Below the pieces are notes generated by a model. It had not been told where the DNA came from, made no database searches, and was given only the letters and a program-made list of their open reading frames with translations. A DNA stretch of 64,000 bases from Lentilactobacillus curieae (GTDB lineage: Bacteria > Bacillota > Bacilli > Lactobacillales > Lactobacillaceae). The stretch lies in contig NZ_CP018906.1 of NCBI RefSeq assembly GCF_000785105.2, forward strand, positions 806,001 through 870,000, in the 5' to 3' direction. The translations under genes were made by a program, and so were the position numbers. Below are positions 1-64,000 of this stretch, piece after piece. How positions within the stretch are numbered: position 1 is the first letter of the stretch; every line of letters starts with the position of its first letter.

Positions 1-389
1 ACCTGGGCAAATGATTGTGGTAGTAATGGTTGAACTCCAACACTGAAAGGTACTGTCGCTGTTCTTGGAGTCCCAAAGAGTGGTCCAATGGTTGCGTGAA
101 TAAGAATCATAAACGTCAGTGCAAACACTGGCCCTAAGGGTTTTCCAATATCATAAACCCCTTCTGAACGCGTTACACTAACTGCAAGAACTGAAAGTAA
201 TGGCAAAACAACTGCAGTTACCAAAAAACCAACTGTGGCACTCACCCAATGAGATCCAGCCAATTGGCCCAAATGAATTGGGAAAATTAAATTTCCGGCT
301 CCAAAAAAGAGTCCAAATAACATCGAACTGACGACAAAATATTGTTTTTTAGTTAACGGCTTAGTATTTAAGTCCTGTAATTTTTCCAT
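1..389 (-). CDS. brnQ: Branched-chain amino acid carrier BrnQ (5' part; cut by window edge)
   Basis: The first about 129 residues of an LIV carrier family (LIVCS) permease, which imports Leu, Ile and Val with Na+ or H+. The N-terminus has the family hallmark MLFGLFFGAGNLIFPIHLG followed by hydrophobic membrane segments; the rest lies beyond base 1. Two ATGs lie close together (395 and 389). I chose 389 because the AAGGGG ribosome site at about 397-403 is too close to the first and well spaced from the second. It is preceded by an Ile-type T-box leader and a strong promoter, so synthesis should rise when charged tRNA-Ile runs low. The family call is firm; the exact substrate is inferred. Confidence 0.9.
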   Translation of the reverse strand, partial: MEKLQDLNTKPLTKKQYFVVSSMLFGLFFGAGNLIFPIHLGQLAGSHWVSATVGFLVTAVVLPLLSVLAVSVTRSEGVYDIGKPLGPVFALTFMILIHATIGPLFGTPRTATVPFSVGVQPLLPQSFAQ

Positions 390-489
390 TTCCATACCCC
401 TTTTGAGAAAATAAAATACTTTTGATTGTGACTAATCTGACTAATATCAATCTGAGATTCCATTTACACCATCTCCTTTATTTTCGAAA

Positions 490-526
490 CAAAAAAGCAC
501 CCCTAGTCTAATAGACTAAGGGTGCT
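490..526 (-). terminator. T-box-controlled intrinsic terminator before brnQ
   Basis: The inverted repeat GCACCC(T)TAGTCTA / TAGACTAGGGGTGC (498-525) is followed on the minus strand by a run of six T. It lies directly after the T-box sequence that would form the competing antiterminator. Confidence 0.88.
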
Positions 527-760
527 TCTACCTGCACGGTACCACCTTAATTCATGACACTATCACTAATGTCACCTCTCGCGTACGGCCACTATGGGCG
601 ATACGCCAGCACTATAATGGGTGCCACCAATGCACGTTACTTTTGTTTTGGTGCATCGCTCGAAAGGGATATTCCCATAAATCAATTGTGCTTCCTCTCA
701 CCTAACGAAGCTCGCTTCACAATTATCATTACGGTACTAAGCTTTCTCATCGCGTTTGCT
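490..760 (-). promoter_or_regulatory. T-box leader of brnQ, isoleucine (ATC) specifier
   Basis: Read on the minus strand, this leader has a Stem I whose base forms a kink-turn (GATGA at 746-752 opposite GA beside 661), then a GAAAG/CTTTC helix, and the conserved T-box sequence AAGGTGGTACCG at 537-548, ending in an intrinsic terminator. One base above the CTTTC helix the specifier loop reads ATC (668-670), an Ile codon. The same geometry in the T-box at the other end of the window gives TGG, which supports this reading. Uncharged tRNA-Ile would stabilise the antiterminator and allow brnQ transcription. Confidence 0.88.
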
Positions 761-774
761 AATAATTGTCACTT

Positions 775-803
775 ATCATAATCAGATTTAAATAAATTGT
801 CAA
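775..803 (-). promoter_or_regulatory. Sigma-A promoter of the brnQ T-box transcript
   Basis: On the minus strand TTGACA (798-803) is separated by 17 bases from TATGAT (775-780), placing the start just upstream of Stem I of the T-box. Confidence 0.8.
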
Positions 804-896
804 ATCAAAAATTCAGAAAATGTGATTATTTCTTTTAAAGACTGAATTAACCTATAATTAAAGCGGATACAATTTTATATGAGGAAGTGTTTTTAC

Positions 897-1868
897 ATGA
901 CTAAAGTACTGATTGCAGGAAGAATTCCAGAACACGCACTTAATATATTAAAGAACGCAAACCTAGAAGTTTCTGTTTTTGATGACAGCGAGAGGCTCAT
1001 AACCAAAGACGAATTAATGAAACTTATCCCAGATAAAGATTTTTTGATAACCCCACTGTCAACACCAGTCGACTCAGAAACAATCGATGCCGGAAAAAAT
1101 CTAAAATTGATTGCTAACTTCGGTGCTGGATTCAATAATATTGATACAGATTATGCCAAACAAAAAGGAATTCCCGTTACCAACACACCTAAAGTCTCTA
1201 CAGTTTCAACTGCAGAAGTAACATGTGGACTGATCATCGGCCTTGCTCACCGGATGATGGAAGGTGACCACCTAATGAGAACTGAGGGCTTTAGTGGTTG
1301 GGCTCCTTTGTTCTTCCTTGGAACTGAATTAAAGGGGAAAACATTGGGAATTATTGGAATGGGACAAATTGGTCAAGCCGTTGCCAAGAGGATGCATGCA
1401 TTTGACATGAATATTATCTACACTCAACGCCACCAACTAGATTCGGAAACTGAAAACAAACTTGGAGCAAAGTTTGTCACCCAAGATGACCTTATCAAAC
1501 AAGCCGATGTTATCTCGATTCATCGACCAGCTACTCCCGATGCCCATCACATGATTGACGCCGAACAATTCAAACAAATGAAGAATTCAGCTGTTTTGAT
1601 CAATGCAGCCCGGGGACCATTAATCAACGAAGCTGCTTTGTTGTCTGCATTAAAAAACAAAGATATTGCCGGAGCCGCACTTGATGTTTATGAAAATGAA
1701 CCAGAGGTTGATGACGGATTTAAGCTGCTTAACAATGTTGTTCTCACTCCACATATTGGTAATGCAACCACAGAAGCCAGAAATGCCATGGCAGAAATAG
1801 TCGCAAACAACACGGTCAAGGTTGCCAATGGTGATAAGCCACTTTACGTTGTAAATGGCGTCAAATAA
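897..1868 (+). CDS. D-2-hydroxyacid dehydrogenase, NAD(P)-binding (glyoxylate/hydroxypyruvate reductase-like)
   Basis: A 323-residue cytosolic oxidoreductase that interconverts a 2-keto acid and a D-2-hydroxy acid with NAD(P)H. It has the split catalytic domain (NFGAGFNNID) and a central Rossmann fold with GMGQIG near residue 155. The catalytic Arg lies in INAARGPLIN and the catalytic His in LTPHIGNAT. Length is normal for the family. I placed the start at 897, nine bases after GAGGAAG (881-887), rather than at the in-frame ATG at 879, which lies upstream of that ribosome site. TATAAT at 853-858 may be the -10, and a cre-like sequence (858-871) overlaps it, so CcpA control is possible. The substrate (glyoxylate, hydroxypyruvate or a branched keto acid) cannot be told from sequence. 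Confidence 0.88.
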   Translation: MTKVLIAGRIPEHALNILKNANLEVSVFDDSERLITKDELMKLIPDKDFLITPLSTPVDSETIDAGKNLKLIANFGAGFNNIDTDYAKQKGIPVTNTPKVSTVSTAEVTCGLIIGLAHRMMEGDHLMRTEGFSGWAPLFFLGTELKGKTLGIIGMGQIGQAVAKRMHAFDMNIIYTQRHQLDSETENKLGAKFVTQDDLIKQADVISIHRPATPDAHHMIDAEQFKQMKNSAVLINAARGPLINEAALLSALKNKDIAGAALDVYENEPEVDDGFKLLNNVVLTPHIGNATTEARNAMAEIVANNTVKVANGDKPLYVVNGVK

Positions 1869-1885
1869 GGATTATAAGTGCAAAC

Positions 1886-1916
1886 AAAAACCCGTAACGT
1901 TATGTTACGGGTTTTT
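1886..1916. terminator. Bidirectional terminator between converging genes
   Basis: CCCGTAAC / GTTACGGG stem (1891-1911) flanked by A-run and T-run, serving the plus-strand dehydrogenase and the minus-strand lemA-htpX pair. Confidence 0.88.
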
Positions 1917-1930
1917 GTTTTTGTTTCTGT

Positions 1931-2938
1931 TTATTCTTTATAATTATCTTCACCCATCAATCGTTTTAAACGATCAATTCGTTCATCCAGAGGCGGATGC
2001 GTGTCAAACATTTTTAGAATAAATGGAGTCTTTCCATTCTTTTTAATTGGTTCATTGATATATAAAGCTGCACTCGAAGCGTCTGCCTTTTTCATAGGAG
2101 TGGAATCATTTTTAAGTACTTCTAAGGCGTTAATTAATCCTTGTGGATCTCTGGTTAAATTAACCCCAGAAACGTCTGCTAGTGATTCACGTTCCCGAGA
2201 AACGGCAAACTGGAGGACTTGCGCGATTGGAACACCAATGATCCTGATAATCCAGCCACCAATCCAGATGATTACCCCAAACGCAATCATTCCCATCACG
2301 AAGGCCAATCCGCTCTTATTATCATCACTATCACGACTACCAAAGCTCATCCAACTGGCATTTCTCATTAGTCCAGCACCAGCAATAATTAGAACTGTCC
2401 CTGCGCCTGCAATAAAAGTTGTTAAGGCAACAGTAATTGATGACACCCTAATATCGTAGTTTTTAATATGTGAGATTTCATGGGCAATTACCCCTTCGAG
2501 TTCCTCACGGTTCATCATTAAACGTAACCCTTTAGTCACCGCAACTGCTGCGTGCTTAGGGTCGCGCCCGGTTGCGAACGCATTAGGTGCGTCTTCGTTG
2601 ATCATGTAAATATCCGGAACAGGAATATTCGCAGCCATCGAAAGGTCAGTCACGATATTAAATAGTTGCTGATCATCAGACTCTTGGATTTTAACCGCAT
2701 TACTCCCACGCATTAAAATATTTGTTACTCCCATATACGTGAAGAATGCATATATAACAGCCGCAACCAAAAAACCGGCCATTGTGTACAATGCGACATT
2801 TAAATCAAACACCTCTTGGCGAGACGCAAAGATGCACCCAATCAGAAAACCAATAACGGAAACAACCACGAGAAAGGCAACCAGAACAAACCAAGTTCGT
2901 CTTCTATTTTGAGAAACCTGCTTGCTAATAGTTTCCAT
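1931..2938 (-). CDS. htpX: Membrane zinc metalloprotease HtpX (M48)
   Basis: A 335-residue integral membrane protease that degrades damaged or misfolded membrane proteins. It has two N-terminal membrane segments (about residues 15-37 and 48-72), the zinc motif HEISH near residue 153, a pair of hydrophobic segments in the middle, and the third zinc ligand region SRERESLADVSG. A GGAG ribosome site precedes the ATG. It lies 20 bases after lemA, and lemA-htpX is a common two-gene unit in lactobacilli. It ends at a shared bidirectional terminator. Confident at family level; the stress signal controlling it is not visible. Confidence 0.92.
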   Translation of the reverse strand: METISKQVSQNRRRTWFVLVAFLVVVSVIGFLIGCIFASRQEVFDLNVALYTMAGFLVAAVIYAFFTYMGVTNILMRGSNAVKIQESDDQQLFNIVTDLSMAANIPVPDIYMINEDAPNAFATGRDPKHAAVAVTKGLRLMMNREELEGVIAHEISHIKNYDIRVSSITVALTTFIAGAGTVLIIAGAGLMRNASWMSFGSRDSDDNKSGLAFVMGMIAFGVIIWIGGWIIRIIGVPIAQVLQFAVSRERESLADVSGVNLTRDPQGLINALEVLKNDSTPMKKADASSAALYINEPIKKNGKTPFILKMFDTHPPLDERIDRLKRLMGEDNYKE

Positions 2939-2958
2939 TTATTTGCCAATCTCCTTAA

Positions 2959-3507
2959 TTAAAATTTCATTTGTGGGACTTCTTTTGCTGATTCAGGAAC
3001 TTGCAAGAATTCTTTTTGCTTAAAGTTACCTAATTTAGCCACAAGATTGCTAGGGAATGATTGAAGTTTGTTATTCAATTCCATTACGTTAGCGTTGTAA
3101 TTTTGACGAGAGAATGAAATCTTATTTTCAGTGTTGGCCAGCTCTTCTTGAAGGCTCATAAAGTTTTGGTTTGCCTTTAAGTCAGGATAGTTTTCTGAAA
3201 CAGCGAACAAATGGTTCAGTGTATCAGTCAGCTGGTTATCAGCCTTGACCTTGTCGCCCAAACTTGCATTTGGATCTGAAATTTGGGTTCTCATTTCAGT
3301 AACCTTTGCTAGAGTTTCCTTTTCATGAGCAGCATATCCCTTAACCGTTTCCAGCAAGTTGGGTAATAAGTCAGCCCGTCGTTGAAGCTGAACATCAATT
3401 TGACTTTCAGCCTCATCGACTAAGTTTCTTTGGCGAACTAGTCCGTTATACATCATAACGACTGCTAACACTACTAGCACGACAATCACAATTATCGCAA
3501 TTAACAT
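2959..3507 (-). CDS. lemA: LemA family membrane-anchored coiled-coil protein
   Basis: A 182-residue LemA protein: one N-terminal membrane anchor (about residues 2-20) with a very short extracellular tip, then a long helical body starting LVRQRNLVDEAESQIDVQL and containing the family motif RADLLPNLLETVKGYA. LemA proteins are usually encoded next to HtpX or other membrane proteases, as here; their biochemical role is unknown. I chose the ATG at 3507, six bases after GGGAGGT, not the TTG at 3522, which overlaps that ribosome site. Confidence 0.9.
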   Translation of the reverse strand: MLIAIIVIVVLVVLAVVMMYNGLVRQRNLVDEAESQIDVQLQRRADLLPNLLETVKGYAAHEKETLAKVTEMRTQISDPNASLGDKVKADNQLTDTLNHLFAVSENYPDLKANQNFMSLQEELANTENKISFSRQNYNANVMELNNKLQSFPSNLVAKLGNFKQKEFLQVPESAKEVPQMKF

Positions 3508-3688
3508 AATGATACCTCCCAATTAATATTAGCTTAAATCTACCATATCCATAATTAATGTAAAGGTTATACGCTGGATATTTATAGATTACTAATTGTT
3601 TTCGTTAAAATTTTTTAACCAAACGTTGTTCTCGGTATTCGCTACGCCCAAAATGTGCAACCACAAAAGTACAGTTACCCTCAAACTA

Positions 3689-4321
3689 TCATTCGTATTT
3701 AACCACCATCATTTTTCCATGCCGGTACGTTGCCATAAAGATTGTTTTCAGCTCTTCTGGTCCAGAAATTCCTAATTTATCATAGAGCCAATCTTCGCTC
3801 TCTTCCATTACTTCTAACACATCAGGATCTAACTGGCCATCAACTACTACGGGGTAGCGGATACTTCCATCACCGCGCCTCAGAACGGTTAAACTCCCAT
3901 TTTGTTCCAAAATTGCTCGCTTAACATCTTCTACATCATAAACACCAGCCGTTCGAAGTTTAAAATCTACATCTTTCGCAGATAAGTTAGCTTTTAAACA
4001 ATTTTCGACTAAGATTTCTCCATTTCTCACAATCGTAATCGGTTCACCTTCAATAAATTTTCCGAACCAATGAATATGGGTTTTTAAATACCTAGTTCCC
4101 AAAATTAGCAGTGACCATAACAGCAATACCGTAATAAATTCCGCCAAAGTAATCGCTGGATTGTACAGCACCCCACCAATAATTCCACCAAGAACATAGT
4201 TCTGTAGCTGGTCCATTGCTGAAGTGGGTGCCAAGTTCCCTTTTCCTGTTAAGTTGATTAATACCGATATAAATAAGAAACCTACGATTAGTTTTACGAC
4301 TATATCTGAGTACGTAAACAT
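3689..4321 (-). CDS. DUF421 (YetF-like) membrane protein
   Basis: A 210-residue protein with three N-terminal membrane helices (about residues 8-26, 41-58 and 62-80) and a soluble C-terminal region that matches the DUF421/YetF layout, including EGEPITIVRNGEI and LRTAGVYDVEDVKRAILE. The function of the family is not established. It follows the DUF3290 gene by four bases with its own GGGGG ribosome site, so the two are almost certainly co-translated and may form a membrane complex. No regulator is adjacent. Confidence 0.88.
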   Translation of the reverse strand: MFTYSDIVVKLIVGFLFISVLINLTGKGNLAPTSAMDQLQNYVLGGIIGGVLYNPAITLAEFITVLLLWSLLILGTRYLKTHIHWFGKFIEGEPITIVRNGEILVENCLKANLSAKDVDFKLRTAGVYDVEDVKRAILEQNGSLTVLRRGDGSIRYPVVVDGQLDPDVLEVMEESEDWLYDKLGISGPEELKTIFMATYRHGKMMVVKYE

Positions 4322-4325
4322 CTGG

Positions 4326-4772
4326 CTACCCCCTAATTATCTTGATTTTTGGATCGTGTAATTCAATTTTTTCTAGCACAAAACTTGTCCCATCTGAACT
4401 AAAATCAATTCTAAAAAATCCCTTTGGCGTATCAACAATTAGACCATCAGTTTGATTTGTTGAATTTACCGCCACCTGAGAAGGTTTGATTTTAAGCTCC
4501 TTTGCGGTTTGCTTTACGGTTTGCGTTATTTGCCCAGTTTGTTTTTGAGAATTTAACAAATTGCTATAATCGTTATACTGCATTGCAAGTACTAACAACA
4601 GTGCCGTTGCAAAAATAATTCCTAAATCTTTGTACTTAATTTCAAATCTATTTTTTAAATACATAAAAAAGAATGCACTAACTGCAATCACTAACACAAC
4701 AATCACAATAATTTTTATGAGCTGCCGTGTATCCTGATTTGAAACTAAGTATTCATATGAGTAAAAGTTCAT
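4326..4772 (-). CDS. DUF3290 membrane protein
   Basis: A 148-residue protein of the DUF3290 family: two membrane helices (about residues 18-40 and 50-64) after a short Tyr-rich N-terminus, then an extracellular or cytosolic domain of about 80 residues ending in VLEKIELHDPKIKIIRG. It is the first gene of a two-gene unit with a DUF421 protein, a pairing that recurs in lactobacilli and related cocci. The biochemical role is unknown. A terminator for the upstream aldo/keto reductase sits only 20 bases before it, so its promoter must lie in or beside that hairpin. Confidence 0.85.
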   Translation of the reverse strand: MNFYSYEYLVSNQDTRQLIKIIVIVVLVIAVSAFFFMYLKNRFEIKYKDLGIIFATALLLVLAMQYNDYSNLLNSQKQTGQITQTVKQTAKELKIKPSQVAVNSTNQTDGLIVDTPKGFFRIDFSSDGTSFVLEKIELHDPKIKIIRG

Positions 4773-4789
4773 TTGTTATCCCCCAGACT

Positions 4790-4827
4790 AAAAAATACCA
4801 TTTCAGTATAAAACAGAAATGGTATTT
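4790..4827 (-). terminator. Terminator after the aldo/keto reductase
   Basis: ATACCATTTC / GAAATGGTAT inverted repeat (4795-4825) with an 11-base loop and a T-run on the minus strand. Confidence 0.8.
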
Positions 4828-4838
4828 TCACTATTTAA

Positions 4839-5684
4839 TTATTCAAATTCTTCATACTCATTTGGATCCTGACCATCAACCCGTCCGTCGCTCTTACTTA
4901 AACTGTTGATAGCAGCCATTTCATCATCAGTAAGCTGGAAATCAAATGTTTCAAGGTTAAGGCTTTGATGTTTTAAATTAGCCGACTTAGGAATTGGAAT
5001 GATACCTCGTTGTTCGTGCCACCGCAGGATAACTTGCCCTACATTCTTACCATACTTGTCAGCAATCTTTTGAATAACTGGTTCCTTCAGTGCAGCGCTA
5101 CCACGCCCTAGTGGACTCCATGCTTCTGTTACTACACCTCGCTGATTGTCTGCCTCAAGCATTCGTTCGTTATTCCAGTACGGATGAACTTCAATTTGGT
5201 TAACCGATGGCATCACACCAGTTTCCGATTTTAACCTATCCAAATGCTCCGGCTCAAAATTAGAAACCCCTATTGAGCGAATCAGACCTCGTTTTTGAGC
5301 ATCAATCATCGCTTGAAACGCTTCTACATAATGGTCACGCTTAGGTAGTGGCCAATGAATCAAGAATAGGTCTAAATAATCTAATCCTAGCCGATAAATC
5401 GATTCTTGAATTGCCATTGTTGCGTCTTCGTACCTATGATACTTTCCGGGTAGCTTTGAAGTGACAAACAGATCGGCACGGTTAACGCCTGAGCGCTTGA
5501 TTGCACGGCCAACTACTCCTTCATTATCATAGTTTGTGGCTGTATCAATTCCAACATAGCCATCCTTAATAGCAGCAAGAATATGGTTAACACCATCCCC
5601 GCCACGCATCTGATACGTTCCTAGCCCAATCGCCGGCATCTTAACACCATCATTGAGAGAAATAAATGGAATTTTGCTTGTCAT
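4839..5684 (-). CDS. Aldo/keto reductase
   Basis: A 281-residue NADPH-dependent aldo/keto reductase of the 2,5-diketo-D-gluconate reductase-like group. It shows GLGTYQM near the N-terminus, the catalytic Asp and Tyr in GIDTATNYDNEGVVGRAI, the Lys in SKLPGKYH, the His in LFLIHWPLP, and the cofactor-binding IPKSANLKH near the C-terminus. I moved the start to 5684, where AAAGGAGG lies at proper spacing; the longer reading frame adds 22 unlikely residues. It likely reduces sugar aldehydes or ketones and sits downstream of a sugar symporter, separated from it by a terminator, so co-transcription is not certain. Confidence 0.92.
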   Translation of the reverse strand: MTSKIPFISLNDGVKMPAIGLGTYQMRGGDGVNHILAAIKDGYVGIDTATNYDNEGVVGRAIKRSGVNRADLFVTSKLPGKYHRYEDATMAIQESIYRLGLDYLDLFLIHWPLPKRDHYVEAFQAMIDAQKRGLIRSIGVSNFEPEHLDRLKSETGVMPSVNQIEVHPYWNNERMLEADNQRGVVTEAWSPLGRGSAALKEPVIQKIADKYGKNVGQVILRWHEQRGIIPIPKSANLKHQSLNLETFDFQLTDDEMAAINSLSKSDGRVDGQDPNEYEEFE

Positions 5685-5750
5685 GAAACTGCCTCCTTTT
5701 ATACCAATAACATAACGCGATTTTTTAAAAATGTGAACTTTAAAACACAA

Positions 5751-5778
5751 AATCGGAAACCATATTTAGTTTCCGATT
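5751..5778 (-). terminator. Terminator after the sugar symporter
   Basis: AATCGGAAAC / GTTTCCGATT perfect 10-bp stem with an 8-base loop, followed on the minus strand by T-rich sequence. Confidence 0.75.
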
Positions 5779-5785
5779 GGATGAA

Positions 5786-7171
5786 TTATTTGTTTAAACC
5801 TTGTTTTTCAATGTCTTCAAGCGTATGACCTCTGGTTTCTGGAACCCGAGTTCTAATGAAGAGCACTCCCAGTAGGCAAATGATTCCAAAAATTGAGAAC
5901 ACTACTTCCTGATTCATTGAAGCAGTCATAATTGGGAATAGCAATCCAACTAGCCATGATCCAACCCAGTTGAGTGATGATGCTAAACCTGATGCCCGAC
6001 CACGAACTGCAAGTGGAAACATTTCCCCAACTATAACCCAAGTTAATGGGGCCCAAGTAAATGAATAAAAGGCAACGAAAATTGAAAGGAATACCACAAT
6101 TAACATTGGATGAGTTCCGGGAACAATAAACTTAAGTAAAGCAGGCATCAAAAATGAAATCCCCATCACTGCTCCACCAAGAGTTAACAATGTTCTCCGC
6201 TTAAATTTATCAGCAATTGCAATGAATACCAACGAACCAATTACCAAAATAACTCCCTGAACAATTGGCCACATTAGTGCTGAGCTAGCAGCTTTACCCG
6301 TAGCCTTTTCGATAATCAGAGGAATGTAGTAAAAAATCGCATTAGCTCCCTGAAATTGTTGGAAAGCAGCAACCCCAATACCGGCAATTACTAAAAACCG
6401 GTACTTCTTAGTAAATAGTGATCCCCAATTTGTTGTGGCTGCAGCTTGTTTTTCATCAACAGCCGCTTTTTTAATTTCATTGATTTCTTGATCAGCAGCA
6501 TCTGCGCTCGGACGGATATAACCAAGAACTTTTCTAGCGTCATCTTCACGATTGTTTTTAACTAGGAAACGTGGTGATTCTGGCAACTTTAAAACTCCTG
6601 CAAATAAAATTAATGCGGGAACAGCAGCCAACCCAAGCATCAGTCTCCATGCTAATTCTTCAGGCAAATCTTTAAGTAAGAAGTCAACAACATATGATAT
6701 CAACATTCCTGATACAATCATTGTTTGGTTCAGTCCCGTTAGCTGTCCCCTTAGCTTAGCCGGAGCCATCTCCGACATGTACGCAGGAACCAGTGCGGAT
6801 GAAGCACCAACAGCAGTTCCAAGGAATACTCTGACCACGATCAAGTAGATTGAACCATCATGGGGAGCAAGGCCAGACAATAGTGAACCAATCATGAAAA
6901 CAATGGCTGAAAGCAAAATCATCTTTCTACGACCAAGTTTATCGGATAGCTGACCCGCAATGGCGCCGCCAAATATTGCACCAAACATAACAGCTGAAGT
7001 AATCCAACCAGTAATTCCAGCACTATTTTGTAGACCCCAGTCAACTTGAAGAAATGGTAATGCACCAGTCATAACTCCAATATCGTAACCAAACAGTATT
7101 CCACCAAAAGATCCGAAGAAATAAATAAACGCGCTTGAAATCTTCTTTTCTTTAGTAACGACTTCTTCCAT
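5786..7171 (-). CDS. MFS sugar:H+ symporter (sugar porter family)
   Basis: A 461-residue, 12-helix transporter of the sugar porter family, which includes xylose, arabinose and inositol symporters. Signatures seen: GGILFGYDIGVMTGALPFL in helix 1, DKLGRRKMIL in loop 2-3, PESPRFLV before the central loop, QQFQGANAIFYY in helix 7, and PETRGHTLEDIE after helix 12. I chose the ATG at 7171 (AGGAG eleven bases upstream) over the longer frame. A probable promoter (7327-7355) and a cre-like site (7279-7292) lie upstream, which suggests repression in the presence of preferred sugars. The substrate is not decidable; a pentose or inositol is likely from the family. Confidence 0.9.
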   Translation of the reverse strand: MEEVVTKEKKISSAFIYFFGSFGGILFGYDIGVMTGALPFLQVDWGLQNSAGITGWITSAVMFGAIFGGAIAGQLSDKLGRRKMILLSAIVFMIGSLLSGLAPHDGSIYLIVVRVFLGTAVGASSALVPAYMSEMAPAKLRGQLTGLNQTMIVSGMLISYVVDFLLKDLPEELAWRLMLGLAAVPALILFAGVLKLPESPRFLVKNNREDDARKVLGYIRPSADAADQEINEIKKAAVDEKQAAATTNWGSLFTKKYRFLVIAGIGVAAFQQFQGANAIFYYIPLIIEKATGKAASSALMWPIVQGVILVIGSLVFIAIADKFKRRTLLTLGGAVMGISFLMPALLKFIVPGTHPMLIVVFLSIFVAFYSFTWAPLTWVIVGEMFPLAVRGRASGLASSLNWVGSWLVGLLFPIMTASMNQEVVFSIFGIICLLGVLFIRTRVPETRGHTLEDIEKQGLNK

Positions 7172-7278
7172 AAAAATAAAATCTCCTAATTGTAAAAATT
7201 TGTCCATACAAATAAATTAAAGCACTTACATTTACATCTAAATGCCATAACATCAGTAACACACGACTACTCGAATGA

Positions 7279-7355
7279 TAAAAACGGTTACATTAAACTT
7301 TAAAAAATATATTGAACACGAGAAGTATATTATGATATTTGTACGTATAAATCAA
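7279..7355 (-). promoter_or_regulatory. Promoter and cre-like site of the sugar symporter
   Basis: On the minus strand TTGATT (7350-7355), 17 bases, TAATAT (7327-7332). About 30 bases downstream of the expected start, the 14-mer at 7279-7292 (TAAAAACGGTTACA on the plus strand) matches the cre consensus TGWAANCGNTNWCA at 13 of 14 positions. CcpA bound there would act as a roadblock. Confidence 0.6.
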
Positions 7356-7417
7356 CACCTATTTAATTTATACTTACCAAAAATATTTAACTTTCAAAGC
7401 AGAATATAAAAATTATT

Positions 7418-8527
7418 TTAGTAATGTACTTTTACAAGTTTTGCATGTTTTACTGCTTCAATATCCTTAGTTCCAGCAAGTTGCATGTCAATTTCCAACT
7501 CATGATTGAGCTCTTCAAACACTGATTGAACTCCTTGAGCACCACCAAGTGCTAAACCATAAATTACTGGGCGACCCATTGCAACTAAGTCTGCCCCGCT
7601 TGCCAATGCTTTGAATACGTGTGATCCTCGACGAATACCACTATCAAAAATAATTGGTACTTGGTGATTAACGGCCTTAGCCACATCTTCAAGAACATCA
7701 AATGAAGCTGGTCCACCGTTCAATTGACGACCACCATGGTTTGAAACGTAGATTCCCTTTGCGCCAGCACCAATTGCAAGTAATGCATCTTCTGGTGATT
7801 CGATTCCTTTAACAATAACAGGAAGATCAGTATAATCAGCAATCCGTTTTACATCATCTGCATTAATCTTTTGAGCAGCTGATGCGTAGATTTCTTCGAT
7901 TCCTTTACCTTCACCGTCCCCTTCAGAGAACTTAGTCAAGTTTGCCATTGGAATTGGGAATTGGAAGTTATTGATAATGTCAGCTTCACGATAACCATCA
8001 ACAGTAGCATCAACAGTCAAAATGATTGCCTTAACGCCAGCTTTTTTAGCCTCATCTAGCAAACTTTCATTAAAGTCCCAATCTTTACTCATATAAAGTT
8101 GGAAAAATTGAGGTGCCCCTTTACCGGCAGCAGCGGTATCTGCAATTGAAGTTGATGAGTAAGTACTTTGTGCCATCAATGCACCAGCAGCAGCAACACC
8201 TTCAGCAGTTGCCTCTTCACCGCGTGAGTGTGCAAGACCTTGCGCAGCGGTTGGAGCCATCATAATTGGAGTTTTAAGATCTAATCCAAATACCTTAGTG
8301 GCAGTAGATGGGTTTTCCATATCAGTTAACGCACGGGGAACAATCTGTACGTGATTAAAAGCTTCTGAGTTATGGTTAAGTGTCCATTCATCTTCAGAAC
8401 CACCAACAATATAACCAAATCCACCAGTTGGGATAATCTTTTTAGCTTCTGCCTCCAAAGAAGGTAGATTTAAAATGTTCAATTTTTCTTCACGGTCACT
8501 TTGTTCATATCCATTTACTACAGTCAT
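7418..8527 (-). CDS. L-lactate oxidase (FMN-dependent alpha-hydroxy-acid oxidase)
   Basis: A 369-residue flavoprotein of the alpha-hydroxy-acid oxidase family. It most resembles L-lactate oxidases, which turn lactate and O2 into pyruvate and H2O2. The active-site signature SNHGGRQLNGGPAS carries the catalytic His and the substrate-binding Arg; the FMN-binding segments PTAAQGLAH, QLYMSKDW, and DSGIRRGSHVFKALASGA are present. The start at 8527 has AAAGGAG at good spacing. It stands alone behind its own promoter, with an Rrf2 regulator gene just upstream. Its H2O2 output could be handled by peroxidases such as the ahpC product encoded at 20.9 kb. Lactate 2-monooxygenase is a less likely alternative. 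Confidence 0.85.
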   Translation of the reverse strand: MTVVNGYEQSDREEKLNILNLPSLEAEAKKIIPTGGFGYIVGGSEDEWTLNHNSEAFNHVQIVPRALTDMENPSTATKVFGLDLKTPIMMAPTAAQGLAHSRGEEATAEGVAAAGALMAQSTYSSTSIADTAAAGKGAPQFFQLYMSKDWDFNESLLDEAKKAGVKAIILTVDATVDGYREADIINNFQFPIPMANLTKFSEGDGEGKGIEEIYASAAQKINADDVKRIADYTDLPVIVKGIESPEDALLAIGAGAKGIYVSNHGGRQLNGGPASFDVLEDVAKAVNHQVPIIFDSGIRRGSHVFKALASGADLVAMGRPVIYGLALGGAQGVQSVFEELNHELEIDMQLAGTKDIEAVKHAKLVKVHY

Positions 8528-8572
8528 ATTTATTATCTCCTTTAATTTACAGTGGTCTGTCATCCAAATAAA

Positions 8573-8608
8573 TTAAACCAAACACGCTGTTCCTTTATGT
8601 AAAAACAT
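8573..8608 (-). CDS. Possible 11-residue leader peptide upstream of the lactate oxidase
   Basis: On the minus strand AGGAG is followed eight bases later by an ATG opening MFLHKGTACLV and a stop, entirely inside the 5' leader of the lactate oxidase transcript. No hairpin-terminator follows it, and the peptide has no clear amino-acid bias, so it may be chance. Confidence 0.25.
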   Translation of the reverse strand: MFLHKGTACLV

Positions 8609-8644
8609 GTTATCCGCTCCTGTTACTTTTTTAAGCACATCTAT

Positions 8645-8673
8645 AAATTAAAACTATTTTGTCCACTTGTCAA
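8645..8673 (-). promoter_or_regulatory. Promoter of the lactate oxidase gene
   Basis: TTGACA (8668-8673), 17-base spacer, TAATTT (8645-8650) on the minus strand. The AT-rich stretch TTTAATTTATTTG directly upstream may act as an UP element. Confidence 0.6.
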
Positions 8674-8683
8674 CAAATAAATT

Positions 8684-8721
8684 AAAAAACCTCTACAGCT
8701 GTTTTAGTCAAACTGTAGAGG
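8684..8721 (-). terminator. Terminator after the Rrf2 regulator
   Basis: CCTCTACAG / CTGTAGAGG stem (690-698 with 713-721 of this kilobase, i.e. 8690-8721) followed by six T on the minus strand. Confidence 0.85.
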
Positions 8722-8742
8722 TCGATCAATTATCTGTTTATA

Positions 8743-9180
8743 TTAAACTGTCTGAGTCTTTTTCTGAATTACACATACATCATCAAGCACTTCTTGCAGA
8801 GTAATCTTCGCCATTCTAGCTTCAGCAGTACTTTGAATCTCTTGATAATAATGGTCCAAAACATTGGGAATTACTGATCCAACTGGACAAGTCGAATTAG
8901 TCTTTTCATCAACATTAAGTAAACTATTATCTGGAGAAATAGCCAAATAGACATCTAGTAAGGATATTTCCCCCGGATTCTTAGCAAGTGAGGGAGTAGC
9001 CGCACCCTTTACCGCGTTAATTAAACCCGCATTTTTTAGCTTACTCATCATTCGTCTAATTAAACTTGGGGAAGTATTAATGCTCTCAGCTATTGCCGAG
9101 CTCTTAATTTCTGATTTATCTTGATTTAATGCAATGTATGCGAGAATGTGCGTTGCGTCACTTAACTGTGTATTAGCCAT
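8743..9180 (-). CDS. Rrf2 family transcriptional regulator
   Basis: A 145-residue Rrf2-type repressor: an N-terminal winged helix (IKSSAIAESINTSPSLIRRMMSKL is the helix-turn-helix region, about residues 25-48), the wing, and a dimerisation helix. It has two cysteines, one in STCPVG at the position where iron-sulphur or redox-sensing Rrf2 proteins carry theirs, but not the three-Cys set of IscR. The start at 9180 has AGGAGG nine bases upstream. An inverted repeat overlapping its own -10 box suggests autorepression. A terminator separates it from the lactate oxidase gene, which is nevertheless an obvious candidate target. Confidence 0.88.
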   Translation of the reverse strand: MANTQLSDATHILAYIALNQDKSEIKSSAIAESINTSPSLIRRMMSKLKNAGLINAVKGAATPSLAKNPGEISLLDVYLAISPDNSLLNVDEKTNSTCPVGSVIPNVLDHYYQEIQSTAEARMAKITLQEVLDDVCVIQKKTQTV

Positions 9181-9204
9181 AATTATCATCCTCCTCGCTA
9201 ACCT

Positions 9205-9239
9205 GTTATAAATTATATAACAACTCGCTAAAAAAACAA
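9205..9239 (-). promoter_or_regulatory. Promoter of the Rrf2 gene with overlapping inverted repeat
   Basis: TTGTTT (9234-9239), 16 bases, TATAAT (9212-9217) on the minus strand. The repeat GTTATA-N5-TATAAC (9205-9221) covers the -10 box, as expected for an autoregulatory operator. Confidence 0.6.
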
Positions 9240-9262
9240 GCTTCTAAAGTTACTTGAAACAT

Positions 9263-9288
9263 AAAAAAGCAAGCATCATTGCTTGCTC
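9263..9288 (-). terminator. Terminator after the small hypothetical gene
   Basis: GCAAGC / GCTTGC stem (9269-9286) followed by six T on the minus strand. Confidence 0.75.
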
Positions 9289-9300
9289 AATAATTCTATA

Positions 9301-9630
9301 TTATTTCTTAACTCCCGCGGGGCTTTTCACGCTAGTAATATCCGTTGCACTATATATAAACGAATGTTTTTCCACCTTATACATTCCAACTTCAAAGTTG
9401 TTTTTCTTCTTCGTGTACTGTAAATCTCCCGATATTTCATACACATGCTTATTTACATAACTACTATAATCACGGTCATAGTATGGAATGCATTCCAATG
9501 CCCTAACTGGATGGCCATCCAACATCATCCGCAATTTAACGGCGTTTTCTGGTGAAAGCGACATTCCAAACGCAATCATAACTAGCCCCACTATGACAAC
9601 CACAATAGCTTTAAAGATCCCTTTTTTCAT
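9301..9630 (-). CDS. Hypothetical small exported or membrane-anchored protein
   Basis: A 109-residue protein that I do not recognise. It starts MKKGIFKAIVVVIVGLVMIA, a positively charged N-terminus followed by one hydrophobic segment (about residues 8-25) that could be an uncleaved anchor or signal. The remaining about 80 residues are polar, contain one Cys, several Tyr (PYYDRDYSSY) and basic patches, and should lie outside the membrane. A GGGGA ribosome site precedes the ATG, and the gene has its own terminator, so it is probably a monocistronic real gene rather than a chance frame. No neighbour suggests a role. Confidence 0.65.
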   Translation of the reverse strand: MKKGIFKAIVVVIVGLVMIAFGMSLSPENAVKLRMMLDGHPVRALECIPYYDRDYSSYVNKHVYEISGDLQYTKKKNNFEVGMYKVEKHSFIYSATDITSVKSPAGVKK

Positions 9631-9731
9631 TCAATATCCCCGTACCTTTCTTCCCCAAGAAAGTAATGCTTACAAGTATGTTATGGCATTGTTTACTTCA
9701 AAAATCAATAAATATAAACTTTTTTGTATAC

Positions 9732-9765
9732 AAAAATCCCTTCCAAACAAAATTAGAAGGGATTT
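9732..9765 (-). terminator. Terminator after the LacS-type permease
   Basis: AAATCCCTTC / GAAGGGATTT perfect 10-bp stem (9734-9765) followed by T-rich sequence on the minus strand. Confidence 0.8.
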
Positions 9766-9776
9766 GTTATATCTAG

Positions 9777-11687
9777 TTATTTAGTAATATTTAAGACGTC
9801 GTCACCATGGGTAACTTTGCCACTAGCCTGTTTAAATTCAATGTTATGAACTTCGTCAGAGTTACTAATTACAAGCAATACCGTGTCATCTAAACCAGCT
9901 TTTTCAATCGCCGGTGCCCAGAATTCAAGCAACATATCGCCTTGTTCAACACGCTGACCCTGTTTTACGTATGAAATAAATCCAGTACCGCGCATTGTAA
10001 CTGTATCAATTCCGACGTGGATCAATGTTACCACCCCGTTATCTGACTTCAATCCAACCGCGTGTCTAGTTGGAAATACAACTTCAACGGTTCCACTAAA
10101 TGGTGCGTAAACTTTACCATCAGTTGGTTTAATGGCAAATCCTTTACCCATTTCACCAGAAGCGAATCTTTCATCATTAACGTTGGCTAGGTCAATCAAT
10201 TCACCATCAATTGGTGCTTTATAGTCGATTACTTGAGCTTCAGATTCTGTATCTGCAGAATCATCTGTCCCTAAGTGTTGACCCCATGTCTTTTCAAGTT
10301 CATCAACAATCTCTGCATGGGCCTTTTCATCCAATTTGATTTTCTTTGAGAACAAGATTGAGGCAATCAAGAACATTACTGCTGGAATCCCAAACATCAT
10401 AAACTTAAATGCTAACTGTCCACTTGGAGTGATGTCAGAAGCTGATGCTCCAGAGGTCATTCCAGCAATAATGGCTGTCAAAACAACCACTCCGTTTGAA
10501 ACAGCACCACCAAGTTTATCAAGCAAAGGTCTAACCGATAGAGTCAATGATTCATCACGGTGTCCCAACTTCAATTGACCATACTCCACTGAATCAGTCA
10601 AAATCATTAGCACAACCAAGAATACTAAAGGTTGTGGAATATAGAACAACACAGCTGAGAAGAGCACCATAAATAGTGACTTACCAGAGAATGCGAATAA
10701 TAGTAAAGCTAAGAACATGATTGAAATTGAAATAAAGAACACATTTTTTCGCTTAAACTTTTGTGCCAGTGGTGGAAAGGCCAAAACGGCAAATACACCA
10801 ATCACCGCATTAAGTGAAGCTAGAAAACTAAATTCAGCCGGCTTACCAAGAATATAAGTGAAGTAGTAAAGTTCGAGTGAATTAGTAATGGCCATTCCAG
10901 TAGTGTAAATACCGTATGTCAAAGCCAACCACATAAGTTGATCATTGTGGACTAAGACCCCAAGAACCCCTCTAAACGTAGTCTTTTCTTTATTCTTACG
11001 CAAATCTGAGTCAATTTCTTTAGTTCCTGCAGCAACTACCATTGCAGAAATCCAGGCAATCAGCGCAACAATTGCCGCAAACGCAAACCATCCACGCTTA
11101 TCACCTTGGCCGTGGTTCGCATTTACTGAGAAGAACAGAACCAACGGCATAACGATAACTCCAACAATATTTTGACCAATATTTGATCCCACCCGCGCGA
11201 AAGTGGCAATCTTTTCACGTTCATTCGAATCAAATGATAGTGCTGGGATCATTGACCAGAAGCCAATATCTTTAAATGAATAAAAAATATCCATAGTGAT
11301 ATATAAAATTGCAAATAAAATTAGGTATAACCATGGGTTGGATACATTTAATCCGCCTAAATCAGTGAACAGTGCTGCTAGGATGATTGATCCTAGGGTT
11401 CCACCAAACACAATCCAAGGCTTAAAATGTCCCCACCTGGTATTGGTATTATCAATTGTGTTACCAATAAACGGATCAATAACTAGCTCAACAATTCTAA
11501 GCGACGTCATGATTATCGTTATGTAGGTAATCATCTTGGCACCAGTACCACCGTTACTCTTATCAAACAAATGCGACGTAATAAACATTACGAAGTACGT
11601 TGACAGGGTAGCGTAAAACATATCGTGACCAAACGCTCCAAATGTATATGAGAGCCGTGAGGCCAACTTATGAGTCTTTTGCTGCAT
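9777..11687 (-). CDS. LacS/RafP-type glycoside permease (GPH family) with fused EIIA domain
   Basis: A 636-residue two-domain transporter. Residues 1 to about 460 are a 12-helix GPH-family galactoside:cation symporter (SRLSYTFGAFGHDMFYA at the start; DPFIGNTIDNTNTRWGHFKPWI in the first cytoplasmic loop). Residues about 490-636 are a glucose-type PTS EIIA domain with the phosphorylatable His in LIHVGIDTV, by which HPr can tune transport. Lactose, galactose exchange, melibiose or raffinose are the likely substrates. No glycosidase or galactose gene is adjacent. The ATG at 11687 is nine bases from GAGGAG; the ATG three codons earlier abuts it. A cre-like site upstream fits catabolite repression. 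Confidence 0.9.
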   Translation of the reverse strand: MQQKTHKLASRLSYTFGAFGHDMFYATLSTYFVMFITSHLFDKSNGGTGAKMITYITIIMTSLRIVELVIDPFIGNTIDNTNTRWGHFKPWIVFGGTLGSIILAALFTDLGGLNVSNPWLYLILFAILYITMDIFYSFKDIGFWSMIPALSFDSNEREKIATFARVGSNIGQNIVGVIVMPLVLFFSVNANHGQGDKRGWFAFAAIVALIAWISAMVVAAGTKEIDSDLRKNKEKTTFRGVLGVLVHNDQLMWLALTYGIYTTGMAITNSLELYYFTYILGKPAEFSFLASLNAVIGVFAVLAFPPLAQKFKRKNVFFISISIMFLALLLFAFSGKSLFMVLFSAVLFYIPQPLVFLVVLMILTDSVEYGQLKLGHRDESLTLSVRPLLDKLGGAVSNGVVVLTAIIAGMTSGASASDITPSGQLAFKFMMFGIPAVMFLIASILFSKKIKLDEKAHAEIVDELEKTWGQHLGTDDSADTESEAQVIDYKAPIDGELIDLANVNDERFASGEMGKGFAIKPTDGKVYAPFSGTVEVVFPTRHAVGLKSDNGVVTLIHVGIDTVTMRGTGFISYVKQGQRVEQGDMLLEFWAPAIEKAGLDDTVLLVISNSDEVHNIEFKQASGKVTHGDDVLNITK

Positions 11688-11729
11688 TGCGTACATCTCC
11701 TCAAGAAAAAAATAATTGCTTAAGTATAA

Positions 11730-11743
11730 TGTAACCGTTTGTA
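11730..11743. promoter_or_regulatory. cre-like site upstream of the LacS-type permease
   Basis: TGTAACCGTTTGTA matches the cre consensus at 12 of 14 positions on either strand. It lies about 45 bases before the start codon. The rest of the 11.69-11.93 kb gap is AT-rich with only a weak promoter candidate (TTGCCA-N18-TAAAAT on the minus strand) and no gene. Confidence 0.5.
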
Positions 11744-11930
11744 GAGAATTTCACAACTTAGTTTACTTTTTAATTAGTAAATTTTACTGAATATCATTTT
11801 CAAATGGCAACTAACTCTTTACATACCAAGGGATACAACAATTTAAATAAGAAAAAATATTTTTAAAATTATATCAACTTGCTCAATGATTATTTTGTAA
11901 AAAATGAGCAAATTTCGCTTTTTGATGACA

Positions 11931-11972
11931 AAAAAATAAGCCACATAATCTTCAAAAAATGAAAACTACGTG
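11931..11972 (-). terminator. Terminator after the FMN-reductase/membrane gene
   Basis: CACGTAGTTTTC pairs with GAAGATTATGTG (with G-U pairs) around a 7-base loop, followed on the minus strand by a run of seven T. Confidence 0.6.
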
Positions 11973-11990
11973 ACCCAATCCATTTATATT

Positions 11991-12752
11991 TTATCTTCTT
12001 CTATGTTTAACAAATGTAAAGAAATGCAACATGCAAGCTAGTAATACGTAAAAGATAACCACAAATGAAATCCACATTAGCCAAAAGCTGTGGTTTGCTA
12101 ATAAGCCTGTCAGTGATTGGATTCCCATTGTAGCTAAAGCCATAACTGCAATCATAAAGAACAGCTCTATGTATCGTTTCATCGTGTTATCATCCTTTCG
12201 AATAGCTGAGTTTAACTTAATCCCTGCTTGCCTTAATTGCCGTTGCTTATTATTAGGCAACTCTGTTAATCCGTAGCTATTTGTAACCACGATTTCGTTT
12301 AACTTAATTACCCCAGCAGAAGACATTACCTTATCTATAATTCGGAAACTTTGATCGGTAACCCCCGTAACAAAGTTTTCGATGCTACTCATATAACAGT
12401 CGGTAATGCTGATATAATGTTTGTCCTTAAACTTATCAGGATGCGTTTCACCTAGATGATCAATCCGTACTAACCGCTGACGCATACAATCAAAGAAGTC
12501 TTTTAATTTCCCAGATAAACTTCCCCAGTACGTTGGTGCCGCAATAACCCACACGTCTGCCTCAAGCATCTTAGATTCCAGGATATCTAAAACCGGATCC
12601 TTAGCATCTCCTTTATCTGGGCCAAAATTATAATCTTCGAGATAGATAAAGTCTGTTGTATTCGGAAACTTAACTTGATTGAGAACAGTATCCAAAGCCA
12701 TTCTAGTGACACCATTCTCTTTATGAGAACCAAGAATCCCCAATATCTTCAT
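11991..12752 (-). CDS. NAD(P)H-dependent FMN reductase-like flavoprotein with a C-terminal membrane tail
   Basis: A 253-residue protein. Residues 1 to about 190 are a flavodoxin-fold NAD(P)H:FMN/quinone reductase: GILGSHKENGVTRMALD is the FMN phosphate loop and AAPTYWGSLSGKLKDFFD the isoalloxazine-contacting motif. Residues about 191-253 are two membrane helices (about 195-213 and 222-246) ending in a basic HRRR tail. This tail is unusual for the family. An internal ATG at 12182, in frame and preceded by AAAGGA, could also yield the tail as a separate 63-residue membrane protein. Its electron acceptor is unknown. Confidence 0.82.
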   Translation of the reverse strand: MKILGILGSHKENGVTRMALDTVLNQVKFPNTTDFIYLEDYNFGPDKGDAKDPVLDILESKMLEADVWVIAAPTYWGSLSGKLKDFFDCMRQRLVRIDHLGETHPDKFKDKHYISITDCYMSSIENFVTGVTDQSFRIIDKVMSSAGVIKLNEIVVTNSYGLTELPNNKQRQLRQAGIKLNSAIRKDDNTMKRYIELFFMIAVMALATMGIQSLTGLLANHSFWLMWISFVVIFYVLLACMLHFFTFVKHRRR

Positions 12753-12827
12753 TTAATCCGCCCCCAAATTAAAGTAAATTACTTATGCCTCAATTTTAAG
12801 GATATTTATAATTTTTTACAAATCAAA

Positions 12828-12861
12828 AGGAGTTCCATTGTTTGAAAACAACGGAACTCCT
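12828..12861 (-). terminator. Terminator after the MMPL exporter
   Basis: AGGAGTTCC(A/G)TTGT stem (12828-12840 with 12848-12861) with a 6-base loop between the exporter stop and the next gene; the T-run on the minus strand is short. Confidence 0.65.
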
Positions 12862-12911
12862 CTATTAAAATTTAAATTTTGTCTTGATGCTTAAAATAGT
12901 CTCTACCATAA

Positions 12912-15608
12912 CTATTCACGCTCGCTATGAGAGCCTGATTCATTTTTAATGGTATCAGAAATCGGGTAAGTTAACCTTAAGAAGCTTCCAACCACAACTG
13001 GAATCAAGAAAATCAGGAAGATTAACCCGACAATCACACCTATGGCCACTTGAATCAACGTCAATACCCCGGAAGGCATCAAGGCTGCAAATGTACCACC
13101 AAGGATTATTGCGGCTGAGATAACAACAGTTCCAATAATCGAAGCCGCCTTAACGATTCTACGGCTTGGAATATCATAGTAGACACCCAATTCTCTGTAC
13201 TTAGTCATCAGGAAGATACTGTAATCCACCCCCAAAGCAACTAGCATAACAAAGGTAAAGAATGGCGTATTCCAAGTCAACAAGTCATGCCCAAGGAAAT
13301 GGCCACTAATAAATCTGGTAATGCTAAGCGAGCTAAAGTAAGCAAATATCAAAGTTCCAATGATATATAGTGGCTGCAAGACTGACTTGGTTGTAAACAT
13401 CAACGCAATTAGAATTCCAATTAGCATGATTATTGCAGTTCTCAAGAAGTCACTGTTGGCAGTCTTTTTAACATCAGAAATCGTTGCGGTTTGCCCGCCA
13501 ACTGCAACCTTTGCTTTATTCATTGAAGTTCCCTTCAACACTGCTTTAACTTGGTCACCTAATTGATCTACGCGCTTCATGGAAGTTTGTGAGTTAGGGT
13601 CTGTTCCCAAAATAACGGTCAATTTAGCAGACTTCTTATCCTGTGAAAGGTAAGCATTGGTTGACTGCTTAAATGTATCGCTCTTTAAAACAGAGTTAGG
13701 GATGTAGAACGTGTTGGCAGCTGCAGATTTTTGCAATCCAACAAGGTAATCATCAGCTTCTTTTAAGCCCTTACCAATTTGCTCTAAACCAGCATTAGCT
13801 TGCTTCAGTGATGATTGAATAGTTTTAAGCTGCATACCGACTGCTTGAGTATCACTGCCAATTGTCTTAGTACTTGCTGCGACTGACTGAAGCTTTCCGG
13901 CAATGGCTTCGGTTTTTGCTTGTTGCTGCTGCATTGCAGCAGACAACACTTGAGTTTGCGTTGCGGTTAGCGGTTGCCCAACTTGAGTCATTTTGGCTTG
14001 AATTCCGGTAATCACAGACGAGCCACTAGTGGTCTGACTTGACTGAATGGAGCGGAGTTGTGTCGCTATACTTTGAGCATTTGACCCAATTGATTTCAAG
14101 TTAGAAGAATCAAATTTAGTGTTCTCACTCTTCTTTTGAATGGTCTTAATTCCCTTTTGAGCGGTCTTCATCCGCCCGTTCAAGGTTCTTAACTGATCAT
14201 TTACATAAAGCTGGTTAAGTGCTGAACCACCAGGCTGAGTGACGGATGCTACAGTCTTAACCCCAGGTTCCTTTTGGAGTTGCTTGGTTAGCGCATCTAA
14301 CGTCTTCAAATCCTTCTCGTTATTGAGTTTGTGATTAGCTCTAATGTAAATCGTAGTTGGTTCAGCAGTTCCCTTTGAGAACTGCTTTTGGACAATCTGA
14401 TAACCTTGCTTTGATGACAAGTCGTTTGAAAGTTCAGTTGTATCATCATAGTTTAACTTGCTTTGATAAGTAGCTAAAAAAGGAACGGTAACGACCAGTG
14501 CAGCAATAATAGCAATCACTGGGTGTAAAACAGACTGTTTAGATAAGAATTTCCAAGTAGGACTTTCTTTAGTTGACACCCGCTCATGCGATGGCCAGAA
14601 AATCTTTTTCCCAAAGGTTGCCATAAAGAATGGGTTCATGGTCAATAGGACAAACAATAGGACAAATACCCCAATTGCAACTCCAAAGGCTGATTGATAA
14701 ATCGAGAACTTAGCAAGTCCTAAAGCTGCAAACCCAATGAGAACTGAGCTACCACTGTAAAGGATAGTCTTACCAGCCACCTTGAGCGAATGCATTGTGG
14801 CCTCGGCTTTCTCCAGACCTTCATTTAAGTCATTTTTAAACTGATTGTATAACAAGATGTTATAGTCGGTTCCAATTCCAAACAGAACCACCACCATGAA
14901 TACCTGGGTGAAGTTAGAAATTGTTAACCCGTAATTTTTAGCTAGATTCATTACAATGCTAAGCGAAATAATGAAGGATGTTCCGACAGTTAATAACGAA
15001 ATTAATGGAACAATTGGTGAAGCAAACACAATGATTAGCACGATCAATATGAAAATTGTGGCAATCAATTCTGTCTTCTTAATCCCATCTTCAGTTGCTT
15101 TTCTAAAATCATCATTTAACACATCGCTACCTGTAACGTATGTTTTTACGCCAGCGGTTTTCGATGCTTTCTTAATATCCGAGTTCATTTTCTGCACGGA
15201 ATATTTCTTCCCAACATCTAATTGAACCAGCTGAGTAGTTTTATCTTTTGAAATTAGTTGCTTTTGGGTCATCGTACTATCATTTGGCCCAGTGATCCCT
15301 TTGATATTAAGCTGTTTTGTTTGGTTCTTTAGATAATTAATGGTTGAGTTGATGTTTTGTTGTTGCGTGTCCGAAAGTTTGCCATTTTTATCATGGAACA
15401 CAACAACAACTTGTCTCGTGTTGGAAATTTTGTGACCCCATTTATTTTGAATCACTTTGGCAACCTGACTTTGGGCACTATCGGGAATCTTAGTTTGCCC
15501 TTTATCTGCAAGTAGTTGCGACATGTTTGGTAACAAAATAACGGAAACCAAAATCGCAATTACCCAGCCAATAAACGCAAACCCATATCTCTTACTTAGC
15601 TTATTCAT
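12912..15608 (-). CDS. MMPL/RND superfamily exporter
   Basis: An 898-residue membrane protein with the MMPL layout: one N-terminal helix, a large extracellular loop (about 30-175), a block of five helices (about 180-345), one helix, a second large extracellular loop rich in Gln, Ser and Thr with predicted coiled-coil (about 400-700), and a second block of helices to residue about 885. The paired motifs GIGTDYNILLYNQFK and ALGVDYSIFLMTKYR, with conserved Asp-Tyr for proton coupling, are clear. It probably exports lipids, peptides or drugs. The TetR gene ten bases upstream is translated from the same message and is the likely repressor. Confidence 0.9.
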   Translation of the reverse strand: MNKLSKRYGFAFIGWVIAILVSVILLPNMSQLLADKGQTKIPDSAQSQVAKVIQNKWGHKISNTRQVVVVFHDKNGKLSDTQQQNINSTINYLKNQTKQLNIKGITGPNDSTMTQKQLISKDKTTQLVQLDVGKKYSVQKMNSDIKKASKTAGVKTYVTGSDVLNDDFRKATEDGIKKTELIATIFILIVLIIVFASPIVPLISLLTVGTSFIISLSIVMNLAKNYGLTISNFTQVFMVVVLFGIGTDYNILLYNQFKNDLNEGLEKAEATMHSLKVAGKTILYSGSSVLIGFAALGLAKFSIYQSAFGVAIGVFVLLFVLLTMNPFFMATFGKKIFWPSHERVSTKESPTWKFLSKQSVLHPVIAIIAALVVTVPFLATYQSKLNYDDTTELSNDLSSKQGYQIVQKQFSKGTAEPTTIYIRANHKLNNEKDLKTLDALTKQLQKEPGVKTVASVTQPGGSALNQLYVNDQLRTLNGRMKTAQKGIKTIQKKSENTKFDSSNLKSIGSNAQSIATQLRSIQSSQTTSGSSVITGIQAKMTQVGQPLTATQTQVLSAAMQQQQAKTEAIAGKLQSVAASTKTIGSDTQAVGMQLKTIQSSLKQANAGLEQIGKGLKEADDYLVGLQKSAAANTFYIPNSVLKSDTFKQSTNAYLSQDKKSAKLTVILGTDPNSQTSMKRVDQLGDQVKAVLKGTSMNKAKVAVGGQTATISDVKKTANSDFLRTAIIMLIGILIALMFTTKSVLQPLYIIGTLIFAYFSSLSITRFISGHFLGHDLLTWNTPFFTFVMLVALGVDYSIFLMTKYRELGVYYDIPSRRIVKAASIIGTVVISAAIILGGTFAALMPSGVLTLIQVAIGVIVGLIFLIFLIPVVVGSFLRLTYPISDTIKNESGSHSERE

Positions 15609-15618
15609 GAATTCTACC

Positions 15619-16215
15619 TTACTCCTTCACATTCTTTTCTCTCAATTGGTTATTGTTTAACAGCGACGAAAGATACTTGTGAGCCTTAGCTTTATCGACT
15701 GGATTATTCCGAAGAAAAATCCATTCCAAGACTAATAAAATGGTATTGCAATAATGGTCAGCAACTAACTCAGGAGGAACATCATTATCATAATTATTGC
15801 TAAATTCTTCAGCAATCTTTCTAACCAAATCTTTAAAATAATTCAAAAAGCTATTAATTAATAATCCATCCATTGAATTACATTTTTTAATGCCATCAAG
15901 TAGCTCTTCTTTCTCTGACAACAAGTCAAAGAGCCGGTCAAAATATACGTCAATCAATTCTTCAGGACTAAATTTCAAATACTCCTCTAAATGAATCTCT
16001 TGACTAAGAACATACCAGCAGTAGTTAGCTAAATCATACTTATCATCGAAATAGTTATAAAACGTGGCACGGGGAAAATTACTTACATTCGAAATTTCAT
16101 TAACGCTAATATCCTCAAATGGCTTCTCCTGCAGCAAACTAAACATAGTCTGTGCGAATGCATCTAAGGTTCTTACAGCCCCTCTAGTAGGCTTTTTATT
16201 TAAGTCATACTTCAT
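15619..16215 (-). CDS. TetR/AcrR family repressor
   Basis: A 198-residue regulator with an N-terminal TetR helix-turn-helix (AFAQTMFSLLQEKPFEDISVNEISNVSNFPRATFYNYFDDKYDL, about residues 15-60) and a variable all-helical ligand domain with several Cys. The longer frame adds 29 residues lacking a ribosome site; I chose the ATG at 16215 with GGAGAG six bases upstream. It is the first gene of a two-gene unit with the MMPL exporter. A perfect 7-bp inverted repeat (16232-16255) just before it is the likely operator through which it represses both genes. Confidence 0.88.
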   Translation of the reverse strand: MKYDLNKKPTRGAVRTLDAFAQTMFSLLQEKPFEDISVNEISNVSNFPRATFYNYFDDKYDLANYCWYVLSQEIHLEEYLKFSPEELIDVYFDRLFDLLSEKEELLDGIKKCNSMDGLLINSFLNYFKDLVRKIAEEFSNNYDNDVPPELVADHYCNTILLVLEWIFLRNNPVDKAKAHKYLSSLLNNNQLREKNVKE

Positions 16216-16231
16216 ATTATCTCTCCAAAAT

Positions 16232-16255
16232 ACCCAGTATTTTTCAACACTGGGT
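16232..16255. promoter_or_regulatory. Inverted repeat, probable TetR operator
   Basis: ACCCAGT-N10-ACTGGGT lies between a plausible minus-strand promoter (TTGCAA-N17-TAGACT, ending near 16259) and the TetR start codon, so a bound repressor would block the early transcript. Confidence 0.6.
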
Positions 16256-16311
16256 AGTCTAGCATGCTGACCAAATTTTTGCAACTGTCTAAATTTAAAC
16301 ATATGTAAATA

Positions 16312-17133
16312 TCAGTTTGAAGTTTTGACAATTTCTTCTACTAATTCCGCAAATTTTTTATCATGATAATCAGAATCTCTAACTATTAAATAGATACTCC
16401 GTGAAAAGTGATTTCCAATTTCTATTGTTGGTACTTTTTTCGGAATATCTTGATTTGAAATGATTGATTCACCAACCCCGTCAGCAAGAAGCTGCTTAAT
16501 CAAACCGCTATTATTAACCTGAATAATTTTCTTTGGTTGAATACTCTCTTCACGTAAATACTGATCAGTATAGTAACCAATCCCTGAGCCGCTTTCCCGA
16601 GTAATCCATACTCCAGTCTGGTAACCTGCCCTTACTAGTTGGTCATCAGCCACTGAAATTCGCTTGATTCCTTCCGTTACTAATGGTTTTTCAATCATAC
16701 CAATATCAATCTTATGGTTCACCAATTGATATAGAACATCGTCTGAATTACTAACTTTTACTAAAAAATCATTTTTACTTCCATATTTATTTTCAAGATT
16801 ACCCATTATTTTTGAAAACATCACCCGAGAAACGGTCTGAGAAATACCAAATTCAACCATTCTGCGTTGTTCGCCTTCGATATTATCAATGTCACGACCA
16901 ACCTCTGTCCAAATATCTATTAATTCATTAGCCCCTTTATATAGAACATCTGCTGCTTTAGTTGGAATTACTTCTCGCTTTTTTTGTCTAATAAACAGAT
17001 CTGATCCAACCTGCTCCTCAAGTTGCTTAATCTGATTTGAAACCGTTGGCTGGGTAATGAACAATTGGTCGGCAGCCAATGAAAAGCTTCTGGTTTCGTA
17101 TACAATTACAAATGTCTCAAGAAATTTAAACAT
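16312..17133 (-). CDS. LysR family transcriptional regulator
   Basis: A 273-residue LysR protein: winged helix-turn-helix at residues 1-60 (FSLAADQLFITQPTVSNQIKQLEE), linker helix, and a periplasmic-binding-like effector domain from about 90 to the end. It is transcribed away from the TDT transporter gene 130 bases distant, the classic arrangement for a LysR activator of its neighbour. Ribosome site AAAAGGGG lies eight bases before the ATG. The effector is unknown; a dicarboxylate or weak acid would fit the neighbour. Confidence 0.9.
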   Translation of the reverse strand: MFKFLETFVIVYETRSFSLAADQLFITQPTVSNQIKQLEEQVGSDLFIRQKKREVIPTKAADVLYKGANELIDIWTEVGRDIDNIEGEQRRMVEFGISQTVSRVMFSKIMGNLENKYGSKNDFLVKVSNSDDVLYQLVNHKIDIGMIEKPLVTEGIKRISVADDQLVRAGYQTGVWITRESGSGIGYYTDQYLREESIQPKKIIQVNNSGLIKQLLADGVGESIISNQDIPKKVPTIEIGNHFSRSIYLIVRDSDYHDKKFAELVEEIVKTSN

Positions 17134-17262
17134 GTAGTGAGCCCCCTTTTAACATAAGAAATATTTATGCTAAAAATAAAATTAATCAATTTTATCTATT
17201 ATACTACGCAGTTTATAATTAAGACATAAAGAAAATAACTTATACATTCAGGAGGAAAACGC

Positions 17263-18225
17263 ATGAAGACATTGTTTAGGCAAGTGCCACTACCAATTTG
17301 TGGACTAATTTTAGGAATTGCATCTTTAGGAAATTTGTTCAAGGCACTTGGACTCAATGTAGTTGCTAACGGGTTCGGAATTATCTCATCCGTTTTGATG
17401 CTGCTAGTTTTATGCAAGATCGTTACTGATTTTAAACACACAATTATGGACATTAAAGATCCAATCATTGCATCTGTTGCTCCAACCTTCACGATGGCCT
17501 TGATGATTATTGCTACTTTCATTAAAGCTTGGGGAGCTCCTAGCTTAGCTGCTGTAATCTGGGTTGCCGCAGTCATTCTCCAGTTCGTAATCATCGGTGC
17601 ATTCTTCTACTTCCACATGTTAGTTCCATCAGTTGGTTTAGAAAATGTCTATCCAAGCTGGTTTGTAACATTTGTTGGAATTGGTGTAATCCCTGTTACT
17701 GCACCCAACTTTATCGTTCAACTAGGAACACCAGTGTTATGGCTCTCACTACTACTCTACGCAGTATTACTACCAATTGTCTGCGTTCGCTTACTTAGAA
17801 GGGAACTACCATTCGAAGCAACTTTACCATTGCTAACAATCATGGCTGCTCCTGCATCACTTTGCTTAACTGGCTACTTATCAATGACTAGCCACCCATC
17901 ATGGGGATTCAGCTTATTTATGCTAATCCTAGCTCAAACATTATACTGGGGAACTTTAGCAAAAATCGTTAAGTATGTTCGCCTTTCATTCTATCCAAGC
18001 TTTGCAGCATTCACATTTCCTCTCGTAATATCAGCAACCGCACTAAACTTGTTTAACAAAACATTTGTACTAACAAACAACCTAAACCAGATTCTTAACG
18101 GCTTGGTTTATGTAGAACTAGTTATCGCAACATCAATGGTACTATTCGTTCTCGTACGTTACGTTGCCTTTCTTGCCAAGAAATTTCAAGTTCAACTATC
18201 AGAATTAAAAAATGAGACTTTGTAA
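17263..18225 (+). CDS. TDT family transporter (TehA/SLAC1-like)
   Basis: A 320-residue protein with ten predicted membrane helices, matching the tellurite-resistance/dicarboxylate transporter (TDT) family, which includes malate permeases, TehA and plant SLAC1 anion channels. It begins LFRQVPLPICGLILGIASLGN and has the family-type FYFHMLVPSV and YPSWFVTFVGIG segments. The ATG follows AGGAGG by eight bases. It is divergent from a LysR gene, its probable activator. TATAAT at about 17212 with a weak -35 is a possible promoter. Transport of an organic acid or other monovalent anion is inferred only from the family. Confidence 0.85.
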   Translation: MKTLFRQVPLPICGLILGIASLGNLFKALGLNVVANGFGIISSVLMLLVLCKIVTDFKHTIMDIKDPIIASVAPTFTMALMIIATFIKAWGAPSLAAVIWVAAVILQFVIIGAFFYFHMLVPSVGLENVYPSWFVTFVGIGVIPVTAPNFIVQLGTPVLWLSLLLYAVLLPIVCVRLLRRELPFEATLPLLTIMAAPASLCLTGYLSMTSHPSWGFSLFMLILAQTLYWGTLAKIVKYVRLSFYPSFAAFTFPLVISATALNLFNKTFVLTNNLNQILNGLVYVELVIATSMVLFVLVRYVAFLAKKFQVQLSELKNETL

Positions 18226-18231
18226 GGTCAC

Positions 18232-18262
18232 AAAAGCCGATGCGTTTGCATCGGCTTTTTAT
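18232..18262. terminator. Bidirectional terminator
   Basis: AAAAGCCGATGC / GCATCGGCTTTT with a GTTT loop, between converging genes. Confidence 0.9.
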
Positions 18263-18265
18263 TTT

Positions 18266-19840
18266 TCAATAATGCCACTTTTCCAAAAACGAAGCTCTGT
18301 TTCGCCAACCAAATCTATATTGGTTTACGGTTGCCGTCTTTGAACTCAATCTAAATACTGACCAAGCATTAGCATTGATACCTGAAAGACTCCTAATTGA
18401 CTTCTGTGGATTTCGATACTTTTCAGCACCGTCACCACGGTCGGCAATTCCAGAGGTTTGCGTAACAAACCAGATTCCATTTTTATAAGCATAGTTGTCT
18501 TGGTGAGTGTGACCGGAAATATAACCAACCACCCTGTCAGTCTTTTGCTTAAACTGACTGATCAAATTAAACACTTGGCGGCTTTCTTGAACACCTGGAA
18601 TGTTAGTAACTTCATTATTTTCAAATAAGGTTTTTAGATAAGAATGCTCAGAACGTCTACGGCCAGCCATATCATAAGTGTTAACCCAGTTATCCACGCC
18701 ATTAACAGCAATGTGATTTACAAACAAGGCTTGCTTATCTTCAGGAAAGTTATTGAGCTGGTCAGTTAACCACTCTATCTGTTCCCGACTGTAATGAGTG
18801 TATCCATGGCGGAAACTACTAAAGTGAATCTCCCCATCCTCTCCTGGAACTAAGTCTGCTTGGTCAAATCCATCCAGAACGATGACCCTGAATGGCGATT
18901 CTGGAATATCATACGTTCCATAAACAGCGTGGTTTTCGTTCTCACGTCGATTCAAGAAATTGCTTTGGCGAATTTCCCATGCTTGTTCGTTAGTAATCAG
19001 TTGATCGACTAAGTAACCTGAGTTATCCCTAGCGTAACCTGAATTATCGTCATGGTTTCCGTTCAAAATGATAAATGGTTTTTCGGATTCTTTAATTGCT
19101 TGAGTTCCTAGCATGACATCTTGAAAACTTATCTCCCTTGGTTTGTTACCATCATTCAAGTCACCACCATGAATAACTAAATCCACACCATAATTTTTAG
19201 CGTAATAACTCAGTAACCGCAAACTTCGTAATACGGAAACCGAACCTGGTGTTTGATAACTATCAATATGAGTATCAGTCACGTAAGCAATCAGCTTATC
19301 TGTACTGTCCATATCTTTTCTAACTTCAGCATCAAACATATCAAGTGCTAATTTTTCTTGCTCGGTTGGAATAAATTCAGAATCAAAGTCTTCATGGTTC
19401 AAATCCAATCCTTTTTCCCAATCAGTAACGTTTGCTAAAAATGAGCCCGTTTTACGACCATTAACATCAATTTTTTTACCCTTAGATTTAGCCGAATATG
19501 GCCAAATGTTTTCCCAGGGCTGTTCGGCATTCTGGTCTAAAATATTCCCAACCTTTTCATATCTACCCGGTCGCGGTAACTTAGTAATCTTTCTTAAATC
19601 TTTGGGTGCATACATTGGTAGGTAACTGCCATCCAGTAATTCAGCCCAAAAAGAGTCATTATCAATTCCCTTTACCTTGGCCTGATAATTGACCCGTTCA
19701 CCGCTAGAGATTACTCTATCGGTCCGATATTGCTTTAAAAATGATGGCTGCTGGTACACAGCCACCGGCTTTTTAACTTCCAACCAACTACTTGGTTTCA
19801 TCGGAAACCGATAGTCTTCTAAAGACCTTTTTGATGACAT
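18266..19840 (-). CDS. Metallophosphoesterase with N-terminal SH3-like region
   Basis: A 524-residue protein of the calcineurin-like phosphoesterase superfamily. All metal-binding motifs are present: DTHID (about residue 190), GGDLND (about 227), GNHDD (about 262), NHIA (about 360) and GHTHQDN (about 440). Residues about 25-80 resemble a bacterial SH3-like fold (GERVNYQAKV, WAELLDGSYLPMY), normally a wall-binding module, yet I see no signal peptide or membrane segment. It stands alone between a shared terminator and a divergent MarR gene. The substrate is unknown; phosphodiesters of nucleotides or wall polymers are possible. Confidence 0.82.
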   Translation of the reverse strand: MSSKRSLEDYRFPMKPSSWLEVKKPVAVYQQPSFLKQYRTDRVISSGERVNYQAKVKGIDNDSFWAELLDGSYLPMYAPKDLRKITKLPRPGRYEKVGNILDQNAEQPWENIWPYSAKSKGKKIDVNGRKTGSFLANVTDWEKGLDLNHEDFDSEFIPTEQEKLALDMFDAEVRKDMDSTDKLIAYVTDTHIDSYQTPGSVSVLRSLRLLSYYAKNYGVDLVIHGGDLNDGNKPREISFQDVMLGTQAIKESEKPFIILNGNHDDNSGYARDNSGYLVDQLITNEQAWEIRQSNFLNRRENENHAVYGTYDIPESPFRVIVLDGFDQADLVPGEDGEIHFSSFRHGYTHYSREQIEWLTDQLNNFPEDKQALFVNHIAVNGVDNWVNTYDMAGRRRSEHSYLKTLFENNEVTNIPGVQESRQVFNLISQFKQKTDRVVGYISGHTHQDNYAYKNGIWFVTQTSGIADRGDGAEKYRNPQKSIRSLSGINANAWSVFRLSSKTATVNQYRFGWRNRASFLEKWHY

Positions 19841-19875
19841 ACTTTACCTCCGCATACTTTCTAGTAACAGTTTAG

Positions 19876-19927
19876 TTGAGCCAATACTTTGGTGCAAATT
19901 ATATTTTTTGTTGCATTTACAACAAAA
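19876..19927 (+). promoter_or_regulatory. Promoter and operator of the MarR gene
   Basis: TTGAGC (19876-19881), 18 bases, TATATT (19900-19905), giving a start near 19912. The perfect inverted repeat TTTTGTTG-N6-CAACAAAA (19906-19927) sits on the expected start point and is the likely MarR autoregulatory operator. Confidence 0.7.
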
Positions 19928-19964
19928 GTGGGCTAAATTAATTAATAACCTGGAGGTGAGTCAA

Positions 19965-20420
19965 ATTAAGCCAGATATATTACGTAATCTTGGAATGATT
20001 GCCAGATCACTGGATTCAATCGCAAACATTGAATTTAAAGACTATGCATTAAATAAGGGTCAATACCTATATCTTGTCCGCGTTTTTGAAAATCCCGGGA
20101 TCATTCAAGAGCATTTAGCAGAAATGATCAAAGTTGATCGGACAACAGCCGCTCGTTCAGTTAAGAAGCTGATAACTAACGAAATTTTGACCAGGAAACC
20201 AGACCCCGAGAATAAGAAAATTTGGCATCTTTACGCCACAGATAAGGGTAAGCGAATCGCACCTATTATTATTCGAGAAAACCAATACTCCAATGAGCGG
20301 GCATTGTCTGGAATTAGCGATGATGATGCAAAAAAACTAGCCACTTTATTGGAGCAAGTTAACAATAATATCAATGAAGATTGGCACTATGTAAAAAAAG
20401 GTAATCACAGAAAATACTAA
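19965..20420 (+). CDS. MarR family transcriptional regulator, probably starting at an ATT codon
   Basis: A 151-residue MarR repressor: dimerisation helix near the N-terminus, winged helix-turn-helix (LAEMIKVDRTTAARSVKKL, about residues 53-71), wing, and C-terminal helix. Homologues usually begin a few residues before the ILRNLGMIARSLDSI segment. The only ribosome site here, GGAGG at 19952-19956, is eight bases before ATT at 19965. The in-frame GTG at 19956 overlaps it, and the TTG at 19908 lies before the predicted transcription start. The next gene (20438) follows by 17 bases and is probably co-transcribed. The start codon is the uncertain point, not the family. Confidence 0.85.
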   Translation: MKPDILRNLGMIARSLDSIANIEFKDYALNKGQYLYLVRVFENPGIIQEHLAEMIKVDRTTAARSVKKLITNEILTRKPDPENKKIWHLYATDKGKRIAPIIIRENQYSNERALSGISDDDAKKLATLLEQVNNNINEDWHYVKKGNHRKY

Positions 20421-20437
20421 ATTTGGGGGAGTTATAG

Positions 20438-20842
20438 ATGCAAAAATTAATTATTGATAATGGTATTTTAGATATATTCCCAGAGATTCAAATCAACATT
20501 TTAACGTTGTCAGGAATTGACAACCATCATAACGATTCACAGGAAGACTACTTCAAAAATTTACTTGCCGAAGCAACAAAAGCTTCCGCAAAATTTACTA
20601 ATGAAGAAGAAACCTTCAGTAAAAATCCTGTAGTTGCTCAATGGCGTGAAGCAGAAAGAACTATGTTAACCGATGAGACAACCAATGCGGTACTAGTTAT
20701 TGAATCTATCAACGAAGAACAAGCAAATCGAGCTAATAATGCAATGAGCGAACTGAAAAACTTATGCGAGGCTTATTTTAATGTAACAGGTGAAACGCAA
20801 ACTTTAACTAAAGAAAATCCCGAATCAGTTATTAAAAAATAA
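20438..20842 (+). CDS. Small B3/4 (tRNA-editing-like) domain protein, apparently shortened
   Basis: A 134-residue protein whose first about 80 residues resemble B3/B4 domain proteins: the opening IFPEIQINILTLSGIDN and the later NPVVAQWREAERTML match the start and the conserved WREA segment of that family. B3/4 domains in PheRS beta remove mischarged amino acids, and free-standing versions are about 220 residues, so this copy lacks most of the usual C-terminal half. The stop codon is followed by a good terminator, so it looks like an intact small gene rather than recent decay. It follows the MarR gene; a joint role is unknown. Confidence 0.5.
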   Translation: MQKLIIDNGILDIFPEIQINILTLSGIDNHHNDSQEDYFKNLLAEATKASAKFTNEEETFSKNPVVAQWREAERTMLTDETTNAVLVIESINEEQANRANNAMSELKNLCEAYFNVTGETQTLTKENPESVIKK

Positions 20843-20897
20843 AAAGGTGAAGCATAGAGGCTTTTGTAATCATAGTCTCTCAGGCTTCACCTTTTTT
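20841..20897. terminator. Bidirectional terminator after the MarR unit and ahpC
   Basis: AAAAAGGTGAAGC / GCTTCACCTTTTT stem with a long loop containing a weaker inner pairing. Confidence 0.75.
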
Positions 20898-20905
20898 AAG
20901 CTTTT

Positions 20906-21469
20906 TTAGATTTTTCCAACCAGCTTAGTTCCCGGTTGCAAAGTTTTCTCTGCTGGTTTCCAGTTTGCAGGGCAAACCCGATCACCATGTTCTGCGACAA
21001 ATTGTGCTGCCTCAAGTGTTCTCAAAACTTCACTTGCATTACGACCAACACCCATATCGTTAATGGTGTATGACCGAATCTTTCCTTCAGGATCAATGAT
21101 AAAGACACCACGATATGCTTGGCCGGCCTCTTCATCAAGGACATCAAAGAATCTAGCTAACTTTCCTGCTGGATCAGCAAGCATCGGGTACTTAACTTTG
21201 CCAACCTCTTCACTGCGTTCGTGCCAAGCTTGGTGAACAAATTCAGTATCTTCAGAAACTGAATAAACCTCAGCCCCAACACTTTGGAACTCTTCATACA
21301 AGTCTGCCAAATCCCCTAACTCTGTAGGACAAACAAATGAAAAATCAGCTGGGTAAAACAATACTACTGACCAGTGCCCCAACATATCTTTTTTAGATAC
21401 TTCGTGGACATCCCCATTCTGGTACGCGTTCACAGAAAACTCTTCGATTTCTTTACCGATAAAACTCAT
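20906..21469 (-). CDS. ahpC: Alkyl hydroperoxide reductase subunit C (2-Cys peroxiredoxin)
   Basis: A 187-residue typical 2-Cys peroxiredoxin. The peroxidatic Cys is in DFSFVCPTELGDLAD (about residue 46) and the resolving Cys in GDRVCPANWKP (about 166). It reduces H2O2 and organic peroxides, normally with AhpF, which is not in this window. I used the ATG at 21469 with AAAGGGTGG upstream; the longer frame adds 18 residues without support. An AT-rich palindrome (21551-21562) upstream could be a PerR/Fur-type site. The H2O2-forming lactate oxidase at 7.4 kb gives this enzyme a likely source of substrate. Confidence 0.95.
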   Translation of the reverse strand: MSFIGKEIEEFSVNAYQNGDVHEVSKKDMLGHWSVVLFYPADFSFVCPTELGDLADLYEEFQSVGAEVYSVSEDTEFVHQAWHERSEEVGKVKYPMLADPAGKLARFFDVLDEEAGQAYRGVFIIDPEGKIRSYTINDMGVGRNASEVLRTLEAAQFVAEHGDRVCPANWKPAEKTLQPGTKLVGKI

Positions 21470-21646
21470 CAATAACCACCCTTTCAATTTTAAGTCCCTA
21501 CAGTTATAGTTTAGCGTACCCATCAGCAGTAATCAATAACCATTCTAATCTAATAATTATTATTTATAATCTTCATCGTTTTCCCAACCTTTTTTCTGTA
21601 TAATTATCATTAAACAAACCAGAAAATGTAAAGGAGATATCAATTT

Positions 21647-22762
21647 ATGCAAATTGCTGGATTTGGTGTCGAAGAATGGCTTAACGTTTGGGAACGGAAA
21701 GCAACTTACGATATCGCTCAAAGCACCATTGCTTCAATGACCATGAAAGAAATTTTAAACATTGATGGTAGTAATGGACAAAGCTTTTACGATCTACTCG
21801 ACCAACAAAAGATGAACTACGGTTGGATCGAGGGCTCACCTGAATTTAAAGAAGAAGTGGCCAAACTATATAAGCATGTGGATTCAGATAACGTACTGCA
21901 AACTAACGGTGCCACTGGTGCCAATCACCTTGCACTGTATTCATTAATTGAACCTGGTGACCAAGTAATCGCTGAATACCCTTCATACCAACAGCTTTAC
22001 GATATCCCAAAGTCATTAGGTGCTAAAGTTGATTACTGGACCATTCACGAAGATGACAACTGGTATCCAGATATCGAAGAATTAAAGCAGCTTGTTTCAC
22101 GTGAAACAAAAATGATTTGTTTAAATAACGCCAATAACCCAACAGGAACTGTGCTAGACACTAACTTCTTAAAACAAGTAGTAGAAATTGCCAAGTCAGT
22201 TGACGCCTACGTATTAGTCGATGAGGTTTACCTACCCTTAGACAACCCAGAGAGCTTTACTTCTATCGTCGACTTATACGACAAGGGAATTGCTACAAAT
22301 TCACTATCAAAAACCTATTCGGTCCCCGGTATTCGAATCGGATGGACAGCTTCAAATGCTGAAGTTGCAGACATCTTTAGAAAATACCGTGACTACACGA
22401 TGATTTGTGCCGGAGTATTCAACGACATGCTGGCAGTTCACGTTCTCCGGAATAAAGATAAGATTCTTAGCCGTAACAAACAGTTAGTTATGAACAACTT
22501 AAAAATCTACCAAGAATGGATTGAAAATGAGCCAAAAGTGAGTTTGATCATGCCACAAGCAGTCTCTACATCCTTTCCTAAAATTGATATTAACGAAGAT
22601 ATTGAAGAGTTCTGCATTAAGTTGCTTAAAGAAAAAGGCGTTTTGTTGGTTCCCGGAAATCGTTTCGACATGCCAGGCCATGTTCGCTTGGGATATTGTG
22701 CTCAAGAAGATACATTAAAACAAGGATTAGCAAAACTTTCAGAATTTTTGAAAGAATACTAA
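21647..22762 (+). CDS. PLP-dependent aminotransferase class I/II
   Basis: A 371-residue fold-type I enzyme. The PLP lysine is in NSLSKTYSVPGIRIGW (about residue 227), the phosphate-binding segment TNGATGANHLAL is near residue 85, NNANNPTG near 160 and VDEVYLPL near 195. The group is close to aminotransferases annotated as capreomycidine-synthase-like in lactobacilli, where the real substrate is unknown; a general amino-acid aminotransferase is most likely. The ATG has AAAGGAGA at good spacing. The gene carries a perfect 16-bp parS sequence at 22093-22108 within its coding region, which constrains codons around residues 149-154. Confidence 0.88.
   Translation: MQIAGFGVEEWLNVWERKATYDIAQSTIASMTMKEILNIDGSNGQSFYDLLDQQKMNYGWIEGSPEFKEEVAKLYKHVDSDNVLQTNGATGANHLALYSLIEPGDQVIAEYPSYQQLYDIPKSLGAKVDYWTIHEDDNWYPDIEELKQLVSRETKMICLNNANNPTGTVLDTNFLKQVVEIAKSVDAYVLVDEVYLPLDNPESFTSIVDLYDKGIATNSLSKTYSVPGIRIGWTASNAEVADIFRKYRDYTMICAGVFNDMLAVHVLRNKDKILSRNKQLVMNNLKIYQEWIENEPKVSLIMPQAVSTSFPKIDINEDIEEFCIKLLKEKGVLLVPGNRFDMPGHVRLGYCAQEDTLKQGLAKLSEFLKEY
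22093..22108. promoter_or_regulatory. parS chromosome-partition site (perfect)
   Basis: TGTTTCACGTGAAACA, a perfect palindrome identical to the general bacterial parS consensus, inside an aminotransferase gene about 27 kb left of dnaA. It should bind ParB, whose gene is not in this window. Confidence 0.85.
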
Positions 22763-22812
22763 AAAATCATGGTCTCAAAATTCGTAATTGAATAGCGAGA
22801 TCATGATTTTTA
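22762..22812. terminator. Bidirectional terminator
   Basis: AAAATCATGGTCTC / GAGATCATGATTTT stem with a 20-base loop between converging genes. Confidence 0.75.
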
Positions 22813-22815
22813 TAT

Positions 22816-24657
22816 TTAATGTCCTTGGTACACTTTTCGATTTAACTGTGGAGCTTGAACTGGTGTTCCTGCTGCGGTCATATCCTTGATATATTGAACA
22901 AAAGTATCTGTATCCGTTCCAATAGAACCTTGGATTGGCGTATCTTTAAACGCAGTAAAGTCATCCCCACCTCCGTGAAGGAAGTCATTAATAACCACAT
23001 TATACGTCCCATCTGGGCTAATCTTTGTCCCATCATCCTTTGTCATTGATACCACCTTAAACGGCTGGTTAGAATCACCTGAATCAGTATAAGTATATTT
23101 AAGTCCAGCTATTTGTAAGTAATATTGCTGATTTTGATCATACTGCTGATTCAACGCTTGTTCAATTTGCTTTCCAGTCATCTTTACAACCTGGAGAATA
23201 TTTCCGAATGGTTGGACGGCAGTTGCTGATCCCCAGGTAATATCTCCATTTGAGTTAACTTCAAGGTCAGCTCGAACACCACCTGTATTAGTCATAGCAA
23301 AATCAGCAGGAACGTTGTGCTTATTAGCCTCGTATAGTTGCCCATCGACAACCAATTCACCAGCTGCATTTTCCATTGTTTTATTATTGTGCAAACGGCC
23401 AGTAATGGTTTCTGGTTTAGCTGCTTTACCAATAACCTGGTTAACCTGTGGGCCTACACGATCATCTGCATCCTTAACAACGGCCGCAACATTTGGGTTT
23501 GGACTAGTTGTTGGATCATCTTGCTGTGATAACACTGGGTACACGTGTGGTGCAACAGTTACAAACTTACCAGATTTTGGACTAACGTAGCTCCAAACAT
23601 CATCGTATGCTTTACCTGTGTAAACTGCTTGAACAACGTGAGTATTCCCGATCTTAGCGTTTGCGTATTGATGTGAGTGACCAGCAACATAAAGACCGAC
23701 ATGATTATCTGGATCAATTGAGTTTAATTTATTAAGAATATCAACAACTGGGCCAGTCGTTTGTCCTTGTGGACTCGTTGCCACACCAGTATGGGCAAGA
23801 ACAACAACTGCTTTAACACCCTTCTTATTTAGGATCGTATCGTACTTGGCAATGGTTTGGGCCTCATCCAGAACCTTGTAATCTTTGTAGTTATCATAGA
23901 GTGTTAAACTTGGCAAAGTTGATGTGTCCACACCAATAAACCCAATCTTAGCCTTTTCATTACCGGCCTTTATAGTTTTAATGGTATATGGTTTATACCC
24001 AAATGGGATTTGGCCATTATCCTGGCGAACTACATTAGCAACAACCAATTGCATGTCAGTTGAATAATGAGGATAGTCCTTCACCAATTGGTTGGCGTTA
24101 GTTTGTGCTGTAGGCGGATTTCCATTTAAAATTCGGTTAAATTCAGGTAACCCGCGATCAAACTCATGGTTCCCCAAGGTCCCTATTTGAAACCGCATTT
24201 CTTTAAGCGCGTGCATTGTAGATTCATGAGCTAACAATGATGAATTTGCCGGAGCAGCACCCACCATGTCGCCTGCTTCAACCCTAAAGGTATTATTTGA
24301 ATTGGCAACTTCCTTAAATTGCTCTTGTGCTTGATCAAGATATGTAGCTAATCTAGCTGCTGTTCCAGCACCCTTGTAAGTCTTTTGGCCGATTCCTACA
24401 TCCCCCGTGGTACTTAGTCCACCATGGAGATCGTTAATTCCTAAAATCTGTACAGGAATGTCCTTTTTATACTTACTTGGAACAGATTGAAATTCCGGTT
24501 GTTCGATTGGCTTAGCATACTCATCGGTACCCGCAACATTCGGTAATGTTTGGGTTGAATCATCTGCATTTGCTGCTGGTGCTATACTTACAAGTCCCGC
24601 TAAAATCAGTGGTAGGGACAGCATCGAAATCAGCTTTCCCCTAATGTGACTAGTCAT
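22816..24657 (-). CDS. Secreted bifunctional metallophosphatase/5'-nucleotidase
   Basis: A 613-residue UshA/YfkN-type enzyme. A signal peptide (residues 1 to about 32, ending APAANA-D) directs export; there is no LPXTG sorting motif, so it is released or held non-covalently. The N-terminal metallophosphatase domain has GINDLHGG, GNHEFDRG, LAHTGVA and AGHSHQ; the C-terminal 5'-nucleotidase domain has NTGGVRAD and WGSATAVQPFGN. It would dephosphorylate external nucleotides to nucleosides for uptake. Start chosen at 24657 with GGGGAGG upstream. The promoter carries a cre-like element, so carbon catabolite control is likely. Confidence 0.92.
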   Translation of the reverse strand: MTSHIRGKLISMLSLPLILAGLVSIAPAANADDSTQTLPNVAGTDEYAKPIEQPEFQSVPSKYKKDIPVQILGINDLHGGLSTTGDVGIGQKTYKGAGTAARLATYLDQAQEQFKEVANSNNTFRVEAGDMVGAAPANSSLLAHESTMHALKEMRFQIGTLGNHEFDRGLPEFNRILNGNPPTAQTNANQLVKDYPHYSTDMQLVVANVVRQDNGQIPFGYKPYTIKTIKAGNEKAKIGFIGVDTSTLPSLTLYDNYKDYKVLDEAQTIAKYDTILNKKGVKAVVVLAHTGVATSPQGQTTGPVVDILNKLNSIDPDNHVGLYVAGHSHQYANAKIGNTHVVQAVYTGKAYDDVWSYVSPKSGKFVTVAPHVYPVLSQQDDPTTSPNPNVAAVVKDADDRVGPQVNQVIGKAAKPETITGRLHNNKTMENAAGELVVDGQLYEANKHNVPADFAMTNTGGVRADLEVNSNGDITWGSATAVQPFGNILQVVKMTGKQIEQALNQQYDQNQQYYLQIAGLKYTYTDSGDSNQPFKVVSMTKDDGTKISPDGTYNVVINDFLHGGGDDFTAFKDTPIQGSIGTDTDTFVQYIKDMTAAGTPVQAPQLNRKVYQGH

Positions 24658-24696
24658 AATTATTCCTCCCCTTAAAAACTTATATAACGCCAAAAG

Positions 24697-24724
24697 TTTA
24701 TAATGAAAACGCTTTACTTGTCAA
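24697..24724 (-). promoter_or_regulatory. Promoter of the 5'-nucleotidase with cre-like element in the spacer
   Basis: TTGACA (24719-24724), 16 bases, TATAAA (24697-24702) on the minus strand. The spacer holds TGAAAACGCTTTAC (24704-24717, plus strand), 12 of 14 to cre; CcpA there would exclude RNA polymerase. Confidence 0.7.
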
Positions 24725-24798
24725 CGATATGTGCCGTTTTTTTATTTGCAAATCATTATTTGCTTATGATGATAAACTAATCTCAGAGGATCAAAATT

Positions 24799-25251
24799 AT
24801 GGAAGAAATTATATTAGATAAAAGCAGTTCCCAAATTAAGCAATTTGCCAAATTAATTCAAGAAGTTTCTTGGGGAGCCGGAAAGTATTTAGCAAATATC
24901 ATGATAAATAATCAACTTTCTGACTTTGAACGAGTAATAATGCTGACAAATCAAAATGAATTAGTTGGATTTGCAGCACTACTAAAAGAAGATATCGTTA
25001 AAGACACTGGTCTAACCCCATTTATTAGCACCGTGTTTGTTGCCGAAAAATATCGGGGCAAGAAGTTGAGTCAAAAATTAGTTTCTGACTTAGAAACTAT
25101 TGCTAGGCAGGCGGGATTTTCAACTGTATATATTGCAACTGCTCACATCGGTTTGTACGAAAAGATTGGTTACCAACACTTTGATGATAAATTAGACATA
25201 ATGGGTAGGCCGATGCGATTACTAAAGAAACAATTAACAAGCGCTAACTAG
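24799..25251 (+). CDS. GNAT family N-acetyltransferase
   Basis: A 150-residue acetyl-CoA-dependent acetyltransferase. The acetyl-CoA pyrophosphate loop is seen in VFVAEKYRGKKLSQKLVSDL (about residues 76-95), and the C-terminal strand and helix in IATAHIGLYEKIGYQHFDD. Small GNATs of this kind acetylate small amines, antibiotics or protein termini; the substrate is unknown. GAGG ribosome site before the ATG. An MFS gene follows by 42 bases on the same strand. Confidence 0.88.
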   Translation: MEEIILDKSSSQIKQFAKLIQEVSWGAGKYLANIMINNQLSDFERVIMLTNQNELVGFAALLKEDIVKDTGLTPFISTVFVAEKYRGKKLSQKLVSDLETIARQAGFSTVYIATAHIGLYEKIGYQHFDDKLDIMGRPMRLLKKQLTSAN

Positions 25252-25293
25252 ATTTATTTATGCAAAACTATTTTTTACGAAAGGGATGAACTA

Positions 25294-26478
25294 ATGAAAG
25301 AGATTAAACTTAAGTGGCTCGTAACCGGTGCCCTAACTAGTAGTATTGGGATGAGTTTCATATGGCCACTCACCAGTGTGTATTTGCATAATCATTTACA
25401 CGTATCATTAACCATTGTCGGAATTGTGTTACTCTTCAACTCCCTTGCAAGTGTGTTGGGAAGTTACATCGGCGGCCACATGTATGATCACGGAAATCCA
25501 TATAAATTGCTAGTTGGTGGCGTAACAACCACGTTAGTAACACTACTCTTATTAATTCCATTTCATGGTTGGCCAATTTTTGGGCTTTTGCTATTTTTTA
25601 ATGGTCTTACCTCTGGCTGGAATATTACCATGGTCAACGCAATCGGCTCCAGCATTCGTAGCCAAGATACCAGGTTTGTGTTTAACATGCTCTACTTCGC
25701 TCAGAACCTTGGTGTCGTATTGGGAACATCACTTGTCGGCTTTGTTTACAACTTTAGCGTTACGCTACTGTTTGTCATCGCTAGTGGTTTATACCTTATC
25801 TTTTTAATACTCGTCATCACCAAGTACAAACCAGCAGCAGTTAAGCCAAAAAAAGCACTAATACGCAATCGCAAAGACCAAAAACCTGATAAATTACCAA
25901 GAGCTAACATACTAATTCTAAACTTATTCTTTATATCGCTATTGTTAATTTGGGTTATGTATCAGCAGTGGGTATCTAACCTTTCCGTATATATGACTGG
26001 TCAAGGAATTCCCCTAAGCCTTTACAGTGTGCTTTGGACACTTAATGCCGGCCTGATTGTAGTGATCCAAATAATTACTAATTGGATTGCCCGTTATTAC
26101 GAAAACCTAATCTTGCAAATCCTGTTCGGAATACTAGTGGTCGCTTCGTCCTTCGTGGTTTTGATTTTTGCCAAAAGTTACTACATGTTTGTAATTTCGA
26201 TGGTAGTTCTCACCATTGGTGAAGCAACGGCCTTTCCAACCATCCCAGCCCTCGTCAATACCCTTACGCCAGTATCAGTAAAGGGAAAGTACCAGGGAGC
26301 AGTAAATGCTTGGGCATCAGCAGGACGTGCTTTTGGTCCATTATTAGGTGGGCTGATTATTGACGCTCAATCATATGTGTCATTATTTATTATTGCAACA
26401 ATTACAATCTTTCTGGTATTAATCACCCTAGCAACAACCTGGAATTTAACTAAGTCAAAGTTAGAATTTTATAGATAA
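25294..26478 (+). CDS. MFS transporter (drug-efflux-like)
   Basis: A 394-residue protein with 12 predicted membrane helices and a basic central loop (about residues 180-205, KPKKALIRNRKDQKPDK). The loop 2-3 motif is GGHMYDHGNPYKLLVGG, a weak version of the MFS A-motif. It resembles lactobacillar exporters related to YfmO-type or multidrug MFS proteins; the substrate is not inferable. It follows the GNAT gene and ends at a shared bidirectional terminator. Confidence 0.85.
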   Translation: MKEIKLKWLVTGALTSSIGMSFIWPLTSVYLHNHLHVSLTIVGIVLLFNSLASVLGSYIGGHMYDHGNPYKLLVGGVTTTLVTLLLLIPFHGWPIFGLLLFFNGLTSGWNITMVNAIGSSIRSQDTRFVFNMLYFAQNLGVVLGTSLVGFVYNFSVTLLFVIASGLYLIFLILVITKYKPAAVKPKKALIRNRKDQKPDKLPRANILILNLFFISLLLIWVMYQQWVSNLSVYMTGQGIPLSLYSVLWTLNAGLIVVIQIITNWIARYYENLILQILFGILVVASSFVVLIFAKSYYMFVISMVVLTIGEATAFPTIPALVNTLTPVSVKGKYQGAVNAWASAGRAFGPLLGGLIIDAQSYVSLFIIATITIFLVLITLATTWNLTKSKLEFYR

Positions 26479-26480
26479 TA

Positions 26481-26511
26481 AAACCCGCCTTTCATTCGGA
26501 AAGGCGGGTTT
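26481..26511. terminator. Bidirectional terminator
   Basis: AAACCCGCCTTTC / GAAAGGCGGGTTT stem, 5-base loop. Confidence 0.9.
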
Positions 26512-26514
26512 CAA

Positions 26515-27093
26515 TTAGAATACACTTCGAATTCTTTTCTGCAGTTCTGGTAACACATCAGTTTCAAACCACGGGTTTCGTTTTAACCACCCATAATTAA
26601 GTGGCGAGGGATGGACTAATGGAAAGTACTCTGGTAGATACATTTGATAATTGCGAACCGTTTCCGTCAGGTTCTTACCTAACCTGCCATTTAAATAGTA
26701 TTTTTGTGCATACTGGCCAATCAGTAGGGTTACCTTAACATTAGGCATCTGTCTCAACAGTTGTGCATGCCATTTCTCAGCAAACCCCTTCCTAGGCGGT
26801 AGATCACCATGAGTACCCTTACCAGGATAGTAGAAATCTAGTGGCATCACTGCCACCTTACCAGCGTTATAAAATTCATCCTTGGTCACACCCATCCATT
26901 CTCGTAATCGGTCACCACTCGGGTCATCCCAAAACACCATGGATTCTTGGGCTTTTCTACTAGGTGCTTGACTAATAATTAGAATTTCTGCTTCAGGAAT
27001 TACATGATATAACGGCAAGATTCCCTTTTCCGTAAACGCTCTGTTATCTGGATCCGCCTTAATATCATCAAAGATTTTTTGTAGTTGTTCCAC
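26515..27093 (-). CDS. Uracil-DNA glycosylase superfamily protein
   Basis: A 192-residue UDG-fold protein. The SQAPSRKAQESMVFWDDPSG segment corresponds to the water-activating and uracil-contacting loops and HPSPLNYGW to the minor-groove HPSPL motif. It lacks iron-sulphur cysteines, so it belongs to the short clade found in Firmicutes and not to family 4/5. It would excise uracil or a related damaged base. GTG start with AGGAGG seven bases upstream, lying inside the 3' end of the thioesterase gene, so the two are translationally linked; rlmH heads the operon. Confidence 0.85.
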   Translation of the reverse strand: MEQLQKIFDDIKADPDNRAFTEKGILPLYHVIPEAEILIISQAPSRKAQESMVFWDDPSGDRLREWMGVTKDEFYNAGKVAVMPLDFYYPGKGTHGDLPPRKGFAEKWHAQLLRQMPNVKVTLLIGQYAQKYYLNGRLGKNLTETVRNYQMYLPEYFPLVHPSPLNYGWLKRNPWFETDVLPELQKRIRSVF

Positions 27094-27095
27094 GA

Positions 27096-27506
27096 CTAAT
27101 CCTCCTGGGATTCTTGTAACGCCTTATAAAATTCAGGAAGTTTCCGTTTCAAATTGATAATTCGATTATTCGCATCTAAAAAGCCATGTTCACTGATTCC
27201 TTCAAATACTAATTCGTCATTATGAAACATCTGGTATTTCAAAATTAGCTTTGCTACACCGACTTCTGAAACTTGGGTTTCAATTCTAATTTTATCAGGG
27301 AATGTTGTTGGTTTGAGGTATTTTCCGTTAACTGAAGCAACGGGGGATGTGATCCCGCTTTTCTCAAGCTTTTCAAATGGCCAATCAATCTTGTCTAAAA
27401 AGTCAGTTCTGGCTTCCTCCATATAACGGATATAGTTAGAATGATGCGTAATTTGCATTCGATCTGTTTCGTAGTATTGCACTTGGTGATAATATTCTGA
27501 AATCAT
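27096..27506 (-). CDS. Acyl-CoA thioesterase (hotdog fold, 4HBT/YbgC-like)
   Basis: A 136-residue single hotdog domain: YYETDRMQITHHSNYIRYMEEAR holds the catalytic Asp and the conserved HHSNY of the YbgC/FadM group. It hydrolyses acyl-CoA or acyl-ACP thioesters in the cytosol. The ribosome site AGGAGG precedes the ATG by five bases. It lies 15 bases after rlmH and its end overlaps the ribosome site of the next gene, forming a three-gene operon. Confidence 0.9.
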   Translation of the reverse strand: MISEYYHQVQYYETDRMQITHHSNYIRYMEEARTDFLDKIDWPFEKLEKSGITSPVASVNGKYLKPTTFPDKIRIETQVSEVGVAKLILKYQMFHNDELVFEGISEHGFLDANNRIINLKRKLPEFYKALQESQED

Positions 27507-27521
27507 GTTTTGCCTCCTAAT

Positions 27522-28001
27522 TTACTTATGATATGGGCTACCCTCATTAATCATAAACGCCCGATAAATCTGTTCAGTTAATACTAACCTCATCAACTGG
27601 TGAGGTAACGTAAACCTACCAAACGAAATCTGTGTGTCCGCGCGTTTTAATACGGCCGGATCTAATCCTAATGATCCGCCAATTACAAAGGTGATGTCTG
27701 AATGTCCGTAAGTTGTCAGGTTTGCGATTTCTTTCGCGAATTCCTCAGATGAACGCTCCTTCCCAAGAATCGCAAGTGCGTAAACATACTCCTTATCCTT
27801 GATTTTCCCCAGAATCCGTTCTCCTTCTTTTTGCATCACATCAGCCATTTCAGCATCACTCAACGATTCTGGAGCCTTTTCATCGGGAACTTCAACGATT
27901 TGAAATTTGCAGAATCTTGAAAGGCGTTTAGCGTATTCCGCAATTCCTTGCTTAAAGTACTTTTCCTTTAGCTTCCCCACAACGACCAGTTTAATGTTCA
28001 T
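27522..28001 (-). CDS. rlmH: 23S rRNA (pseudouridine1915-N3)-methyltransferase RlmH
   Basis: A 159-residue SPOUT methyltransferase that methylates pseudouridine 1915 in helix 69 of 23S rRNA, using S-adenosylmethionine. It starts [16 protein letters not shown] and ends in [38 protein letters not shown] is the SAM-binding knot. Full length. GGAGG precedes the ATG. It heads an operon with the thioesterase and UDG genes. Its upstream region holds DnaA boxes 55-75 bases from the start codon, so DnaA could affect its expression. In staphylococci this gene (orfX) is the SCCmec insertion site; no inserted element is seen here. Confidence 0.97.
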
Positions 28002-28054
28002 CTAATCTTTTCCTCCTGTGCACTACTGTGCAAAAATATCGAGGTATCAACAGT

Positions 28055-28354
28055 TTATCCACAAAGTTATCCACAGGTTGATAAAATGATACCGCTTTTC
28101 CTTATCCATGCATTTTTTTCTAAATTGTCAATAAGCATTTTTTATCCACAACTTTATTAACAACATGTGTTCGGAATCTTAAAACGCAAACCCTAATATG
28201 GCAACGTTTCTAACGTCTTTCTAATCCGAACAAACAATCTCTGCAAAGTTATCCACATTTCTGTGGATAACTTTTAGATTGTCCAAAACATTTTTATTTA
28301 CTTTAATACCGCCTTTTTAACCAAAACCAAAAGTTATTCACCAAGTTATCCACA
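28055..28354. other. Cluster of six perfect DnaA boxes between rlmH and htrA
   Basis: The 9-mer TTATCCACA occurs at 28055-28063, 28067-28075, 28142-28150, 28249-28257 and 28346-28354 on the plus strand and at 28262-28270 on the minus strand; the last two before 28300 form a near-palindrome around ATTTC. Partial matches lie at 28102 and 28334. The gap from 28002 to 28612 has no convincing gene and is AT-rich. The cluster is about 20-22 kb from the dnaA-linked origin. Confidence 0.92.
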
Positions 28355-28612
28355 GAGTTATTCTCAATCTTTTTTTGAAATAAATTTTGTATTGAAATAT
28401 ATAATCTTGATTTTCAGTTGGCGTTCGCTTTTTTATCATACAACAAAACAAATTTGAGTGCTAAGTCTGGTTTTTGTTCGGAATTTGAAAAATATGTCAC
28501 CCATAACAGACAAATTCTTCGACTTATTCCATACAAAACCATAGCTTCGCATGATCATCCTACCAATATAATTGGAAAAGCCGATTATCCAGCAATTTTA
28601 TTCTGGTAGGAC

Positions 28613-28641
28613 AAAATAAAAAGCAGCGAGATTATCGCTGC
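28613..28641 (-). terminator. Terminator after htrA
   Basis: GCAGCGA / TCGCTGC stem (28623-28641), followed by TTTTTATTTTG on the minus strand. Confidence 0.85.
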
Positions 28642-28647
28642 CTTTCA

Positions 28648-29889
28648 TTAACTATTTAGGTTTGATTTTTGAGTTAACTTAACTTGGCCGGTTTTTTGCG
28701 AACCATTGTGATAGTAAGTTATCGAAATCGAATCACCAAGTTTGTGTTGATAGAGAATATCTCTAATCGCTGTCTGCTCAGTAATTTTTTTACCATCAAG
28801 CTCAGTAATCACATCGTACTTCTTCAAACCAGCCTTTGCTGCTGGAGAACCTGATGAAACCTTAAAGACTACCACTCCAGTGGATACTGAACTAGGCAAT
28901 TTCAGAATCGACCTCTGTTGTTTCTCAGAGATATTAGCTAAATCAACATATTCAATTCCCAGTGCAGGTCTTACCACCTTACCACCAGATATCAATTGAT
29001 TAATGATTCTCACAACTTCATTGGAAGGAATTGCAAAGCCCATTCCCTCAACGCTAGTTCCTTCTTGATCCTGAGCTAGCTTCATTGAATTGATCCCAAC
29101 TACTTGGCCATCCATATTGATTAATGGACCACCAGAGTTACCTGGGTTGATAGCTGCATCAGTCTGAATAACCGTTGCGTTTCCGATTGCTTGACCATTA
29201 GAGTTGGTTTGGGCAACCTCACGTTTTTTAGCAGAAATGATCCCTTGGGTAACAGATGTTGCGTATTGTGAGCCAAGTGGTGAACCAATAGCAAGCACTG
29301 GTTCAGCAACCTTGATATTATCAGAATTACCAAACGAAGCTACGGTCTTAATCTTATTAGACTTAACTTTCAGTACAGCTAAATCGGTAACTGAATCCTT
29401 ACCAACAATTTCGGCACCAACCTTAGATCCATCACTGAGGATAATTTCCAAAGAATTTGAACCGCTGATAACGTGGTTATTAGTTACGATATAAGCCGTA
29501 TTACCATTCTTCTTGTAAACTACACCCGAACCTTCACTGGCGGCCTCTAGCTTGCCTGAATCGCTCTTAGAACTCGATCCACTATCGCCCTCAATGCTCC
29601 CAAACAGTCCAGCTAATCCTCCAGAAGAACTAGTATTTTCCTTCTGCAGATTAATAACGGAGACCACAGCATTTTTAGTAGAATTAAAAGCCTTTTCTGA
29701 TTGGGTATTCAGATTGACCTTAACATTACTTACTTTCGCCGCTCCAGAACTATTTGTAGTTAATTCAGACGTTGTTCCGCCATCTTGGTTATTGAAATAC
29801 GAAACGCCACCATAAGTTACCGCGCCACCAAGTGCACCGGCAACCAACGCAGTCAGCACGATTTTTCCAAAACCATTACTTGTTGCCAT
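28648..29889 (-). CDS. htrA: Membrane-anchored serine protease HtrA/DegP
   Basis: A 413-residue quality-control protease facing the outside. It has an N-terminal membrane anchor (about residues 8-27), a Ser/Thr/Gly-rich linker, and a trypsin-like domain with His in VTNNHVISGS (about 137), Asp in VTDLAVLKV (about 168) and Ser in NPGNSGGPL (about 250). One PDZ domain covers about 310-405. AAGGAGG precedes the ATG. It lies downstream of the walRKHIJ cluster with an 82-base gap that may hold its own weak promoter. Start, length and domains all fit lactobacillar HtrA. Confidence 0.96.
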   Translation of the reverse strand: MATSNGFGKIVLTALVAGALGGAVTYGGVSYFNNQDGGTTSELTTNSSGAAKVSNVKVNLNTQSEKAFNSTKNAVVSVINLQKENTSSSGGLAGLFGSIEGDSGSSSKSDSGKLEAASEGSGVVYKKNGNTAYIVTNNHVISGSNSLEIILSDGSKVGAEIVGKDSVTDLAVLKVKSNKIKTVASFGNSDNIKVAEPVLAIGSPLGSQYATSVTQGIISAKKREVAQTNSNGQAIGNATVIQTDAAINPGNSGGPLINMDGQVVGINSMKLAQDQEGTSVEGMGFAIPSNEVVRIINQLISGGKVVRPALGIEYVDLANISEKQQRSILKLPSSVSTGVVVFKVSSGSPAAKAGLKKYDVITELDGKKITEQTAIRDILYQHKLGDSISITYYHNGSQKTGQVKLTQKSNLNS

Positions 29890-29971
29890 CGGGACTCCTC
29901 CTTGTGTAAGAACACTTTTTATATTTATTTTAGTCTATAACAATAAACTTAAAATAACCTAAAATAATTAA

Positions 29972-30775
29972 CTAAATAATCATTAAAGGTGAAGCAGATT
30001 CAGCCTCGGTATCGTATAGTTGAAAATCATTATCAACCCCGAAATCATGCTCTGTCAACATTGAAGATACTGTTAGGTGTGCTAAAGATTTCATGTTATT
30101 GTGTTGGCTTCTGTGACCTAAGAAGATTTTCTTAGTTCGATGACCAATAATATCCATCATGGTATTAGCACCATCAACGTTTGATAAATGCCCGCGATCG
30201 GACATAATTCGCTGCTTTAGTGGCCAAGAATAGTCGCCATTACGTAGCATCTCTATATCATGATTACATTCCAGTAAATAGCCTTCAGCATCCTTAATAA
30301 CGCCTTCCATTCGGTCAGAAACATAACCGGTATCCGTTAAGACTACAAACGACTTATTATTATGGTGAAATACATAAAACTGGGGCTCTGCAGCATCATG
30401 TGACACCGAAAAACTCTCAATGTCCAAATCTCCAAAACTCTTCACTGTATCAGGTGGAAAAATGTTCATCTTATCGGCAGGCATTTTACCAATCTTGCCG
30501 TTCATTGCGTCCCAAGTTCCCTCGTTAGCATAAACATTTAAGTCATACTTTCTAGCCAAAACGCCCACACTTTGACGGTGATCAGAGTGCTCATGGGTCA
30601 CTAATAACGAGTCGACATCGTTAATATCTCTACCAATAGAACTCATCAAGTTAGCAATTTTCTTGCCACTCAATCCAGCATCCAGTAAAACCTTATGCTG
30701 AGGCGTCTCTATGTAAGTGACATTACCAGTGCTTCCACTGGCAAGGACACTAATTTTCATATCATCATTTTCCAC
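29972..30775 (-). CDS. walJ: Metallo-beta-lactamase fold exonuclease WalJ (YycJ)
   Basis: A 267-residue MBL-fold nuclease linked to replication and repair and to the WalRK operon. The metal-binding motif is THEHSDHRQSVG (about residue 63), with GSTGNVTYIE and DAGLSGKKI near the N-terminus and ECNHDIEML, LGHRSQHNN later. The frame can be read further upstream, but GGGAG lies eight bases before a GTG at 30775, giving a product starting MENDDMKISVLASG, which fits homologues. It begins 16 bases after yycI and ends the wal operon before htrA. Confidence 0.93.
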   Translation of the reverse strand: MENDDMKISVLASGSTGNVTYIETPQHKVLLDAGLSGKKIANLMSSIGRDINDVDSLLVTHEHSDHRQSVGVLARKYDLNVYANEGTWDAMNGKIGKMPADKMNIFPPDTVKSFGDLDIESFSVSHDAAEPQFYVFHHNNKSFVVLTDTGYVSDRMEGVIKDAEGYLLECNHDIEMLRNGDYSWPLKQRIMSDRGHLSNVDGANTMMDIIGHRTKKIFLGHRSQHNNMKSLAHLTVSSMLTEHDFGVDNDFQLYDTEAESASPLMII

Positions 30776-30791
30776 ATTAATTACTCCCTGT

Positions 30792-31628
30792 TTAGCTAAT
30801 CCCACCATTGGTTTGACCATTTTTAAGTTCCGCATTAGTTTCTCGAATAATTCCCCCGGTAAATGCATTGATCCGTTTAAGCTGAACCTGAGGTGAATTT
30901 TGTGGTCGAATCGCAATAATCCACGTTGGAATAAATACTCTATCTGGCTCAACCGTAATCAGCTTTGTATAGCCCAATTTCGTCCAGGCAACTTGGGTAT
31001 TATTTGGAATTTCATTGTATTGATATAACCAGATTAACGCCCTTTGTTCAGATATTGTATCAGATTTTTCACGCAGGGTCGTAATATCATCCAGGTGAGT
31101 TTGCGTATAATTTACAATCTGGTTATTTTCGTTCATGAAAAATTTGATCTGAGCCTCACTCGAATATATTTCCTGACCAACTGCCTTCTGAACGTACACA
31201 ATTGTCTGATCAGTTGATAAATCCTTACTGTATTTATAATCATTCCCGTCAATCATGAAGGAGGAGTCCTTAATTAAGGCATTGATAGTCTTACTAGGAT
31301 TCTTAGGATCCACGTCTACAGGTTGTTTAAATTCACTTTGAATCTCATGGCCAACATAGTGGGGAGTCTGGTTGGCTAATTGTCCCATCATGGAACGCAA
31401 ACCATCATTTTGCGAACCTGAAATATAGTATGCTTCACTTTGCGAAGTCGATAAATCACCAAATTTAATTTGGTCGCTCTTCATCTCTTTAGTAATTGTG
31501 GAATTGGTATTTCCTTGAGAAACATTTTCAGCCTGCATGTTCATATTCTGCCTGAACATCCCAAACAAAAAGATATCAATCGCAATAAAGGTAACCAAAA
31601 AAATAATTTCAATTCGCTTAAAGTTCAC
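30792..31628 (-). CDS. yycI: WalK-associated regulatory protein YycI
   Basis: A 278-residue single-pass membrane protein: a membrane helix at about residues 7-24 (IEIIFLVTFIAIDIFLFGMF), then an extracytoplasmic domain. With YycH it binds WalK in the membrane and restrains the kinase in Bacillus. Position in the cluster and the helix pattern support the call more than sequence motifs do. It lies 17 bases after yycH and overlaps the upstream, unused part of the walJ frame. Confidence 0.92.
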   Translation of the reverse strand: MNFKRIEIIFLVTFIAIDIFLFGMFRQNMNMQAENVSQGNTNSTITKEMKSDQIKFGDLSTSQSEAYYISGSQNDGLRSMMGQLANQTPHYVGHEIQSEFKQPVDVDPKNPSKTINALIKDSSFMIDGNDYKYSKDLSTDQTIVYVQKAVGQEIYSSEAQIKFFMNENNQIVNYTQTHLDDITTLREKSDTISEQRALIWLYQYNEIPNNTQVAWTKLGYTKLITVEPDRVFIPTWIIAIRPQNSPQVQLKRINAFTGGIIRETNAELKNGQTNGGIS

Positions 31629-31644
31629 TAGACTCCCCTCCCTT

Positions 31645-32943
31645 CTATTTGCTTAACATAGTTGAGTAACTGTACCACTTGTTGTTGTATTGAATAAACC
31701 AATCTGGAGTTAAATTAATCAACATTGATCGTTGCTGCTTTTGTTTCCAGTCATAACCCAACCGGACTTTCTTCACCCTTTTAAGATTGTATCCGTGGGC
31801 CTTCAGCCGTTTTAAAACAGTTGCTGTTGGCGGTAATGTTGTATAACCGTCCTTACTTGGAATTGGAACTTGCGGCGTATCCAACAAGAAATTAATCTTT
31901 TGAACACTTTCATTCACAGTGTTGATTGCAATTTCTCCAAACCCGTTTTGCCGAAAAATCGGAAACCCTTCGACAAATGTTCTAAACGAGGCCTCTCGAT
32001 TATTGCTCTTTTCAAAGCCATAGAAACGCAAATTATCCATTGGCAACCCAATCTTCAATAACAAACGATAAGAGTCATCAATTACTGACTTAAGGTTATT
32101 AGGAATGTTGTTTGCTGAGTAATTAGAATAAGTTGCAATTCTGCTTTTTGAATTAAACACTAACTGTTTCGTTCTTTGATCAGAGTAAACGGCAGTATTT
32201 TGCCGTCTCTTAACCGTAACGTTTGCTGAATTTTCGTCATTTAACAAACGACTTACAAAATAATCAGCAGATTGGCGGTCTAACAGGTACTTATATGGCT
32301 GCATTTGCACCGGTTGATCAACATACATTAGCGGAGTTCCATTTAGATTTCTAATGGAAACTGGAAACCTACGAGACTGAATTTTGAGAACATTATTGAG
32401 TCCCTTAAGACTGTGTTTTTTTACACTTACTTGGTAAACAGTAAAGTTACTGTCATTTAGCAGGAAGATTCGTGATGAATCATCCAGTGGTAGCAAAATT
32501 CTTGTTACTTGATGATCATCTAAGTTTGCAAACTTGTTATGAACTATAGCATTGACCGTTGAAATCATTACTGGACTAGCGTAATTCAATAAAATTGAAT
32601 TAGGTCTGGTAGCCATTTCATAATATTTCTTTTGATTTTGAGAAACTGTAGTCTTCAACTTTGCGTTTTGATAGTTTCTCATTTGGTGTTTAATTTCAGA
32701 AATCATGTTAACTGAACGGTTGACCAGTATATTTTGCGAACCGTCCTTATCGTTAACAACTGCTTGAGTTGGTGAAAAAACGGACCGTTTTGGCTTTACC
32801 AAAACTTCATCCTGTGGATTTTGAGTAGTGCTCGTTTTACTACGGTAGTTCGCTGGATTAGTCCACAAAATAACTGATAAAGCTAAACTCAAAATAACCG
32901 CAATTACCAGAGAAATTGGAATTAAAAATTTACTAAACCTCAT
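31645..32943 (-). CDS. yycH: WalK-associated regulatory protein YycH
   Basis: A 432-residue protein with one N-terminal membrane helix (about residues 7-29) and a large extracytoplasmic domain that senses or modulates cell-wall status through WalK. Its start overlaps the end of walK by 11 bases, so translation is coupled. The extracellular domain is basic and rich in Asn and Gln, as in lactobacilli. No cleavage site or lipobox is present. Confidence 0.93.
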   Translation of the reverse strand: MRFSKFLIPISLVIAVILSLALSVILWTNPANYRSKTSTTQNPQDEVLVKPKRSVFSPTQAVVNDKDGSQNILVNRSVNMISEIKHQMRNYQNAKLKTTVSQNQKKYYEMATRPNSILLNYASPVMISTVNAIVHNKFANLDDHQVTRILLPLDDSSRIFLLNDSNFTVYQVSVKKHSLKGLNNVLKIQSRRFPVSIRNLNGTPLMYVDQPVQMQPYKYLLDRQSADYFVSRLLNDENSANVTVKRRQNTAVYSDQRTKQLVFNSKSRIATYSNYSANNIPNNLKSVIDDSYRLLLKIGLPMDNLRFYGFEKSNNREASFRTFVEGFPIFRQNGFGEIAINTVNESVQKINFLLDTPQVPIPSKDGYTTLPPTATVLKRLKAHGYNLKRVKKVRLGYDWKQKQQRSMLINLTPDWFIQYNNKWYSYSTMLSK

Positions 32944-34786
32944 CCCATAGATCCTCCTCTGCTAATGGTTCGTAAGGTAATGCAATGTAAAATGTAGATC
33001 CCTTACCTTCAATACTTTCAGCCCAAAGTTGACCACCCAAGGCTTCAACCACTTCTTTAGAAATAGCTAGCCCAAGACCAGTCCCACCTTGTTTTCTGGA
33101 CCGAGCCTTATCAACACGGTAAAAACGATCAAAAATGTGTGGTAGATCCTTACGTGGAATCCCTAAACCTTGGTCACTGATACTCATAATGACCTTGTTT
33201 CTAGTCTCATACAGACGACAAGTTACAATTCCACCATCTGGAGAATACTTGATTGCGTTATTCATAATGTTATCAAGTACCTGAGTAAACCTATCGGTGT
33301 CCAGTTCAACCCACAGATCACGTTTTGTAAAGTACCGCTTAATCGAATAGGTCTTCTCTGGATGATCGTCCTTTTTAATGATCATATCAAATCGATTCAA
33401 CACATAATTGAACAGTTCGTTGATATTAACCATTTCGGTTTCCATTTTTTGGGTTCCCGATTCCATTCTTGAAAGTGTTAGCAAGTCATTGATCATCCGA
33501 ATCATTCGGTCAGTTTCATCCTGCGTAACTTTCAAGAACTTAGGTGCCAGCTTCTCATCCTGCCAAGCACCATCAGATAAAGCTTCAATATACGAACGCA
33601 CACTGGTTAGTGGAGTTCTCAACTCATGGGAAACATTAGAAACAAATTGCTTACGATCCTGGTCAATTCGTTGCTGTTCAGTAATATCACGAAGAACACA
33701 GACAAGACCACTAATAAACCCTGATTCTCTTTGAATCAAAGAGAAATGAGCATGCAAAATTAAATCCTGCTCATCATTTGAGAGATCTAAAATCACTTCA
33801 TCAGGTTGCTCAAGTAAATCGCGCAAGTTGTAATCCTTTTGAATGTCTAAAACGTCCAAAATGGAGCGTCCCATAGCATCCCCTTCCTTTAAATCAAGGA
33901 AGCTAGCGGCTGTTTCATTGATAATAATTACATTACCACGACGATCGGTCGCCAAAACCCCGTCAGTCATGTTGGCCAACACTGAATCAAGTCGCCGACG
34001 TTCCGACTCCGTTGATTCATGTGATTCTTCAACTCTGACAGACAGGTTATTAACTGCACTGGCTAACTGACCAAGCTCATCGTTTCCATAAACGTGAACC
34101 TGTCCAGAATAGTCCCCACGAGCAATTCTTAGGGTTTGCTGTTTCATTTCTTCAATTGGTTTAGTTATCGCCCTAGAAATCACGATTGAAATCAATAGTC
34201 CCAGGATTATGGCAATTGATGCCGCAAACAGGTAGATTACCGTAATGCTATTGATCTGTTGATAGACAGTATCAAGGTTAGCCTTTACGAAAACTGCCCC
34301 TACGACCTGCCGGTTATTCCCGGAACTCTTCATCAAAGGAGTGATTCTAGTGTAATATCGAGCATCGCTTGCAGAATCAAAAGTATTCTTTTCAATTGGT
34401 TTTCCAGAATATAGTGCGTTCTTAACTGAATTGTCGGTAGTCTTTTGGCCAACAATGGTTTGATTATTGATTTGATTAGTTCCCCTGATAGTTCCCTTAC
34501 TATCAATAACCTGAATTTGTGCAGAACTGGTATTTTCTGAATCATTTAGAATCGTTTTGATTTGCCGATTTGCCAACCTAGTATTGGAACGCGATAACTG
34601 CGTCGTTAGTGATTTGCTCACGTAAGTTTGCAGTTGAACCTGATTTTTGAATGTAGACAGGTTTTGGTGTTCCAATTGTTTAACAAAAACGGCCCCCACA
34701 ATTTCGAGGGTCAATAGTAGAACTAGGGCGAAAACTAGCGCAATTTTGAATTTAATTGATTGATAAAATTTGATTTTCTCGTTCAA
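32933..34786 (-). CDS. walK: Cell-wall sensor histidine kinase WalK
   Basis: A 617-residue kinase: helix 1 (about 13-32), extracellular sensor domain (33-180), helix 2 (about 181-203), HAMP (RAITKPIEEMKQQTLRIARGDY, about 205-257), PAS (about 262-370), HisKA with the phosphorylated His in VSNVSHELRTPLTSVRSY, and an ATPase domain with NAIKYSPDG, DQGLGIP and GGTGLGLAI. It phosphorylates WalR and controls wall hydrolases; it is usually essential. Overlaps yycH and follows walR by 27 bases. Confidence 0.97.
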   Translation of the reverse strand: MNEKIKFYQSIKFKIALVFALVLLLTLEIVGAVFVKQLEHQNLSTFKNQVQLQTYVSKSLTTQLSRSNTRLANRQIKTILNDSENTSSAQIQVIDSKGTIRGTNQINNQTIVGQKTTDNSVKNALYSGKPIEKNTFDSASDARYYTRITPLMKSSGNNRQVVGAVFVKANLDTVYQQINSITVIYLFAASIAIILGLLISIVISRAITKPIEEMKQQTLRIARGDYSGQVHVYGNDELGQLASAVNNLSVRVEESHESTESERRRLDSVLANMTDGVLATDRRGNVIIINETAASFLDLKEGDAMGRSILDVLDIQKDYNLRDLLEQPDEVILDLSNDEQDLILHAHFSLIQRESGFISGLVCVLRDITEQQRIDQDRKQFVSNVSHELRTPLTSVRSYIEALSDGAWQDEKLAPKFLKVTQDETDRMIRMINDLLTLSRMESGTQKMETEMVNINELFNYVLNRFDMIIKKDDHPEKTYSIKRYFTKRDLWVELDTDRFTQVLDNIMNNAIKYSPDGGIVTCRLYETRNKVIMSISDQGLGIPRKDLPHIFDRFYRVDKARSRKQGGTGLGLAISKEVVEALGGQLWAESIEGKGSTFYIALPYEPLAEEDLWDEV

Positions 34787-34813
34787 AACCAGTTTTACCC
34801 CTTTTATTATTTA

Positions 34814-35530
34814 CTAGGCTTGTTCATTTTCTGGATTTCTTAAGTAGTAACCAACCCCACGGCGAGTTACTAACCAAGTTGGGTGACTTGGGTTATCTTC
34901 AACTTTTTCACGAAGACGACGAACAGTTACATCAACCGTTCTGACATCACCAAAGTAGTCATAGCCCCAAACAGTTTGAAGCAAATGTTCACGGGTCATA
35001 ACTTGGCCAATATGTTGTGCCAAATAGTGAAGCAATTCAAATTCACGGTGAGTTAACTCGATACTTTCACCGCGTTTCGAGACTGAGTAAGCATCTGGAT
35101 GAATTACCAAGTCTCCAATTTCGATATCTTGCGTTTCGCCATCTTGATCACCAGTATTTGCTGGAACAGTTTGGCGACGCAAATTAGCCTTTACTCGAGC
35201 TACTAACTCACGGTTTGAGAATGGTTTAGTAACGTAATCATCCGCACCTAATTCCAGACCAAGGACCTTATCTAATTCAGAGTCCTTAGCAGTTACCATA
35301 ATGATTGGAGTATCTTTGGTCTTTCGAACTTCTCTAGCAACCTCTAGACCATCAACCTTAGGCAACATCAAGTCAAGAATGATTAGATCTGGATCCACTT
35401 CGTTTACTTGCTCTAGAGCCTCTTCACCATCATAAGCTACATATACATCGTAGCCTTCTTTATTTAAATTAAACTTTTCAATATCGACGATTGGCTTTTC
35501 ATCATCGACAACTAAAATCTTTTTTGCCAT
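34814..35530 (-). CDS. walR: Essential response regulator WalR
   Basis: A 238-residue OmpR-type regulator: receiver domain with acidic pocket ILVVDDEKP and phospho-Asp in [13 protein letters not shown] (about 53), the switch Thr in IIMVTAKDS and Lys in [11 protein letters not shown], then a winged-helix DNA-binding domain ([25 protein letters not shown]). I chose ATG at 35530 with AGGAGA upstream over a TTG two codons earlier. It heads the wal operon behind a promoter with TATAAT at 35597-35602. Confidence 0.97.
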
Positions 35531-35596
35531 TAACAATTCTCCTAACGTTGAATTCTAATGTTTATTTTTATTTTTTACCTAAGTTCACACACGAAT

Positions 35597-35625
35597 ATTA
35601 TAACACAGTGCTAGATTACCCTTAA
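35597..35625 (-). promoter_or_regulatory. Probable walR operon promoter
   Basis: TATAAT (35597-35602) with a weak -35 TTAAGG 17 bases away (35620-35625) on the minus strand; leaves a leader of about 60 bases before walR. Confidence 0.5.
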
Positions 35626-35670
35626 AATTCACACAATTTCAACTTTTTGAAACTTTTTTTAATTCTAGTG

Positions 35671-35699
35671 TTGCAAAAATTTTTTCAGCATGATACTAT
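35671..35699 (+). promoter_or_regulatory. Promoter of the tRNA-Lys gene
   Basis: TTGCAA (35671-35676), 17-base spacer, TACTAT (35694-35699), with the tRNA beginning 20 bases later. Confidence 0.65.
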
Positions 35700-35718
35700 A
35701 TTTAAGTCGGTTAGTGAT

Positions 35719-35791
35719 GGGCAGTTAGCTCAGTTGGTAGAGCAACGGACTCTTAATCCGTGGGTCCAGGGTTCGAGCCCCTGACTGCCCA
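35719..35791 (+). tRNA. tRNA-Lys (CTT anticodon)
   Basis: A 73-base cloverleaf. The acceptor GGGCAGT (35719-35725) pairs with ACTGCCC (35784-35790), with discriminator A at 35791. D-loop TTAGCTCAGTTGGTAGAGC, anticodon stem ACGGA/TCCGT around loop CTCTTAA with anticodon CTT at 35752-35754, and T-loop GGGTTCGAGCCC. The CCA is not encoded. It stands alone between walR and dnaB on the opposite strand, with its own promoter and terminator. Confidence 0.97.
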
Positions 35792-35806
35792 CTATCATTA
35801 CTATTA

Positions 35807-35850
35807 AATAACAGTAACGCCGCCCCTGAGCCGTTACTGTTATTTTTTTA
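35807..35850 (+). terminator. Terminator of the tRNA-Lys gene
   Basis: AATAACAGTAAC / GTTACTGTTATT stem followed by seven T. Confidence 0.88.
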
Positions 35851-35875
35851 CCCAAAATTTGGGTTTACATATAAG

Positions 35876-35928
35876 CTAAACGCCCCGAGGGAACGATTTC
35901 GTTTGAAACCGCCTCGGGGCGTTTTTTA
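35876..35928 (-). terminator. Terminator after dnaB
   Basis: AAACGCCCCGAGG / CCTCGGGGCGTTT, a very GC-rich stem with a 21-base loop and A/T runs on both sides; can act in both directions. Confidence 0.85.
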
Positions 35929-35929
35929 T

Positions 35930-37312
35930 TTATCCTTCTGGTGCGTAGGAAATTGAGGAGAACTTATTATATGACTTAACAAACAGCAATTTAATCGTTC
36001 CTCGAGGACCTGAACGGTTCTTCTCGATAATTACCTCAACTTCACCTACATCGCCCGTATCGTCCTCTTCTTGGCCTCCTGCGTCATCATCTTCGCCATC
36101 CTCACGTTCATAGTAGTCATCACGATATAGAAAGGCTACGATATCAGCATCCTGCTCAATTGATCCAGACTCACGAATATCAGACAATACTGGTCGCTTA
36201 TCTTGGCGTTGTTCCACACCACGAGATAACTGAGAAAGGGATATCACGGGAACGTGTAGCTCCTTAGCAAGCTTCTTCAACTGCCGAGAAATATCAGAAA
36301 CTTCTTGTTGCCGGTTTTCCTTATTTCCGCCTTCAATCAACTGAAGGTAATCAATCACAATTAACCCCATGTTGCCAGTTTCTTTTTCAAGCCGCCGACA
36401 TTTAGCCCGAATTTCGGACATCTTAATACCAGGAGTATCGTCAATGTAAATGTTAGCTCTAGAAAGACTTCCCATCGCTACAACCAAGTTTTGCCACTCT
36501 TCTTCAGTCAGTTGACCAGTTCGTAAATGATTGGCATCAATGCTACCTTCAGCACACAGCATCCGGTTTACCAAAGACTCAGCACTCATTTCCAAACTGA
36601 AAATGGCAACCGCTTTATCCGTTTTGGTTCCAACGTTTTGCGCCACGTTAAGTGCAAACGCAGTCTTACCAACGGCAGGCCTAGCTGCCAAGATTACCAA
36701 CTCATCATCATGTAACCCAGTAGTGATTTTATCCAACTCGGGATAACCAGTTGATAGCCCTGTAATCTCATCCCCCTCTTGAGAGAGACGGTCGATTTCA
36801 CTAAACGCTGAATTTAAAACATCTTTAATTGGCTTAAAACCCGACTGATTTCGATTTTCGGCAACATTCATAATGTCACGTTCGGCATTGTCTAAGACCG
36901 TTTCAACGTCGTCCTCAGTCGCATAACTATTTGTAACAATATTAGTAGCCGTCTGGATTAAACGCCTTAAAACGGCCTTATCCTTAACAATTTTGGCGTA
37001 GTAAACCACATTGGCAGCTGTAGGCACTGATCCAGCAAGTTCTGCGATATATGCCATTCCGCCAACGTCTTCGAGGTTATTTTGATCAGTCAACATATCC
37101 GACACTGTAACAACATCGATTGCCTGATCCTTATCATTTAAGTCCACCATCACTTGGAATATGATTTGGTGTGCCCGTTTATAAAAGTCACCCGGATCTA
37201 AGTATTCCATCGCTTCAATCAAAGCGTCGGTACTTAAAAAGATGGCTCCTAAAACAGCCTTTTCCGCATCAATATTTTGGGGTGGCAGCTCATTTATAGC
37301 TTCATTGTTCAT
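35930..37312 (-). CDS. dnaB: Replicative DNA helicase (DnaB; DnaC of Bacillus)
   Basis: A 460-residue hexameric helicase that unwinds DNA at the fork. The N-terminal DnaG-interaction domain covers about 1-150, and the RecA-like ATPase has Walker A ARPAVGKTAFALN (about 208), Walker B LIVIDYLQL, and the DNA-binding LSQLSRGVEQR. An acidic insert (REDGEDDDAGGQEEDD) lies near residues 405-420, longer than in Bacillus. It lies downstream of rplI behind a terminator-like hairpin, so it may have its own promoter in the 150-base gap. Confidence 0.97.
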   Translation of the reverse strand: MNNEAINELPPQNIDAEKAVLGAIFLSTDALIEAMEYLDPGDFYKRAHQIIFQVMVDLNDKDQAIDVVTVSDMLTDQNNLEDVGGMAYIAELAGSVPTAANVVYYAKIVKDKAVLRRLIQTATNIVTNSYATEDDVETVLDNAERDIMNVAENRNQSGFKPIKDVLNSAFSEIDRLSQEGDEITGLSTGYPELDKITTGLHDDELVILAARPAVGKTAFALNVAQNVGTKTDKAVAIFSLEMSAESLVNRMLCAEGSIDANHLRTGQLTEEEWQNLVVAMGSLSRANIYIDDTPGIKMSEIRAKCRRLEKETGNMGLIVIDYLQLIEGGNKENRQQEVSDISRQLKKLAKELHVPVISLSQLSRGVEQRQDKRPVLSDIRESGSIEQDADIVAFLYRDDYYEREDGEDDDAGGQEEDDTGDVGEVEVIIEKNRSGPRGTIKLLFVKSYNKFSSISYAPEG

Positions 37313-37416
37313 TTAAATTCCCCAAGTTTCTACATAATTAAGTCTATATTAGCACAATCCATTATAAATCAAAAAACGTTGTTACATCGGGATTCGCACC
37401 CTTTACGAAAAACAAA

Positions 37417-37455
37417 TACCCCATAGTTACCAGTTATTCTGGTAATTATGAGGTA
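37417..37455 (-). terminator. Terminator after rplI
   Basis: ATACCCCATAGTTACCAG pairs with CTGGTAATTATGAGGTAT around TTATT; T-rich sequence follows on the minus strand. Confidence 0.75.
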
Positions 37456-37472
37456 TCCATTATTCACAATAA

Positions 37473-37925
37473 TTATTGTTCAGAAACATGAACTCTAATT
37501 TTTGCAGTTACCTTTGGGTGGAGCTTAACTGGAACATTTGTGTAACCAGCAACCCGAATTGGTTCGTCTAACTCAATCTTTCGTTTATCAAGTTTAACTC
37601 CAAATTGCTTATCAAGAGCTGAAGCAATTTGCTTACTAGGAATTGAACCAAACAAACGACCATCGGCACCTGCCTTGGCTTTCAATTCAACTACTGTATC
37701 ATCGCTCTCGAGGGTTTGCTTAACCTTTTGGGCATCTTCAAATACTTCCTCAGCCTTTTTCTCTTCAGCCTTTTGTTGACCTTTGAGTTGGCTCATAGCT
37801 GAAGCTGTTGCTGCTTTGGCCTTGCCTTGTTTAATTAAAAAGTTTTGAGCATAGCCATCCGGAACCTCTTTGACCTGGCCGCGTTTACCTTTTCCGCGAA
37901 CGTCCTGTAAAAAAATTACTTTCAT
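37473..37925 (-). CDS. rplI: 50S ribosomal protein bL9
   Basis: A 150-residue bL9: the N-terminal rRNA-binding domain [27 protein letters not shown] is split in type from a long central helix (about 40-75, Lys/Glu-rich) and a C-terminal domain with [13 protein letters not shown]. It lies 31 bases after gdpP, an arrangement conserved across Firmicutes. Confidence 0.98.
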
Positions 37926-37956
37926 AATTGATCACTCCTACTCAAAATTATTCCTG

Positions 37957-39969
37957 TTATTCATTATCATCGATATGGTCAATGGTTTCAAGGAGCATTT
38001 CTTTTACTTCAGCAACTGTCTTATCTTCAAGTTGGGTAGCTCCACTGGATAAGTGACCACCACCGCCCATTCTTTCCATAATAATTTGAACGTTGATGTT
38101 TCCAGTACTTCTTGCAGATACCCCAATTTTACCGTCTGACCGCTTTGTAATAATAAATGAAGCATCTACCCCAGACATTGTTAATAACGAGTCACAGGCT
38201 TGCGCAGCGGTTACTGAGTCGTAGTTTTTATCCTCTTCACCAGTAATCAGTGCCATATCATCGTGGAAAAATTCAACCAACGAAATTAGGTGGTTTCTCT
38301 CAAGATAATTATCAACATTTTCCTTCATTAATTGCTGCATATCATTAGAATCCGCACCAGTTGATCGCAAGTAACTAGCAGCATCAAAAGTTCTTGTCCC
38401 AGTTCTCATTGAGAAACTCTGGGTATCAACAAAGATTCCCGTTAGCATTGCCGTTGCTTCAACCTTATTAATCGGTTCTTCTTCATGTGATTGGTACTCA
38501 AACATTTCAGTAATCAGTTCACACGTTGACGATGCATAGGGTTCAATATAAACCAGCATTGGATTTTCAGGGAATTCTTCACCACGTCTATGGTGATCAA
38601 TAATAACCACCTTTTTAGACATTGATTGATAAACATCCTCTGAAATACTGATTGATGGTTTTGAATGATCCACCATGATTAACAGACTGTTGTCAGTAGC
38701 CTTAGATTGAGCTTCAGAAGGTGTGATAATTGAATCGCTAATTTCTGGATAACTCTTAGTTTCTTGAAGTAATCTTTGAATATCTGAGTGAACCCGTTCC
38801 TTATCAAGGACTATCCAACACTTTTTGCCATTCATTTGAGCAATTCTTCTAATTCCCAAACAAGCCCCTAGAGAATCCATATCTGGACGAGTATGACCCT
38901 GAACAAAAATCTGGTCAGAATCATTCATTAACTCGTTAAGAGCTTGTGAGATCATCCGTGCTCTAACTCTGGTACGTTTCTCCATTGGGTTGGTTTTACC
39001 ACCATAGAAACGAGCGGTGCCTTCAAGACTTTTAACTACGACTTGATCACCACCACGTCCAAGTGCTAAGTCTAAATTACTTTGAGCCTGGTCAGCTAAA
39101 CTATTCAAGTCTTCGTCACCATAAGCAATTCCGATACTCAATGTGAGTGGGAAGTTTTGTTTAGATGTACTTTCTCGAACCACGTCCAAAATATTGAATT
39201 TATCGGACTCTACGTCTGTCAATGATTTAACATATGCCAGCAAGAAGAAGTGGTCATCATCGATTTGCTTCAAATACATACCATATTTTTGTGACCAAGA
39301 GGCTAGTTCATTGGTAACATAATTACTCAAGTTAGAAATATCTTGATCGGTCATTGACTGGGTAACTTCATCATAGTTATCCAAGAAAATTTGCCCAACT
39401 GTGATTTGTTCGTTGTCGTAACGTTCCTCTAATTGGGCATACTTTGTGATATCTAAGAAGTACACCGTGTTATATTCTCGCTGAACCAACATTGAAAACT
39501 TATTATCATGCCAAGTAACTGTATGAAACTCCTTGGAATCTTCAAACTTAAGGATCAGTTTCTCTAATTCAGGATCAAGTTCACCCAGTCGCTTTTGGAG
39601 AATGCTGTCACTCTGGAAATAATTAAGTAAGAATGGATTTGCCCACTCAATTTTCTTATTATCACCAAGTACTAACACACCAATTGGCATCTCTAACAGT
39701 GCTTCTTGCTCACCACGATGAATTCGATAAGAAAGATCAGCAATGTATTTGTTGGTATCAGAACTGATTTCGTTCATCATCACTATGGTGTAGATTAGTC
39801 CAACCACACTAATTGCGATTAAAATTGAAGCCGCAATCGTGCTATATAAAAAGGACACTACGACCCCATAGATCACAGTGATAGAAATAAAAATCATTAT
39901 TCGTCTTAATCTAGTGTTATGAATAAATGGAGGTAGTTGCCCACCATTTTTCGAATTATTATTGTTCAT
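37957..39969 (-). CDS. gdpP: Cyclic-di-AMP phosphodiesterase GdpP
   Basis: A 670-residue membrane enzyme that hydrolyses c-di-AMP to pApA and so helps control wall integrity and potassium uptake. It has two membrane helices (about 24-66), a degenerate PAS domain (about 85-160), a degenerate GGDEF domain (about 175-305) and a DHH/DHHA1 phosphodiesterase with GHTRPDMDSLGA, VIIDHHRRGEEF and GGGGHLSSGAT near the C-terminus. RPDMD and DHH supply the metal ligands. It lies between rpsR and rplI as in other lactobacilli. Confidence 0.95.
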   Translation of the reverse strand: MNNNNSKNGGQLPPFIHNTRLRRIMIFISITVIYGVVVSFLYSTIAASILIAISVVGLIYTIVMMNEISSDTNKYIADLSYRIHRGEQEALLEMPIGVLVLGDNKKIEWANPFLLNYFQSDSILQKRLGELDPELEKLILKFEDSKEFHTVTWHDNKFSMLVQREYNTVYFLDITKYAQLEERYDNEQITVGQIFLDNYDEVTQSMTDQDISNLSNYVTNELASWSQKYGMYLKQIDDDHFFLLAYVKSLTDVESDKFNILDVVRESTSKQNFPLTLSIGIAYGDEDLNSLADQAQSNLDLALGRGGDQVVVKSLEGTARFYGGKTNPMEKRTRVRARMISQALNELMNDSDQIFVQGHTRPDMDSLGACLGIRRIAQMNGKKCWIVLDKERVHSDIQRLLQETKSYPEISDSIITPSEAQSKATDNSLLIMVDHSKPSISISEDVYQSMSKKVVIIDHHRRGEEFPENPMLVYIEPYASSTCELITEMFEYQSHEEEPINKVEATAMLTGIFVDTQSFSMRTGTRTFDAASYLRSTGADSNDMQQLMKENVDNYLERNHLISLVEFFHDDMALITGEEDKNYDSVTAAQACDSLLTMSGVDASFIITKRSDGKIGVSARSTGNINVQIIMERMGGGGHLSSGATQLEDKTVAEVKEMLLETIDHIDDNE

Positions 39970-40063
39970 ACTAATCCTCTTAACTTAACGATGTAATTCT
40001 CTTTATTTTACCATAAATAGGGATACCCCTGTTATTCACTACTCTAGGTGACAGTTTTTAGAG

Positions 40064-40098
40064 TAAAAAAAGAACCGAGATATAAATATCCCAGTCCT
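40064..40098 (-). terminator. Terminator after rpsR
   Basis: On the minus strand AGGACTGGGATAT pairs (with G-U pairs) with ATATCTCGGTTCT, followed by seven T. Confidence 0.7.
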
Positions 40099-40108
40099 GG
40101 TATCGCTA

Positions 40109-40345
40109 TTAGTCTTCAGCAACGAAAGGCATTAATCCCATGATGCGTGAACGTTTGATAGCAATTGTTAATTTACGTTGGTTTTTAGCACTAGTTCCAG
40201 TCACACGACGTGGAAGAATCTTTCCACGTTCTGAGACGAAACGCTTCAACAAATCAACATCTTTGTAATCAATGTACTCGATGTGGTTTGCTGCGATAAA
40301 ATCAACTTTACGACGGTGACGGCCGCCACGTCTTTGTTGAGCCAT
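40109..40345 (-). CDS. rpsR: 30S ribosomal protein bS18
   Basis: A 78-residue bS18. It starts [18 protein letters not shown] and has the RNA-binding core [24 protein letters not shown]. It pairs with bS6 in the small subunit. Last gene of the rpsF-ssb-rpsR operon. Confidence 0.98.
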
Positions 40346-40379
40346 AACTATTTCCTCCTCAAGTTATTCGAGTGTTTAC

Positions 40380-40874
40380 CTAGAATGGTAAATCGTCATC
40401 GGAAATATCGATTGAGTCTCCTGAATTAGCAAATGGATCTGCAGGTGCAGAACTATTGCTGTTATTAGAAGAACCTCCACCGAATGGATTTCCGTTATCT
40501 TGTTGAGGAGCATTGCCACCTTGTGGTGCACTTTGATTATTGTTATCACGATTTGATCGTGGTTCTAATAGTGCAAAGTTTTCAACCACAACTTCAGTTA
40601 CATAAACTCGTTGACCTTGTTGATTTTCATAATTTCTAGTCTGAATCCGACCATCAATTCCAACCAAAGATCCTTTATGAACGAAGTTGGCAAAATTTTC
40701 AGCGGATTTACGCCAGATAACGCAGTTAATGAAATCTGCCTCACGTTCACCTTGTTGATTAGTAAAGCGACGATCAACTGCCAGTGTAAAAGTACCAACA
40801 GCTGTTCCGCTTTGTGTGTATCGTAAATCAACATCGCGGGTTAGGCGTCCCGTTAACATTGCTCTGTTTAGCAT
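40380..40874 (-). CDS. ssb: Single-stranded DNA-binding protein
   Basis: A 164-residue SSB with an N-terminal OB fold (about 1-105: [35 protein letters not shown]), a Gly/Asn/Gln/Ser-rich disordered linker, and the acidic tip DISDDDLPF that recruits replication and repair proteins. It sits between rpsF and rpsR as in most Firmicutes. Confidence 0.98.
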
Positions 40875-40909
40875 GCTGAATTTGCCCCTCTCAATTTAAA
40901 ATTTAAATA

Positions 40910-41206
40910 TTAACCTTCGCGTACAACGGTCATATGACGTAAAATATCGTCATTGATCTTTGCAAGACGGTCAAATTCGTTCAATGCTGCATCTGAATCA
41001 GTAGTTAAGTTAACAATGTGGTAAGTACCTTCATTGTAACCACCAATTTCGTATGCAAATTTACGCTTTGACCAGTCTTTTGAATCGATGACCTTGGCAC
41101 CGTTATCGGCCAAGACCTTGTCGAATCTTTCTACTAAAGTAGTCTTAGCAGCGTCTTCAATATCAGGACGGATAATGTACGTAATTTCGTATTTCTTTTC
41201 TTCCAT
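40910..41206 (-). CDS. rpsF: 30S ribosomal protein bS6
   Basis: A 98-residue bS6: [20 protein letters not shown] at the start and [20 protein letters not shown] in the middle. The ATG at 41206 has GGAGG eight bases upstream. First gene of the rpsF-ssb-rpsR operon. The leader between 41207 and 41360 is AT-rich with a small hairpin (GCTCTT/AAGAGC); bS6-bS18 leader autoregulation is known in the family, but I cannot see the binding motif clearly. Confidence 0.97.
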
Positions 41207-41360
41207 GATTTGCACCTCCTTCTGGACTAATGGCTCTTCTTATTAAGAGCAAGGAGAGTTTCTGTATTATCAGATACTCACAGTTTAAAACTATAACATG
41301 CATTCAAAAAAATATCAATATGCCTAAAATGTTGATCACGATACACCAATTATATACGAA

Positions 41361-41388
41361 AAAAGATGACGATTACCGTCATCTTTTT
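41361..41388 (-). terminator. Terminator after gyrA
   Basis: GATGACG / CGTCATC stem with A-run and T-run. It overlaps the last codons of gyrA and the start of the rpsF leader region. Confidence 0.75.
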
Positions 41389-41391
41389 AAA

Positions 41392-43908
41392 TTATTCTTC
41401 AGAATTATTTTCGTCATTTGCTTGGTTGCCATTTTCATCGGCTTCATCATCTTCAGAAACTTCTTCTTTTTCAACTTTTGCCATGGTAGCAACCTTTGCA
41501 TCATCGTCCATTCTAATCAAATGAACTCCGAGAGTTGCCCGACCAGTTTCAGATACGCCGTTGACATCAAAACGGATCATAACACCCTTATTGGTAATCA
41601 GCATAATATCTTCTTGTCCACTAACAGTAGTTAGTCCCGCAAGTGGTCCATTCTTTTCAGTAATGTTGGCAGTCTTAATACCTTTACCACCACGACCCTT
41701 AATTGGGTACTGAGCAGCAGGCGTCCGCTTTCCATAACCTTTCTCAGAGATTATAAATACTTCACTCTCTGGGTCAAGGATATCTGAACCAACCACATAG
41801 TCTTCTTCACGGAGTCTTATTCCGCGAACACCGGTTGCAGAACGTCCCATTGAACGAACATCGGCAGCTTTAAAACTAACAGCATAACCACGATGAGTTC
41901 CGATAATAATGTTTTGATTTTCTTCAACAATCAATACGTTATTAACTTCATCCCCGTCCTTAAGGTGAATTGCCTTAAGACCGTTGCTCCGAATATTTGT
42001 AAATTCAGCAACTGGAGTTCGTTTAACAGTTCCTTGGGTCGTAACAAAGAATAGATCCTTTTCGGTGTCATTATTTCTGTCTGAGATATTAATCACAGCT
42101 TGAATCTTTTCGCCGTTTTCAATACTCAACAAATTAATGATTGGAATTCCTTTAGCTGACCGACCGTATTCTGGAATTTCGTATCCCTTCATCCGGTAAA
42201 TCTTACCAGCGTCAGTAAAGAATAGTAGTACGTCATGAGTTGATGTGGAAACTAAATGTTCCACAAAGTCATCATCATGAACTCCCATTCCTTGAACACC
42301 ACGACCACCACGATTTTGTGATTTAAATTCATCCGTTGGAATTCGCTTGATGTACCCATTGTGAGTAAGAGAAACAATAACGTCCTCTTCTTCAATTAGG
42401 TCTTCATCTTCAAGACTAAGAACCTCACCAACTAACAATTCAGTCCGGCGCTCATCACCAAATTTGCTTTGAATTTCAAGTAATTCTTGGTAAATGATGT
42501 CATTGACTTTATCACGACTACCAAGAATAGCCTTAAACTCCTCAATGCTCTTCATGAGTTCGTCGTACTCTTTATCAATCTTTTCACGTTCCAAACCAGT
42601 TAATCTAACCAGTCGCATATCTAAGATTGCTTGAGCTTGCTTATCACTAAGACCAAAATCACTGATCAATTGGTTTTTAGCAATTTCGCCAGTTTGTGAA
42701 CCACGAATAATCTTAATAATGGCATCAATATGGTCCAACGCAATTCTCAATCCTTCAAGAATGTGAGCTCTTGCTTGGGCCTTATTTAATTCATACTTAG
42801 TTCTGCGAGTAATAACCTCAACTTGATGTTCCAAGTAATAGGTTAAAATTTCTTTCAAACTAAGGATTCTTGGAGTTCCGGCAACAATTGCCAACATGTT
42901 AAAGCTAAATGATGTTTGCATCAACGTTAGTTTATAAAGATTATTCAGAATAACTTCTGCACTAGCCTCACGCTTAACATCAATAACCACCCGTAAACCT
43001 TCACGGTCAGATTCATCATTGATATCAGAAATTCCTTCAATTCGTTTATCACGAACTAATTCGGCAACTCTTTCAATCAACTTAGCTTTATTAACCATGT
43101 ATGGTAATTCAGTGGCAACAATCTTTTGCTTGCTATCTGAATCACCTTCAATTTCAACTTTAGCTCGTAAAGTAATGGTACCCTTACCAGTTTCGTAAGC
43201 CTTACGAATTCCAGACTTACCCATTACGACACCACCGGTTGGGAAGTCAGGTCCAGGTACTGCTTCCATCAAATCCGCTGTGGTAGCATCTGGATTTTTC
43301 ATCAGAATATGAATAGCACTAATTACTTCAGCCAAATTGTGAGGCGGAATGTTGGTTGCCATTCCGACAGCAATCCCTGAAGCACCGTTAACCAATAAGT
43401 TAGGAAAACGTGCTGGCAAAACGCTAGGTTCACGTTCTGTACCATCATAGTTATCAACAAAGTCAATTGTATCTTTATTGATATCGCGTAACATTTCCAA
43501 AGCAATTTTACTTAAACGTGCTTCGGTATAACGCATGGCCGCAGCACCATCACCATCGACAGAACCAAAGTTTCCGTGACCGTCAACTAACATGTAACGA
43601 TAACTAAAGTCCTGTGCCATTCTAACCATTGATTCGTATACGGCAGAATCACCATGGGGGTGATACTTACCTAAAACATCACCAACGATTCTGGCAGATT
43701 TCTTAAATGGCTTATCAGGTGTAACACCCAATTCATGCATATCGTATAAGATACGACGATGAACAGGCTTCAAACCATCACGAACATCAGGCAAAGCACG
43801 AGCCACAATAACACTCATGGCGTAGTCCAAGAAAGATGTCCGCATTTTTTTAACTAAGTCGACATTGGTTACTCGACCATCATTGTACTTATTATCTTCA
43901 TTAGCCAA
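41392..43908 (-). CDS. gyrA: DNA gyrase subunit A
   Basis: An 838-residue type II topoisomerase subunit that introduces negative supercoils. The catalytic Tyr is in [14 protein letters not shown] (about residue 123), the quinolone-determining region reads [20 protein letters not shown] with wild-type Ser/Asp replaced by Asp-Ser-Ala-Val order as normal in lactobacilli, and the GyrA box is [12 protein letters not shown]. The tail after residue 805 is strongly acidic ([15 protein letters not shown]). Follows gyrB by 55 bases that contain a parS-like site. Confidence 0.98.
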
Positions 43909-43943
43909 CCCTCAAACCTCCATTTCGGGTAACAAAAGATCAA

Positions 43944-43959
43944 TGTTTCATGTGAAACA
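43944..43959. promoter_or_regulatory. parS-like site between gyrB and gyrA
   Basis: TGTTTCATGTGAAACA, one base from the perfect parS palindrome, in the 55-base gyrB-gyrA gap. Confidence 0.75.
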
Positions 43960-43963
43960 AAAG

Positions 43964-45907
43964 CTAAATATCCAAGTTTTCAACAAATGTAGCGTTATCT
44001 TCAATGAACTCGCGCCGAGGTTCAACTTTGTCTCCCATTAACATTGAGAAAACATCATTTGCTTCGGCAGCATCTTGAGATTCAACTCTCAATAATCTAC
44101 GATTTTCTGGATTCATGGTTGTTTCCCATAATTGTTCCGCATCCATTTCACCAAGACCCTTATACCGTTGAATAACTGGTTTAGGTGATGGTTGTAATTG
44201 ACCAAGAAAATCAGTCAACTCTTCGTCACTATCAATATATTGTTGCATCTTACCTTGACGCACTTGATACAAAGGTGGTTGCGCAATGTAAACAAATCCT
44301 GCATCAACCAATGGCCGCATGTACCTGTAAATCAAAGTTAGCAACAATGTTTGAATATGAGCACCATCGACATCGGCATCAGTCATGATAATTAGCTTAT
44401 GATAATGAATTTTTGCTAAATCAAAATCTTCACCAAATCCTGTTCCCATGGCTGTAAACAGTGAACGAATTTCTTCATTCGCCAGAATTTTATCCATAGT
44501 TGCTTTTTCAACATTCAAAATCTTTCCCCGAATTGGCAAGATTGCTTGAGTTAGTCGCGAACGCCCCTGCTTAGCTGAACCACCGGCAGAATCACCCTCG
44601 ACGATAAATAATTCTGAAATTTCGGGATCTTTTGATGTGTTATCAGCCAACTTACCTGGTAAGTTACTGATTTCCAGACCACTCTTTTTCCGAGTAACTT
44701 CTCTGGCACGCTTAGCCGCACTTCTAGCTTTAGAAGCTAAAATCCCTCGATCAACAATTTTTCTTGCAACGCTAGGATTTTCCATCAGCACTTTTGAGAA
44801 GTGGTCACTAAAGATTCGGTCAGTAGCAGTTCTGGCATCAGAGTTACCTAACTTAGTCTTAGTCTGACCTTCAAATTGTGGATCCGGATGTTTGATACTT
44901 ACAACGGCAGTTGTTCCTTCACGAACATCTTCACCAGAAAGGTTATCATCGTTGTCTTTAAGCAGATTATTTTTGCGAGCATAATCATTGATTACTCTGG
45001 TTAAAGCACGTTTGAAACCTTCTTCGTGAGTCCCACCTTCATAGGTATGAATGTTGTTAGTAAACGTCATTAAGTTACTGTGGTAATCATCAGTATATTG
45101 AATCGCAACTTCGACTGTAATTCCGTTTTCTACACCTTCAACGTAGATTGGTTCGTCAAACAGAACTGTCTTATTTTTATCGAGATACTCAACGTAGTGC
45201 TTGATTCCACCTTCATATAAGAAGTCTTCTTCAGTTGGTTTTTCAGGACGAAGATCACGAACTACGATTCTCAAACCTTTGTTCAAGAATGCAAGCTCTC
45301 GAAGTCTAGTTGTTAGAATTTTAATATCATAAGTGGTTGTTTCTCTAAAGATATCTGGATCTGGAACGAAGTGAACCTTGGTTCCGTGCAAGTCGTCAGA
45401 AACTTCATCGATTACTTTCATTGAAGTTTTAACTCGGCCACGTTCAAAGTCCATGTAGTAAACCTTACCATCACGGGTAACGGCAACATCTAATTCCTCT
45501 GAAAGGGCGTTAACAACAGACGCACCAACACCATGAAGACCACCAGATACTTTATATCCGCCGCCGCCAAACTTACCACCAGCATGCAAAATAGTATAAA
45601 CAGTTTCTAGGGCTGGTTTTCCAGTCTTCTTTTGAATATCAACAGGAATACCACGACCATCATCTGTAACGGTGATACTGTTGTCTTTTTCAACAGTTAC
45701 AGTTATTTTAGTTGCAAAACCTGCGAGGGCTTCATCAATACCGTTATCCACGATTTCCCAAACCAAATGGTGAAGGCCTTGAGAAGTAGTAGTTCCGATA
45801 TACATCCCTGGACGCTTACGAACAGCTTCAAGTCCTTCAAGAACTTGAATTTGACTGGCATCATATTCATGGGCTAACTCTTTTTTTGTTTCCTTTTCGT
45901 CTGCCAT
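43964..45907 (-). CDS. gyrB: DNA gyrase subunit B
   Basis: A 647-residue ATPase subunit of gyrase. The GHKL ATP site includes [20 protein letters not shown] and [15 protein letters not shown]; the Toprim domain includes [13 protein letters not shown] and DADVDGAHI; the C-terminus has [19 protein letters not shown]. Follows recF by 17 bases. Confidence 0.98.
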
Positions 45908-45924
45908 TTACGATCCTCCTGATC

Positions 45925-47040
45925 TTAATCCTTAGTTACTTTTCCAGCGGCAATGTGAAACACCTGAGGATTTGTAAGCAACTCCTGTTGAACCCCACTT
46001 AAACTCGTTGTGGTAAGAAACGTCTGGACCCGATCTTGGATTGCCGTTAGTAAATGAGTCTGGCGGTAATCATCGAGTTCAGACAGCACATCATCAAGTA
46101 ACAGAACTGGATATTCTCCAGTTTGTTGTTTCATCAAGTCAATCTCTGCGAGTTTCAGTGACAAGGCTGTGGTTCTTTGTTGACCCTGTGAACCAAATGA
46201 CTGAACTTCCTTATCATTAACGACAAAGACGATATCATCGCGGTGAGGACCAATAATTGTAGATGCTTGCATTATTTCTTTTTCCTTGATGGTTGAAAAT
46301 TGTGTCAAAAGATTATTGTAGATGGAATCAACACTATCCATTTCACCTTTAGAAGCGGCAGTTTTGTATCTAAAAATCAACTTCTCTTTCCCTTGGGTGA
46401 TTTCCGTGTGAATCCGTTGTGCAAAGGTTTGTAACTGATTTAAAAGTGAAATCCGTTCAAAAATAATCTCAGCCCCATAAGCAGCAAGTTGATCAGATAA
46501 AACATCTAAATAAACTTTATCGCTGCGGCGCCGAAACTTTAAATCTTTCAAATACCTATTACGTTGTTTTAATATCTTTCGGTACTGAGTCAAGTTGTAC
46601 AAATAATGATTGCTCATCTGGCCAAATTCCATGTCCATAAACTTACGACGTCCCTGAGGCGAACCTTTCACAATTGAGAGGTCTTCTGGGGCAAATAAAA
46701 TAACGTTGAGCTGACCAATATAACTAGATAACTTTGCCTGCTCTAAGTGATTTAACTTAGCCTTTTTACCTTTGGGTCCTAAGTCCAATTCGATTGGTAG
46801 GCTTGAATATTGTTTCTCCACCAAGCCTTTAATTTGGGCATTTTGACTATCCCAACTGATCAATTCCTTATCATTTGAAGTTCTATGGCTACGGGCTAAT
46901 GCCAGTACATAGATTGCCTCTAACAAATTGGTCTTTCCCTGGGCGTTTTCTCCCAGCAAAACATTGATTCCGTCAGAAAAGTCTAGTTCCTGGTCTTCAT
47001 AATTACGAAAATTATGAAGGCTAATTTTTTTTAACTTCAT
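45925..47040 (-). CDS. recF: DNA replication and repair protein RecF
   Basis: A 371-residue SMC-like ATPase that loads RecA at gaps. Walker A GENAQGKTNLLEAI (about 32), signature SFGSQGQQRTTALSLKLAE, and Walker B YPVLLLDDVLSELD are present. Overlaps yaaA by four bases (ATGA), so translation is coupled. Confidence 0.97.
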   Translation of the reverse strand: MKLKKISLHNFRNYEDQELDFSDGINVLLGENAQGKTNLLEAIYVLALARSHRTSNDKELISWDSQNAQIKGLVEKQYSSLPIELDLGPKGKKAKLNHLEQAKLSSYIGQLNVILFAPEDLSIVKGSPQGRRKFMDMEFGQMSNHYLYNLTQYRKILKQRNRYLKDLKFRRRSDKVYLDVLSDQLAAYGAEIIFERISLLNQLQTFAQRIHTEITQGKEKLIFRYKTAASKGEMDSVDSIYNNLLTQFSTIKEKEIMQASTIIGPHRDDIVFVVNDKEVQSFGSQGQQRTTALSLKLAEIDLMKQQTGEYPVLLLDDVLSELDDYRQTHLLTAIQDRVQTFLTTTSLSGVQQELLTNPQVFHIAAGKVTKD

Positions 47041-47267
47041 TCACTTTCCTGCTTTGAGCGAATAAAAAATAAGCCAACATCTGGAACGGAAACATTATCG
47101 CCGTCGCGTAATTTCTTACCTCGCCGATTTTCCGGTTCCCCATTGACATCGACTGCCGTTTCGCGCAAAAACCATTTAGCTTGACCACCACTTGAAATGA
47201 TCGATTCCTCTTTTAACAGTTGACCTAAAGTGATGTATTCTCCATCAATCAAAATCTCTTTTTTCAC
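47037..47267 (-). CDS. yaaA: S4-domain RNA-binding protein YaaA (RecF-linked)
   Basis: A 76-residue S4-like protein (EYITLGQLLKEESIISSGGQAKWFLRE, then VDVNGEPENRRGKKLRDGD), probably involved in ribosome assembly or RNA binding. A TTG at 47288 also opens the frame, but TATAAT at 47294-47299 would place the transcript start almost on it; the GTG at 47267 has GGTGG at proper spacing and fits homologues. The terminator after dnaN and this promoter suggest that yaaA-recF-gyrBA is a unit apart from dnaA-dnaN. Confidence 0.93.
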   Translation of the reverse strand: MKKEILIDGEYITLGQLLKEESIISSGGQAKWFLRETAVDVNGEPENRRGKKLRDGDNVSVPDVGLFFIRSKQESE

Positions 47268-47454
47268 AATTTCACCCACCTTTGACAAGTACTATTATAC
47301 GCTTAGTTATGATAAAAGTACATCTCACAATGCAATATAAGCCACTGTAAGCCGTTTTTTTGTATTTCGACTTATTTGCCCAAATTTAAATAAAATTCCA
47401 TAAAACCGCGTACACCGAATTTTAAAGAAAATCCCCCCATTTTTTTAATTAAGG

Positions 47455-47489
47455 TCAAAAAAAATCACCTCTCTTAACGAGAGATGATT
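47455..47489 (-). terminator. Terminator after dnaN
   Basis: AATCACCTCTC pairs with GAGAGATGATT around TTAAC; eight T follow on the minus strand. Confidence 0.85.
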
Positions 47490-47509
47490 AAAGTTAACTA
47501 ATTTGTGAA

Positions 47510-48649
47510 CTAAAATGTCCGAATTGGTGTAATCAATTGAATAAAGCTTTCACCGTCTTCAGTTGGCATCAAAGTAAATGGTCTTAATGCAGATGTAAAG
47601 TCCACATTAATTGATGTTTGGCTAAGTGAACGCAAAGCATCCTTCATGTAATCAGGGTTAAATGAAATTTCCAACTGATTACCTTCCAATGAAATTGGAT
47701 CAATATTTTCTTGAACCACACCAACGTCTGGGGAGTTACCGTAAATCGTAACTTTCTTTTCATCAGGTTCGATAATCATTTTAATTACATTATTCCGTGA
47801 CTCATGTGAAAGTAAAGATGCACGTTCAACAGTTGAAAGTAGTGCTGATGCATCAAATGATACGCGGGTATCAAATGAATCTGGAATTAAACGAGAAGTG
47901 TCAGGATAGTTTCCCTCTAATAATCTTGAGTAGAACAAAGTATCACCAACGACAAATAGTGCTTGGTTTTCAGTGACCGACAATAGAATGTCATCTTTTG
48001 AGTCATCGATCATCTTTGAAAGTTCAGCTAAGCTCTTTCCAGGTAACACAAAGTCGTAGCTATTTTCGAATGGTTGTTTCAAGGCAACTTTCCGTTGACT
48101 AAGTCTATGACTATCAGTAGCAACTGCCAGAATGTTATCTTGATCCATCGTGAAATGAACCCCAGTTAATATTGGCCGACTTTCTTGGTTAGAAACAGCA
48201 ACAACTGTTTCACTAATGATTTGCTTTAACACATCTCCAGCAACTGGTAGTGAGTTACTTGAATCGATTTCTGGTAAATGAGGATAGTTGTTTGCATCTA
48301 AGCCATTAATGGTAAATGAAGCTGATCCAGATGTTATAACGGTTTGGAAGTTATCAGTAACTTCGATGGTTAAAGTGTCTTCTGGTAGTTTCTTAACGAT
48401 TTCAGTAAAGAAACGTGCAGGTAGAACGATTGCTCCTTCGGATTCAACTGCTAATAAGTTGTCAGGATCTGATGTCTTAATAGTTGTTTCAATGGAAATA
48501 TCTGCATCGCTTCCTGTTAGTATCAAGCTTTGATTTGTAGCAACAATCTTCAATCCAGTAAGAATTGGAATTGTTGTTTTAGTTGAGATGGCTCTTGATA
48601 CTGTGTTAAGTCCCTTAATGAAAGCGGACTTGCTGATTGTGAATTTCAT
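47510..48649 (-). CDS. dnaN: DNA polymerase III beta subunit (sliding clamp)
   Basis: A 379-residue clamp with three similar domains; MKFTISKSAFIKGLNTVSRAIS at the start and PTEDGESFIQLITPIRTF at the end are typical. It tethers polymerase III to DNA. GGGAGG precedes the ATG. The 190-base gap to dnaA contains the origin unwinding element. Confidence 0.98.
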   Translation of the reverse strand: MKFTISKSAFIKGLNTVSRAISTKTTIPILTGLKIVATNQSLILTGSDADISIETTIKTSDPDNLLAVESEGAIVLPARFFTEIVKKLPEDTLTIEVTDNFQTVITSGSASFTINGLDANNYPHLPEIDSSNSLPVAGDVLKQIISETVVAVSNQESRPILTGVHFTMDQDNILAVATDSHRLSQRKVALKQPFENSYDFVLPGKSLAELSKMIDDSKDDILLSVTENQALFVVGDTLFYSRLLEGNYPDTSRLIPDSFDTRVSFDASALLSTVERASLLSHESRNNVIKMIIEPDEKKVTIYGNSPDVGVVQENIDPISLEGNQLEISFNPDYMKDALRSLSQTSINVDFTSALRPFTLMPTEDGESFIQLITPIRTF

Positions 48650-48679
48650 TATTTCTTTGAACCTCCCGGAGTGTTGTTT

Positions 48680-48823
48680 TATATATTTAATTAATAAAAA
48701 AATAGCAGAAACAGTAGGACCTGTGGATTTGTGGATAACTATCGAAAAGCACAGATGACAACTAAAAAGAGACTGTGGATAACTCTGTGCATAATTTTAA
48801 GTGAACTCTGAAGCTTATCCACA
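48680..48823. other. oriC part 1: DnaA boxes, DnaA-trio-like element and AT-rich unwinding region (dnaA-dnaN gap)
   Basis: Perfect DnaA boxes TGTGGATAA at 48730-48738 and 48774-48782 (minus) and TTATCCACA at 48815-48823 (plus), with a one-mismatch box at 48786-48794 and a weaker TGTGGATTT at 48722-48730. Next to the 48722 box, a GC patch GACC (48718-48721) and five triplets TAG-CAG-AAA-CAG-TAG (48703-48717) run into an AT-only stretch (48680-48702). This is the layout of the Bacillus basal unwinding element, box pair then trios. Confidence 0.8.
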
Positions 48824-48838
48824 GACGATTATACCATT

Positions 48839-50182
48839 TTATCCAAGTCCCTTTTTGAGATCGGTAATTTCTTTTCTCAAATCGGTATCGATTTTTATCT
48901 TCTCGGCAATTTTTTCATAAGCATGAATGACGGTTGTGTGATCCTTACCACCAAATTCCTTACCAATTTTTGGAAGTGAGTTGTTAGTAAGTTCTCTTGC
49001 CAAGTACATTGCGATTTGTCTTGGCATTACGATTGATGCTAATCGTTTCTTGCCCTTCAAATCGTTAACTGAAACGTGGAAGTAATCTGCAACTTTACTT
49101 TGAATATCTACGATACTAAGTTGGTGACTTTTTGTTTCTAATTTTAATCCTTTAAGCGCTTCATAAGCTAAATCTGTGGTAATTGGTTCGCCCTTCAATT
49201 TTGAATATGCTTGAACTCTAGATAGGACTCCCTCTAATTCACGAACGTTTGAATCAACCTGATTTGCTATGTAATTGATGGTTTCACTAGGGATTTCTAG
49301 GTTATCAATTTCAGCCTTGTTTTGGAGGATTGCAATTCTAGTTTCTAAATCTGGCGGGGTAATGTCGACTGGGAGGCCCCATGCAAATCTCGATACCAAT
49401 CGGTCTTGGAGCTTGGGGATTTCTTGTGGTACCCGATCTGAAGTTAGGACGATTTGTTTATCATCGTTATATAGATCGTTAAATGTATGGAAGAACTCTT
49501 CTTGAGTTGCTTCTTTATCGGCGAAGAATTGAATATCATCAACCATTAAAATATCAACGTTGCGATACTCCTGACGAAATTCTTCAGTTTGATTGGTTTG
49601 GATTGCGTTGATGAAGTCGTTAGTAAAAGCTTCACTAGTTACGTATTTAACCTTAGCATCTGGTCGGTCAGCAACTAACTTGTTACCAATTGCTTGCATC
49701 AAATGCGTTTTTCCTAAACCAACACCACCATAGAAGAATAATGGGTTGTACAACTTTCCGGGCTCTTCGGAAACGATTAGCGCTGCTGCATGAGCCATTT
49801 GGTTACCCTTACCAATGATGAAAGTATCAAATGTATAGTGAGGGTTTAAATGTCCTTCCTTACTAAATGCATAACTTTCTGGTTTTTTCTTGGCCTCAGG
49901 AATATCTGATTTATCATCCGTGCTGGCTTTAACATCGGAATCTAGCACAAATTTTGGTTCAATATTTCCCTTTGTGAGTACAAACGCGTACTCAATTAGG
50001 TTTGGTGCAAGTTGTTTTTCCCAATAATCACGATGCAATTCAGATGGTAAAGATAACGTGAGTGTCGAACCATCAAAGTTAACTGGTTTTACAGGTTCGA
50101 TCCAGGTTTCGAATGAAAGCTTTGGCGTGTTTGCTCTGAACTTCTCGCTAAGTTCGGACCATAGAGCTTCTTTATCTGGCAC
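48839..50182 (-). CDS. dnaA: Chromosomal replication initiator DnaA
   Basis: A 447-residue AAA+ initiator. Domain I is at about 1-80, a short linker follows, and the AAA+ domain has Walker A GGVGLGKTHLMQAIG (about 153) and Walker B VDILMVDDIQFF. Domain IV has the DNA-binding helix-turn-helix and signature GGKDHTTVIHAYEKI. GTG start with GGGGGA ten bases upstream. DnaA boxes on both sides of the gene show that it sits within the origin and probably regulates its own transcription. Confidence 0.98.
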   Translation of the reverse strand: MPDKEALWSELSEKFRANTPKLSFETWIEPVKPVNFDGSTLTLSLPSELHRDYWEKQLAPNLIEYAFVLTKGNIEPKFVLDSDVKASTDDKSDIPEAKKKPESYAFSKEGHLNPHYTFDTFIIGKGNQMAHAAALIVSEEPGKLYNPLFFYGGVGLGKTHLMQAIGNKLVADRPDAKVKYVTSEAFTNDFINAIQTNQTEEFRQEYRNVDILMVDDIQFFADKEATQEEFFHTFNDLYNDDKQIVLTSDRVPQEIPKLQDRLVSRFAWGLPVDITPPDLETRIAILQNKAEIDNLEIPSETINYIANQVDSNVRELEGVLSRVQAYSKLKGEPITTDLAYEALKGLKLETKSHQLSIVDIQSKVADYFHVSVNDLKGKKRLASIVMPRQIAMYLARELTNNSLPKIGKEFGGKDHTTVIHAYEKIAEKIKIDTDLRKEITDLKKGLG

Positions 50183-50540
50183 GGCTGTTCCCCCTTTTAT
50201 ATTTTTAAAATCAACTCGATTTTTTTGAAAGCAAATTTATTCTAGCATTCTCAAAAAAAGTTTTCCACAGGGTAAAAGTGCCTGTGCATAAATGTTTCAC
50301 ATAAGTTGATGACTCAAAATGCCACCCTGTGGATAAGTGTGGATAACTTTTGAGATTACGGGTAATCCACAACTGCCTGTGGACAAAAAGTTGGTGTCGT
50401 GCTAGGGTTACAGAGAATTATTTTTAGTTTTCCACAGCCTGTGGAATGTGGATATCACACTGTGTGTATTTGTGGATAACTTTGTACAAAACTTGTGGAG
50501 GGACTTTTTCTCCACATAGAGTTATCCACATGTTTATGCT
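50183..50540. other. oriC part 2: dense DnaA-box region upstream of dnaA
   Basis: Perfect boxes at 50328-50336, 50338-50346 and 50471-50479 (minus) and 50522-50530 (plus); one-mismatch boxes at 50260, 50283, 50363, 50378, 50428 and 50447. The 500-base gap to rpmH has no gene. Together with the dnaA-dnaN gap this forms the bipartite origin usual in Firmicutes. Confidence 0.9.
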
Positions 50541-50685
50541 CATGAAACATTTTAAAAAATTTTTTTGACACTCAATTAACTATTTCAATAATTTTGGAAC
50601 TGTGTTACTATATTTGGGAAATGCATTTGAAACTTATATATTAAATGCTTAATTGCAACTTTCTAGTAAAGGAGGATTCCTTCTT

Positions 50686-50820
50686 ATGAAGAGAACATAC
50701 CAACCAAAGAAGCGTCACCGCGCTCGCGTTCATGGTTTCCGTAAACGTATGAGTACCAGCAATGGTCGTAAAGTGTTAGCACGCCGACGTCAAAAAGGTA
50801 GAAAATCATTGACTGCATAG
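50686..50820 (+). CDS. rpmH: 50S ribosomal protein bL34
   Basis: A 44-residue, very basic protein: [20 protein letters not shown] at the start and [12 protein letters not shown] at the end. AAAGGAGG lies ten bases before the ATG. A promoter with TTGACA at 50565-50570 is likely, leaving a leader of about 90 bases. It is the first plus-strand gene right of the origin, followed by a terminator and rnpA. Confidence 0.97.
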
Positions 50821-50847
50821 ACCACTGACCATTCAGTGGTCTTTTTT
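50821..50847 (+). terminator. Terminator-like hairpin between rpmH and rnpA
   Basis: ACCACTGA / TCAGTGGT stem with a 4-base loop and six T. It probably sets the high rpmH to rnpA ratio by partial readthrough. Confidence 0.85.
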
Positions 50848-50874
50848 CATTTTTAAGCTTATTGGAGATGCACT

Positions 50875-51234
50875 ATGCGAAAATCATATCGGGTCAAAAA
50901 AGAGGCTGACTTTCAAGAAGTCTTTGAGACCCATAACTCTGTCGCTAACCGACAATTTGTCGTGTACTCATTAGATAAACCAGGGCAATTACATTTTCGA
51001 GTGGGAATTTCCGTTGGTAAAAAGATTGGTAACGCAGTTCATCGGAATTGGGTAAAACGCAGAATCCGCCAATCAATCTTTGAGTTAAAACCTGATTTGA
51101 GACAAGATGTTGATTTCATTGTTATTGCCAGACCATCAACTGATCAGATGGCGATGAAGGACGTTAAATCAGGTTTAATTCACGTTTTGAAGTTAGCAAA
51201 TCTTTTAGATCAAGATTACGATAGCGAGGAATAA
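50875..51234 (+). CDS. rnpA: Ribonuclease P protein component
   Basis: A 119-residue basic protein that assists the RNase P RNA in tRNA 5' maturation. Core motif: [24 protein letters not shown] precedes the ATG. It ends three bases before yidC. Confidence 0.97.
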
Positions 51235-51236
51235 CG

Positions 51237-52073
51237 TTGAAAAAGAAAGTTAAGAAGGTAGTAACGCTACTGGCCTTACTGAGTATGACGTTGATTTTGA
51301 CGGCTTGTAGCAACGCACCAATCACCAGTCATAGCAAGGGATTGTGGGACGGCTTAGTTGTCCTTAACTTCTCACGAGCAATCATTTGGTTATCAAAATT
51401 CTTCAGTGATAATTATGGAATTGGTATCATCGTATTTACTATCATTGTAAGAATTATCATTTTGCCATTGATGATTTACCAAACTCGAAGCATGAGAAAA
51501 ACTCAGGAGATTCAGCCACAGCTTAAGGCACTCCAACAAAAGTATTCTTCTCGTGATGCTGAGACAATGCAAAAACTACAAGCAGAGCAAAAGAAGTTAT
51601 ATTCAGAAGCTGGCGTTAACCCAGTTGCTGGATGTCTCCCACTTGTTGTACAAATGCCAATTATTTTTGCGTTGTATCAAGCAATTTGGAGAACTGAAAT
51701 TCTTCGTAGTGGATCATTTATGTGGTTGCAATTAGGTCATAAAGATCCATACTTCATTTTGCCAATTCTAGCCGCAATCTTTACGTTCTTGAGTTCATGG
51801 TTAGCCATGAAGGGTCAACCAGAGTCAAACTCAATGACTACAATGATGACAGTCGGAATGCCAGTAGTAATTTTGATTACTGCCATTAACTTACCTTCAG
51901 CTTTGTCACTGTACTGGGTGGTAACTAACGCATTCCAAGTTGGACAAACATTAGTAATTCAAAATCCTTGGAAGATTCGCCGGGAGCGAGAAGCCAAGGA
52001 AAATGAAGAAAAAGAGCGGAAACGCGCAATTCAAAGAGCTATGAAAAAGGCTAAGAAGAGTAAGCGTAAGTAG
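51237..52073 (+). CDS. yidC: Membrane protein insertase YidC (lipoprotein form)
   Basis: A 278-residue insertase of the YidC1/SpoIIIJ type. It begins at TTG with a lipoprotein signal whose lipobox is LTAC (Cys about residue 23). Five helices carry the fold, with the conserved GIIVFTIIVRIIILPL segment holding the catalytic Arg, and a long basic tail (RREREAKENEEKERKRA). It inserts small membrane proteins alone or with SecYEG. Confidence 0.96.
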   Translation: MKKKVKKVVTLLALLSMTLILTACSNAPITSHSKGLWDGLVVLNFSRAIIWLSKFFSDNYGIGIIVFTIIVRIIILPLMIYQTRSMRKTQEIQPQLKALQQKYSSRDAETMQKLQAEQKKLYSEAGVNPVAGCLPLVVQMPIIFALYQAIWRTEILRSGSFMWLQLGHKDPYFILPILAAIFTFLSSWLAMKGQPESNSMTTMMTVGMPVVILITAINLPSALSLYWVVTNAFQVGQTLVIQNPWKIRREREAKENEEKERKRAIQRAMKKAKKSKRK

Positions 52074-52092
52074 TTATGCCGCTTGGATAAAT

Positions 52093-52132
52093 AAAACCCG
52101 CATGTCATTGTTGAAATGACATGCGGGTTTTT
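52093..52132. terminator. Bidirectional terminator
   Basis: AAACCCGCATGTCATT / AATGACATGCGGGTTT with a short loop. Confidence 0.9.
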
Positions 52133-52151
52133 GTTTAATATAATATTTATT

Positions 52152-53105
52152 TTAATCTGCCACATCCTGCTTCTTCTTCAGACTTAGTGGATATGCTTTA
52201 ACATCGGCATCTAAAATATCGTAAGTTTCCATTAACGCATTTTCAACTCGCTCACCAATTACATACGATGTATTTAAATCAGTATGGTCAGCAAGATAAA
52301 TTCCTACTTGAATGACAACTTGATCACCGAGATATCTAGGCTCAATGCTTTGGACACCAAGAACGCCATCGACGTTGCTTACCGTTTCACTATATTTATC
52401 AATGACTTGAGGATCAAAACCTTCAGTTAGTTTCATAATGGTGGTCCTAAAAATCGTTATACTGGCGTGTAAGATGAATCCACCGACTATGAGGGTTGCA
52501 ATCCCATCAAGCCATTTTAAGCCGAGGTACGCCCCGCAAATCGACAGGAATGTACCAAAACTCGTGATAGCGTCACTTTGGAGATCTTTTCCTGAAGCAG
52601 TTAGGGCGGTGTTGTTCAACTTAAATCCCTGATGTGAGTTAATTAATGCTAATCCGGTAATTAGGACCCCAGAAATCAAACTAATTCCTAAAGACCACAG
52701 GTTGGGGTTGATTGTTTCACCCGCAAAGTACCTTTGTAGTGATTCAAAACCAGAAATAAAAATTTGGATACTTACTGCGAACATGATTGCTGCTGAGAGA
52801 AGTGCGGCCACATTTTCAAACTGCCAATGACCCAGAACGTGTGATTTGTCAGGCGGCTTAACTGCCATATGTAACCCAAAAATTAGAATCAAAGCACCAC
52901 AAACTCCTGTTAAGTTGTTTAAACCATCAGCGATTAACACGGTTAGGTGAGTCATATACCCGATAATTAATTCAGCAGTCATGATTGCTGAATAAGTGAA
53001 TAAATTAATATAAGTTATTTTTTGAGCTTGGTAGAGTTTCTTGATTCTTTTGTTCCAATCAAGCAGAACGTTTCTACCAGCATCATATTGCCCCGAATTT
53101 GACAT
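52152..53105 (-). CDS. Cation diffusion facilitator family transporter
   Basis: A 317-residue CDF exporter of divalent metals (Zn, Mn, Fe or Co). Six membrane helices; the metal-site Asp pairs are in IADGLNNLTG (helix 2) and SDAITSFGTF (helix 5), with the variant DGLNN instead of HxxxD, which often marks Mn-type members. A cytosolic domain follows from about 220. It is the only gene here on the minus strand right of the origin before 57.8 kb, running against the leading-strand trend. Metal specificity is inferred only. Confidence 0.9.
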   Translation of the reverse strand: MSNSGQYDAGRNVLLDWNKRIKKLYQAQKITYINLFTYSAIMTAELIIGYMTHLTVLIADGLNNLTGVCGALILIFGLHMAVKPPDKSHVLGHWQFENVAALLSAAIMFAVSIQIFISGFESLQRYFAGETINPNLWSLGISLISGVLITGLALINSHQGFKLNNTALTASGKDLQSDAITSFGTFLSICGAYLGLKWLDGIATLIVGGFILHASITIFRTTIMKLTEGFDPQVIDKYSETVSNVDGVLGVQSIEPRYLGDQVVIQVGIYLADHTDLNTSYVIGERVENALMETYDILDADVKAYPLSLKKKQDVAD

Positions 53106-53311
53106 TTCAATCCCCTCTGATATTGAAATCTTACCTTAAATCTTCAGATAAATGGACTGAAAATGCAACTAATTGAATGTTTCATAACTGTTATTTAATT
53201 ACAAAAAGGTTGCGAACATAATAAGATGCACGTCATATCTACGAAATCCATTTATTTGATAGTAAAAGTGTGCTATCATATTTCAGTTAAATTTATTAGA
53301 AGAGGTTTGTA

Positions 53312-54058
53312 ATGACTACTTATTCAGGAAAAACAATTGAAGAAGCAATCGCAAACGGTCTAAAAGACCTTTCATTGACCCGAGACCAAGCCAGCGTTGC
53401 CGTTAAGGTACAACCTAGAAACGGTTTTTTTGGTATTGGTAGAAAATTAGCACAAGTTGAAATTACTAAAAAAGAAGAACCAAAGACTGAGGAGAATAAT
53501 CAAGCTTCCGTGAAAATTGTAAACCAAACGTTTACTGTTGCTGGATTTGACCAGGCTCCAACTGAAGACGAAGATTCTGAGGAGCAAAATGAAGAAAAGC
53601 TCCAGGATATCGTCACTGATTTAAGTACGTATCTTAATGATGTGATTGATGCGATGGGCTTTGAGCACACTTTAAGCACAGACTTGAAAAATCATCATTC
53701 ACTATACGTAAATATTGACACTGCTGAAGAAAAGCAGAGTCTATTAATTGGGCGCCATGGTCGGACAATTAACGCTATGCAAGGATTGGCACAAATTTAC
53801 GTTAACCGTTTAGGGGCAAATAACCTAAATGTTGTTTTGGATATTGCTAATTACCGTGCAAGAAGAAGTGAAGCGTTGGCTCAGTTGGCTGAAAAAACTG
53901 CGCGAAATGCAATTGCAAATGGTAAGCCAGTGTATCTTAACCCAATGCCTGCATTTGAACGTAAAGAAATCCATAATGTTTTGGCTGATAATGATCACGT
54001 GATTACTTATTCAACGGGACGCGAGCCCCACCGGGTAATCGTGGTTGCACCCAAATAA
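53312..54058 (+). CDS. khpB: RNA-binding protein Jag/KhpB (Jag_N-KH-R3H)
   Basis: A 248-residue protein: Jag_N domain (about 1-50, TYSGKTIEEAIANGLKDL), an acidic linker (EDEDSEEQNEEKLQ, about 87-100), KH domain with GRHGRTINAMQGLAQIY (about 150), and R3H with NPMPAFERKEIHNVLADN. With KhpA it binds RNAs and affects division and elongation in related cocci. GAGG precedes the ATG. It sits just upstream of the mnmE leader. Confidence 0.95.
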   Translation: MTTYSGKTIEEAIANGLKDLSLTRDQASVAVKVQPRNGFFGIGRKLAQVEITKKEEPKTEENNQASVKIVNQTFTVAGFDQAPTEDEDSEEQNEEKLQDIVTDLSTYLNDVIDAMGFEHTLSTDLKNHHSLYVNIDTAEEKQSLLIGRHGRTINAMQGLAQIYVNRLGANNLNVVLDIANYRARRSEALAQLAEKTARNAIANGKPVYLNPMPAFERKEIHNVLADNDHVITYSTGREPHRVIVVAPK

Positions 54059-54071
54059 AATCTAAATATCG

Positions 54072-54100
54072 TTGACAAATGATACCCGATAAAATATTAT
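54072..54100 (+). promoter_or_regulatory. Strong promoter in front of mnmE
   Basis: TTGACA (54072-54077), 17-base spacer, TATTAT (54095-54100), start near 54107. Confidence 0.8.
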
Positions 54101-54106
54101 AGTGGT

Positions 54107-54187
54107 AATCATTCTTATCTTAACTAGGTAAAGTAGTGAAAGTGCTTTATCCACGTCCCTAGGGCGTGGTGTAGGCACTTTTTTTGT
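54107..54187 (+). ncRNA. Short promoter-to-terminator RNA or attenuated leader of mnmE
   Basis: From the promoter start near 54107 to a terminator ending about 54187. The hairpin has an outer AAAGTGC/GCACTTT stem (54139-54181), an inner CCACG/CGTGG stem (54151-54169) and a loop TCCCTAGGG, then seven T. CTAGG (54124-54128) upstream can pair with CCTAG in that loop (54158-54162), a possible pseudoknot. About 40 bases later, mnmE begins behind a second small hairpin next to its GGAGG. I do not recognise a known riboswitch class. Confidence 0.55.
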
Positions 54188-54225
54188 TCTGAAAATGCTT
54201 TTTCGCATTTTGGAGGTAATAATTT

Positions 54226-55620
54226 ATGGTTTTAACAACAACTGAATTGGATACAATCGCAGCAATTTCAACTCCACCTGGAGAAGGGGGAATTTCTATC
54301 ATCAGAGTTAGTGGTGAAGAAGCCCTAAACGTTGCTGAAAAGTTATATCGCGGTAAGGATATCTCAAAAGTAGCCAGCAATACTATCAATTACGGACACA
54401 TTATTGATCCTGAGTCTGGTGAAGAGGTTGACGAAGTTATGCTTTCAGTAATGAAGGCACCGAGAACTTACACGATGGAAGATATTATCGAAATTAACTG
54501 TCATGGTGGAATCGTTGCCACTAACCGGATTTTACAACTGGTTTTAAGCAACGGCGCACGGATGGCAGAACCTGGTGAATTTACTAAGCGGGCATTTCTA
54601 AATGGGCGAATTGATTTATCTCAGTCAGAAGCCGTCATGGATTTGATTGAAGCTAAAACTGACCAGTCCATGAAAGCTGCAATCAGCCAACTTGACGGTA
54701 ATTTATCGCATTTAATCCGTAATTTGCGCCAAGATATTTTGGATGTTTTAGCGCAAGTTGAGGTTAATATTGACTACCCTGAATATGACGATGTAGAAAC
54801 GATGACTAGCCGTCTCCTCAGGGATAAAGCAGTTGATGTTCACGCTAGAATTGACCAATTATTGAAAACTGCCAAGCAGGGAAAAATCCTCCGGGATGGT
54901 TTAGCCACCTCAATTATTGGACGACCAAATGTTGGAAAATCAAGTTTATTAAACCACTTACTACACGAAGATAAGGCAATCGTTACGGATATTCCTGGTA
55001 CGACGAGGGATGTTCTTGAAGAGTACGTTAACGTTCGTGGCGTGCCATTGAAGCTAATTGATACGGCTGGAATTCGAGATACTGAAGACAAGGTTGAAAA
55101 AATCGGGGTTGATCGCTCCAGAAAAGCTATCGATAGTGCTGACTTAGTTCTACTTGTCATTAATGCAAGTGAACCGCTCACTGGTGAAGATCGGGAACTA
55201 ATTGAAAAAACTTCTGGTAAACAACGAATTGTTGTTTTAAATAAGACAGATTTACCAATTAAGTTAGACCTTGAAGAACTTAAGCGACTAACTGGCGGTA
55301 AAAATATGATTTCAACGTCAGCAATTGAAGCTAATGGGCTTCAAGAGCTTGAAGAATTAATTGCGAAAATGTTCTTTGAAGAAGGAATTGAGAATAGTCA
55401 AAACAATGTGATGGTTACTAATGCTCGCCACATTGGCTTGTTGAATCAAGCGAACCAGTCATTGAATAGTGTCATTAATGGCCTTGACCAAGGGATGCCA
55501 GTTGATTTAGTTCAAATTGACATGACTCATTGTTGGGACCTACTTGGTGAAATTACTGGTGATAGTTATCAAGATGAATTAATTGACCAATTATTTACGC
55601 AATTTTGTCTAGGAAAATAG
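54226..55620 (+). CDS. mnmE: tRNA modification GTPase MnmE
   Basis: A 464-residue GTPase that with MnmG adds the carboxymethylaminomethyl group to U34 of several tRNAs. N-terminal folate-binding domain ([21 protein letters not shown]), G domain with [15 protein letters not shown] (about 228), DIPGTTRD and NKTD, and the C-terminal FCLGK motif whose Cys is essential. GGAGG precedes the ATG. The next gene, mnmG, follows with a 33-base gap that contains a parS-like site. Confidence 0.97.
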
Positions 55621-55621
55621 T

Positions 55622-55637
55622 TGTTTCATGTGAAACA
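55622..55637. promoter_or_regulatory. parS-like site between mnmE and mnmG
   Basis: TGTTTCATGTGAAACA, identical to the gyrB-gyrA copy and one base from the perfect parS palindrome; it ends three bases before the mnmG ribosome site. Confidence 0.75.
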
Positions 55638-55653
55638 TTTGGAGGAAAAAACA

Positions 55654-57594
55654 TTGGAGAGTTTACGTGTTAGCGATGTGAAACAGTCATATCGCGGTGA
55701 AGACTATGATGTCATTGTAGTTGGAGCAGGCCACGCTGGCTGTGAGGCCGCACTTGCTGCTGCTCGGATGGGTAACAGAACATTGTTAATGACCATTAAT
55801 TTGGACATGGTGGCGTTCATGCCATGTAATCCATCAATCGGTGGCCCTGCAAAGGGAATCGTGGTTCGTGAAGTTGATGCTTTAGGTGGCGAAATGGGTC
55901 ACAACATTGATAAGACTTATGTTCAAATGAGAATGTTGAATACTGGTAAGGGTCCAGCAGTTCAAGCTTTAAGAGCTCAAGCTGATAAGCATGCTTACCA
56001 TGCTGAAATGAAGGATACGCTTGAAAATGAACCAAATTTGACACTCCGTCAAGGGATTGTTGATGACTTGATTGTTGAAGATGGTGAATGTCGAGGAGTA
56101 ATTACCAATACAGGTGCTAAATACAGTGCTAAGGCTGTTGTAATTGCTGCTGGAACCGCTGCTCGCGGTAAGATTATCATCGGGGAATTGATGTACGCAT
56201 CAGGTCCTAATAATTCACAACCAGCCGAAAAGTTAACTGCTAACTTAGAAAAACTAGGTTTTGATTTGGAACGGTTTAAGACCGGTACCCCTCCACGGGT
56301 TGATGGAACAACTATTGATTACGGTAAAACTGAGGAACAACCTGGAGATGAACAACCAAATCACTTTAGTTACGAAACTCCAGATAGTGAATACATTGAT
56401 GTGAAGAACCAACTATCTTGTTGGCTAACTTATACCAATGAAAAAACCCATGAAATTATCAAAGAAAATCTTGATCGAGCACCTATGTTTACTGGTGTGA
56501 TTGAAGGTGTCGGTCCACGTTACTGCCCTTCAATTGAGGATAAAATTGTCCGCTTTGCGGATAAGAGTCGTCACCAACTATTCTTAGAGCCAGAAGGTCG
56601 TAAGACAGAGGAATGGTATGTTCAAGGACTCTCAACTTCAATGCCTGAAGAAGTTCAGCAAAAGATCGTTCACTCAATTGCAGGTTTGGAAAATGCTCAA
56701 ATGATGCGTCCAGGTTACGCAATTGAATATGATGTAGTTGCGCCTTACCAATTGAAGCCAACTTTGGAAACTAAGCTGCTTAAGAATTTGTACACTGCTG
56801 GCCAAACAAATGGTACTTCAGGATATGAAGAAGCTGCTGGTCAAGGAATTATTGCCGGAATTAACGCTGGTCGCCGAGCACTCGGTAAAGAACCATTCGT
56901 TTTGAAGCGGAATGAAGCTTATATTGGTGTAATGATTGATGATTTGGTAACTAAGGGAACTAAGGAACCATATCGTTTATTAACTAGTCGTGCAGAATAT
57001 CGTTTGTTGCTTAGAAATGATAACGCTGATATGCGGCTAACTGAAAAAGGCCATGAACTTGGACTAATTTCAGAAGATCGTTACGAAAACTTCTTAGCTA
57101 AGAAATCTGCTGTTGAAAGTGAACTTGATCGCCTGAATAGCATTCGGATTAAGCCTTCTGATAAGGTGAACGAATTTGTTCAAGCGCATGGTGATAAACC
57201 ACTTCAAGACGGTGTGCTTGCCGCTGTGTTCCTTCGTCGACCATATGTTGATTACAAAACTTTGATGCAATTTATCGATGCTCCTGAGGTTTCACTTGAT
57301 CACCGTGTAGTCGAGCAAGTGGAAATTCGGACTAAGTATGCTGGTTATATTGCTAAAGCTGAAGCTAACGTCGATAAGATGAAGCGGATGGAAGAAAAGC
57401 ATATTCCAGATCGAATTGATTACGCTGCGATTGATGGAATTGCCACTGAGGCCCGCCAAAAGTTGGCTAAGATCCAGCCACAAACAATTGCCCAAGCATC
57501 AAGAATTAGTGGGGTTAACCCATCTGATATTGCAATTTTGAGTGTATACATTCAACAGGGAAAGATTGCGAAGATTGATGCTCAAGGTGCATAA
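55654..57594 (+). CDS. mnmG: tRNA uridine-5-carboxymethylaminomethyl synthase MnmG (GidA)
   Basis: A 646-residue FAD enzyme, partner of MnmE. FAD-binding [19 protein letters not shown] near the N-terminus, the [11 protein letters not shown] loop, and [12 protein letters not shown] later. The frame is open back to 55621, but GGAGG (55641-55645) points to a TTG at 55654, giving a product that starts [13 protein letters not shown]. The downstream rsmG-parA-parB genes found here in many Firmicutes are absent from this window. Confidence 0.96.
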
Positions 57595-57615
57595 ATGATT
57601 AAATGAATAGGGAGC

Positions 57616-57666
57616 GTTACAGAAATCTTTGATTTCGTTTTAACGCCCCCACAACGATGACACAAA
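57616..57666 (+). repeat. Direct repeat copy 1 (51 bp) with internal hairpin
   Basis: Same 51-base unit as at 57718-57768 with two or three differences. Within this copy, GCGTTA and TAACGC form the outer arms of a hairpin and AAATC/GATTT the inner arms. It lies in the 236-base gap after mnmG, which holds no gene. Confidence 0.85.
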
Positions 57667-57717
57667 CTGAGCGCTGCGAATAGCGGCGGTCAGTCGTGAC
57701 AGAGACTGTGAAGAGCT

Positions 57718-57768
57718 GTTACAGAAATCTTTGATTTCGTCTTAACGCCCCCACAACGAAGACACAAA
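57718..57768 (+). repeat. Direct repeat copy 2 (51 bp)
   Basis: Second copy, 102 bases after the first. The inner AAATC/GATTT hairpin is kept, but the outer arm is changed (GCTGTTA instead of GCGTTA), so base pairing is weaker than in copy 1. Confidence 0.85.
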
Positions 57769-57803
57769 AAAGGCTACGATGTTAAAAACATCGTAGCCTT
57801 TTT
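57766..57803. terminator. Bidirectional terminator after mnmG
   Basis: AAAAAGGCTACGATGTT / AACATCGTAGCCTTTTT with a 3-base loop, one of the strongest hairpins in the window. Confidence 0.92.
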
Positions 57804-57830
57804 ATTAGGTTCATTAACCATTTAAATATT

Positions 57831-59033
57831 TTATCTTTGTGGCTTCATATTTAACGTACTAAATAATGTAAAGCTTAATATCATACAAATCGCAATAGCA
57901 ACTGCCATCGGTAGGTATGTTGCAGTTCCGAATAGACCAACAATTGGAGACATCAGACTACCAGTACCATTTTGAGCTAAACCAAATAGTGCAGAAATAC
58001 TACCGCCGTTTCGGGAGCCAATGTTCATAACGATTGAAGTTGTGAGGGTAAAGAGTACACCAAACTGTGTGACAATCAAGAATACCAATACGATTACGAT
58101 TGGTAATGATCTAAATGTGTACCAACTTCCAACTAGCAATAACGAACTAATGAATGCGGTCATTAAAACAATTTTTGTCTGTTTCGTTTCCGGAACTCGA
58201 CTTGCTAGGAATCCTGGGATAATTGAACCAATTGCAATCCCGATCCCGTTTAGTGCATATAAGAAGCTGAAGTTTTGTACGGACATATTGAAGTAATCTT
58301 GAAATACAAATGATGAAGCTGAAATGTAAGCAAATAGTCCGCCCGTAACTAGCCCAGCTGAAATGATTAGTCTCAGGAACCTACCGTTCTTAACTAGTGC
58401 TCCAATTGAGGCGATGGTAGAAATGAATCCACCGTCAGTCCTTTCGTTAGTTGGCAAGGTTTCCTTGATTCCGCAGAACAGTGCCAAAACAACTAACAGT
58501 CCAATTACAGCAAGAACGACAAATATTCCCTGCCAACTGGTGTACTGAATGATTATTCCCCCAATAACCGGTGATAAAACTGGGAAAATTCCGTTAACTG
58601 CGGAAAGCATCGAGTAAAATTTAGTTAATAATGGGCCGCTGAATAGGTCTCGTGCGATTGCCCTTGAAAGTACCTGACCGGATGAACCAGCGAGTCCTTG
58701 GATAAATCTAAGGCCAATCAAAAGCGTAATTGAGTTGGTCATAGAAATCATTAGTGAAACAATTCCAAATAGGGCAAATCCAATGATTAATGGTTTTTTT
58801 CTACCAAATTTATCACTCAGTGGTCCAACAATTAGTTGGCCCAGAGCAAGTCCAATCAAACAGGCGCTTAGGCTTAGTTGTAGTACAGATACCTGGGTGT
58901 GTAGATCAGTCGCCATTTGCGGTAAGGCTGGCAGGTACATGTCCATCGAAAGTGGTCCCGTTGCGCTGACGGTTCCTAAAATAAACGCGAGCCACGCTTG
59001 TTTTTTTCCAGAAATATTTGATTTCATTTTCAT
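57831..59033 (-). CDS. Bcr/CflA-type multidrug MFS exporter
   Basis: A 400-residue, 12-helix drug:H+ antiporter. The Bcr/CflA signature at helix 1, TGPLSMDMYLPALPQMATDL, and the A-motif GPLSDKFGRKKPLIIG are clear. Substrates of the group include bicyclomycin, chloramphenicol and sulfonamides, but the range cannot be told from sequence. No regulator lies beside it. It is transcribed toward mnmG and ends at the shared terminator. Confidence 0.92.
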   Translation of the reverse strand: MKMKSNISGKKQAWLAFILGTVSATGPLSMDMYLPALPQMATDLHTQVSVLQLSLSACLIGLALGQLIVGPLSDKFGRKKPLIIGFALFGIVSLMISMTNSITLLIGLRFIQGLAGSSGQVLSRAIARDLFSGPLLTKFYSMLSAVNGIFPVLSPVIGGIIIQYTSWQGIFVVLAVIGLLVVLALFCGIKETLPTNERTDGGFISTIASIGALVKNGRFLRLIISAGLVTGGLFAYISASSFVFQDYFNMSVQNFSFLYALNGIGIAIGSIIPGFLASRVPETKQTKIVLMTAFISSLLLVGSWYTFRSLPIVIVLVFLIVTQFGVLFTLTTSIVMNIGSRNGGSISALFGLAQNGTGSLMSPIVGLFGTATYLPMAVAIAICMILSFTLFSTLNMKPQR

Positions 59034-59144
59034 TCTCCTAACACGATTTACTATAATACAGGGTTGGCTTACCTAGCGCAAATTAATAAGAAGTGCTTAA
59101 GATATGAACTCAATATTAATAATGTGATAAAATAAGTGTCAGCT

Positions 59145-59176
59145 GTAGCCTACCTTTTAGTTAGGCTACTTTTATT
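59145..59176 (+). promoter_or_regulatory. Terminator-like hairpin in the lepB leader
   Basis: GTAGCCTA (59145-59152) pairs with TAGGCTAC (59162-59169), followed by TTTTATTT. With a -10-like TAAAAT at 59128-59133, the hairpin would lie at the very 5' end of the lepB message, 16 bases before the ribosome site. It could attenuate or stabilise the message. Confidence 0.5.
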
Positions 59177-59191
59177 TAAAGGAGTTAAACA

Positions 59192-59812
59192 ATGTCAAAG
59201 AAATCAAAAGCTGAACAAAAGCCAAATTCGAAATTTGCTGAAGCCATGAGTTGGATCATTCCAATTGTAGTTGGAGTATTAGTTGCACTACTATTGAGAC
59301 AATTTGTTGTAACATTTGCTCGGGTAGATGGTCCTTCAATGGAACCAAACCTAGTAAATAATGAACGAATGATAGTTTGGCGTCAGGCTAAAGTAAAACA
59401 CCTCAGCGTAATTGTGTTTGATGCTCATGGAGTCGATCCAGAAGCTACTAAGCCAAATACCGATTATGTTAAGCGGGTGATTGGAATGCCTGGGGACACC
59501 GTTTCAAGTCGTAACGGTAATATCTATGTTAATGGCAAAAAAATCAACCAAAACTTTATTAATAAGTACCAAAGAACTACTGGTACAGGTAACTGGGACT
59601 TGAAGTCATTATCAAAGAGTTGGTCGAGACATACTAACTCAGTTAAGGTTCCTAAGGGTGAATATTTTGCCCTTGGTGATCACCGTAGCGTATCTAACGA
59701 TGGTCGTTACTGGGGTTTCATTCCTAAGAAAAAGGTTCTTGGAGTTGCCAAGACATTCTTCTGGGAAACAAACAAGACTAAGCGTAATAACGTTAATAAT
59801 TTAGCTTATTAA
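59192..59812 (+). CDS. lepB: Signal peptidase I
   Basis: A 206-residue membrane peptidase that cleaves signal peptides of exported proteins. One membrane helix (about 21-43), catalytic Ser in VDGPSMEPNL (about 51), catalytic Lys in YVKRVIGMPGDTV (about 94), and box E GDHRSVSNDGRYWG. AAAGGAG precedes the ATG. The stop is followed by its own terminator. Confidence 0.96.
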   Translation: MSKKSKAEQKPNSKFAEAMSWIIPIVVGVLVALLLRQFVVTFARVDGPSMEPNLVNNERMIVWRQAKVKHLSVIVFDAHGVDPEATKPNTDYVKRVIGMPGDTVSSRNGNIYVNGKKINQNFINKYQRTTGTGNWDLKSLSKSWSRHTNSVKVPKGEYFALGDHRSVSNDGRYWGFIPKKKVLGVAKTFFWETNKTKRNNVNNLAY

Positions 59813-59819
59813 TTAAATT

Positions 59820-59864
59820 GGTTCTCACATTAACTACGGCAGTGGTTGAGTGAGAGCTTTTTTG
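59820..59864 (+). terminator. Terminator after lepB
   Basis: GTTCTCAC / GTGAGAGC outer stem with inner ACTAC/GTGGT pairing and six T. Confidence 0.75.
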
Positions 59865-59884
59865 TTAGAAAGGTTGAATAATAT

Positions 59885-60526
59885 ATGGTTGATTTGGATA
59901 AACTGTACCGAATTTTGAGTCAACATTTAGGCCCGTCTGGCTGGTGGCCGGCGGATTCTAAGCGAGAAATTATTATTGGTGCCATTTTAGTTCAAAACAC
60001 CAACTGGAATAATGCTGCGTTGGGATTGGTCAGTCTTAAAGCAAAGACAGCGTTTGAACCAAAAAACATTCTTAGTTTATCGCAATCAGAGTTGATGGAG
60101 ATAATCAAATCAAGTGGGTTTTATAAAAATAAATCGCGAGCAATTTTGGCCACATTTGAATGGCTGAATAATGAGGGGTGGGACTATGATGAAATCCGTG
60201 ATCGTTATGGGGACAATCTTCGGCAGCAGCTGTTAAAAATCCCCGGGATTGGCCAAGAAACGGCGGATGTTTTTCAAGTTTACATTTTTGATAAACCGGT
60301 ATTCATTGCAGACAGTTATACACGCCGACTATTCAGTAAACTTGGTTATCGAAAGACAAAAACTTACCAAGATCTTTGGCGCCAGGTAAAGTTACCTGCG
60401 AGTTTTAGTTATCAGGACGCTCAAGAGTTTCATGGATTAATTGATAATTTTGGGAAACAATATTTAAGGTATGCGGGACAGTTTGAGAAAAGTTTTTTAA
60501 ATAACAAAGACGTGAAACACTCGTAA
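59885..60526 (+). CDS. HhH-GPD family DNA glycosylase (endonuclease III-like, no iron-sulphur cluster)
   Basis: A 213-residue base-excision repair protein. The helix-hairpin-helix reads LLKIPGIGQETADVFQVY (about 118-135), and the catalytic Asp follows in FIADSYTRRLFSKLG. The Lys typical of endonuclease III (G-x-K-T) is replaced by Glu, and the four cluster cysteines at the C-terminus are missing, so it is probably a monofunctional glycosylase. The damaged base is unknown. The last codons form the left arm of the following terminator. Confidence 0.87.
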   Translation: MVDLDKLYRILSQHLGPSGWWPADSKREIIIGAILVQNTNWNNAALGLVSLKAKTAFEPKNILSLSQSELMEIIKSSGFYKNKSRAILATFEWLNNEGWDYDEIRDRYGDNLRQQLLKIPGIGQETADVFQVYIFDKPVFIADSYTRRLFSKLGYRKTKTYQDLWRQVKLPASFSYQDAQEFHGLIDNFGKQYLRYAGQFEKSFLNNKDVKHS

Positions 60527-60541
60527 GTGTTTCACGTCTTT
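60506..60541. terminator. Bidirectional terminator with half-parS arms
   Basis: A 16-bp stem, AAAGACGTGAAACACT and its complement around CGTA, overlapping the stop codon of the glycosylase gene and ending five bases before the phosphatase stop. Confidence 0.88.
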
Positions 60542-60545
60542 TGCT

Positions 60546-61190
60546 CTAGATTTCTGTTTGGTTGTACTTTAATAGCTCAGGTTCAGCTGTTACATCTAAC
60601 ACAGCGATACTTCCATTTTGGGGCTGTTCAACAAACCCACCTGGCTTTGAGTAAAGCGTAGCAACGTTTCTGATGAATGTTCCATGTGAAACAACCAACG
60701 CTGTTTCTCCATCTTTAAGTTGTTTTTGGACATCAGAGAATGCTAATTGAATTCGGTGTTTTAAATCGTCACCAGTTTCAGCTTCTTTAAATGGATCCGC
60801 ATCATGCATGAAATCACGGACCTTAAATGTATCATATTTTTTGATTAACACGTCCTGATCGAAGCTTCCGTGGGGGCCACCAATTTGGTTCCAGGTTAAT
60901 ACACTGTCGATTCCCTCAAACGAACCAAAGTAAACTTCTCGAAAGTTTTTATCGATAATAGGAGTCACTGTTGAGGCAGTGTTTTCCGCTAAGATTAGAT
61001 CTCGGGTTCGAATTGCCCGCATCATGTCTGAACTGAGTGCTAAATCAAAGTGAACCTGACTCAGTAGTTTACCAGTAGCTGATGCTTGTCTTTCGCCAGC
61101 TTCAGTTAATGGCGAGTCGACCCACCCTTGCATTCTTCTAAAACGGTTAAGAATTGTTTGACCATGACGGACTAGATAGACTGTTTTCAT
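60546..61190 (-). CDS. Histidine phosphatase family protein (phosphoglycerate mutase-like)
   Basis: A 214-residue phosphatase. The phospho-accepting His is in YLVRHGQTILNRFRRMQG at the N-terminus and the second in ALVVSHGTFIRN (about 155). It belongs to the cofactor-dependent PGM-like group used widely as broad phosphatases; the substrate is unknown. The gene contains a parS-like sequence at 60678-60693. Confidence 0.9.
   Translation of the reverse strand: MKTVYLVRHGQTILNRFRRMQGWVDSPLTEAGERQASATGKLLSQVHFDLALSSDMMRAIRTRDLILAENTASTVTPIIDKNFREVYFGSFEGIDSVLTWNQIGGPHGSFDQDVLIKKYDTFKVRDFMHDADPFKEAETGDDLKHRIQLAFSDVQKQLKDGETALVVSHGTFIRNVATLYSKPGGFVEQPQNGSIAVLDVTAEPELLKYNQTEI
60678..60693. promoter_or_regulatory. 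Degenerate parS-like site inside the phosphatase gene
   Basis: TGTTCCATGTGAAACA, two mismatches from the perfect palindrome but only one from the Bacillus form TGTTCCACGTGAAACA. Confidence 0.5.
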
Positions 61191-61251
61191 AATTATTCCC
61201 TTCGAAAATAAAGACTATCATTATTTTAATATATCCGGCACAAATTAGCCA

Positions 61252-61848
61252 TTAAGCTTGTACTGTCACTGGACTAGTTGCCAAAAAATTAGAGACGATT
61301 TGGTTGGCAACGGATGTGTCAGTCATAATTGATTCTGGGTGGAATTGGATTCCATAAACTGCGCGTTCTTCATCAGCGATGGCCATAATTTCCCGATCCT
61401 CAGAAACGGCACTGACACTAAGATCAATTGGGAGGGGACCATGTGAAACTACCAGTGAATGATATCTTGCTGCAGTAAAGGACGAGGGGCAATCATTAAA
61501 AAGTTGGTTTTGCTCCAAAACGGTAATGTTTGAAGGTTTTCCATGCATTAATTTATTGGCATGGACTACTTTACCACCATAGGCTTCAGCAATTGCTTGG
61601 TGGCCTAAACAGACTCCCAGAATTGGTGTTTTGCCAATAAACTTATCGAGTACTTCCATTAGTTTACCGGCATCTTCAGGTCGCCCAGGTCCAGGAGAAA
61701 GAATGATTCGCTCCGGATTAAGGTCCTCAAGGTGGTCAAGCTGAGGGTCATCGTTCTTTAATACCGTAACGTTACCGTTAGTTAGCGTCCCAATCAGTTG
61801 ACTGAGGTTGTAAGAAAAACTGTCGTAATTATCAATTAGAAAATTCAT
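61252..61848 (-). CDS. trpG: Anthranilate/aminodeoxychorismate synthase glutaminase subunit
   Basis: A 198-residue class I glutamine amidotransferase. FLIDNYDSFSYNL at the start, oxyanion SPGPGRPEDAG, nucleophile Cys in GVCLGHQAIAEAYGG (about 78), and the catalytic His-Glu in GIQFHPESIMT. It supplies ammonia to the partner encoded just upstream, with which it overlaps by 17 bases. The Trp T-box upstream of the pair favours TrpG over PabA, though one subunit can serve both enzymes. ATG at 61848 chosen for spacing from GGAGGAG. Confidence 0.9.
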   Translation of the reverse strand: MNFLIDNYDSFSYNLSQLIGTLTNGNVTVLKNDDPQLDHLEDLNPERIILSPGPGRPEDAGKLMEVLDKFIGKTPILGVCLGHQAIAEAYGGKVVHANKLMHGKPSNITVLEQNQLFNDCPSSFTAARYHSLVVSHGPLPIDLSVSAVSEDREIMAIADEERAVYGIQFHPESIMTDTSVANQIVSNFLATSPVTVQA

Positions 61849-63307
61849 GTGCATTCTCCTCCTCTGAAACTGGGTAAAGTGAATTAATCACGCCCCGAGC
61901 TTTATTATTAAATTCTTGATACTCATATTTAGCAACACTGTCGGCAACGATTCCTGCTCCAGAATGGATAATCAAATGATTACCCTTCCGATAAGCAAGC
62001 CGGATTCCAATACATAAATCAAGGTCACCGTTAAAACCAAGGTAGCCAATCCCACCGCCATAGATTCCCCGTTTGTTATTTTCTAGCTTGGCAATGATTT
62101 GCATTGCGGAAACCTTTGGGGCTCCAGATAACGTACCTGCAGGAAGCACGGAGTCAACGATATCCATAGCAGTGATATCTTTAGCAGCTTGGCTTTCAAT
62201 TACTGAACCTAGGTGCATCACACTCGAAAATTTAAGCAGATTTCTTGCAGAAATTACATTAACTGAGCCAAATTCGCTGACACGCCCAAGGTCATTTCTC
62301 CCTAAATCGATCAGCATATTGTGTTCAGAAAGCTCTTTTTCACTGGTTTGAAGTTCCTTAGCGAGTTGTTGATCCTCGGCAGCGGTTTTTCCTCTGCGTC
62401 TAGTACCAGCCAATGGATATGAAAATAGGCTTTCCTGACGTTTGGTGATCAAGGTTTCTGGGGATGCGCCAACCGATTCAAAATCATCGTGATGAAAATA
62501 AAATTGGTATGGTGAAGGATTTTGGTTAAAGAACCTTCGAGCACTTCCTAACAATGAACCCTTAATTGTTGCCATGTGTGGATTAGATAAAATCAATTGA
62601 AAGATATCGCCATCCACAATGTGCTGCTTAGTGGCAGCTACCTTTTTGCTAAACTCAGCTAATGAAAATTGAAGCTTCAGTGGTGACAATTCTGGAGCTT
62701 TGATTGGTATTTGGGTTGTTGGTGACATAATTCTCTGCTTAAATTTATTAAGCTCAGCGGTTGTCTTTTCGAACAATTCTTCAACCCGACTTGCATTGAC
62801 CAGCTTGATGATCGTTACCTGCTGTGAAGTATGGTTATACGCCACCACAGTTTTAACTAACATTAAGTCGGCATCGGCCAGTTCATGAGGATCTGTCACC
62901 TGGGTAATTGATGCTGTGGTGGCATAACGCGAGTAATCATAGCCAAAGTAACCAACAACTCCACCAGTAAACGGTGGCAGTCCGGCTAACCTTGGTGTGC
63001 GATTTTGCTCAAGTAGATTCTCGACGAAGGGATGTAATGGAGTGGCGGTAGTCTTTAAGTCACCTGTAAAATTATCGATGGTGAGCTTACCATTTCGATA
63101 TGTATAACTAGCCTCTGGATCCACACAAATAAATGTATATCCATCTTCATTTTGTTTAGGCTTACCAGTCATCATAAGTGACGGCTTACCTGCAATCTGA
63201 AATTCTCTCATTATTGAAAGAGCGTCAAAGTTGGTATCCTTAAATTCAATTGTGATTGGTAGTAATGCGTAATCCTGCTTTAGGTTCAGTAAGTTTTCAA
63301 TGTTCAT
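61832..63307 (-). CDS. trpE: Anthranilate synthase component I (chorismate-binding)
   Basis: A 491-residue chorismate-utilising enzyme that with TrpG makes anthranilate, the first step to tryptophan. Chorismate-binding core: GDIFQLILSN, GTRRRGKTAAED, HNMLIDLGRNDLGRV, PAGTLSGAPKVSAMQII and GGGIGYLGFNGD. The usual feedback motif LLES is replaced by SLMMTG near residue 43, so Trp inhibition may differ; PabB is the main alternative. The Trp T-box is the best evidence for TrpE. trpDCFBA are not adjacent on this side. Confidence 0.85.
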   Translation of the reverse strand: MNIENLLNLKQDYALLPITIEFKDTNFDALSIMREFQIAGKPSLMMTGKPKQNEDGYTFICVDPEASYTYRNGKLTIDNFTGDLKTTATPLHPFVENLLEQNRTPRLAGLPPFTGGVVGYFGYDYSRYATTASITQVTDPHELADADLMLVKTVVAYNHTSQQVTIIKLVNASRVEELFEKTTAELNKFKQRIMSPTTQIPIKAPELSPLKLQFSLAEFSKKVAATKQHIVDGDIFQLILSNPHMATIKGSLLGSARRFFNQNPSPYQFYFHHDDFESVGASPETLITKRQESLFSYPLAGTRRRGKTAAEDQQLAKELQTSEKELSEHNMLIDLGRNDLGRVSEFGSVNVISARNLLKFSSVMHLGSVIESQAAKDITAMDIVDSVLPAGTLSGAPKVSAMQIIAKLENNKRGIYGGGIGYLGFNGDLDLCIGIRLAYRKGNHLIIHSGAGIVADSVAKYEYQEFNNKARGVINSLYPVSEEENAHEFSN

Positions 63308-63393
63308 AATGGGTTCCTCCGTTAAATTTAGTAGTTTATCAACTCAACGGAAGTTGCCATCGTCTTTCATAAATCATATAAATTCCTCCTATC

Positions 63394-63434
63394 AAAAAAT
63401 CCGCCCTCACAAAAAAGAAATTGTTAAGGACGGA
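63394..63434 (-). terminator. T-box-controlled terminator before trpE
   Basis: Stem of about 12 bp (63400-63411 with 63422-63434) followed by a T-run on the minus strand. Confidence 0.85.
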
Positions 63435-63670
63435 AATTCCGCGGTGCCACCTTAATTCAGCATTCACTTCAAAAAATAGGAAGATAAATACTGCCCTCAT
63501 GAGATACAATCATATCTCTGACAACTGACGTATGTCGAAACGTTTCCCCGTACTAAAATTTCGGAGGAACCCTCGGTGGTCCATTTAGCTAGCTGCGTTC
63601 GGTTACTTCTCAGCTCCAGTAACTCTCTGTGCGTGCACACTAACCTTGATCTCCACCTCATCGGTTTGAT
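63394..63670 (-). promoter_or_regulatory. T-box leader of trpE-trpG, tryptophan (TGG) specifier
   Basis: On the minus strand the Stem I base has the kink-turn GATGA (63658-63662) opposite GA beside the GGTGG/CCACC helix. One base above that helix the specifier loop reads TGG (63581-63583) followed by A. The T-box sequence AAGGTGGCACCGCGG lies at 63439-63453, followed by a terminator TCCGTCCTTAACA / TGTGAGGGCGGA and six T (63394-63434). Uncharged tRNA-Trp would turn on the pair. Confidence 0.92.
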
Positions 63671-63752
63671 GGGCATGTAAATTTATATTGGGAATAAGAT
63701 ACGAGTTTTATGAGAAAAAGTCAACCGATAATTAGAAAATTAATTTTAGATG

Positions 63753-63781
63753 TTGACAATTGTCCGTCACAGGACTAGACT
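63753..63781 (+). promoter_or_regulatory. Promoter of the plus-strand leader at the right edge
   Basis: TTGACA (63753-63758), 17-base spacer, TAGACT (63776-63781); start near 63788, directed away from trpE. Confidence 0.8.
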
Positions 63782-63822
63782 TCAAAACAATTAAATTAAA
63801 ACTTTAACAGGAGATTCTCATT

Positions 63823-63876
63823 ATGCAAACTAAACCACTAGCATTTTCACAGTCTTATTATTTTTGGCCACGCTAG
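63823..63876 (+). CDS. 17-residue aromatic leader peptide (attenuator)
   Basis: ACAGGAG (63807-63813) precedes the ATG by nine bases. The product is MQTKPLAFSQSYYFWPR: two Tyr, two Phe and one Trp in 17 residues, with Tyr-Tyr-Phe-Trp in a row just before the stop. This is the pattern of a ribosome-sensed attenuator for aromatic amino-acid genes. The stop codon sits inside the left arm of the first downstream hairpin, so ribosome position can decide folding. The regulated gene lies beyond the window. Confidence 0.75.
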   Translation: MQTKPLAFSQSYYFWPR

Positions 63877-63925
63877 TGTCTACGACGTACAAGTTGCAGG
63901 CACTGTCTACAACTTGTGCGGCCAA
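63865..63925 (+). promoter_or_regulatory. Attenuator hairpin overlapping the leader peptide's 3' end
   Basis: Outer pairing TGGCC (63865-63869) with GGCCA (63920-63924), starting in the Trp codon of the peptide, and inner pairing ACAAGTTG (63889-63896) with CAACTTGT (63910-63917). Confidence 0.65.
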
Positions 63926-63946
63926 GGTTTGTTAAGCTCAATTATT

Positions 63947-63987
63947 GGTCACACAGTATTGATTGAACACTGTGGGGCCTTATTTTT
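63947..63987 (+). terminator. Attenuator terminator after the leader peptide
   Basis: GGTCACACAGT (63947-63957) pairs with ACTGTGGGGCC (63969-63979; one G-U pair and a bulge), followed by TTATTTTTT. Confidence 0.8.
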
Positions 63988-64000
63988 TACCCAAATTTCC

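Follow-up and report, generated by a model that had tools for sequence, protein, structure and literature searches.

A candidate ribosome-mediated attenuator with aromatic codons upstream of aroF-aroB in Lentilactobacillus curieae and other Lactobacillaceae

INTRODUCTION

Close to the 3′ end of the 64,000-nucleotide stretch of the Lentilactobacillus curieae chromosome that we analysed (hereafter the window), a very short ORF containing a run of aromatic codons is followed by a series of potential hairpins. The question raised by this locus is whether these elements form a genetic switch and, if so, what the switch senses, which hairpin terminates transcription and which genes are controlled. 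A sequence-only reading of the window had proposed a peptide-coding attenuator responsive to aromatic amino acids, possibly of an undescribed class, in which a first hairpin competes with a terminator. We followed up this proposal by extending the sequence beyond the window and by comparing the leader with those of relatives.

RESULTS

Organization of the leader locus in L. curieae

The promoter, the Shine–Dalgarno sequence, the ORF, its aromatic run, the first hairpin and the hairpin with a U-run (hereafter T1) that the sequence-only reading had described are all where it had seen them. On the forward strand, a promoter-like site (63753–63781), read from the sequence as TTGACA (63753–63758), a 17-base spacer and TAGACT (63776–63781), is followed by the Shine–Dalgarno sequence AGGAG (63809–63813) and by the leader ORF (63823–63876), which starts with the ATG at 63823, ends with the TAG at 63876 and encodes MQTKPLAFSQSYYFWPR. 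Its putative regulatory codons, TAT TAT TTT TGG (Tyr-Tyr-Phe-Trp), lie at 63856–63867. Similar promoter-like boxes are seen by eye, uncounted, upstream of the congener leaders, and a Shine–Dalgarno-like site with an ATG is present in 19 of the 20 congeners.

The 63790–63989 segment folds at −49.5 kcal/mol (z −3.0; 1 of 200 shuffles equally low), and folding, sequence alignment and a segment-swap test (see below) point to the following elements, all on the forward strand. P0 would pair the start-codon region (63812–63832) with 63925–63944 and thereby mask the start codon. P1 would pair segment a, TTGGCC (63864–63869, over the Phe, Trp and Pro codons), with GGCCAA (63920–63925). Hairpin HA (segments b and c, 63874–63905) starts at the leader stop codon and is an alternative to hairpin P2 (segments c and d, 63889–63917), in which 63889–63896 pairs with 63910–63917. 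Segments d/e (63913–63925), which would become available on ribosome stalling, can pair with 63945–63957 to form AT1. T1 (segments f and g, 63947–63979) pairs 63947–63957 with 63969–63979 and is followed by TTATTTTTT; its 3′ arm (segment g, 63967–63976) can also pair with the 5′ arm of a further hairpin, T2, to form the candidate antiterminator AT2. T2 (segments h and i, 64000–64025, i.e. 1001–1026 of L002, the stretch that runs past the window) consists of CCCGCAGTGAAAACTCTCACTGCGGG followed by TTTTTATTT; it begins 20 bases after T1, is stronger than T1 and has just its first base, 64000, in the window. In the L. curieae leader, P0 is weak (−7.2 kcal/mol) and P1 is short.

Extending the sequence also gave access to the genes downstream. 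The first, aroF (336 codons, forward strand, 1064–2074 of L002), starts at the 63rd base past the window and is overlapped by aroB (2074–3159, same strand). The aroF product matches PF00793 (E 1.7e-74) and scores above the TIGR01361 and NF006421 cut-offs, and the aroB product scores above that of TIGR01357. DAHP synthase, the enzyme encoded by aroF, catalyses the first step of the shikimate pathway. The gene that follows the leader is thus indeed one of aromatic metabolism, a point that the sequence-only reading, confined to the window, had to leave aside.

The leader peptide and its aromatic core

Among the 3281 start-to-stop frames of 8–40 codons in the window (both strands, nested starts included), 231 have a Shine–Dalgarno-like site, and a run of at least four aromatic residues is found in just two of these 231, namely the leader ORF and a frame at 49850. 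The peptide is also kept in relatives, both within Lentilactobacillus, where the sequences include MQTKPLAFSQSYYFWPR, MIKINSKINRFYYYWFV, MMKLNANLNRFSYYWPL and MQTNFCNLVQYYYWSR, and in other genera, so that the conservation of the aromatic core on which the earlier proposal hinged is borne out. In 62 leader peptides from ten genera, Tyr occurs at least twice in all 62, Phe in all 62 and Trp in 61, the peptide of leader L073 being the one that lacks Trp. Aromatic residues occupy 67% of the last eight positions versus 2% elsewhere, part of the former figure resulting from the search itself as the search model covers the last aromatic codons; the frame, the start and the 5′ codons of the ORF are free of this selection. 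Within the ORF, the alignment of the 19 intact congeners has just gaps of 3 and 9 bases, while gaps of other lengths occur as well in the non-coding part of the leader. Judging from these comparisons, the leader peptide is probably translated.

One leader, L022, lies at a contig end and was excluded from the peptide counts: it contains an open aromatic frame (...INRYYYYWFR) without an ATG. In this leader (2550–2786, minus strand), the start codon is not ATG and the Shine–Dalgarno sequence is altered, and one P0 pair is kept by a two-sided change.

The C-terminal part of the peptide is conserved and that of L. curieae ends with WPR, two features that recall nascent-chain arrest, i.e. a TnaC-like mechanism in which the peptide would stall the ribosome from within the tunnel, the co-effector being a drug or an aromatic amino acid. 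The sequence-only reading had taken the Trp-Pro pair as a hint of this kind. Arrest peptides of the TnaC type depend on invariant residues, for example a conserved Pro close to the stop codon, but WP is found in just 6 of the 62 peptides, one of them outside the core, and the hint did not survive the comparison. Furthermore, the core residues Y, F, W and S are arranged differently from one leader to another (FSYYW, YYYYW, YYFW, YYYYQPR, FYSYW), with Ser interrupting the aromatic run in some of them (FSYYW, FYSYW), and such variation fits codons that are counted rather than a fixed contact with the tunnel. Finally, the controlled genes are biosynthetic, and their induction by an excess of aromatic compounds would make little sense. 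Nascent-chain arrest is hence a very improbable explanation of this leader, and an attenuator read by the ribosome at the aromatic codons accounts better for the variable core.

T2 rather than T1 is probably the main terminator

The earlier proposal assigned termination to T1. This assignment was correct as regards the hairpin and its U-run, which are both present in L. curieae, but not as regards a universal terminator: of 63 leaders, 33 have a U-run after T1, L. curieae included, and 30 lack it, the latter comprising four congeners and all 13 leaders of one genus (g37), among others, so that T1 was rejected as the terminator common to all. A hairpin followed by a U-run, T2, was picked 14 to 65 bases past T1 in 63 of 63 leaders, with a mean of −22.1 kcal/mol (the picking rule demands a T-run; it made a wrong pick for L073, for which T2 was set by hand). 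When the same rule was applied to 144 shuffled stretches, it returned nothing in 84 of them, and 6 gave a hairpin that reached the strength of the weakest real T2; for the 24 leaders of this control, the mean was −21.9 kcal/mol for the real T2 versus −3.0 kcal/mol for the shuffled stretches. By this rule, a predicted intrinsic terminator lies between the leader ORF and the first gene in all 63 leaders. As judged from these sequences, T2 is probably the terminator present throughout and T1 is probably not the main one; given the counts of U-runs after T1 and T2, we infer that T1 acts mainly as a hairpin that withholds the antiterminator strand. In L. curieae, where the U-run is present, T1 is possibly an auxiliary terminator as well.

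These counts also bear on the simpler attenuator drawn in the sequence-only reading, in which T1 terminates transcription and GGCC (63920–63923), once freed, pairs with GGCC (63976–63979) at the base of T1. The TTATTTTTT stretch after T1 and both GGCC motifs do exist in L. curieae, and slightly more than half of the leaders have the U-run after T1. Yet the GGCC:GGCC pairing is fully possible in just 4 of the 20 congeners and is consequently not the conserved alternative; the freed segment fits the 5′ arm of T1 better. In addition, the complement of the T1 3′ arm is better kept in the 5′ arm of T2 (96.6% of cells) than in that of T1 (84.5%), which also argues against this scheme, as does the presence of T2 with its U-run in every leader. 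This simpler scheme is no more credible to us than nascent-chain arrest, and we retain an attenuator in which T2 is the probable terminator.

Comparative evidence for two alternative sets of helices

RNAalifold, run on the 20 aligned leaders alone, returned P0, P1, P2, T1 and T2. We scored this folded state and the relay state (HA, AT1 and AT2) across the 20 species. In the folded state, 92.0% of the cells are paired and 15 pairs show two-sided changes, versus 8.1 in shuffled alignments (0 of 500 shuffles). In the relay state, 94.0% of the cells are paired, with 5 two-sided pairs versus 2.6 (6 of 500 shuffles) and 12 two-sided cells versus 3.3 (0 of 500). Sliding the arms by 1–3 columns brought the paired fraction down to 31–45% for the folded state and slides of the relay state gave 27–52%, a comparison that favours both structures because L009 alone served as the template for drawing them. 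Neither state exceeds shuffled alignments in its number of further pair types (183 of 500 for the folded state, 151 of 500 for the relay state). Considered individually, P2 (95% of cells paired) has 5 pairs with two-sided changes and P1 (92.6%) has 2; AT1 has none within Lentilactobacillus. T1 is the least perfect helix, with the 84.5% pairing given above, an A-G mismatch in 20 of 20 species and an A-C mismatch in 14 of 20.

Columns 138, 176 and 204 of this alignment (A1) correspond to C63919, A63951 and G63975 of the window. The A at column 176, which belongs to the T1 5′ arm, has no partner in either alternative in any of the 20 congeners, since it faces G in T1 (A-G) and C in AT1 (C-A).

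To examine the alternative pairings beyond the genus, we used a swap test in which the pairing energy of a leader's own segments is compared with that of segments exchanged between species. For AT1 and AT2, 25 of the 63 leaders were hand-picked for their spread over ten genera, and the arms were set by T1, T2 or distance, independently of the pairing tested. The own segments paired better than the swapped ones both for AT2, i.e. the T1 3′ arm with the T2 5′ arm (−16.6 versus −12.6, sd 0.56; 0 of 5000 swaps), and for AT1, i.e. the P2-3′/P1-3′ segment with the T1 5′ arm (−14.9 versus −12.3, sd 0.52; 0 of 5000), while pairs of segments that were not expected to pair gave 1728, 4986 and 674 of 5000. 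Over all 63 leaders, own and cross-genus energies were −17.8 and −12.4 for AT2, and −14.8 and −12.2 for AT1. P0, assayed on 23 hand-picked leaders of the 63, behaved likewise (−10.5 versus −6.8, sd 0.52; 0 of 5000, control 2372 of 5000). The same test applied to HA gave 0 of 5000 for 23 of 24 leaders (L074 has no HA within the offset limit), a result biased by the choice of the HA arms, which were obtained by folding each leader. Another partner considered for GAUUA, the UAAUC over the Asn-Arg codons, was discarded: each of its pairs is possible in 13 to 17 of the 20 species, versus 17 to 20 for P0. On this comparative evidence, AT1 and AT2 would link the peptide codons to T2 as an antiterminator that excludes it.

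A high conservation of the RNA outside the ORF, together with the masking of the start codon by P0, which resembles a regulated ribosome-binding site, could also suggest that the RNA is a riboswitch or is recognized by a regulatory protein, the ORF being incidental or serving only to set the coupling between transcription and translation. The concentration of aromatic residues at the end of the peptide speaks against this explanation, as does the retention of the aromatic codons in different genera despite changes in the RNA sequence. What is conserved includes several helices with compensatory changes. We deem a riboswitch or protein target very improbable and consider the reading of the aromatic codons by a ribosome to be the best explanation, the core being conserved and aroF-aroB lying downstream, which upholds the central idea of the sequence-only reading.

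Proposed mechanism

We think it highly likely that the leader is a ribosome-mediated transcription attenuator of aroF-aroB that senses the supply of charged aromatic tRNA, that of Tyr above all, with Phe and Trp. When the aromatic tRNAs are ample, the ribosome would pass the Tyr, Phe and Trp codons, reach the stop codon, where it would block HA, and leave; after its release, P2 and P1 would close and T1 would form, the 3′ arm of T1 would be consumed and T2 would end transcription. When charged aromatic tRNA is scarce, the ribosome would stall on the aromatic codons, so that P1 is barred and HA can form and open P2. The P2-3′/P1-3′ segment thus freed would pair with the 5′ arm of T1 (AT1), the 3′ arm of T1 would then pair with the 5′ arm of T2 (AT2), T2 would be held off and aroF-aroB would be transcribed. 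P0, once made, would mask the start codon of the leader, so that only an early ribosome could decide. Comparison of the sequences supports the aromatic ORF, the gene context and the P0, P1, P2, T1, T2, AT1 and AT2 pairings; the order of events, the positions of the ribosome, the starvation response and the function of P0 are what we infer.

The position of HA relative to the aromatic codons is compatible with this scheme. Taking HA as the strongest hairpin that starts within 15 bases after the Trp codon (0–15 nt; L021 was scored from its second Trp), its start lies 7 or 8 nt after this codon in 32 of 61 leaders and 3–11 nt after it in 56 of 61; with such a rule, the starts at 13–15 nt may belong to other hairpins. 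Four leaders have a stop codon right after the core Trp, with the hairpin at 6 (L074), 8 (L094 and L100) or 3 nt (L098). Given a footprint of about 16 bases counted from the P site, a ribosome whose A site holds the last Tyr codon would extend about 7 bases past Trp and leave HA free, and one at the stop codon would cover the 5′ arm of HA.

We also computed equilibrium folds of 19 leaders with the ribosome at various positions. At the stage where the T2 5′ arm has been made, placing a ribosome on the first aromatic codon increases AT1 in 17 of 19 leaders and AT2 in 9 of 19, lowering neither of them anywhere, and it lowers T1 in 9 of 19. At this stage, the AT2 mean is 0.61 without ribosome and 0.86 both for a stalled ribosome and for one parked at the stop codon: since the last two are equal, only ribosome release separates the OFF from the ON state in the equilibrium model. 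The HA mean is just 0.43 when the ribosome is stalled. At full length, T2 wins in all states, with means of 0.93 (free RNA), 0.87 (ribosome at the first aromatic codon), 0.92 (at Trp) and 0.88 (at the stop codon). Equilibrium folding alone thus produced no switch from T2 to the antiterminator in these 19 leaders, and the switch, if real, is kinetic, as other attenuators are held to be.

Distribution of the leader in the Lactobacillaceae

aroF is present in 42 of the 60 genomes sampled (L. curieae included) and in 20 of the 24 congeners, and every one of the 20 sampled Lentilactobacillus genomes with this gene has the leader upstream of it. A covariance model, R1, was built from these 20 leaders and spans P1 to T1. 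An exact DNA pattern derived from T1 is found in 16 stretches among 84,980 species genomes, all titled Lentilactobacillus; because it needs exact matches, this pattern is uninformative on distant forms.

Lentilactobacillus is placed in the Lactobacillaceae. Within this family, R1 matches 55 of 301 genomes, from 10 of 40 genera. The 43 leaders collected outside Lentilactobacillus all have an ORF with an aromatic-rich end and all have a start codon (L096 was scored from a TTG upstream of its ATG). They precede aroE-aroF, aroF-aroB, aroE-aroF-aroB, a transketolase gene or, once, aroC; where the stretch was long enough, aroE follows the transketolase gene, and one protein each of transketolase, aroC and aroE was checked against Pfam. 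Transketolase makes erythrose-4-phosphate, a substrate of DAHP synthase.

A second model, R2, built from all 63 leaders (20 + 43), matches 90 of 397 genomes of the family, from 15 of 40 genera; 14 of 395 genomes of the order, 13 of them Lactobacillaceae; and 1 of 398 genomes of the class, L. curieae itself. Within Lentilactobacillus, matches were obtained in 20 of the 24 congeners, and the other 4 have no aroF. Because the filters applied when more than 40 genomes were searched drop weak matches, misses in these searches are no proof of absence. In the alignment A3, 12 matches on the opposite strand of the same loci, with E-values of at least 2.2e-4, were taken as due to chance and a stricter limit was applied. 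We inspected 88 of the 90 family matches (all except those of genomes G1006 and G1033), a match being counted as a leader after inspection of its ORF and gene. A comparable ORF, with a start codon and an aromatic-rich peptide end, is present in 87 of these 88 leaders, even though R1 spans just P1 to T1.

The targets of the 88 leaders are aroF, aroE, transketolase or aroC in 84 cases, an aminotransferase gene in three and an aroB remnant in one. The three aminotransferases (L122, L124 and L125) are nearest to PRK07309, below its cut-off as cut stretches, and the corresponding leader peptides end with YYYFWFF, YYYFYFF and RYYFRFF, respectively. The remaining case (L123, genome G209) is a decayed copy: its leader ORF is intact, the HA/P2 region is lost and an aroB remnant alone lies downstream. 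In another family of the order (L111, genome G413), a Tyr-rich leader, MQNLQLNNAYYYSYFR, matched with an E-value of 3.6e-4; it precedes a gene for a PF04392 ABC substrate-binding protein and has T1-like and T2-like hairpins as seen by eye. Given the weak E-value and the single case, it is just a possible member.

From the sequence comparisons, it is very probable that this leader switches on genes of aromatic amino acid synthesis in lactobacilli under a shortage of Tyr, Phe and Trp. With doubt and confidence in equal measure, we further suggest a switch at the scale of the whole family: an OR gate for Tyr, Phe and Trp, built as a chain of six helices that exclude one another (HA, P2, AT1, T1, AT2 and T2), with a start codon masked so that one pioneer ribosome decides per transcript. 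In bacteria that usually sense uncharged tRNA by means of T-boxes, this single design would have moved between genes for aroF, aroE, transketolase, aroC and aminotransferases, and perhaps to ABC-transporter genes. A translated attenuator of the common aromatic pathway, with matches in 15 of the 40 genera sampled, would fill a gap in the known regulation of Tyr, Phe and Trp synthesis in these food and gut bacteria, and short ORFs upstream of shikimate operons could be named. The natural variants (T1 without a U-run, a stop codon beside Trp, one leader without Trp and one decayed copy) would allow tests of how an attenuator becomes sensitive, keeps its basal read-through low and comes to sense several amino acids.

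Relationship to known regulatory systems

No Rfam amino-acid leader (Trp, His or others) was detected up to an E-value of 10 in the 63300–64000 segment of the window, T2 lying beyond that stretch. On the leader strand there is no match to the T-box family (RF00230) either, the sole meaningful Rfam match being a T-box on the minus strand, and a T-box or another Rfam class was accordingly discarded as the identity of the aromatic leader. The T-box likewise senses uncharged tRNA by antitermination; it differs from the aromatic leader in having no leader peptide. In the literature searched (full text, with few subscription papers), we found no description of an aromatic leader of lactobacilli. The suggestion that this is an undescribed class is therefore right in that neither an Rfam match nor a published description was found, and too strong in that the mechanism is of a known kind: what would be new is the family, the hosts, the target genes, the reading of several aromatic residues, the long relay and the masked start codon.

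By analogy, the leader appears to be built most like the his attenuator, whose segments are named A to F. The his attenuators of Salmonella and Escherichia coli, as far as the available text describes them, share with it a leader peptide with regulatory codons and alternative hairpins, T1 standing in the place of an extra hairpin that is found between the pause hairpin and the terminator and that, according to the accessible part of the study by Elf and Ehrenberg, keeps basal read-through low (PMC1183508). The lactobacillar leader differs by its aromatic instead of His codons, its start codon masked by P0 and its host family. It also resembles the E. coli trp and pheA attenuators, in which, in the sections consulted, a stall at the codons of the end product selects the antiterminator or the terminator (PMC11802643, PMC1183508); these read a single amino acid at a terminal branch, whereas the lactobacillar leader would read Tyr, Phe and Trp ahead of the common shikimate steps, and it has more alternative helices.

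Two leaders located upstream of aroF come closest in terms of target. aroR of Corynebacterium glutamicum is a Phe-Tyr-Phe leader before the DAHP synthase operon (aroF), reported, in the passages available, to be induced under Phe limitation (PMC11802643, PMC4046766). The likeness is drawn from these descriptions; aroR belongs to another phylum, is reported there to be unresponsive to Tyr and has an FYF instead of a YYYW core. uORFC-13-1 of Acholeplasma is a predicted uORF with at least one Phe codon, located before aroF and just upstream of a terminator (PMC8632094); the available part of that report lists 24 sequences from Acholeplasma and environmental DNA and describes neither a Tyr/Trp core nor a two-hairpin relay, so that the lactobacillar leader is set apart from it by description and not by a consensus model. 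In Firmicutes, His leader-peptide attenuators have been predicted (PMC2965389, PMC9413887); those covered by the accessible text concern hisS/hisZ of bacilli, the Bacillus cereus group, the Peptostreptococcaceae and relatives, and the Erysipelotrichales, and are neither from lactobacilli nor aromatic. The sensors reported for lactobacilli, in the portions of the literature seen, are T-boxes, for His genes and many amino acid transporters.

Neighbouring elements

The minus-strand T-box (RF00230) occupies 63423–63670 of the window and precedes divergent trpE-like and trpG/pabA-type ORFs; two distinct tRNA-charging sensors, the aromatic leader on the plus strand and this T-box on the minus strand, thus stand back to back. 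The product of the trpE-like ORF, which lies on the opposite strand and points away from the leader, is a chorismate-binding enzyme that scores below the trpE cut-off. The alignment, read by eye, suggests UGG as the specifier of this T-box. A T-box above the gathering score was found in 2 of the 10 Lentilactobacillus loci scanned (L033 and L035).

Elsewhere in L. curieae, a cluster at about 242–247 kb (L140, L147) contains aroC (PF01264) and aroA (TIGR01356), as well as ORFs that resemble, by eye, chorismate mutase, tyrA and aroK; neither an aromatic leader nor a T-box was found within 1.5 kb upstream of this aroC. A search for prephenate dehydratase (PF00800) in L. curieae gave a best score of 21 bits, below the cut-off. 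A second T-box above the Rfam gathering score lies on the minus strand at 515–759 of the window, and an Rfam match to the RatA antitoxin RNA, barely above its gathering score, occurs at 7659–7751 of locus L045.
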